From JBHIER01 sp046760705 [NCBI: bacterium] (GTDB taxonomy: Bacteria; JBHIER01; G020348925): a stretch of 24,904 nt of DNA. The stretch covers positions 1 through 24,904 of the forward strand of contig JBHIER010000004.1 of assembly GCA_046760705.1 (NCBI GenBank). Direction: 5' to 3'. Position numbers and translations under genes: made by a program. The notes under the pieces are model-generated. The model was not told the DNA's origin and ran no database searches. It was given only the letters and a program-made list of their open reading frames with translations. Of the stretch, positions 1 through 24,904 are shown in pieces (the stretch's first letter is position 1; each line of letters begins with the position of its first letter).

Positions 1-537
1 GGCCAAGAAGGAGCAACTGCCGAAAAGTCGCTCAAGAGCCTTTTCTCTGTCATCGTAGTACTTTTTGTCCAAGACGCGGATGATGGTATCGAAACCGACG
101 ATGAAGAATATCTTCTTTGTCCCTTGCGGATAGAGTTTTCGAAGCGCGACTATCTTATCAACAAAGAGGCCGTGGCTGGACAGTCCTACGGAGACCTTCG
201 GTCTCTTCTGGGAGTAAATGAGAACCATCAACAGCCGATCCTCCAGATAAGCCTCACAAATTTCCTTGTCCAAGGTCTTTTTATCCAAGAGGAGGAGCAC
301 CTCATCCAGATCAAACTGAGATGCGGCCCTTTCGATAAGCTCAACGTGCGATAGGGTGAGGGGATTAAAGGAGGAAGGGAAGACCCCCAACTTCCCGGAG
401 TGTTTTTCCATACCATCTTTCGCCTTAGATATCAGGCTAATGGCGGGAGGACCTTGAGAATCCATAGATTCTAAGGTGTTTTTGAGACGATGGAGTCTTT
501 TGAAATTATAAATCTCCTCGGTCACCATAGTATACAT
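1..537 (-). CDS. Nicotinamide/nicotinate-nucleotide adenylyltransferase-like protein (POF1-like), 3' end cut by window
   Basis: Translating the minus strand from the ATG at 537 gives 179 residues open to the window edge. Around residues 51-66 is a nucleotidyltransferase signature, GVFPSSFNPLTLSHVELI, a variant of the GxFxPxHxGH motif in which the first His is Thr and the last His is kept; the SSFNPxTxxH form is typical of the yeast POF1-like NMN adenylyltransferases. Further on, FFIVGFDTIIRVLDKKYYDD matches the family's conserved G-x-DT-hxR-hhDxKYY segment. By family it would transfer AMP to NMN or NaMN in NAD synthesis or salvage, in the cytoplasm. The C-terminus, with the ISSTxxR-type motif expected of the family, lies outside the window. 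Start choice is uncertain: there is a second ATG at 528, no strong ribosome binding site, and the frame stays open upstream into a repeat. nadE lies 8 kb away in another unit. Confidence 0.72.
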   Translation of the reverse strand, partial: MYTMVTEEIYNFKRLHRLKNTLESMDSQGPPAISLISKAKDGMEKHSGKLGVFPSSFNPLTLSHVELIERAASQFDLDEVLLLLDKKTLDKEICEAYLEDRLLMVLIYSQKRPKVSVGLSSHGLFVDKIVALRKLYPQGTKKIFFIVGFDTIIRVLDKKYYDDREKALERLFGSCSFLA

Positions 538-567
538 TCTCACAAGTGTATGATCTACGGCGGCAAG

Positions 568-636
568 CCGTGCCTGGAGTTTTCGTTGCGACCCCGAACG
601 TGATTGCTTCGCTATCGCTCGCAATGACAGGCACGG
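568..636. repeat. MITE/REP-like palindromic element
   Basis: Perfect 9-bp terminal inverted repeats CCGTGCCTG (568-576) and CAGGCACGG (628-636) enclose a nested pair TTGCGA (586-591) / TCGCAA (619-624). The core reads GATTGCTTCGC then GCTCGCAATGACA, resembling the 'TGTCATTGCGAGC...GCAATC' dispersed intergenic palindrome common in many environmental bacteria. It lies about 30 nt upstream of the nucleotidyltransferase start. The gap 541-743 otherwise shows only a small palindrome ATGAC-TTCA-GTCAT (661-674) and no gene. Confidence 0.6.
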
Positions 637-743
637 GTCTTAGCTGTTATTTCTAAGGAAATGACTTCAGTCATCAAAACTCACAATGACAGCCAACAAA
701 AGACGTAACTATAGTTGTGAGCCATAGCCCTTTGTGAATCCCA

Positions 744-1592
744 TTAGGGCAGTATGGCGAAGACACGGGCCGGAAACCCAGAACCCCCTTGCGGTTTAGG
801 AAAAGTCACCACCGCTAAAGCCCCTCTCTCAGGGACCTTGTCCAGATTGGTCAAAAGTTCAATCTGATAGTGATCCTGACTGAGTATGTAGGTCTCGCAC
901 TCATAGTTGCCCGCAGAGGTACTCACTCCTGGGTCTGTGTCGGTCGTCTCATGTCCCGAGGCGGTGATCTTTCTCACTTCATACAGATACTTGAGTCCAT
1001 CGAGGCTCCAACCTGGATAATGGGCGATGCCATCGGCATCTTTATTGGCCATGAGTTCTGGGTCCGGCCATCTCTTTGACCAATCGGTGCGCATAGCCAC
1101 AAAGGCACCCTTCGGGATGGGCCCGTTTCTTTCCTCCCAGGCCTTGATGTGCCAGGCAGTGAGGACGAAGTCTCGATTTTCGTCGGCCTCTTTATGGACA
1201 TCGATGACAACAAGGGGCAGGATCATCTCCTTGAGCGATATCTCATCAATACTTCTTTTACCCTTAATAAAATGATTTGGAGGATCGCAGTGGGTCCCCC
1301 ATTGGCCCACATGGGAGAAGTACTCGGCGAAGAAACCCGATCCCTCGGTGCCCACGCCTTCTTCGTACCAATAAAGAGTATCCCGTTTAGACGAAGGAAA
1401 ACCGGGCCAGTGAGGGATGGCTGGATCAAAAGTATGGGTGAGATCGACAAATTCTCTGGTTTTGAGAAAATCGTGCACCTTCTCCAAAGTCAACTCTTCC
1501 GGCTCTTTCTTCACAACACACGAAAGGAAGAGAGAACCCACAAGGAAGATGACGAGGATCACTGGGAGAGCAAAGGATGATCTTTTTGACAT
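744..1592 (-). CDS. Secreted cyclase-family (kynurenine formamidase-like) metal-dependent hydrolase, probable lipoprotein
   Basis: The 282-residue product belongs to the cyclase / kynurenine-formamidase superfamily (PF04199 type). The core motif QWGTHCDPPNHF (about residues 99-110) corresponds to the HxGTHxDxPxHF metal-binding signature, with the first His replaced by Gln. Further conserved segments are AMRTDWSKRWPD, ASGHETTDTDPG and HYQIELLTNLD, which should supply the remaining His and Glu ligands. Members hydrolyse cyclic amides, formamides or lactones; the substrate cannot be inferred. A basic N-terminus, hydrophobic residues 8-23 and SLFLSC ending at Cys25 look like a lipoprotein signal, though Phe at -3 is atypical. 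I use the ATG at 1592 rather than the in-frame ATG at 1619, because GGAGGTGATTGAG precedes it ideally. It is the distal gene after alr, separated by 229 nt containing hairpins, so it may be transcribed on its own. Confidence 0.85.
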   Translation of the reverse strand: MSKRSSFALPVILVIFLVGSLFLSCVVKKEPEELTLEKVHDFLKTREFVDLTHTFDPAIPHWPGFPSSKRDTLYWYEEGVGTEGSGFFAEYFSHVGQWGTHCDPPNHFIKGKRSIDEISLKEMILPLVVIDVHKEADENRDFVLTAWHIKAWEERNGPIPKGAFVAMRTDWSKRWPDPELMANKDADGIAHYPGWSLDGLKYLYEVRKITASGHETTDTDPGVSTSAGNYECETYILSQDHYQIELLTNLDKVPERGALAVVTFPKPQGGSGFPARVFAILP

Positions 1593-1600
1593 CTCAATCA

Positions 1601-1615
1601 CCTCCTCACAGGAGG
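1601..1615 (-). promoter_or_regulatory. Hairpin that can mask the cyclase Shine-Dalgarno sequence
   Basis: In the minus-strand transcript the sequence CCTCC-TGTGA-GGAGG forms a perfect 5-bp stem with a 5-nt loop. Its 3' arm is the Shine-Dalgarno core for the ATG at 1592. A short GC-rich stem of this kind could reduce initiation unless opened. Whether it is regulated is unknown. Confidence 0.45.
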
Positions 1616-1695
1616 GCACCTGCCCACGTCCAAGATAACATTCATAGTTCCGATGACATCGTTAATGTTAGTTCGATCCGACGCACTCCATCTAC

Positions 1696-1744
1696 GGGCT
1701 ACACTACATTCTCCTGCATAATTCGTTCCATAGTAGTGTAGCCC
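1696..1744. repeat. 12-bp perfect inverted repeat between alr and the cyclase gene
   Basis: GGGCTACACTAC (1696-1707) and GTAGTGTAGCCC (1733-1744) are perfect reverse complements around a 25-nt loop. Neither side carries a T-tract, so a simple Rho-independent terminator is unlikely. It could be the remnant of a small mobile element, an operator, or an mRNA hairpin between the two genes. Nothing else is recognisable in 1620-1821. Confidence 0.6.
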
Positions 1745-1821
1745 CTCGTGGGCGCATTTTCTTCCCTCGTTGGCATACCCGATCCGTAAATATTTTTGGG
1801 CAGAGCATACGTGTCGGACGT

Positions 1822-2946
1822 TTATCTTTTATACGACCTGGGGACCCGGCTGGCGATGGAGCAGATGACCTCGTAGTTGATGGTATCAAGTCGGTGAGCG
1901 ACCTCATCGGCGGTGATCTCATCGTCGCCCTGTTTACCGATAAGAACCACCTCATCACCTATGGCTACTCCGGGGATATCGGTCACATCGACCATGAACT
2001 GGTCCATACAGACGGCCCCGACCGCCGGCGCCCTCCGGCCGCGGACAAGCACCTGCCCCCGGTTGGAGAGGTGACGGTTGAAACCGTCGGCGTACCCCAC
2101 GGGGATGATGGCGATCGTCCTCTCCCCTGGGGTCACGTATGTCCGCCCATAACTGATGCTCCAATCCCTGGGAACCTGTTTCAGAGTTAGGATCCTGGCC
2201 TTCCAGCTTAAGGCCGGTTTCAGCGGGAGGTTCCTGTTTACCCTTTCCGAGGGGTAGAGGCCGTACAGGGTGATCCCGGGGCGCACCAGGTTGAAATAAG
2301 ACTGGGGGTAGTTCAGAATGGCGGCGCTGTTGGCAGCGTGCTGTAGAGGGATGTAAACGCCTCTCCCCTCCAATTCGCTGATGATGGCGTTGAACTGACG
2401 AATCTGCCCCAGAGTGAATTCATCCCCCTGCTCATCGGCAACAGGGAAATGGGTATAGATCCCCTCCAGTTCGATAAATTCCATAGATTTCAATTGGGTA
2501 ACATATCCGATCACATCGTCCCTCAGGGCTCCGAATCGGCCCATACCGGTATCGATCTTCACATGGGCTTTGATCGTACGGCCAAACCTCTTCCCGGCCT
2601 GGGCCAAGGCCTGCGCAACCTCCAGAGAACAGAGGGTCACAGTTACCTTCAGTTCCACCGCCCGCTCCGCCTCCTCGGGTAAAATGGTGCCCATAATCAA
2701 GATAGGAGTCGCAATCTGAGCTCGGCGCAGATCCATCGCCTCGTCCAGGATGGACACGCCCAGCATGTCAACCCCGGCCCTTTCCAGCACCCTGGCCACC
2801 TCGACCATTCCGTGGCCGTATGCGTTGGCCTTAATCGTGCCCAAGATCTTCCTCGGGCCTAGCTTCTGGCGAAGGGCGGCCAGATTTTCCGCGATTGCCT
2901 TCAGATCGACTTCCACCCAGGCAGGGCGTGAGGGTGTACCTGTCAC
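1822..2946 (-). CDS. alr: Alanine racemase
   Basis: The 374-residue product is a full-length fold-III PLP alanine racemase converting L-Ala to D-Ala for peptidoglycan synthesis. The PLP lysine is Lys39 in the signature GTIKANAYGHG, at the start of the N-terminal TIM barrel; the opposing catalytic tyrosine is Tyr266 in ISYGRTY in the C-terminal beta domain. HVKIDTGMGRFG (128-139), HAANSAAIL (203-211), VRPGITLYGLYP and VCMDQFMVDVT are also the expected family blocks. The start is a GTG at 2946 preceded by AAGGG five bases upstream; no better start is seen. It follows the S41 protease on the same strand after 152 nt that contain a terminator-like hairpin, so it may have its own promoter. It supplies the D-Ala used by the MurF branch encoded elsewhere in the window. 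Confidence 0.97.
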   Translation of the reverse strand: MTGTPSRPAWVEVDLKAIAENLAALRQKLGPRKILGTIKANAYGHGMVEVARVLERAGVDMLGVSILDEAMDLRRAQIATPILIMGTILPEEAERAVELKVTVTLCSLEVAQALAQAGKRFGRTIKAHVKIDTGMGRFGALRDDVIGYVTQLKSMEFIELEGIYTHFPVADEQGDEFTLGQIRQFNAIISELEGRGVYIPLQHAANSAAILNYPQSYFNLVRPGITLYGLYPSERVNRNLPLKPALSWKARILTLKQVPRDWSISYGRTYVTPGERTIAIIPVGYADGFNRHLSNRGQVLVRGRRAPAVGAVCMDQFMVDVTDIPGVAIGDEVVLIGKQGDDEITADEVAHRLDTINYEVICSIASRVPRSYKR

Positions 2947-3002
2947 TTTTTCCCTTCTCTCTCAAACGGGACCTGAAACTTTTACTTATATGAGATCAAG
3001 AA

Positions 3003-3026
3003 AGGCGCACCTATTTCGGTACGCCT
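3003..3026 (-). terminator. Possible Rho-independent terminator after the S41 protease gene
   Basis: Minus-strand RNA can fold AGGCG / CGCCT with an extra ACC/GGT pairing inside (one mismatch) and a 6-nt loop, followed by TTTCTT. It lies 72 nt beyond the protease stop and 56 nt before alr. The T-tract is broken by a C, so termination may be partial. Confidence 0.45.
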
Positions 3027-3098
3027 GCCTCAGCCCCCTCTGGGGAATGAGCTCTCCTCTTGAGACGGTCTCTGCCCCGGATATCTCAGGTCTACGGC

Positions 3099-4745
3099 CT
3101 AATCCTCCTCATTCGCTGCAGCCAAGTTATTGTAGTAGAGGTCGAGATGGTTGAGAAGCTCGATGGCCGCTGCTACCTGTGGGTCGTGGCGAAGTCTTAT
3201 CTCCGTCTCCTTCTCCGCCCCCCATAAATCCAGGGCGATCTGGGCTCTCAGCCGCCACTTGATAAATTCTCTGCTGCGGTCGAAGCCCCGCTCCTTTTCC
3301 GCCTCGATCTGTCTTTCAAGGTCGTCCAGAAGTCCATCGACTGCCGGGCTATAATGTTCTCTCTGAGAGATCTTGCGGAGATTCTCCACCTCTGACAGCC
3401 CGGCGGCTTCGTAGCTCAAGCCCTTCTCCTCAACGAAACCCTTAAATTCGGTCAGCATCTCATCGGTCACTTCAAAATCTGGACTCAGATCGGGGTGGGC
3501 GGCCGTGTAGTGGGCTGCAAAGGCCAGGAACATCCCCTTGCGCAGAAGATCAGATTCGAGACGGATCAGCTTAGGAGCTTCGACCTCGATATCCGGTGTG
3601 ATCCCCCCACCGGCATAGACCACACGCCCACTCTCCGTATGAAACTGCTCTTTTTCAGCCTCTTTCTCATCTGCATCGTCCTTCTGGATGCAGCGTCCGC
3701 TGGGCGTGTAATATTTGGCGGTAGTAATCTTGAGGGCCTCTTCTGATCCGAGGGGTAGAATCGATTGGACCAACCCCTTGCCGAAGGTGAGGGTGCCGAC
3801 GATGAGGCCCCGGTCCCAGTCCTGGATGGCCCCGGCGAAGATCTCGGAAGCACTGGCGCTGCCCTTGTCCACGAGGACAACCAGGGGCTTGTGGCCGTAA
3901 ACAGGGTCCTCCTGGGCTAAAAACGCCACCTCATTTGCCCCACCCCTCCCCTTTGTGGAAACGATCAGCTTGCCCTTTGGCAGAAACTTGTCGGTGACAT
4001 CGACGGCTTGACTGAGCAGTCCCCCGGAGTTCATCCTCAGATCGAAGATCAACCCTTTGACACCTTGCTCCAAAACTTTTTCAAGGGCCTTCTTCACTTC
4101 TTGCCCCGATCGTTTGGAGAATTTCCTCAGCCGGATGTACCCGATGCTGTCGCCCAACACTCCGGCGTAGGAGACGCTCTTGACCTCGATGAGATCCCTG
4201 GTGATGGTGTAATCGATGGGTTCGAGCACCCCCTCCCGCTCGATGGTGATGGTCACCTGAGTCCCTTTGGGGCCGCGCAGAATGGAGGCAGCTTTGGCTG
4301 TTGTAAACCCTTTTGTGGACTCTCCCTCGATCTTGACGATCTTATCTCCGGCCTGAATGCCGATCCGGTGTGCCGGTGTGCCTTCGATGGGAGAGATGAC
4401 CGTCAGCACACCACTGCGGATGCCGATGTTGATCCCCAGCCCTTCAAACTTGCCCTTTGTGCCGATCTTGAGCTCGTCGTAATGCCTCTTCTTCATGTAC
4501 TGGGTGTACGGGTCGAGGGTGGTCAGCATACCCTTGATGCTGGCCTGCATGAGCTCATCGATGCTCACCTCTTCCACGTACCTGGTACTGACCGCCTCAT
4601 AGATCCGATTAAAGAGGGTAAAATTCTTGCGGATGCTGCGGTAGATCTCCTCCTTATCGGCCAACAGGGAGCTAAAGGTTACTCCCACAAAGAGGACGAT
4701 CAGGGACAGGGCTGCAAGTCGTTTCAACCGATTGTCTCGCATCAT
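3099..4745 (-). CDS. S41-family C-terminal processing peptidase (CtpA/Prc type)
   Basis: The 548-residue protein begins with an uncleaved or cleaved export signal (hydrophobic residues about 11-28), then a helical region, a PDZ domain (about 97-185, containing KFEGLGINIG and AGDKIVKIEG) and the S41 protease core (about 200-385). The catalytic pair is visible as Ser298 in KGSASASEI and Lys323 in TFGKGLVQ, the canonical 25-residue spacing. GGITPDIEVEAP follows. It should cleave substrates from their C-termini in the periplasm. Typical CtpA proteins are about 400-450 residues; this one has a further ~150-residue, mainly helical C-terminal extension (about 395-548), seen in some lineages. The start ATG at 4745 has GGGGAGG upstream; a second ATG follows immediately. 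It starts 22 nt after tmk, so the two are probably co-transcribed. Confidence 0.95.
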   Translation of the reverse strand: MMRDNRLKRLAALSLIVLFVGVTFSSLLADKEEIYRSIRKNFTLFNRIYEAVSTRYVEEVSIDELMQASIKGMLTTLDPYTQYMKKRHYDELKIGTKGKFEGLGINIGIRSGVLTVISPIEGTPAHRIGIQAGDKIVKIEGESTKGFTTAKAASILRGPKGTQVTITIEREGVLEPIDYTITRDLIEVKSVSYAGVLGDSIGYIRLRKFSKRSGQEVKKALEKVLEQGVKGLIFDLRMNSGGLLSQAVDVTDKFLPKGKLIVSTKGRGGANEVAFLAQEDPVYGHKPLVVLVDKGSASASEIFAGAIQDWDRGLIVGTLTFGKGLVQSILPLGSEEALKITTAKYYTPSGRCIQKDDADEKEAEKEQFHTESGRVVYAGGGITPDIEVEAPKLIRLESDLLRKGMFLAFAAHYTAAHPDLSPDFEVTDEMLTEFKGFVEEKGLSYEAAGLSEVENLRKISQREHYSPAVDGLLDDLERQIEAEKERGFDRSREFIKWRLRAQIALDLWGAEKETEIRLRHDPQVAAAIELLNHLDLYYNNLAAANEED

Positions 4746-4767
4746 TGGTATCCTCCCCTAATAATAA

Positions 4768-5391
4768 TCATTGCAGTAGTGAGTGGACGAACTTTCGAAT
4801 CTGCTGCTCGAGTTCATCGATGGGTTTGGTTCCGTCGATCACCCGGAATCGACCCGGCTCCTGTCTGGCCATCTCCAAATAACCTTCTCTGACCCTGCGG
4901 TGGAACTCTTCCTGGCTCCCTTCCAACCGGTCGACCGTCTTCTGCATGGCGGCCATCCGCTCCCCACAGATCTCGGGAGCAAGGTCCACGAGAATGGTCA
5001 CATCGGGCGCCAGATGTGATGTGGCAATGGCGTTCAATTTGCGGATCAGCTCTCTGTCCAGGCCCCGACCGTATCCTTGGTAGGCCAGGGTGGCATCCAT
5101 GAAGCGGTCGGAGATGACCACTTTACCCTGCTTCAGGGCCGGCCGGATGAGCTCTTCAGTCAGTTGAGCGCGACTGGCCATGTAGAGGAACATCTCCGTC
5201 AGCCAGAGCATGTGGCAATTGGCCCTGTCCAAAAGGAGGGTTCTGATCTTTTCGGAAACCACCGTCCCTCCAGGCTCCCGAGTCAGCACCACCTGCCGGC
5301 CCTGGGCCGAAAGGTACGCCGCCAAGCGCTCAGCCTGGGTCGTCTTGCCGCATCCATCGATGCCCTCCAAAGTGATGAAGAGACCTCTCAT
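4768..5391 (-). CDS. tmk: Thymidylate kinase
   Basis: The 207-residue product phosphorylates dTMP to dTDP with ATP in the cytoplasm. The P-loop is GIDGCGKTT at residues 10-18. DRFMDATLAYQGYGRG contains the DR motif and the LAYQG base-recognition stretch, and VTILVDLAPEI is the expected strand. The frame is open further upstream to an ATG at 5433, but the ATG at 5391 is chosen because family members begin within a few residues of FITLEGIDG and because GGAAGGAAGGAG directly precedes it. It heads the minus-strand unit tmk-S41 protease, with a promoter-like sequence about 50 nt upstream, and is divergent from the CopG-like/ATPase block. Confidence 0.96.
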   Translation of the reverse strand: MRGLFITLEGIDGCGKTTQAERLAAYLSAQGRQVVLTREPGGTVVSEKIRTLLLDRANCHMLWLTEMFLYMASRAQLTEELIRPALKQGKVVISDRFMDATLAYQGYGRGLDRELIRKLNAIATSHLAPDVTILVDLAPEICGERMAAMQKTVDRLEGSQEEFHRRVREGYLEMARQEPGRFRVIDGTKPIDELEQQIRKFVHSLLQ

Positions 5392-5442
5392 ACTCCTTCC
5401 TTCCGTTAACAGATTGAACGCTCGTTTCGCCAATCTGTTTCG

Positions 5443-5471
5443 AATATATAACTACCGACAGCCAGGTGCAA
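5443..5471 (-). promoter_or_regulatory. Candidate sigma70 promoter for tmk
   Basis: On the minus strand, TTGCAC (5466-5471) is followed by a 17-nt spacer and TATATT (5443-5448), five of six bases matching the -10 consensus. The -35 box is weaker. It lies about 52 nt upstream of the tmk start, in an A+T-rich stretch. Confidence 0.5.
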
Positions 5472-5545
5472 GAAAAAAACCGGAGCGAAAGACTCGATTA
5501 AAAAGGCACATGAGGATAAATTGGCCATAGAAGGGAGAAAAAAAC

Positions 5546-5574
5546 TTTACAAATGAAAGCTTTTGTATTAGATT
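5546..5574 (+). promoter_or_regulatory. Weak candidate promoter for the CopG-like/ATPase block
   Basis: TTTACA (5546-5551), 17-nt spacer, TAGATT (5569-5574). The -35 is good and the -10 has four of six consensus bases. It lies about 65 nt before the CopG-like ORF and points away from tmk. Confidence 0.3.
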
Positions 5575-5638
5575 ATGATAGATGAAGTGACAGCAAAAAA
5601 GAAAGGGCTTTACCAAAAAGAGAGGAGGTGACATCCCC

Positions 5639-5797
5639 CTGAAAACTTCGGAGCCCAAAAGGGATGAAGAGCTGGCAGAGTTTTGGTCGACCCATCACCT
5701 CACCGATTTTCTGGACGATCTGGAGGAGGCCGACCAGTCCATTTTTGTTCGGCCGGAAAAGAGACATCTAAACCGAAAACCTCTCAAGAGTCAATAG
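5639..5797 (+). CDS. CopG/BrnA-type antitoxin-like small protein with non-standard start
   Basis: A 52-codon frame encodes a short acidic then basic product containing DEELAEFWSTHHLTDFLDDL, which resembles the 'EEExxFWxTHDxTDY' block of the CopG-type antitoxins found next to BrnT and other small toxins. Such proteins bind DNA as ribbon-helix-helix dimers and neutralise a toxin. No ATG, GTG or TTG occurs between the upstream in-frame TGA and this motif. The only plausible initiator is the CTG at 5639, preceded at 7 nt by a near-perfect GGAGGTGA, so translation seems intended; an ATG lost by mutation is the alternative. The C-terminal part after the FW motif is short. No toxin gene is seen beside it: tmk diverges on one side and the ATPase follows 39 nt downstream. 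It may be an orphan or a decaying remnant. Confidence 0.5.
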   Translation: MKTSEPKRDEELAEFWSTHHLTDFLDDLEEADQSIFVRPEKRHLNRKPLKSQ

Positions 5798-5836
5798 TAT
5801 GTTTAGCCTTTGATTAATGTGAAGGTTTAAAATCCT

Positions 5837-7006
5837 ATGAATCGAGAGAATCCTTTTTCGCCGACGTTTCCAGTTAATCCAAAGTATTTTGTCAACCGAA
5901 CCGATGTAATAGACTCGCTCAAACGGGCTTTTGGGAGGTCTATCAAGTCGGAATTTCCAACCCCGGATAATGTGGCCATATTAGGTGATTGGGGAGTTGG
6001 GAAAACATCGATGCTGCGGAAGTTTGAGGAGATTGCCTTGAGAGAGTTTAAGAGTAGAAAGGTAGTCTCTGCAATTGTAGAATTGATTCCCACTTCGTGC
6101 AACTCTTTTTTCCTCTTTATGAAAAAGGTGGTGGATGACATTGAAAGGAGCTTTGCAGTCAAAGCCCCAATCATGGTCAAACTCAGGGAGAGGATAAGAG
6201 AATGGAGGGTCAAATCGATCGGGGTTGGGACCGCCTTGGAACTGGAGCGAAAAATCAGAGAGAGATCGGAAGTGACCGTTTTTGAGGATGCGCTCATTCA
6301 TTTTTGGAAGGCCGTAGAGAGCTTAGGGATTGATACAGTCATCCTCATGCTCGATGACCTTCATTATTTAGCCGAAGGATATCCTCAAGGATTGTATGAC
6401 CTGCGGGGAATATTTCAAGGACTTCCGAGGCACGGCTGCAATTTCATGCTCTGTATGAGTGGCAGCAGAGACTTATTCGCCGAAGTTCGAGAGCTGGCCG
6501 AACCCTTTGCCAGATTCTTCAATGTAAAACATACTCTGGACAACTTTTCCCCCGAGGAGACGAGGAACGCCATTCTTACCCCAATAGAAAGGGCAGGATT
6601 GAATATAACTGTCGAAGAAAGGGTGGTCCAGAAAATTTATGATCTCACTGTTGGACATCCATTTTTCATCCATTTCCTTATGAGAGAGCTGGTCACCATA
6701 AGGGAAAAAGGGAAGATCTCAATTGGTTTTTTTGATAACCACTATCCGATAGTAGAAAGGATTATGGCCAGGGAGAAATTTGCAGGAGACTTTTCCATCG
6801 CCAGTGACAAGGAGAAGGAGATCTTGTTAGCTGTGGCGGCAATTAAATCGGATACTTTTACACCTTCGCAGTTGAAAATTAAGAATGTCAGACCTCGCTT
6901 CAATGGTATGGTTAGGAAGAATCTCATAGTTAAAGTAGGGCGAGGGGAATATGGTTTGTATCATCCCTTATTCAAGGAATATTTACGAAATGTAGAGAAT
7001 ACATAA
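5837..7006 (+). CDS. AAA/archaeal-type (Orc1-Cdc6-like, STAND-related) ATPase
   Basis: The 389-residue protein starts with NPFSPTFPVNPKYFVNR, the 'NPF...F.xR' lead-in found in archaeal-type and Orc1/Cdc6-like ATPases. Walker A is GDWGVGKTS at 50-58, Walker B VILMLDD at 168-174, and LCMSGSRD at 205-212 fits sensor 1. An arginine-rich helical insert lies at about 115-145. The C-terminus (about 300-385) looks like a winged helix, with FNGMVRKNLIVKVGRGEYGLYHPLFKEYLR. Such proteins act as nucleotide switches in DNA binding, signalling or defence; the specific role is unknown. There is only a weak GAAGG 11 nt before the ATG. It is the only long plus-strand gene, clearly richer in A+T than tmk or the dcw genes, and stands between two minus-strand units, so horizontal acquisition is likely. 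Confidence 0.85.
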   Translation: MNRENPFSPTFPVNPKYFVNRTDVIDSLKRAFGRSIKSEFPTPDNVAILGDWGVGKTSMLRKFEEIALREFKSRKVVSAIVELIPTSCNSFFLFMKKVVDDIERSFAVKAPIMVKLRERIREWRVKSIGVGTALELERKIRERSEVTVFEDALIHFWKAVESLGIDTVILMLDDLHYLAEGYPQGLYDLRGIFQGLPRHGCNFMLCMSGSRDLFAEVRELAEPFARFFNVKHTLDNFSPEETRNAILTPIERAGLNITVEERVVQKIYDLTVGHPFFIHFLMRELVTIREKGKISIGFFDNHYPIVERIMAREKFAGDFSIASDKEKEILLAVAAIKSDTFTPSQLKIKNVRPRFNGMVRKNLIVKVGRGEYGLYHPLFKEYLRNVENT

Positions 7007-7504
7007 TCTTATGGCTATCGTACTTTCCGTACATTTGGCCATAAAGCTGAGGAGGGCAGTGGGGGATCTGCCGAAACCTCAGGAGAGGACAGAGCAGGAA
7101 CTGAGGAATCTGGCCCGCTCCTACCGTCGGGGTGGCAATATCTTAGATCGTCATATCGCCACTTCAAGGTGCTTGATGGCTATCGCTTCTGGATATCTCA
7201 GATCGATGGATCTATTCTCTTCCCTCAATTCCTCCACAGACGGCTTTAATATTTTCCAGGGCCACCTCCTTCAGAATTTTGCCGAACCTCTCCAGTTTTT
7301 TAACAGTTCTTGTTTCTCCATCTTCTCAGCCCCTCTTCACTCTTGATCACAGATTATGCGTAAAGAGGCATCCTTGGACCGCCTGGATCATCCGATCAAG
7401 TCGGATGATAACCCCCCATTGTCATTCCCGGATCACCCGCTTGTAACACCGAGCGGACAGGGACGTCCGCCCCAATGGATCAGGAATGCGGGGCGGGCAC
7501 CTGT
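7007..7504. other. Intergenic region with no intact gene
   Basis: About 500 nt separate the convergent ATPase and ATP-grasp genes. Plus-strand frames open here do not resemble a known protein. On the minus strand, 7321 down to 7151 shows an ATG followed by helix-like coding potential split over three frames (MEKQELLK, then KLERFGKILKEVALENIKAV, then SVEELREENRSIDLRYPEA), which could be a decayed short gene; I cannot name it. The right third (7410-7500) has imperfect inverted repeats around CGGAC...GTCCG and near ATTCC/GGAAT, suggestive of a worn repeat. Confidence 0.4.
7387..7409. repeat. Perfect 9-bp hairpin between convergent genes
   Basis: ATCATCCGA (7387-7395) and TCGGATGAT (7401-7409) pair around TCAAG. 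It lies between the ends of two convergent genes, where a bidirectional terminator would be expected, but there is no T-tract on either side. Confidence 0.45.
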
Positions 7505-8521
7505 TTACGGGGCTTTATATCGCTCAATGGCTAAATTGAGAATTTTTGTGATGAGGTCACGATATGACATTCCCGCTGCTCTGGCCATCTCTGGGAAGGC
7601 GCTGTACTCCTTATACAAGCCCGGCATCGAGTTAGCCTCAAAAACATAAGGTGTTCCGTCCTCACTTAAGATGATGTCAACCCGAGCATAATCACGGCAG
7701 CGTAAGGCTTTAAATACTTTGATCGACTCCCGCCGAATCGCTTCAAAACGCCTCTTTGAGAGTTGTGCTACGCGAGTTTTTTTTGTTACATAGCCTTCTT
7801 TTATCTTGGCTCCATGCGTGAAGGTTGGTTCTTCCAACTCAACATCGGATTCGGTCTCCAAAATGGGCATGATAGCCGGCTCCCGGTTCCCTAAGATTCC
7901 CACAGTGAGTTCCCTGCCGTATATGTACTCCTCGACCAGAGCGGGTTGGTCGAACGAATTCAGAACTCTATCCACTGCTAATCTTAACTCCTTTCTTGAA
8001 CGGACTACGGAATCTTTAAATATCCCCACACTTGATCCGCCTAAGAGGGGTTTGACGATGAGAGGATAACGCAATCTGGAGGAAGGTCTCTCGTCTGGAT
8101 CCCGAAACACTTGGAACTGTGGAGTTGGAACACCGATATACCCGAGGATCTGCTTTGTGGCGGACTTATTGAGGGCCAGGGCGTGAGCAAGAACCCCCGA
8201 GCCGGTGTACGGAATGTTCATCAGGTCAAGAACCGACGGCACGTAGGACTGCTTGCTCAACCCTCTCAGTCCAGTCACCCGGTTAAACACCATATCAACG
8301 GGATTTTTCTTTAGCGCAGAAGGGAGGGTATCATCTCCTTCAAAGTGAACAACCCTATGACCCTGGTTTTCAATGGCATCCTCGATGGCGGTCAATGTTT
8401 GACCGCTCAGTTCGGGACGAGTCAGATAGATCTTATCCTCCGTCTTCTTGATGAGATGCCCATTATAGACCAATCCTATTTTGAGATGTTCTGTTTTCTG
8501 AAGTCTCGGAAGAAGCGTCAC
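7505..8521 (-). CDS. D-alanine-D-alanine ligase-like ATP-grasp enzyme
   Basis: The 338-residue protein is an ATP-grasp ligase of the Ddl type. DMVFNRVTGLRG and IPYTGSG (76-108) are Ddl-like; Lys157 in IVKPLLGGSSVGI (155-167) and Glu197/Glu198 in VEEYIYGRELTV bind ATP; Asp282, Glu295 and Asn297 in RVDIILSEDG...FEANSMPG are the Mg2+ ligands. The N-terminus lacks the canonical 'E-x-x-hS' segment that carries the Ddl catalytic Glu, and the AKY of the omega loop is AKI (238-240). It may therefore be a divergent Ddl or a ligase of another dipeptide. The start is a GTG at 8521 preceded by GAGAAGAGGG. It lies 45 nt after nadE and is probably co-transcribed with it. No ddl is present at its usual dcw position between murB and ftsQ, which makes this the best local candidate for that step. 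Confidence 0.8.
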   Translation of the reverse strand: MTLLPRLQKTEHLKIGLVYNGHLIKKTEDKIYLTRPELSGQTLTAIEDAIENQGHRVVHFEGDDTLPSALKKNPVDMVFNRVTGLRGLSKQSYVPSVLDLMNIPYTGSGVLAHALALNKSATKQILGYIGVPTPQFQVFRDPDERPSSRLRYPLIVKPLLGGSSVGIFKDSVVRSRKELRLAVDRVLNSFDQPALVEEYIYGRELTVGILGNREPAIMPILETESDVELEEPTFTHGAKIKEGYVTKKTRVAQLSKRRFEAIRRESIKVFKALRCRDYARVDIILSEDGTPYVFEANSMPGLYKEYSAFPEMARAAGMSYRDLITKILNLAIERYKAP

Positions 8522-8566
8522 CCCTCTTCTCCATGGTAAGTTTTGGCAAACTCTCCCTCTTTGTGC

Positions 8567-9358
8567 TCATTCTCCGAGGCGAGATACCCTCAGGTTCGGC
8601 ACAATGGGCGGCTTTCTTTTGTACTCCGTCGTTTTCCCCTTTGCTGTCACCTTTGTGACAAGATCCTTCTCAAAGCCCATAGAGTGGAGGTCATTCTCTC
8701 TCCTCTTTTTATCAATGAGTTGATAGAGAATTTCGTCTCCATCCTGGTAACTGAAACCAAGTTCCGCCTCATCGGTCTGCTCGGGCCAAAAACCTGCGCT
8801 CGGTTTTTTGTCAATAATCTTTCGAGGTACACCCAATTCCAGAGCCAATCGTACGACATCTGTTTTGTAAAGATCGTTGAGAGGCATAATGTCGCAGCCG
8901 ACATCGCCGTGTTTTGAGAAATAGCCCAGTAGAGCTTCGGACCTGTTTCCTGTCCCAAAAACCATGGCGTTGAAAAGATCAGCATAATAATACAATAAAG
9001 ACATCCGCTCTCTTGCCATCTTGCTTCCAATCCTCCGCCTGTCTTCATCGAAGTGAGCGCTTAAGAAGCTATCGATCATCGGGCTGATGTCCACAATGAT
9101 CGATTGGATAGAGAGGTTATTGATCACCTCAAGAGCATCCTCCACAACATCCTTTGGTTGGGTTCTATATGGCATCAGGAGTCCAATCACCGTCTGATTG
9201 TCCAATGCCTCTGATACCAGGTAGGCCACCACCGCTGAGTCTATGCCACCAGATATCCCCAAAATCGCCTTCTCAAAAGGACTCCGCTCGAATTCACGTG
9301 ATATGAATGAAAGCAAAGCCTTTCGCACCTTTTTAACGTCAATGTCTGGTAAACGCAT
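8567..9358 (-). CDS. nadE: NH3-dependent NAD+ synthetase
   Basis: The 263-residue product is a single-domain NAD synthetase that amidates nicotinate adenine dinucleotide with ammonia and ATP, the last step of NAD synthesis. Its N-type ATP pyrophosphatase P-loop is SGGIDSA (36-42); GTGNRSE (135-141), KHGDVGCDIMPLNDLYKT (149-166) and KPSAGFWPEQTDEAELGFSY (185-204) are the family blocks. There is no glutaminase domain, so free ammonia or a separate partner supplies nitrogen. The ATG at 9358 has GGAAGGAGG nine bases upstream. A strong promoter-like sequence sits about 100 nt upstream, after ftsZ, so nadE probably begins a separate unit with the downstream ATP-grasp gene. It links to the partial adenylyltransferase at the left edge only by pathway. 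Confidence 0.96.
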   Translation of the reverse strand: MRLPDIDVKKVRKALLSFISREFERSPFEKAILGISGGIDSAVVAYLVSEALDNQTVIGLLMPYRTQPKDVVEDALEVINNLSIQSIIVDISPMIDSFLSAHFDEDRRRIGSKMARERMSLLYYYADLFNAMVFGTGNRSEALLGYFSKHGDVGCDIMPLNDLYKTDVVRLALELGVPRKIIDKKPSAGFWPEQTDEAELGFSYQDGDEILYQLIDKKRRENDLHSMGFEKDLVTKVTAKGKTTEYKRKPPIVPNLRVSRLGE

Positions 9359-9456
9359 TTGTAGAGCCTCCTTCCCCCTCGATAGCGTCCGATCGGTGAC
9401 CCACGTAGATCGGCCCTCACCTCAGGGTCTACCTCCTCAAAGCTCTTCTCAGCCTC

Positions 9457-9485
9457 AATTTATAAAAAACCTGTGGCAATGTCAA
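9457..9485 (-). promoter_or_regulatory. Sigma70-type promoter for nadE
   Basis: On the minus strand, a perfect TTGACA (9480-9485) is followed by 17 nt and TAAATT (9457-9462); an overlapping TATAAA sits at 15-nt spacing. Transcription would start near 9450, leaving a leader of about 90 nt before nadE. It lies between the ftsZ stop and nadE. Confidence 0.6.
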
Positions 9486-9546
9486 GCCGAACCTCATTGT
9501 CTCCCTCAATAAGCAGCCTCCCTCCGATCCTGCTGGAAAACCCACC

Positions 9547-10710
9547 TCAATCCATCTGTTTGCGCAGAAAGGCTGGTTTCTCCAGATCCTCCATATCACC
9601 GTTGAAGAAGGGCGTGTCAACCTCACCGTCAAAGATGAGTTCCTTCTGAATCTCATCCCGCCGCTGAAAGGCCGGCCGCTCCAGAGAGTCGAGCTTGGCC
9701 CCGATATAGTCTAAGGGTTTGGCCTCCCCCAGCTCGGTCTTTTTGCTCCGGCGTTCCAGGCTGTTGAAGCCGGTGGCGATAACGGTCACCCGGATCTCAT
9801 CATCTATGCGATCGTCGACCACGGCCCCGAAGATGATGTTGGCATCGGCGCCGGCGGCCTCCAGAATGATGGAGACCGCATCGTTGACCTCATAGAGAGT
9901 GGTGCCCGGGCCCCCGGTGACGTTGACCAACACCCCTTGGGCCCCGACGATGGACACCTCCTCCAGGAGCGGGCTGGAGATGGCCTGCTGGGCCGCTTCC
10001 ACGGCCCGGTTCTGCCCCACCCCGTAACCGGTCCCCATGAGGGCGTCGCCCATCTCGGCCATGACGGCCTTCACATCGGCAAAATCGAGGTTAATGAGCC
10101 CGGGCACGGTGATCAAGTCGGAGATACCTTTGGTGGCATGGAGCAGCACCTCGTCTGCCAGACCAAAGGCCTCTCGCAGCGGTGTCTTCTCTGAGACGAT
10201 AGACAACAACCGCTGGTTGGGAATAACAATGAGCGTGTCCACCCTCTCCTTCAGTTCGGCCACTCCCTCCTCGGCCCGACTCATACGCTGACGCCCTTCG
10301 AAGAGGAACGGCTTGGTGACAATGGCGATGGTCAACGCTCCGAGGTCTTTAGCAATCTCTGCCACTACGGGTGCAGCCCCTGTTCCGGTCCCCCCTCCCA
10401 TCCCGGCGGTCACAAAGACCATTTCCGTATCCGAGAGCGCATCCACCACCTTCTCTCTGTCCTCCTCAATGGCCTGCCTCCCCTTACTGGGGTCACCGCC
10501 GACGCCTAAGCCGGTCTTGCCAATCTGAATCTTCCGCTGCGTTTTGGACAGATCCAATGCCTGAGCATCTGTGTTTACGGCGATGAACTCGACCCCGTTT
10601 AGATTGGAATCGATCATCCGGTTCACCGCATTGCCACCTGCCCCTCCCACGCCAACCACTTTCATCTGCGCCCTGACCATTTGCTCCTCAACAACCGTAA
10701 AACTGACCAC
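9547..10710 (-). CDS. ftsZ: Cell division protein FtsZ
   Basis: The 387-residue tubulin-like GTPase polymerises into the Z-ring at mid-cell. [17 protein letters not shown] opens the GTPase domain, the tubulin signature GGGTGTG is at 105-111, and the T7 synergy loop NLDFADVK (207-214) carries the catalytic aspartates. A short linker leads to the C-terminal peptide [11 protein letters not shown], the docking site for FtsA and other partners. The frame is open to an ATG at 10746, but the GTG at 10710 is preferred because AAGGAGGTGA precedes it and it gives the usual short N-terminal tail; an ATG at 10680 is a less likely alternative. It is separated from ftsA by 124 nt holding a possible 28-codon ORF whose stop overlaps the Shine-Dalgarno sequence. 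No clear terminator follows. Confidence 0.98.
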
Positions 10711-10715
10711 TGCGA

Positions 10716-10802
10716 TCACCTCCTTATAGCAGTTCCCATTTCCCAATCAGCAATTCGCCCTGCCAGATCATCTCCAAGTCCTTTCAGTCTTTCATTTTGC
10801 AT
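10716..10802 (-). CDS. Possible 28-residue leader ORF between ftsA and ftsZ
   Basis: ATG at 10802 to TGA at 10716 encodes a 28-residue, charged, helix-prone peptide (starts [16 protein letters not shown]). Its TGA is part of the AGGAGGTGA that serves ftsZ, an arrangement typical of translational coupling. Its own ribosome binding site is weak and it has no recognised homolog, so it may be a chance frame. Confidence 0.25.
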
Positions 10803-10834
10803 TGCTAATTTCCCGTGGCTCATTTTCAATTTCA

Positions 10835-12076
10835 TCAAAAAAATTCTCCGAACCAGCGTCTCATCCGATCCCAAATTTTTTCGAACAGGTTCGACTCATT
10901 GACGTCCCGGAAGCCCTCTTCGCCCGACCGATTTTTTATGGCATAATGGATGAGTCCAATCCCGGTAGAATAGACGGGGCTTTTGATCTCGTCCATCAAT
11001 CCGTTGACCCCCTGGGGCACTCCGAGCTTGACCGGCAGATCGAAGACCTGCTCGGCCAACTCCACCGAACCCTCCATCAAAGAAGCCCCTCCAGTGATGA
11101 CAATGCCAGTGGTCAACAGTCCGGCGTAGTCGGACTTATTGATTTCACGCCGGGCCAAACTGAAGATCTCCTCCATCCTCGGTTCGATGACGCTGCAGAG
11201 CACACCGCAGGAGATCTGGCGGGATGGCCGGCCGCCGGCACTTTCCACCTCGATGAGCTCGTCCCTCTCCACCATGGCCTGGAGGGCACATCCCTTCTCG
11301 ATCTTAACCTCTTCAGCCTTGTCCACTGGTGTCCTGAGCCCTATGGCGATATCGTTGGTCACATTCCGTCCCCCCAGACCGATGACCGCGGTGTGCCGGA
11401 TGGACCCTTCGAAGAAGAGGGCGATATCGGTGGTGCCGCCGCCGATATCCAATAGACCCACACCCAGCTCCATCTCGTCTTGGGACAGGACAGCATAACT
11501 GGAGGCCAACGGTTGGAGGACCAAATCCTTCACCTCCAACCCTGCTCGCTTAATGCTGTTGTAAATGTTCTGGGCCGAGGTGACGGCCCCGGTGACAATA
11601 TGAACCTCGGCCTCCAAACGTACCCCGGCCATGCCGACAGGATCTTTGATCCCGGATTGATCGTCCACCACAAACCCCTGGGGGAGAACGTGGATGATCT
11701 CTCGGTCCATGGGGATGGCCACGGCTTTGGCGGCATCGATGACCCGTTTGACGTCGTGGCCGGTAATTTCGTGGTCACCTCTGGAGACAGCAATAACCCC
11801 CCGACTGTTGATGGACCGAATGTGGTCGCCGGCAATTCCAGCGTACACGGAGTGGATCTTCCTGTTAGACATCCGTTCCGCCTCGGCGATGGCCGCCCTT
11901 ATCGATTGAACCGTCCTCTCCACATTGACAACGACACCGCGCCTGAGCCCCTCTGAGGGGCTCGTCCCCACCCCGACAAGACTCACCTCACCATCCGGCC
12001 CAATTTCGGCCACAATGACGCCGATCTTCGTGGTGCCAACATCCAGACCTACAATAACATTGTCCTCACTCCCCAT
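10835..12076 (-). CDS. ftsA: Cell division protein FtsA
   Basis: The 413-residue actin-like ATPase tethers FtsZ to the inner membrane and recruits later division proteins. The phosphate-1 motif GLDVGTTK is at 10-17, followed by the SHS2/1C domain (about 80-160), phosphate-2 LLDIGGGTTDIA and the adenosine motif GIVITGGASLM. The last residues, LFEKIWDRMRRWFGEFF, form the amphipathic membrane-targeting helix. The ATG at 12076 has AGGAAGG nine bases upstream. Unlike the compact genes before it, ftsA is preceded by a 392-nt gap containing two structured tandem elements, suggesting that ftsA-ftsZ has its own expression control. FtsZ follows after 124 nt. Confidence 0.97.
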   Translation of the reverse strand: MGSEDNVIVGLDVGTTKIGVIVAEIGPDGEVSLVGVGTSPSEGLRRGVVVNVERTVQSIRAAIAEAERMSNRKIHSVYAGIAGDHIRSINSRGVIAVSRGDHEITGHDVKRVIDAAKAVAIPMDREIIHVLPQGFVVDDQSGIKDPVGMAGVRLEAEVHIVTGAVTSAQNIYNSIKRAGLEVKDLVLQPLASSYAVLSQDEMELGVGLLDIGGGTTDIALFFEGSIRHTAVIGLGGRNVTNDIAIGLRTPVDKAEEVKIEKGCALQAMVERDELIEVESAGGRPSRQISCGVLCSVIEPRMEEIFSLARREINKSDYAGLLTTGIVITGGASLMEGSVELAEQVFDLPVKLGVPQGVNGLMDEIKSPVYSTGIGLIHYAIKNRSGEEGFRDVNESNLFEKIWDRMRRWFGEFF

Positions 12077-12119
12077 GGTCGGTAACCTTCCTCACACAGG
12101 ACCTTTCAGGACGGCTTCT

Positions 12120-12226
12120 GTCGAGCAGGCTTTCACCTGAAGAGAGGGACAATAGCGGCTGTCGAAGCCTTGGTTGGCCACGGGTAGTATGTTTGGCCAC
12201 AACTTCAGGCTACTCGCCTGCTCGAC
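12120..12226 (-). promoter_or_regulatory. Structured tandem element B, ftsA-proximal
   Basis: GTCGAGCAGGC (12120-12130) pairs perfectly with GCCTGCTCGAC (12216-12226), 11 bp enclosing 85 nt. The inside shares with element A, in the same order, GAGGGACAA (12144-12152) and GGGTAG (12182-12187), given in plus-strand spelling. The GAGCAGGCT-N12-GAGGGACAA spacing is identical in both. In transcript sense the unit could fold an inner GGCU/AGCC hairpin. It ends 43 nt before the ftsA start, so it would lie in the 5' leader. It may be a cis-regulatory RNA, a paired protein-binding site or a repeated mobile sequence. Confidence 0.55.
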
Positions 12227-12240
12227 TTCCACCACTTGCT

Positions 12241-12359
12241 CTGAGCAGGCTATGGCCCTTTGGGAGGGACAACATAACGGAGAGAGAAATGTGGTGTGAT
12301 AGGAATGGGTAGGCTTGCTTATCGTTTTGTCAATTAACCCAGGCCAGTCACCTGCTCAG
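12241..12359 (-). promoter_or_regulatory. Structured tandem element A, ftsQ-proximal
   Basis: CTGAGCAGG (12241-12249) pairs with CCTGCTCAG (12351-12359), 9 bp enclosing about 100 nt. GAGGGACAA is at 12264-12272 and GGGTAG at 12307-12312 in plus spelling, matching element B in order. Two base pairs of the closing stem differ from B by compensatory change (T-A versus C-G, then C-G versus T-A). On the minus strand a TTGACA (12326-12331) occurs inside it, without a convincing -10. The rest of the 12360-12468 gap shows only a small hairpin GAAAG-GAGT-CTTTC. Confidence 0.55.
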
Positions 12360-12468
12360 ATTTTCGTTTTCGCCACTGTTTAGACCATTTCTTTCTATCT
12401 CCGCACCTATTTCATGTGGGGCCGGAATCGGAGGAAAGACTCCTTTCTATCGGCTTCATTTTCTCTCA

Positions 12469-13368
12469 TTAACCTTTCACTGGAGGCGATTCCAGCCCCA
12501 CGTCTCGGTTTGAGATCGGTCTGACAATAATCTGACCCAGAAAACGCGCATCGATATATTCAGCCTCGATCCCCTTCCGTTCCATGTCGGCCAAGACCAC
12601 CGGCAGACTGGCCAGTCTTGAGAGACACCCAGCGCCCCCAATCCTGACGGGAACACCTTTGGCCGCAGGGTACAATAGCGGGTGTCTGATGTCACTGAGG
12701 TCGAGCTCTCCGATCCCAAACGGTGGGCTCGGTCTCATCTCAGCCATAGCCCTGATGAAGGAGATGGCCCAGCGAACCTTCTCAGATTGGAGAGGTTCTC
12801 CGCACTCCTCATCTCCAAGGTCAACTCCTGAAAGGACTGGTAGACCGGGCCACTGCTCCGGTGAGAGGGGATGAAGCAGCACCCCTTCCTCGTCAACTGT
12901 GCCGCCATCACTCTCCAAGAGGGCTACCGGCTTCCTCTCCTCTATCGAAATGACGAGGGACGAGGGCAAACGGCGCTGTACCTCTGCCCTGCGAACGAAG
13001 CAGTTCTCCGCGAGTCTCTCTCTTATCTCTCCGACATCGATGCGAAAGAGATTACATCTGGGCTCTATCCTGGCCAACCCCAATACTGTCTCTTCGGAAA
13101 CAAGATGATTCCCTCGGACAGTAATCCGCTTCAGCTCAAAGATCGGGGTCTGGAGGGCCCACCTATGGACCTCGTGTCCGAGAAGAGCAACCAACCCCAA
13201 CGCCACCAGGGCCAGGGTGATACGGTTGAAAGCCTTGATCCATCCCAGCAGGATGTGTCTCGATTCTCTTTCGTGAACCTCATTGTAAAATGTTTTTTCC
13301 CTTGTACGCCTCTCTCGTTCCTGTTCAGACATTGCCACAAAGACACAGAGATTACGATTAAGAACCAT
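12469..13368 (-). CDS. ftsQ: Cell division protein FtsQ
   Basis: The 299-residue bitopic protein has a charged cytoplasmic N-terminus, one membrane segment at about 48-66, a POTRA domain starting at FELKRITVRGNHLVSEE (about 77-146) and a periplasmic FtsQ/DivIB beta domain. LPSSLVISIEERKPVALLE is the characteristic POTRA-to-beta junction. FtsQ bridges early and late divisome proteins through FtsB and FtsL. I choose the ATG at 13368, which has GGAGG ten bases upstream; the GTG at 13377 is too close to that site, and an ATG at 13332 is a weaker alternative. It starts 42 nt after murB and is the last gene of the compact murein block. Sequence conservation in the family is low, so the assignment rests on domain order and location. 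Confidence 0.92.
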   Translation of the reverse strand: MVLNRNLCVFVAMSEQERERRTREKTFYNEVHERESRHILLGWIKAFNRITLALVALGLVALLGHEVHRWALQTPIFELKRITVRGNHLVSEETVLGLARIEPRCNLFRIDVGEIRERLAENCFVRRAEVQRRLPSSLVISIEERKPVALLESDGGTVDEEGVLLHPLSPEQWPGLPVLSGVDLGDEECGEPLQSEKVRWAISFIRAMAEMRPSPPFGIGELDLSDIRHPLLYPAAKGVPVRIGGAGCLSRLASLPVVLADMERKGIEAEYIDARFLGQIIVRPISNRDVGLESPPVKG

Positions 13369-13410
13369 TCTTTCCACACCTCCATAGGTTCTCCTGTCAC
13401 AGACAAGGGG

Positions 13411-14355
13411 TTAATATTCATGCCTTTCCTTTGTCACTTGGTCTCTTGGTGGCTGACCGCCCCAGGGACCGATGACATTGATCTCCAAGCTCAGGGTAAC
13501 GCCGGTTGCCTGGTGCACTCGTGCTCTGATGCGCTCGATCAATTCGAGCACATCTTTCGATTGTGCCCCACCGGTGTTGATGATAAAGTTGGCGTGTTTT
13601 TCCGAGACGATGGCTCCGCCCACTCTCATCCCTTTGCAGCCGCACTGGTCGATGAGCCGGCCGGCCGGCTGGCCTTTCGGGTTTCTGAAGATGCAGCCGG
13701 CGCTGGGTTCGCCGATCGGCTGTGTCTCCCGGCGGCGGGTCAGAAGTCGGTCCATCTCCCGGCGGACGGTCTCCTCGGTGGCAGGGGTGAGTTGAAAGGA
13801 TGCCTCGGTGATGATTGAGCCCTCGGCAAGAGGATCTTCGTCCTCGTGCCGAAAGGACGGACCATCTATTGTTGAGGTCTCCTTGTCTTGCCCGACGGCC
13901 GTCACCTGGAGGAGGCGGTCCCGAACCCGGCCGGATGTCGTCCCGGCGTCGGTGTACAGAGCCCCCCCGAGGGTGCCCGGGACGCCGGCGGCAAACTCCA
14001 GGCCGCTCAAACCGTGGCTGGCGCAAAAGTCCAAAAGCTTGGCCAGATCCACTCCGGCCCCAACCCTCACCCTGGTCTCTTCCCGTTTGAGCCCGCCAAA
14101 ACCACGGCCGAGGCGGACCACAACTCCGCGAACCCCGCCATCGTCCACCAAGAGATTTGTCCCATTGCCGATCGCCAAAAAGGGGAGCCCCTCTGAGGAG
14201 ACAGCATCCATGGCGGCTTCGACATCCTCCGCATCCTCGGCCCACAGAAAACAGTCAGCCGGCCCACCTATGCCGAAGGAGGTGTGAGAGGAGAGAGGCT
14301 CGTTCCTGAGCACACGCCCCTTACACGTTCTTATTAGAAAAGCATACGGGTCCAT
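13411..14355 (-). CDS. murB: UDP-N-acetylenolpyruvoylglucosamine reductase
   Basis: The 314-residue flavoenzyme reduces UDP-GlcNAc-enolpyruvate to UDP-MurNAc with NADPH. The FAD-binding domain shows NTSFGIGG-like SHTSFGIGGPADC (23-35) and AIGNGTNLLVDDGG (61-74). EFAAGVPGTLGGALYTDAG is present, but the usual 'MNAGA' is replaced by YTDAG. The C-terminal motif PSAGCIFRNPKGQPAGRLID has Cys where many enzymes have the proton-donating Ser; Cys occurs naturally in other MurB proteins. HANFIINTGGA follows. Lacking the Tyr-loop insertion, it is of the shorter type II form. The ATG at 14355 lies 6 nt after the murC stop, with GAGAG close upstream and GAAGGAG inside the end of murC. Confidence 0.96.
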   Translation of the reverse strand: MDPYAFLIRTCKGRVLRNEPLSSHTSFGIGGPADCFLWAEDAEDVEAAMDAVSSEGLPFLAIGNGTNLLVDDGGVRGVVVRLGRGFGGLKREETRVRVGAGVDLAKLLDFCASHGLSGLEFAAGVPGTLGGALYTDAGTTSGRVRDRLLQVTAVGQDKETSTIDGPSFRHEDEDPLAEGSIITEASFQLTPATEETVRREMDRLLTRRRETQPIGEPSAGCIFRNPKGQPAGRLIDQCGCKGMRVGGAIVSEKHANFIINTGGAQSKDVLELIERIRARVHQATGVTLSLEINVIGPWGGQPPRDQVTKERHEY

Positions 14356-14361
14356 ACACTC

Positions 14362-15747
14362 TCAACTCGTCTCCTTCAATTTTGCCAGCAACTCTTCCCC
14401 CACCCGCCAGACGTCGCCGGCCCCGAAGGTGATGACCAGATCTCCCTGCTTCAGCCCTTTGGAGAGGATGTTGGGGATCTCGGCCATCTCTTGAATGTAG
14501 AGGACTGAGGGGTGGCTGGCCTCTTTGGCCGCCGTGGCCACCAACTCTCCGCTCACCCCTGGCATCTGCTTTTCGCGGGCCGGATAGACATCGGTCACCA
14601 CTAAGACATCCGCGTCGAAGAAAGATTGGCCAAACTCCCGGTAAAAATTCCACGTCCGGGAGTAGAGATGGGGCTGAAAGACGGCGACGATCCGACCGTC
14701 CCAACCGTTTCGCGCCCCCTTCAAAGTGGCCCGAATCTCCGTGGGATGATGGCCGTAGTCGTCCACCACCGTGACGCCCCGCTCCTCCCCTCTTATCTCG
14801 AATCTCCGATGGACACCGGAGAACTCTTCGATTCCCTCTTTTATCGCCCCAAAGGGGATCTCCACCCCCGCTCCCACAGCGAAGGCGGCCAGTGCGTTCT
14901 TCACATTGTGAAGGCCGGGAACCTTCAATCGCACCCGGCCCACCTCTTCCGACCGGTTGATGATGGTGAAGCGGGAGCCGAAGTCGACAAAATCGATATC
15001 TACGGCCCTCACATCGGCCTCAGGTGAGAGTCCGTAGGTGACCATCGAGCGTTCGATTCGGTCCACAATATCCTTCAAACTCTCCTCGTCGACGCACAGG
15101 ATGACAGATCCGTAGAAGGGCACCTTGTTGGCGAACTCCAAGAAGGCCGACTTGAGATCGTCCAGATCGGTGTAGCACTCCATGTGTTCTGCCTCCAGGG
15201 TGGTCAGCACTGCCATCGATGGTGACAACCTTAAGAAGGACCGGTCGAACTCATCGGCCTCCACAACAAAATACTCCCCCTCCCCCAGTCTGGCATTGGC
15301 CTCTAAGCTCTTCACCTTTCCTCCGACGACGATGGTGGGGTCGAGCCCTCCTCGTGTCAGAACCGAGCCGATGAGGGAGGTGGTGGTCGTCTTGCCGTGG
15401 GTCCCGGCCACGCCGATGCCGAATTTGATTCGCATCAGGTCGGCCAACATCTCTGCTCTGGGGATGACAGGGATTCTTCTTTTGCGAGCCTCCACGATCT
15501 CGGGATTGGAGAGGCTGACAGCCGCCGAATAGACCACAAAATCGGCCTCTCCGAGATGGGAGCTCTCATGTCCAAGATGCACTTTCGCTCCCAGCCTCTG
15601 CAGCCGGTCGGTCACATCGCTGCGCTTCAGATCGGACCCGGAGACCTGGTAGCCCACATTGATCAGCACCTCGGCGATGCCGCTCATACCGACCCCACCG
15701 ATACCGACAAAATGGATCTGTTTGGCCTTGCTAGCCTGGCGCCTCAT
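14362..15747 (-). CDS. murC: UDP-N-acetylmuramate-L-alanine ligase
   Basis: The 461-residue cytoplasmic ligase adds L-Ala, the first residue of the stem peptide, to UDP-MurNAc. It has the MurC Rossmann lead HFVGIGGVGMSGIAEVL (12-28), the P-loop AGTHGKTTTTS (114-124), EADEFDRSFL (about 178-187), GVHRRFE and DDYGHHPTEI, all diagnostic of MurC. Length is normal. The ATG at 15747 has AAAGGGGA three to five bases upstream and lies within the last 17 nt of murG, so the two are translationally coupled; murB follows after 6 nt. Confidence 0.98.
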   Translation of the reverse strand: MRRQASKAKQIHFVGIGGVGMSGIAEVLINVGYQVSGSDLKRSDVTDRLQRLGAKVHLGHESSHLGEADFVVYSAAVSLSNPEIVEARKRRIPVIPRAEMLADLMRIKFGIGVAGTHGKTTTTSLIGSVLTRGGLDPTIVVGGKVKSLEANARLGEGEYFVVEADEFDRSFLRLSPSMAVLTTLEAEHMECYTDLDDLKSAFLEFANKVPFYGSVILCVDEESLKDIVDRIERSMVTYGLSPEADVRAVDIDFVDFGSRFTIINRSEEVGRVRLKVPGLHNVKNALAAFAVGAGVEIPFGAIKEGIEEFSGVHRRFEIRGEERGVTVVDDYGHHPTEIRATLKGARNGWDGRIVAVFQPHLYSRTWNFYREFGQSFFDADVLVVTDVYPAREKQMPGVSGELVATAAKEASHPSVLYIQEMAEIPNILSKGLKQGDLVITFGAGDVWRVGEELLAKLKETS

Positions 15748-16882
15748 CGTTCCCCTTTCGTCTGCTCACCAGTTCGAACAGTGCCTCGACGATGTCTGTG
15801 GCCGCTCGGGGAGATCCCATAGCCTTGCTTCTATTTCTCATCCGTTCTCTCTTCTCCGTATCCTTGAGAATATTTAGGACTGCAGCCGCGACCTTTCGTC
15901 CGCTCAGCTCCTGGTCCGGAATCATCGCTGCGGCCCCGGCTTCGACCAGAATTCTGGCATTGAACTCCTGATGTCCCCCTGTGGCGCGGGGATAGGGAAC
16001 AAGGATAGCCGGGAGCCCGCACCGAGTGATCTCAGCCAGCGTTGTAGCCCCGGCCCGGCACAGAACAACATCCGCAGCCTGATACGCATCAACCATCTCA
16101 TCGATGAAGGGCAGAACCCGGACCCCGGATTGAGAAACCCTATCTCTTATCCCTTCAAAATCGAGTCGGCCTGTCTGCCACAGAAGTTGCACATCTTGCT
16201 CAGCCGTCAACTCTTCCAAAGCATCGAGAACGGCCATATTGATGCTGTGCGCACCAAGACTGCCTCCAAAGACGAGGAGGGTACGGACATCTTCCCTGAG
16301 TCCAAAGAGCCTCCGTGCGGCTCGACGATCCCCGGCCTCGAGGCCGAGCCGAGTCGGATTGCCCGTCACCCGAAGGTTCTCCTTTCTTCTAAAGTAGGCC
16401 TCCGACTGGGGAAAACTGAGAAGCACCATCGACACCCACCTGGCCAGCCATCGGGCCGTCAGACCCGGGCGAGAGTTCTGCTCATGGAGCACGGTCGGTA
16501 TCCTGCTCAACACCGCGCCCAGAAGGACCGGACCGGCCACATACCCCCCTGTGCCGAAGACAACATCGGGCGAAAATCGTCTCAAGATGAGAAAGCTCTG
16601 AAACAGACTCTTCAGCCCGAAGAACGGTAGGGCCAAATTGGACGCGGACATCCGCCGTCTCAGCCCGTAAATCGAAATGAAAGCGATCTCGAAACCCGCT
16701 CTGGGAACCAGGAGTGCCTCCATTCCCTTCCGGGTCCCGGCGAAGAGCACTCTCGACGCCGGTGCTCTCCCCATCAGTTCCTGGGCCACGGCCAGGGCCG
16801 GGAAGAGATGGCCCCCTGTCCCACCAGCAGCGAAGAGGACTCTCAATGGTTCGCGACTACGGTCTTCTAAACCTGAGTGCAT
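15731..16882 (-). CDS. murG: Lipid II synthase (UDP-GlcNAc:lipid I N-acetylglucosaminyltransferase)
   Basis: The 383-residue GT28 glycosyltransferase converts lipid I to lipid II on the cytoplasmic face of the membrane. The N-terminal G loop is AAGGTGGHLFPALA (18-31); GTGGYVAGP, HEQNSRPGLTARWL and the nucleotide-binding GGSLGAHSIN follow. The C-terminal donor site is CRAGATTLAEI, then PYPRATGGHQEFNA, where other MurGs often have ATDDHQ. The start ATG at 16882 lies 6 nt after the ftsW stop with GAAAAGAG immediately before it; initiation is probably by coupling. The 3' end overlaps murC by 17 nt. Confidence 0.97.
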   Translation of the reverse strand: MHSGLEDRSREPLRVLFAAGGTGGHLFPALAVAQELMGRAPASRVLFAGTRKGMEALLVPRAGFEIAFISIYGLRRRMSASNLALPFFGLKSLFQSFLILRRFSPDVVFGTGGYVAGPVLLGAVLSRIPTVLHEQNSRPGLTARWLARWVSMVLLSFPQSEAYFRRKENLRVTGNPTRLGLEAGDRRAARRLFGLREDVRTLLVFGGSLGAHSINMAVLDALEELTAEQDVQLLWQTGRLDFEGIRDRVSQSGVRVLPFIDEMVDAYQAADVVLCRAGATTLAEITRCGLPAILVPYPRATGGHQEFNARILVEAGAAAMIPDQELSGRKVAAAVLNILKDTEKRERMRNRSKAMGSPRAATDIVEALFELVSRRKGNDEAPG

Positions 16883-16888
16883 CTCTTT

Positions 16889-18049
16889 TCAACGATACAA
16901 CGTTTTCAGCCTTGTTCTCATGTCCCTCCCTTCCACCCGCTTCCACCCGGCCTGTTTCGAAATATTGAGCAGTATACCGACCCCGGCGAGAGTCAACAGA
17001 ATCGATGAGCCCCCATAGCTGACCAGGGGCAGGGGCAGGCCGGTGGTGGGCAGAACGGCGCTCACTACACCGATATGGATGAGGGCCAGGCCAAAGATCA
17101 TGAAGCTTATTCCAAGAGCCAAAAGAAACCCGAAGAGGTCCGGGGCCGAGCGGGCGGCTCGTACCCCTCGCCAAAGGAGGAGGAGGAACAGAGCCATCAC
17201 CACCATGGTTCCCATGAAGCCGAGCTCCTCTCCGATGACTGAAAAGACGAAGTCGGTGTGGGCCTCGGGCAGATAGAGGAGTTTCTGCCGGCCTTGTCCC
17301 AAGCCGAGCCCCCACAGTCCGCCAGAGCCCAGGCTGATCAAGGACTGCCCGGCATGATATCCGACGCCCTGGGGATCCAACCCCGGATTCAGAAGAGCAA
17401 CGAGCTTCTGCCACCAGTACGACGAGTGATAGACCAACGTACCCAAGGCGGACACCATGGCCAACCCCACAGCGACCATATGTCTCATCTTCGCCCTCCC
17501 AACAAAGAGAAGAACCATACCGATGACCGAAATGGTGGCTGCCATTCCCAGATCGGGCTGGAGAAGAATGAGCCCACAGCCGGTGCATAGGATCACAAAA
17601 GGGGGTAAGAACCCCTTGGCAAATCTGTGCACCTGATGCTGACGTCGGGCCAACCCATCGGCCAGATAGATGACGAGGGCCAATTTTGCCACTTCGGACG
17701 GCTGAAGGGTGAACGCTCTCCACTTCAACCAGCTCTTGGCCCCCCTTATGCCTTCCGAAGTGAAAGGCAGACCTGGAACCAGAAGCCAGACTAAAAGAAG
17801 GAAAGCTACAAACAGAAAAGGGAGCGAGAGCTTCCCCCATGCATGATAGTCCATCCTGGCCGTGATGAACATGACGACCAATCCCAATAGAACCCTGACC
17901 GCATGTCGCCACAGGAAGAAACTGCTCGAACCGAACTTCTTCTCGGCAATCGGAACGCTGGCACTGTAGACCATGATCGTCCCGATGCCCAAAAGGGCCA
18001 GGGTCACAGCGAAGAGGACAAAGTCCGGCTCAAATCTCTTCTCCATCAT
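16889..18049 (-). CDS. ftsW: SEDS peptidoglycan glycosyltransferase FtsW
   Basis: The 386-residue integral membrane protein has about ten hydrophobic segments. It belongs to the SEDS family, whose members polymerise lipid II into glycan strands; FtsW works with FtsI at the septum. Family blocks seen are KSWLKWRAFTLQPSEVAKLA (about 105-125), LQPDLGMA, NPGLDPQGVGYHAGQSLIS, LPEAHTDFVFSVIGEELGF and GLPLPLVSYGGSS. Its place between murD and murG, as in many dcw clusters, favours FtsW over RodA. The ATGATG start at 18049 overlaps the murD stop as ATGA, and murG follows after 6 nt. Confidence 0.97.
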   Translation of the reverse strand: MMEKRFEPDFVLFAVTLALLGIGTIMVYSASVPIAEKKFGSSSFFLWRHAVRVLLGLVVMFITARMDYHAWGKLSLPFLFVAFLLLVWLLVPGLPFTSEGIRGAKSWLKWRAFTLQPSEVAKLALVIYLADGLARRQHQVHRFAKGFLPPFVILCTGCGLILLQPDLGMAATISVIGMVLLFVGRAKMRHMVAVGLAMVSALGTLVYHSSYWWQKLVALLNPGLDPQGVGYHAGQSLISLGSGGLWGLGLGQGRQKLLYLPEAHTDFVFSVIGEELGFMGTMVVMALFLLLLWRGVRAARSAPDLFGFLLALGISFMIFGLALIHIGVVSAVLPTTGLPLPLVSYGGSSILLTLAGVGILLNISKQAGWKRVEGRDMRTRLKTLYR

Positions 18050-19419
18050 CTCCTGTCTCTGGTGGCGATGTGGTGAACCGCCTCCTTGAACCGGGCTCCC
18101 CGCTCCTCAAAGTTTTGGTACATATCGAAACTGGCGCAGGCCGGGGAGAGAAGGATGCAATCCCCCTTCTGGGCTGCCCCAAATCCCCTGTTCACAGCCT
18201 CCTCCATCGATTCTGCCTCCACCGTCTCCACCACACCGCCCAACGCTCTCTTCAGTTTGGGGGTCGCCTCCCCGATCAGAATTAAGAGTTTCACTCTTTC
18301 GGCCACGAGTTGGCGCAAGGGGGTGAAGTCGGTCCCCTTCTCCCTGCCTCCAGCGATCAGAATGATGGGTCCCTGGAAACTCTGGAGACCACACTGAACG
18401 GAGACCACATTGGTTGCTTTGGAATCGTTGACAAAGGTGACCCCCCCCACCTCAGCCACCCATTCGAGCCGGTGCTCAACCCCTGAAAAGTCCCTCAATG
18501 CTTCCCGAAAGTGGGCAGGATCGACATCGAAGGTCTCGGCCACGGCCAGGGCCGCAGCCACGTTGGATAGATTGTGAGGCCCAGGCAGACGGATCTCCTC
18601 CACCGCACAGACCTGCTCGGCCAGTCCAGAAAGGTGGGCCACCAATGCTCCTTGGGAGAGATACACCCCCTCATCGAGACGCTTCCTAACGCTGAACGGG
18701 ACGATCCTGGACCGTATTTTTTCTGCCAGGGCCATCACCCCCTGATCGTCACCGTTGAGGACGGCCACATCGCTCTCGTCTTGATTCTCAAAAATTCTGG
18801 CTTTAGCTGCGACATAGGCATCGTATCCACCATGTCGGTCCAGATGGTCTGGGGAGAGATTGAGCATGACGCTCACCTCAGGCCTGAACTGGTCGATGCT
18901 CTCCAGTTGAAAGCTGCTCACTTCCACCACAGCGATTCCCTCAGATGGGATGTGGTCGGCCACTGCTGAGAAGGGAGATCCGATGTTTCCTGCTACGACC
19001 ACATTCCGGCCGTCCCTTTCAAAGATCTGTCCCAACAGAGCTGTGGTCGTCGTCTTCCCGTTGGAACCTGTTACGGCGACAATGGGTGCGCGGCAAAACC
19101 ACGAGGCGGCCTCGATCTCTCCGACGACGGCAAGCCCCCTGGCTCGGGCCCGTTGCAGCAGTGGCAGATCCGGGGGAACTCCTGGGCTGATCACCACACA
19201 CTCCGCTCCCTCCAAGAGGCCCTCGGAGTGGCCCCCACATTCGATACGGGCCCCCTGAGCTTCCAGATCGATGATCTCCTCGGATAAATCCTCCCTGGTG
19301 AGCATGTCGCTTCCCACCACCTGAGCTCCTTTCCGAATCAGCAGCGAAGCCGCCGCCAGGCCGCTGCGGGCCAAACCGAGGACCACAACTTTTTTGTTAC
19401 GGACATCGCCAAAAGACAC
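18046..19419 (-). CDS. murD: UDP-N-acetylmuramoyl-L-alanine-D-glutamate ligase
   Basis: The 457-residue ligase adds D-Glu to UDP-MurNAc-L-Ala. It shows the N-terminal VVVLGLARSGLAAASLL (11-27), the P-loop TGSNGKTTTT (117-126), EVSSFQLE, NLSPDHLDRHG, GVEHRLEWV and NDSKATN, and SPACASFDMYQNFEERG near the C-terminus, all typical of MurD. The start is GTG at 19419 with GGAG seven bases upstream; an overlapping ATG at 19421 is in another frame. It lies 15 nt after mraY and overlaps ftsW by 4 nt. Confidence 0.98.
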   Translation of the reverse strand: MSFGDVRNKKVVVLGLARSGLAAASLLIRKGAQVVGSDMLTREDLSEEIIDLEAQGARIECGGHSEGLLEGAECVVISPGVPPDLPLLQRARARGLAVVGEIEAASWFCRAPIVAVTGSNGKTTTTALLGQIFERDGRNVVVAGNIGSPFSAVADHIPSEGIAVVEVSSFQLESIDQFRPEVSVMLNLSPDHLDRHGGYDAYVAAKARIFENQDESDVAVLNGDDQGVMALAEKIRSRIVPFSVRKRLDEGVYLSQGALVAHLSGLAEQVCAVEEIRLPGPHNLSNVAAALAVAETFDVDPAHFREALRDFSGVEHRLEWVAEVGGVTFVNDSKATNVVSVQCGLQSFQGPIILIAGGREKGTDFTPLRQLVAERVKLLILIGEATPKLKRALGGVVETVEAESMEEAVNRGFGAAQKGDCILLSPACASFDMYQNFEERGARFKEAVHHIATRDRR

Positions 19420-19434
19420 ATCCCTGCTCCAAAT

Positions 19435-20520
19435 CTATCGAATCTTAAAGGTGCTCAATGTCAACAAAGCCAACAGCACAGCCACAATCCAAAATCTGAC
19501 CACCACCTTAGGCTCGGGCCAGCCGAGAAGCTCAAAGTGATGATGCAACGGAGCCATCAAAAATATTCGGCGCTTCTTCCACTTGTAGTAGCCGACCTGA
19601 AGCATGACCGACAGCGCTTCGGCCACAAAGATTCCGCCCACAATGAGCAGCAGCAGTTCTTTCTTTATCAGTATGGCCAGCATCCCCAAGGCTCCCCCCA
19701 GGGCCAGGGCCCCAGTATCCCCCATGAACACCTCGGCTGGATGGGCGTTAAACCACAAAAACCCCAGGCAAGCCCCAACCAGTGCGGCACAGAAGACAGT
19801 CAGCTCACCGCTGCGGGGAAGATAGATGATGTTCAAATAATCGCTGAACTTGACATGGCCGGTGACATAACACATCCCGGCAAAAGCCGCCCCTGCTACC
19901 GCTACCAGTCCCACAGCCAGACCGTCCAACCCATCGGTCAGATTGACCGCATTGGAAGCCCCGGTGATGACCAGAACCACCAAGGGAACATAAAACCAAC
20001 TGAAGTCGATGCGGTAATCCTTCAGAAAAGGCACGCTGGTCTGGGTGGCCGCCTCCCCGGACAGAGGAAAGAGGTGGAGAAAGACCGCCACCACCAGGCC
20101 GAGGAGTATCTGGCCGGAAATCTTGTATTTGAACACCAGCCCCTTGGGATACCCCCTCACAGTTTTGAGATAGTCATCGAAGAAACCTAAAAGACCCAAC
20201 CAGGCTGTGGCAAAAAAGATCAACAGAGTGTAAGGATTTGTCAGCTTAGCCCACAGCAGAGTGGGCACCAAAACGGCTACGAGAATCAGAATGCCGCCCA
20301 TGGTTGGTGTGCCTTCTTTGACCCGATGAGTCTTAGGTACGTCCTCACTTATCTTCTCTTTAATCTGAGCCTTCTTCAATCTCTTCATAACCCAGGGGCC
20401 CAACATAAAGCTTATTACCAGAGCCGTTATGGCCGCGTAAGCCGATCGAAATGTTATATACTGAAACAGGTTAAACCCACTGATATATTTGCTGAGAGGA
20501 TAAAAGAGATGATAAAACAC
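19435..20520 (-). CDS. mraY: Phospho-N-acetylmuramoyl-pentapeptide-transferase
   Basis: The 361-residue polytopic membrane enzyme transfers phospho-MurNAc-pentapeptide to undecaprenyl phosphate, giving lipid I. Diagnostic residues are Asp115-Asp116 in FFDDYLKT, the NAVNLTDGLDGLA loop (190-202), Asp268 in FMGDTG and the His cluster PLHHHFELLG (325-334). About ten membrane segments are evident. The start is GTG at 20520, sharing its G with the murF stop (TAGTG), so translation depends on murF termination by reinitiation. The murF end that controls this coupling is made of short tandem repeats. murD follows after 15 nt. Confidence 0.98.
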   Translation of the reverse strand: MFYHLFYPLSKYISGFNLFQYITFRSAYAAITALVISFMLGPWVMKRLKKAQIKEKISEDVPKTHRVKEGTPTMGGILILVAVLVPTLLWAKLTNPYTLLIFFATAWLGLLGFFDDYLKTVRGYPKGLVFKYKISGQILLGLVVAVFLHLFPLSGEAATQTSVPFLKDYRIDFSWFYVPLVVLVITGASNAVNLTDGLDGLAVGLVAVAGAAFAGMCYVTGHVKFSDYLNIIYLPRSGELTVFCAALVGACLGFLWFNAHPAEVFMGDTGALALGGALGMLAILIKKELLLLIVGGIFVAEALSVMLQVGYYKWKKRRIFLMAPLHHHFELLGWPEPKVVVRFWIVAVLLALLTLSTFKIR

Positions 20521-22007
20521 TACACAACCCCCGTTTTGAGTTTTGAGTTTTGGATCCCGCGCTTTCGCGGAGGAGAAGTTTTGAGTTTTGGATTTTGGAT
20601 TTTGGATTTTGGATTTCGAACCAACCCTTCTATCACCTCTTCCAATCCGATCTTCCGTGAGCCTTTAGCCAAGAGGAGGTCTCCTTTGCGAAGGAGCTCT
20701 TTCAGTTTTAATATCGCCTCTCTTTTGCTGGCAAAGTAGTATACCTTATGCTTCATCATTTTGGATTCGACTGCCCCAGCGGCAAGAGATTTTGACAGCT
20801 CGCCAATAGCCACCAGATAATCGATGCCGCATTGAGCCACCCACTTGCCGAGTTCCCGGTGGGCACTGGGTCCGGTCTCACCCAGTTCCAACATATCTCC
20901 CAGGACTGCAATTCTCCTCCCTGCACAGGGCAAATCGCGCAAAGTTTCTACGGCGGCGCGCATCGAATCTGGGTTGGCGTTGTAGGCATCGTTTATTATC
21001 TCTATCCCGTCAACCTCAAAGCGCTCCATCCGCATGGCCTCGGTTTGAAACGATTCTAAGGCCTGTCTGATCTTAAGATCTTCTATGCCAAACTCCCTCC
21101 CCACGGCCACCGCGGCCAGGGCGTTGGAGACCATATGTTTGCCTGGCAGAGGAAGCTCAATCTGGGGGCTGTCACTGACAGCGAATATTGAACCTCCGGA
21201 GTTGGACATCCCCAGAAATTTGCCCTGCACGTCGGCCCCCCTCTCCAGACCGTAGGTGATCGTTCTCCCCCTCGTCCTGAATTTTTGTCTCATCAACCTG
21301 GGGTCGTCCGCATTGAGTATGGCCGTGCTCGAGCGGTCCAGATAGTCCAGGAGTTCTGCCTTGGCCTCGGCGATCTGGTCCACAGAGTCGAAAAACTCCA
21401 AGTGGGCCGGACCGACATTGATGATCACCCCGAGCTGGGGATCGCTGATCTGGGCCAGTCGTGCGATTTGACCCAGCCCCCTCATTCCCAGCTCCACCAC
21501 AGCTATTTGGTGCCCAGATCTTAATCTCAACAGGGTCAGGGGCAACCCGATATGATTATTAAGATTTCCCGCTGTCTTCAAAACAGAAAATTCCTGGGAG
21601 AGCACCCGAGCGATCATCTCCTTGGTAGTGGTCTTACCATTGGTTCCCGTCACAGCCACCACCGACGTCTGAAACTGAGCCCGGTAGTACCTGGCCAACT
21701 CCTGCAGAGCCTGAAGGGTATCCTCGACCACGATGGTGATGCGGCACCCGTCAGAAAGCTCCTGGTTCTGGGCGTACCAGGCTTCGGAAACCACACCTGC
21801 CACAGCGCCCTTGTCAAAGGCCTGGCCCACAAAATCGTGGCCGTCGAACCGCTCACCCCGAAGGGCGAAGAACAGATCTCCCTTCTTCAAAGTGCGGGAG
21901 TCGATGCTCACATCTGTGGGGTGCGCTCTACCTGCGCGTTCAAGATCTTTGCCCACCGGGGTGCCGCCGGTGGCCTGGGCCACATCATCTATGGTCAACT
22001 TTTCCAT
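20520..22007 (-). CDS. murF: UDP-N-acetylmuramoyl-tripeptide-D-alanyl-D-alanine ligase with repeat-derived C-terminal tail
   Basis: The 495-residue ligase adds D-Ala-D-Ala to the UDP-MurNAc tripeptide. The P-loop is TGTNGKTTTKE (120-130), with SIDSRTLKKGDLFFAL (34-49), ELGMRGLGQI, NVGPAHLEFF and NDAYNANPDSM as MurF blocks; VLGDMLELG and LAKGSR close the family core by about residue 463. The remaining 32 residues (RNPKSKIQNPKLK...) are unlike any MurF and are encoded by heptanucleotide repeats interrupted by a GC-rich palindrome. The ATG at 22007 lies inside the last 23 nt of murE with no clear ribosome binding site, so coupling is likely. The TAG overlaps the mraY GTG. Confidence 0.96.
   Translation of the reverse strand: MEKLTIDDVAQATGGTPVGKDLERAGRAHPTDVSIDSRTLKKGDLFFALRGERFDGHDFVGQAFDKGAVAGVVSEAWYAQNQELSDGCRITIVVEDTLQALQELARYYRAQFQTSVVAVTGTNGKTTTKEMIARVLSQEFSVLKTAGNLNNHIGLPLTLLRLRSGHQIAVVELGMRGLGQIARLAQISDPQLGVIINVGPAHLEFFDSVDQIAEAKAELLDYLDRSSTAILNADDPRLMRQKFRTRGRTITYGLERGADVQGKFLGMSNSGGSIFAVSDSPQIELPLPGKHMVSNALAAVAVGREFGIEDLKIRQALESFQTEAMRMERFEVDGIEIINDAYNANPDSMRAAVETLRDLPCAGRRIAVLGDMLELGETGPSAHRELGKWVAQCGIDYLVAIGELSKSLAAGAVESKMMKHKVYYFASKREAILKLKELLRKGDLLLAKGSRKIGLEEVIEGLVRNPKSKIQNPKLKTSPPRKRGIQNSKLKTGVV
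20533..20612. repeat. Heptamer tandem repeats with embedded palindrome at the murF 3' end
   Basis: Plus-strand units: GTTTTGA, GTTTTGA, GTTTTGG (20533-20553), then a spacer with the palindrome CCGCG-CTTT-CGCGG (20557-20570), then GTTTTGA, GTTTTGG and three ATTTTGG (20578-20612). All eight fit RTTTTGR. The block lies wholly inside the last codons of murF. Because 7 is not a multiple of 3, gain or loss of one unit shifts the murF frame just before the TAGTG junction with mraY. Confidence 0.85.
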
Positions 22008-23490
22008 GATCGACAGCGTAGCATTTCTCCCTTCGGCCTCTCAGGGCCCTTTCGACCTCGGTCCGATCATTGAACGGAATCTTTTCCCGGCCGACAATCT
22101 GATAATCTTCGTGTCCCTTTCCGGCGATGACGAGGCAGTCGCCTTCTTGGGCCAGAGCCAGGGCCTTTTCAATGGCCCTCCGTCGGTCTACGATCCTTTC
22201 GTAGTCGGTTTGAGGATGAAACCCATCTTCGATCTCGTCCAGTATACGTTCCGGGTTTTCGCTTCTGGGGTTATCGGAGGTGATAATGATTTGGTCTGCA
22301 AGACGTCCGGCCACCTCGCCCATGAGGGGGCGTTTGCCCCTGTCCCTGTCCCCGCCGCACCCGAAGACGACGATCACTCTGCTCTGGGTCAACTCCCTGG
22401 CAGCGGTCAGGCAATGCTCTAAAGCATCCGGTGTATGAGAATAGTCGATGACGACGGTGAACGGTTGGCCGCAATCGATCCGCTCAAAGCGGCCCTCAAC
22501 ATAATCGACCCCTTCCAACCCCTCCCTTATTGTCGGAGGGTCTATACCCAAGGCGTATCCTACGCCGGCGGCAGCCAGCGCATTGGAAATATTGAACCTT
22601 CCCAGAAGTTTTAGATCGACCGGGAGGGTGTACTCCGGGCCGTGGATGGTGAAACGAGACTCAACAGCCGTGAGGGAGAAGCCGTTGGCCCAAATAGAAC
22701 TCTCCCTGTCGAAACCGTACGAGATGACCGGGGCCTTCGACACCTCCATCATCCTTCGGCCCGAAGGGTCGTCGCGGTTGATGACAGCCTTGGCCCTGGC
22801 CCAGTCGAGGGATTGAAAGAGGCGGCTCTTGGCCTGCTCGTACTCAGTGATGGTGCCGTGAAAATCGAGATGGTCTCTGGAGAGATTACTGAATACGCCG
22901 ACTTCAAATTCCAGTCCATAGACCCGATCCAAGCTCAGCGAATGGGAGGAGACCTCCAAGACCACGTACTCCACGCCCTGGCTCTTCATCGCTCTGAGCA
23001 TCCTGTGCAGATCCAGAGATTCTGGCGTCGTCAGTCCGGCAGAGATTCGCTCCCTTCCGACCCAATACTCTATTGTGCCAATGAGGCCGACCTTACGCCC
23101 GGCGACCTCCAGGATGCTCTTCACCAGGCGGGAGATGGTCGTCTTCCCGTTCGTTCCGGTTATTCCGACGAGTTTGAGTTCTTTTGCCGGAGCCTCGTAG
23201 TACTCCGCCGCCAAACGGGCTAAGGCCTCTCTGGTATTGGGAACCTTTATTGTAACCACCTCGTTCGTTCTGCGATCCTTCTCCAGCACCACCGCCCCGG
23301 CCCCCCGCTGCACCGCTTCTCCAATGAATGCGTGGCCGTCCTGGTGGAGCCCTTTGAGGGCCACGAACAGGTCGCCCGGTCCCACCTTCCGGGAATCGTA
23401 AGCGATGTGGCGAATGGGTATGTCCGGATCGCCCGTAATCACCGCTTCCGGGAGTACCGAGAGGATTTGCTTCAGGTTTCGGAGGGCCAT
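21985..23490 (-). CDS. murE: UDP-N-acetylmuramoyl-tripeptide synthetase (meso-diaminopimelate-adding)
   Basis: The 501-residue ligase adds the third stem-peptide residue. The P-loop is TGTNGKTT (111-118), Lys221 in EQAKSRLF is the expected carbamylated lysine, and SRDHLDFHGT and DYSHTPDAL are family blocks. The specificity motif DNPR (406-409, within SDNPRSENP) marks enzymes that use meso-diaminopimelate, as in Gram-negative bacteria, rather than the lysine-specific form. The N-terminal AYDSRKVGPGDLFVALKG (30-47) binds UDP-MurNAc. The ATG at 23490 is 7 nt after the ftsI stop with only a weak ACGAGA before it; the end overlaps murF by 23 nt. Confidence 0.98.
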   Translation of the reverse strand: MALRNLKQILSVLPEAVITGDPDIPIRHIAYDSRKVGPGDLFVALKGLHQDGHAFIGEAVQRGAGAVVLEKDRRTNEVVTIKVPNTREALARLAAEYYEAPAKELKLVGITGTNGKTTISRLVKSILEVAGRKVGLIGTIEYWVGRERISAGLTTPESLDLHRMLRAMKSQGVEYVVLEVSSHSLSLDRVYGLEFEVGVFSNLSRDHLDFHGTITEYEQAKSRLFQSLDWARAKAVINRDDPSGRRMMEVSKAPVISYGFDRESSIWANGFSLTAVESRFTIHGPEYTLPVDLKLLGRFNISNALAAAGVGYALGIDPPTIREGLEGVDYVEGRFERIDCGQPFTVVIDYSHTPDALEHCLTAARELTQSRVIVVFGCGGDRDRGKRPLMGEVAGRLADQIIITSDNPRSENPERILDEIEDGFHPQTDYERIVDRRRAIEKALALAQEGDCLVIAGKGHEDYQIVGREKIPFNDRTEVERALRGRREKCYAVDHGKVDHR

Positions 23491-23497
23491 ATCTCGT

Positions 23498-24904
23498 TCA
23501 ATCGCTTTTTAGCCTCTGGGAGAGCAGCTCTGCTGCTCTTTCAGGGGTCGGTTCTTTCACCGCAGCAATTGTGGCCGACCCGTCATCGATCAACAGATCG
23601 GCCTGGGCCCACAGGAAATCCTCCACAGGGGAGTCGGGCAGGTGGACGAGCCTCTTCATGATTCGCCCGAAAGCTGGGGCGGCCACCTCCCCTCCCCAAT
23701 GGACTCCCCGGGGCTCATCCACCACCACCACCCCCACCAGTCTTGGCTCTTCGGCCGGCAAAAATCCGACGAAGGAGGCCACAAACTTGGTGCGAGAGTA
23801 GCCGCGGCCGTCGACTTTCTGGGCAGTACCGGTCTTGCCGGCCACAGTGATGCGGTCCACCCTGGCTTTCACCCCGGTCCCACGGTCGACAACCCCTGTG
23901 AGAAATTGGGTCAACACCCGGGCGATCTCCGGCCTCAAGAGGGTTCGGACCCTCATCGGCTCCATCTCCTCGACCACCTCACCCTTCCGATTCAACACTC
24001 TTTTTACAATCTGAGGCTGCATCAACCGCCCCCGGTTGGCCACGGCCGCGTAGGCACAGGCTATCTGGAGAGCCGTAACCGACACCTCCTGGCCCAGAGA
24101 TAGGGTCATCAGGGACCGCTTCGACCAACTGGCCGGATTCCTCAGTATACCCTCCACCTCCCCTGGAAATTGGACTCCGGTCTTACACCCAAATCCAAAA
24201 TTGGTGGCATACTCATAAAAGATGGAGGGACCGACTTTTAGGGCCACCTTGGCCACGGCGATGTTGACCGACTGTTCGATGGCCTGTCGGAAGGTGACCC
24301 ATCCGAACCTTTTCCAGTCGTGAAGGATCGTTCCGGCAAAAGAGAAGGTTCCGTCCTCAGCATAAAGAGAGTCCTCTGGCCGAATTATCCCCTCCTGCAG
24401 GGCAGCCGCGGCGGTGACCACCTTGAAGATGCTGCCAGGTTCAAAGATATCGGTCACCACTCGATTCTTGCGCCGAGCCTTCCCGCACCGATCGAGATGG
24501 TTGAGATCGCAATCGGGGAGATTGGCCATAGCCAGGATTTCCCCTGTTTGAGGAATCATGACTACGGCCATAGCCCCTTTGGCACCGTAGCGTTTCACCG
24601 TTGTCCGCAGTTCCTCCTCAACGATCGACTGGTAGCGCGCATCCAGGGTCAACACCACATCGTACCCGTCCTCTGGGGGATCGTACGGAAGCTTGACGTC
24701 CGAGTGGCGGCAGCGGTTGGCATCCATCTCCACCAAGCACTTTCCAAAAGTCCCCTTCAGAAGGGAGTCCATCTCCAACTCCATCCCTTCGATACCGCGA
24801 CTGTCGGCATCTGTGAATCCAATCACCTGCCCCCCGAGAGCCCCAAATGGGTAATAGCGGAACACCTCTCTCCGATGCTGAACCCCCGGCAGGTTCAGAG
24901 ATCC
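23498..24904 (-). CDS. ftsI: Septal transpeptidase FtsI / penicillin-binding protein (5' end cut by window)
   Basis: 468 residues are visible; the frame runs in open from the right edge, so the N-terminal membrane anchor and part of the dimerisation domain are missing. The visible part starts in the 'LPGVxxxxxxxRxYPFG' segment typical of class B PBPs. The transpeptidase motifs are SxxK as GSIFK (Ser158, Lys161 of the visible part), SxN as SVN (212-214) and KTG as AGKTGTAQK (357-359). It cross-links septal peptidoglycan in the periplasm with FtsW. There is no PASTA domain; a ~40-residue tail follows the transpeptidase fold. A GTG at 24865 is only internal. Position at the head of the murE-murF series agrees with FtsI. 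Confidence 0.96.
   Translation of the reverse strand, partial: GSLNLPGVQHRREVFRYYPFGALGGQVIGFTDADSRGIEGMELEMDSLLKGTFGKCLVEMDANRCRHSDVKLPYDPPEDGYDVVLTLDARYQSIVEEELRTTVKRYGAKGAMAVVMIPQTGEILAMANLPDCDLNHLDRCGKARRKNRVVTDIFEPGSIFKVVTAAAALQEGIIRPEDSLYAEDGTFSFAGTILHDWKRFGWVTFRQAIEQSVNIAVAKVALKVGPSIFYEYATNFGFGCKTGVQFPGEVEGILRNPASWSKRSLMTLSLGQEVSVTALQIACAYAAVANRGRLMQPQIVKRVLNRKGEVVEEMEPMRVRTLLRPEIARVLTQFLTGVVDRGTGVKARVDRITVAGKTGTAQKVDGRGYSRTKFVASFVGFLPAEEPRLVGVVVVDEPRGVHWGGEVAAPAFGRIMKRLVHLPDSPVEDFLWAQADLLIDDGSATIAAVKEPTPERAAELLSQRLKSD

What the first reader, a model, noticed from the sequence alone, without database searches (positions are those of the whole stretch)
12120..12359. Two tandem, stem-bounded, divergent elements in the ftsQ-ftsA gap with compensatory base changes
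Each unit is closed by a perfect stem (11 bp in B, 9 bp in A) built on GAGCAGG/CCTGCTC. The first two base pairs outside the shared core are exchanged in a compensating way between units (T-A to C-G, C-G to T-A). In plus spelling GAGCAGGCT-N12-GAGGGACAA occurs at 12123 and again exactly 120 nt later at 12243, and GGGTAG follows in both. The interiors are otherwise strongly diverged and differ in length, so this is not a fresh duplication. It sits in the only large gap of an otherwise compact operon, 43 nt before ftsA. I know no Rfam family of this shape; tandem riboswitch-like or attenuator RNA, or a dimeric-protein site, are possible.
Basis: partly seen in the sequence, partly recalled or inferred. 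Interest (0 to 1): 0.78.

Follow-up and report, generated by a model that had tools for sequence, protein, structure and literature searches.

The report
Two diverged hairpins before ftsA
Two old, look-alike RNA hairpins sit side by side between two cell-division genes of an uncultured bacterium; they are most likely copies of a small palindromic repeat carried in the messenger RNA, although a lineage-specific control RNA is not excluded.

Summary
Elements A (12120-12226) and B (12240-12360) fill much of the 392-nt ftsQ-ftsA gap. On the minus (mRNA) strand each has an 11-bp closing stem P1 and an inner stem P2. Three outer P1 pairs change on both sides, and three one-sided changes are standard pairs only on that strand. 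Homology is clear in the arms (0 of 2000 shuffles each) but marginal in the interiors; the shared GGGTAG word is expected by chance (880 of 2000). No Rfam family fits.

No credible homologue was found in 279 genomes with a two-sequence model or in 100 ftsA/ftsQ loci. In relatives the gap before ftsA is usually tiny (median 19 nt). In two relatives, picked because their gap looked repetitive, pieces of it recur elsewhere in that genome.

I favour two old copies of a small palindromic intergenic repeat, read through as mRNA hairpins that may separate ftsQ from ftsA-ftsZ in decay. A tandem cis-regulatory RNA is a close rival. The window's genome is not held, so copy number, the decisive fact, is unknown.

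The parts
12120..12226 (-). Element A, 107 nt; P1 11 bp (12226-12216 with 12130-12120), P2 8 bp (12210-12203 with 12142-12135)
   Evidence: one search folded 12120-12228: z -5.28, 0 of 200 shuffles
12240..12360 (-). Element B, 121 nt; P1 11 bp incl. one U-G (12360-12350 with 12250-12240), P2 5+3 bp with an AAA bulge (12345-12338 with 12264-12254)
   Evidence: z -3.69, 0 of 200 shuffles
12144..12152 (-). Shared block UUGUCCCUC in A, 12 nt before AGCCUGCUC of P1
12264..12272 (-). Shared block UUGUCCCUC in B, same spacing to P1 (overlaps the 3' strand of P2 in B)
12227..12239 (-). 13-nt linker between B and A; no likeness to the outer flanks seen
   Evidence: one search prints the flanks; likeness judged by eye
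10835..12076 (-). ftsA, downstream gene
   Evidence: PF14450, PF02491
12469..13377 (-). ftsQ, upstream gene
   Evidence: PF08478, FtsQ-type POTRA

Best explanation
A and B are two old copies of one small palindromic intergenic element (107 and 121 nt, of the general ERIC/RPE kind) lodged in tandem in the ftsQ-ftsA gap. Shown: two modules with homologous arms and nearly unrelated interiors, and stem pairing kept through changes on both sides. Read by eye: the likeness begins and ends at the stems. Inferred: they are read through as part of the ftsQ-ftsA-ftsZ mRNA and form two strong hairpins there. Inferred further: any function is post-transcriptional, as processing or stability hairpins that let the ftsA-ftsZ part of the message decay differently from the ftsQ part. 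That the element is mobile or multi-copy in this genome is inferred, not shown.
For: Arms are homologous (0 of 2000 mononucleotide shuffles for each arm; arm limits set by hand after looking) while the interiors are only marginally similar (34 of 2000). P1 has three pairs changed on both sides and all 30 cells of the 15 pairs counted are standard pairs. The three one-sided changes are wobbles only on the mRNA strand. Minus-strand folds are more extreme than plus-strand ones (z -5.28 and -3.69 against -3.28 and -2.14). The gap is longer than that of all 103 measured rows of relatives (maximum 257, median 19), so it looks like an addition. In the two relatives tested, pieces of the same gap recur in that genome: 10 matches in G013, of which one is the gap itself and one its own inverse; 14 in G008 including itself. 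Precedent: RPE are 105-146 bp with long stem-loops, ERIC 127 bp; co-transcribed ERIC changes mRNA stability in Yersinia and NEMIS is a proposed RNase III substrate (PMC2229807, passages).
Against: No copy count: the genome is not held, and no third copy lies in the window (best match outside the two elements 12.3 bits). No target-site duplication of 3-10 nt, and no TA beside the stems (by eye). Conservation is patchy (7-nt and 9-nt blocks intact, interior near random), which even decay of a dead repeat would not give unless the copies belonged to subfamilies with shared ends. The two relatives' gaps were chosen because they looked repetitive; their other matches are short pieces (23-63 nt, 28-47 nt) and unrelated to A and B. 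Both copies lie in operon orientation, which fits an RNA role equally. The shuffle control of the pair count is weak with two rows: 55 of 500 shuffles reach the observed values.
Confidence: 0.45

Rival explanations
1. A lineage-specific tandem cis-regulatory RNA of ftsA-ftsZ: each unit is a binding domain (for a protein or a ligand) built on P1, an internal loop, P2 and the UUGUCCCUC strand, acting on translation or stability of ftsA-ftsZ.
For: Compensating changes in P1, intact UUGUCCCUC at a fixed distance from P1 in both, wobbles only on the mRNA strand, operon orientation of both copies, position 43 nt before ftsA.
Against: No credible homologue in 279 genomes or in 100 ftsA/ftsQ loci; no Rfam match; no terminator-like site; no expression platform seen; CTACCC may be a chance match. 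The absence is weak evidence, because the best FtsA match is only 67% identical and there was no positive control genome.
Confidence: 0.33
2. A single stem-loop was duplicated locally and the copies drifted; the hairpins have no function, and the double changes in P1 come from palindrome correction (template switching) rather than selection.
For: Only two copies in the window, side by side; interiors nearly unrelated; palindrome correction is a known mutational route (recalled).
Against: The likeness stops at the stems rather than running into the flanks (by eye); the UUGUCCCUC block stays identical, which drift would not keep.
Confidence: 0.13
3. DNA-level sites: inverted GAGCAGG/CCTGCTC repeats bound by a dimeric or looping protein.
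For: Perfect inverted arms in both.
Against: Pairs outside the core are exchanged in a compensating way, which a sequence-reading protein would not favour; the P1 arms are 85 and 101 bp apart (coordinates); the one-sided changes fit RNA pairing on one strand.
Confidence: 0.05

Closest known systems
ERIC / RPE / RU-3 type small palindromic repeats (MITE-like)
   Same: About 100-150 bp, long stem-loop; ERIC is intergenic, co-transcribed and affects mRNA stability (PMC2229807, passages)
   Different: Copy number unknown here; no target-site duplication of 3-10 nt; no sequence relation shown or tested
REP elements (GTAG/CGTC-tagged)
   Same: Palindromic
   Different: REPs are 20-40 bp (PMC3733652, start of abstract in the listing); these are 107 and 121 nt with large loops
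Tandem riboswitches or tandem aptamers
   Same: Two like RNA domains in one leader (PMC9481103, passages)
   Different: No Rfam match, no expression platform seen, no homologue found before related genes
Hairpins in the Bacillus mycoides dcw cluster
   Same: Predicted hairpins in spacers of the dcw cluster; ftsQ-ftsA-ftsZ co-transcripts (PMC3762067, passages)
   Different: Mostly predicted terminators; no homologous tandem pair in the passages seen

Membership tests
Small palindromic interspersed repeat (ERIC/RPE-like) | About 100-200 bp with long stem and inverted ends | tested here: met
   107 and 121 nt, P1 11 bp; sizes of the known families from passages
Small palindromic interspersed repeat (ERIC/RPE-like) | Many copies in the genome | not testable with these tools
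   Window genome not held; no third copy in 24.9 kb
Small palindromic interspersed repeat (ERIC/RPE-like) | Target-site duplication (marked + for ERIC, NEMIS, RUP and YPAL, ? for RPE, CIR and RU-3 in the table seen) | tested here: not met
   None of 3-10 nt at offsets -4 to +4; 2-nt ones were outside that test, and no TA beside the stems by eye
Riboswitch / Rfam cis-regulatory RNA | Match to a described family | tested here: not met
   whole window, gathering scores; 12000-12480, E up to 5: one match, a human lncRNA piece at 17.2 bits against a cut-off of 80
Riboswitch / Rfam cis-regulatory RNA | Conserved with covariation upstream of related genes in other species | tested here: inconclusive
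   No credible homologue, but the best FtsA match is only 67% identical
Transcription attenuator | Intrinsic terminator after the sensor | tested here: not met
   0 sites in 11900-12700; shuffle mean 0.6, so a weak test
REP (GTAG/CGTC-tagged) | 20-40 bp palindrome | tested here: not met
   107 and 121 nt; size of REPs from the abstract start

The most novel reading that the evidence does not exclude
The pair is an undescribed tandem RNA class, confined to a lineage not sampled in the collections searched, that sets the ftsA-ftsZ to ftsQ ratio, with P1/P2 and UUGUCCCUC as the core of a protein- or ligand-binding domain.
Probability: 0.24. Interest if true: 0.65.

Novelty: new member of a known kind. 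Interest (0 to 1): 0.3.

Why it matters
If it is a repeat, it adds one more case of palindromic repeats lodging between division genes and shows why covariation between two copies alone cannot prove a regulatory RNA. If it is a control RNA, it would be a post-transcriptional handle on the FtsA/FtsZ ratio, which is poorly known outside model bacteria (recalled).

Tried and rejected
Pattern matches: TTGTCCCTC-N12-AGCCTGCTC hit two viral contigs; their sequences look like one and the same CTG-rich stretch by eye and are read as chance. The 5' block pattern hit two more viral contigs, with no model match in those loci. GAGCAGGNGANT hit 2 of 82 loci (L034, L057), downstream of the ftsA start, and the model found nothing there. 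Phages and plasmids by blastn: no match. The pattern search in 64 genomes gave 1 match, while its reversed control matched in 6 genomes; that locus has no model match.

Weak model matches: L109 (E 0.068 per genome, most of P1 missing) lies inside a 735-codon frame. L113 (E 0.042; its alignment forms most of P1 with other letters) lies inside an 841-codon frame. Both rejected as chance. In 100 loci the best match was E 0.29 in L029, not followed up.

Leader peptides: the short frames in the gap were considered; the shared LSL..G.SLL letters come from the two nucleotide blocks, the differing codons are not synonymous, and no Shine-Dalgarno sequence was seen by eye. Rejected. The weak Rfam match was rejected.

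Superseded or faulty steps: the first gap survey (30 of 80 loci) mis-set two gaps (L035, L047) because the upstream gene was missed at 120 codons, and skipped reversed loci; one search replaced both. In one search the printed P2 probability for A refers to a wrongly chosen pair (one base off) and says nothing. MAFFT on the untrimmed pair set CTACCC two columns out of register, which is why B was trimmed.

Full report
What is there. The window's minus strand carries a dcw cluster. Of eight proteins scanned with Pfam, seven are named here: FtsA, an FtsQ-type POTRA protein, FtsZ, MurB, a Mur ligase (MurC by position, recalled), a D-Ala-D-Ala ligase and NAD synthase; the eighth, on the plus strand, has a weak AAA match. 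Between ftsQ (12469-13377) and ftsA (10835-12076) lie 392 nt. The other 10 of the 11 gaps from the ftsZ frame to the frame ending at 24865 are -23 to 88 nt. Most of the gap is taken by element A (12120-12226) and element B (12240-12360) with a 13-nt linker.

Is it more than chance? The 30-nt direct match (22 identical) is not reached in 200 shuffles of the gap. The stems alone are unremarkable: the window holds 10 stems of at least 9 bp with loops of 40-140, 60 shuffles of it average 9.8, and 68 of 20000 shuffled gaps hold two such stems. The homology of the arms is clear: 0 of 2000 shuffles for the 25-nt 5' arm and 0 of 2000 for the 33-nt 3' arm, with arm limits set by hand after looking. The interiors are marginal (34 of 2000), and a shared 6-mer such as CTACCC is reached in 880 of 2000. 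The GGGTAG part of the finding therefore carries little weight.

Which strand and what structure? On the mRNA strand P1 has 11 pairs in each element and P2 has 8 in A, 5+3 in B. On the two-row alignment A2, in which B was trimmed by hand, all 30 cells of the 15 chosen pairs form standard pairs; 3 pairs change on both sides and 3 on one side. Only the first 4 pairs of P2 were counted, because the upper part of P2 in B does not line up with that in A. With two rows the tool's shuffle control is weak: 55 of 500 shuffles reach the observed values. Sliding the partner by 1 to 3 columns leaves no covarying pair, but that control favours a structure derived from these same sequences. The three one-sided changes are wobble pairs on the minus strand and would be mismatches on the plus strand; this would happen one time in eight by chance (my reckoning). 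In isolation the minus strands fold with z -5.28 and -3.69, the plus strands with -3.28 and -2.14, so the plus strand folds too. In 12100-12380 the P1 pairs have probabilities of 0.95 to 1.0 and the P2 pairs 0.94 to 1.0, except one B P2 pair at 0.47. In the longer 12041-12471 fold, a middle pair of P1 is at 0.76 in A and 0.28 in B, so B is not certain in its full context. No promoter-like site was found on the minus strand and no terminator-like site on either strand of 11900-12700.

Relatives. The best FtsA match in the genome collection is 67% identical; that scan needs a shared short peptide and kept 80 of 376 relatives. The best-scoring FtsQ is 31% identical. The lineage therefore seems not to be sampled there, and its phylum is not settled: within the loci fetched, FtsA, FtsZ, MurC, MurB and FtsQ point to different neighbours. 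The gap between ftsA and the nearest upstream frame of at least 100 codons (taken to be ftsQ, not checked for each) was measured in 103 of 105 loci rows, with at least two loci present twice: median 19 nt, 86 at most 100, 16 of 100-200, one of 257. Model R1 found nothing credible in 279 distinct genomes: 64, 1 and 132 (E up to 0.5), 47, 4 and 40 (E up to 0.1), 9 of the last being already counted. Two weak matches fell inside long reading frames. There was no genome known to hold the element as a positive control, and strict filters were used in the three larger sets, so absence is weak evidence.

What fills this gap elsewhere? I tested two relatives, picked because their gap looked repetitive by eye. 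In G013 (gap of L036, 89 nt) the query gave 10 matches: itself, its own inverse, and 8 pieces of 23-63 nt elsewhere. In G008 (gap of L009, 171 nt) it gave 14: itself and 13 pieces of 28-47 nt elsewhere, with 40 of 108 candidates scored. These repeats differ from A and B. They show that this gap can take up recurring sequence in this part of the tree; how often, I did not measure. This is the main reason why I rank the repeat reading first.

How it most likely works. The modules start and end at their stems (by eye), keep their arms and let the middle vary. Small palindromic repeats, when co-transcribed, form hairpins; for ERIC in Yersinia, upstream transcripts are less stable than downstream ones, and exposure of an RNase E site was proposed (PMC2229807, passages). 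By analogy the pair may separate the decay of ftsQ from that of ftsA-ftsZ. That step is inference; I had no transcription data. Against it stand the patchy conservation, the lack of a third copy in the window and the lack of target-site duplications. A lineage-specific tandem control RNA therefore keeps about a third of the weight. Calling it a new member of a known kind means the broad kind, small intergenic palindromic elements; membership in ERIC, RPE or any named family is not claimed.

Literature. I saw listings with abstract starts, and passages of three papers. The searches 'ftsA, ftsQ, riboswitch' (11 papers, all listed), 'ftsQ ftsA intergenic region' (0), 'intergenic hairpin, differential mRNA stability, ftsZ' (1), ftsQ/ftsA mRNA processing with RNase E and stoichiometry (0), structured RNA motifs with ftsZ-DE (10 listed of 5,915), palindromic repeats with MITE (8 listed of 13) and ERIC with RNase E (6 listed of 96) showed no title or abstract start that describes such an element before ftsA. 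Papers not listed were not seen.

Noticed in passing
window 1696-1744: Perfect 12-bp inverted repeat GGGCTACACTAC / GTAGTGTAGCCC with a 25-nt loop in the 202-nt gap between two minus-strand frames.
   Followed up: no
window 12146-12163 and 12669-12686: An 18-nt piece of element A has a second copy (89% identical) inside ftsQ; short two-copy matches are often chance.
   Followed up: no
window 540-720 and 7340-7500: Intergenic stretches that resemble widespread genome repeats (such as the stretch CGTGATTGCTTCGCTATCGCTCGCAATGAC); the resemblance is recalled and comes from no call (sequence).
   Followed up: no
window 5837-7006: Plus-strand frame with a weak AAA ATPase match (below Pfam's cut-off), set in a 2-kb break between minus-strand frames.
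   Followed up: no
L036:2406-2494 and L009:1325-1495: Gaps before ftsA of two relatives hold pieces that recur elsewhere in the same genome.
   Followed up: partly
L025 and L031, gap before ftsA: AT-rich palindromes with arms of 17 and 26 nt in the gap before ftsA.
   Followed up: no
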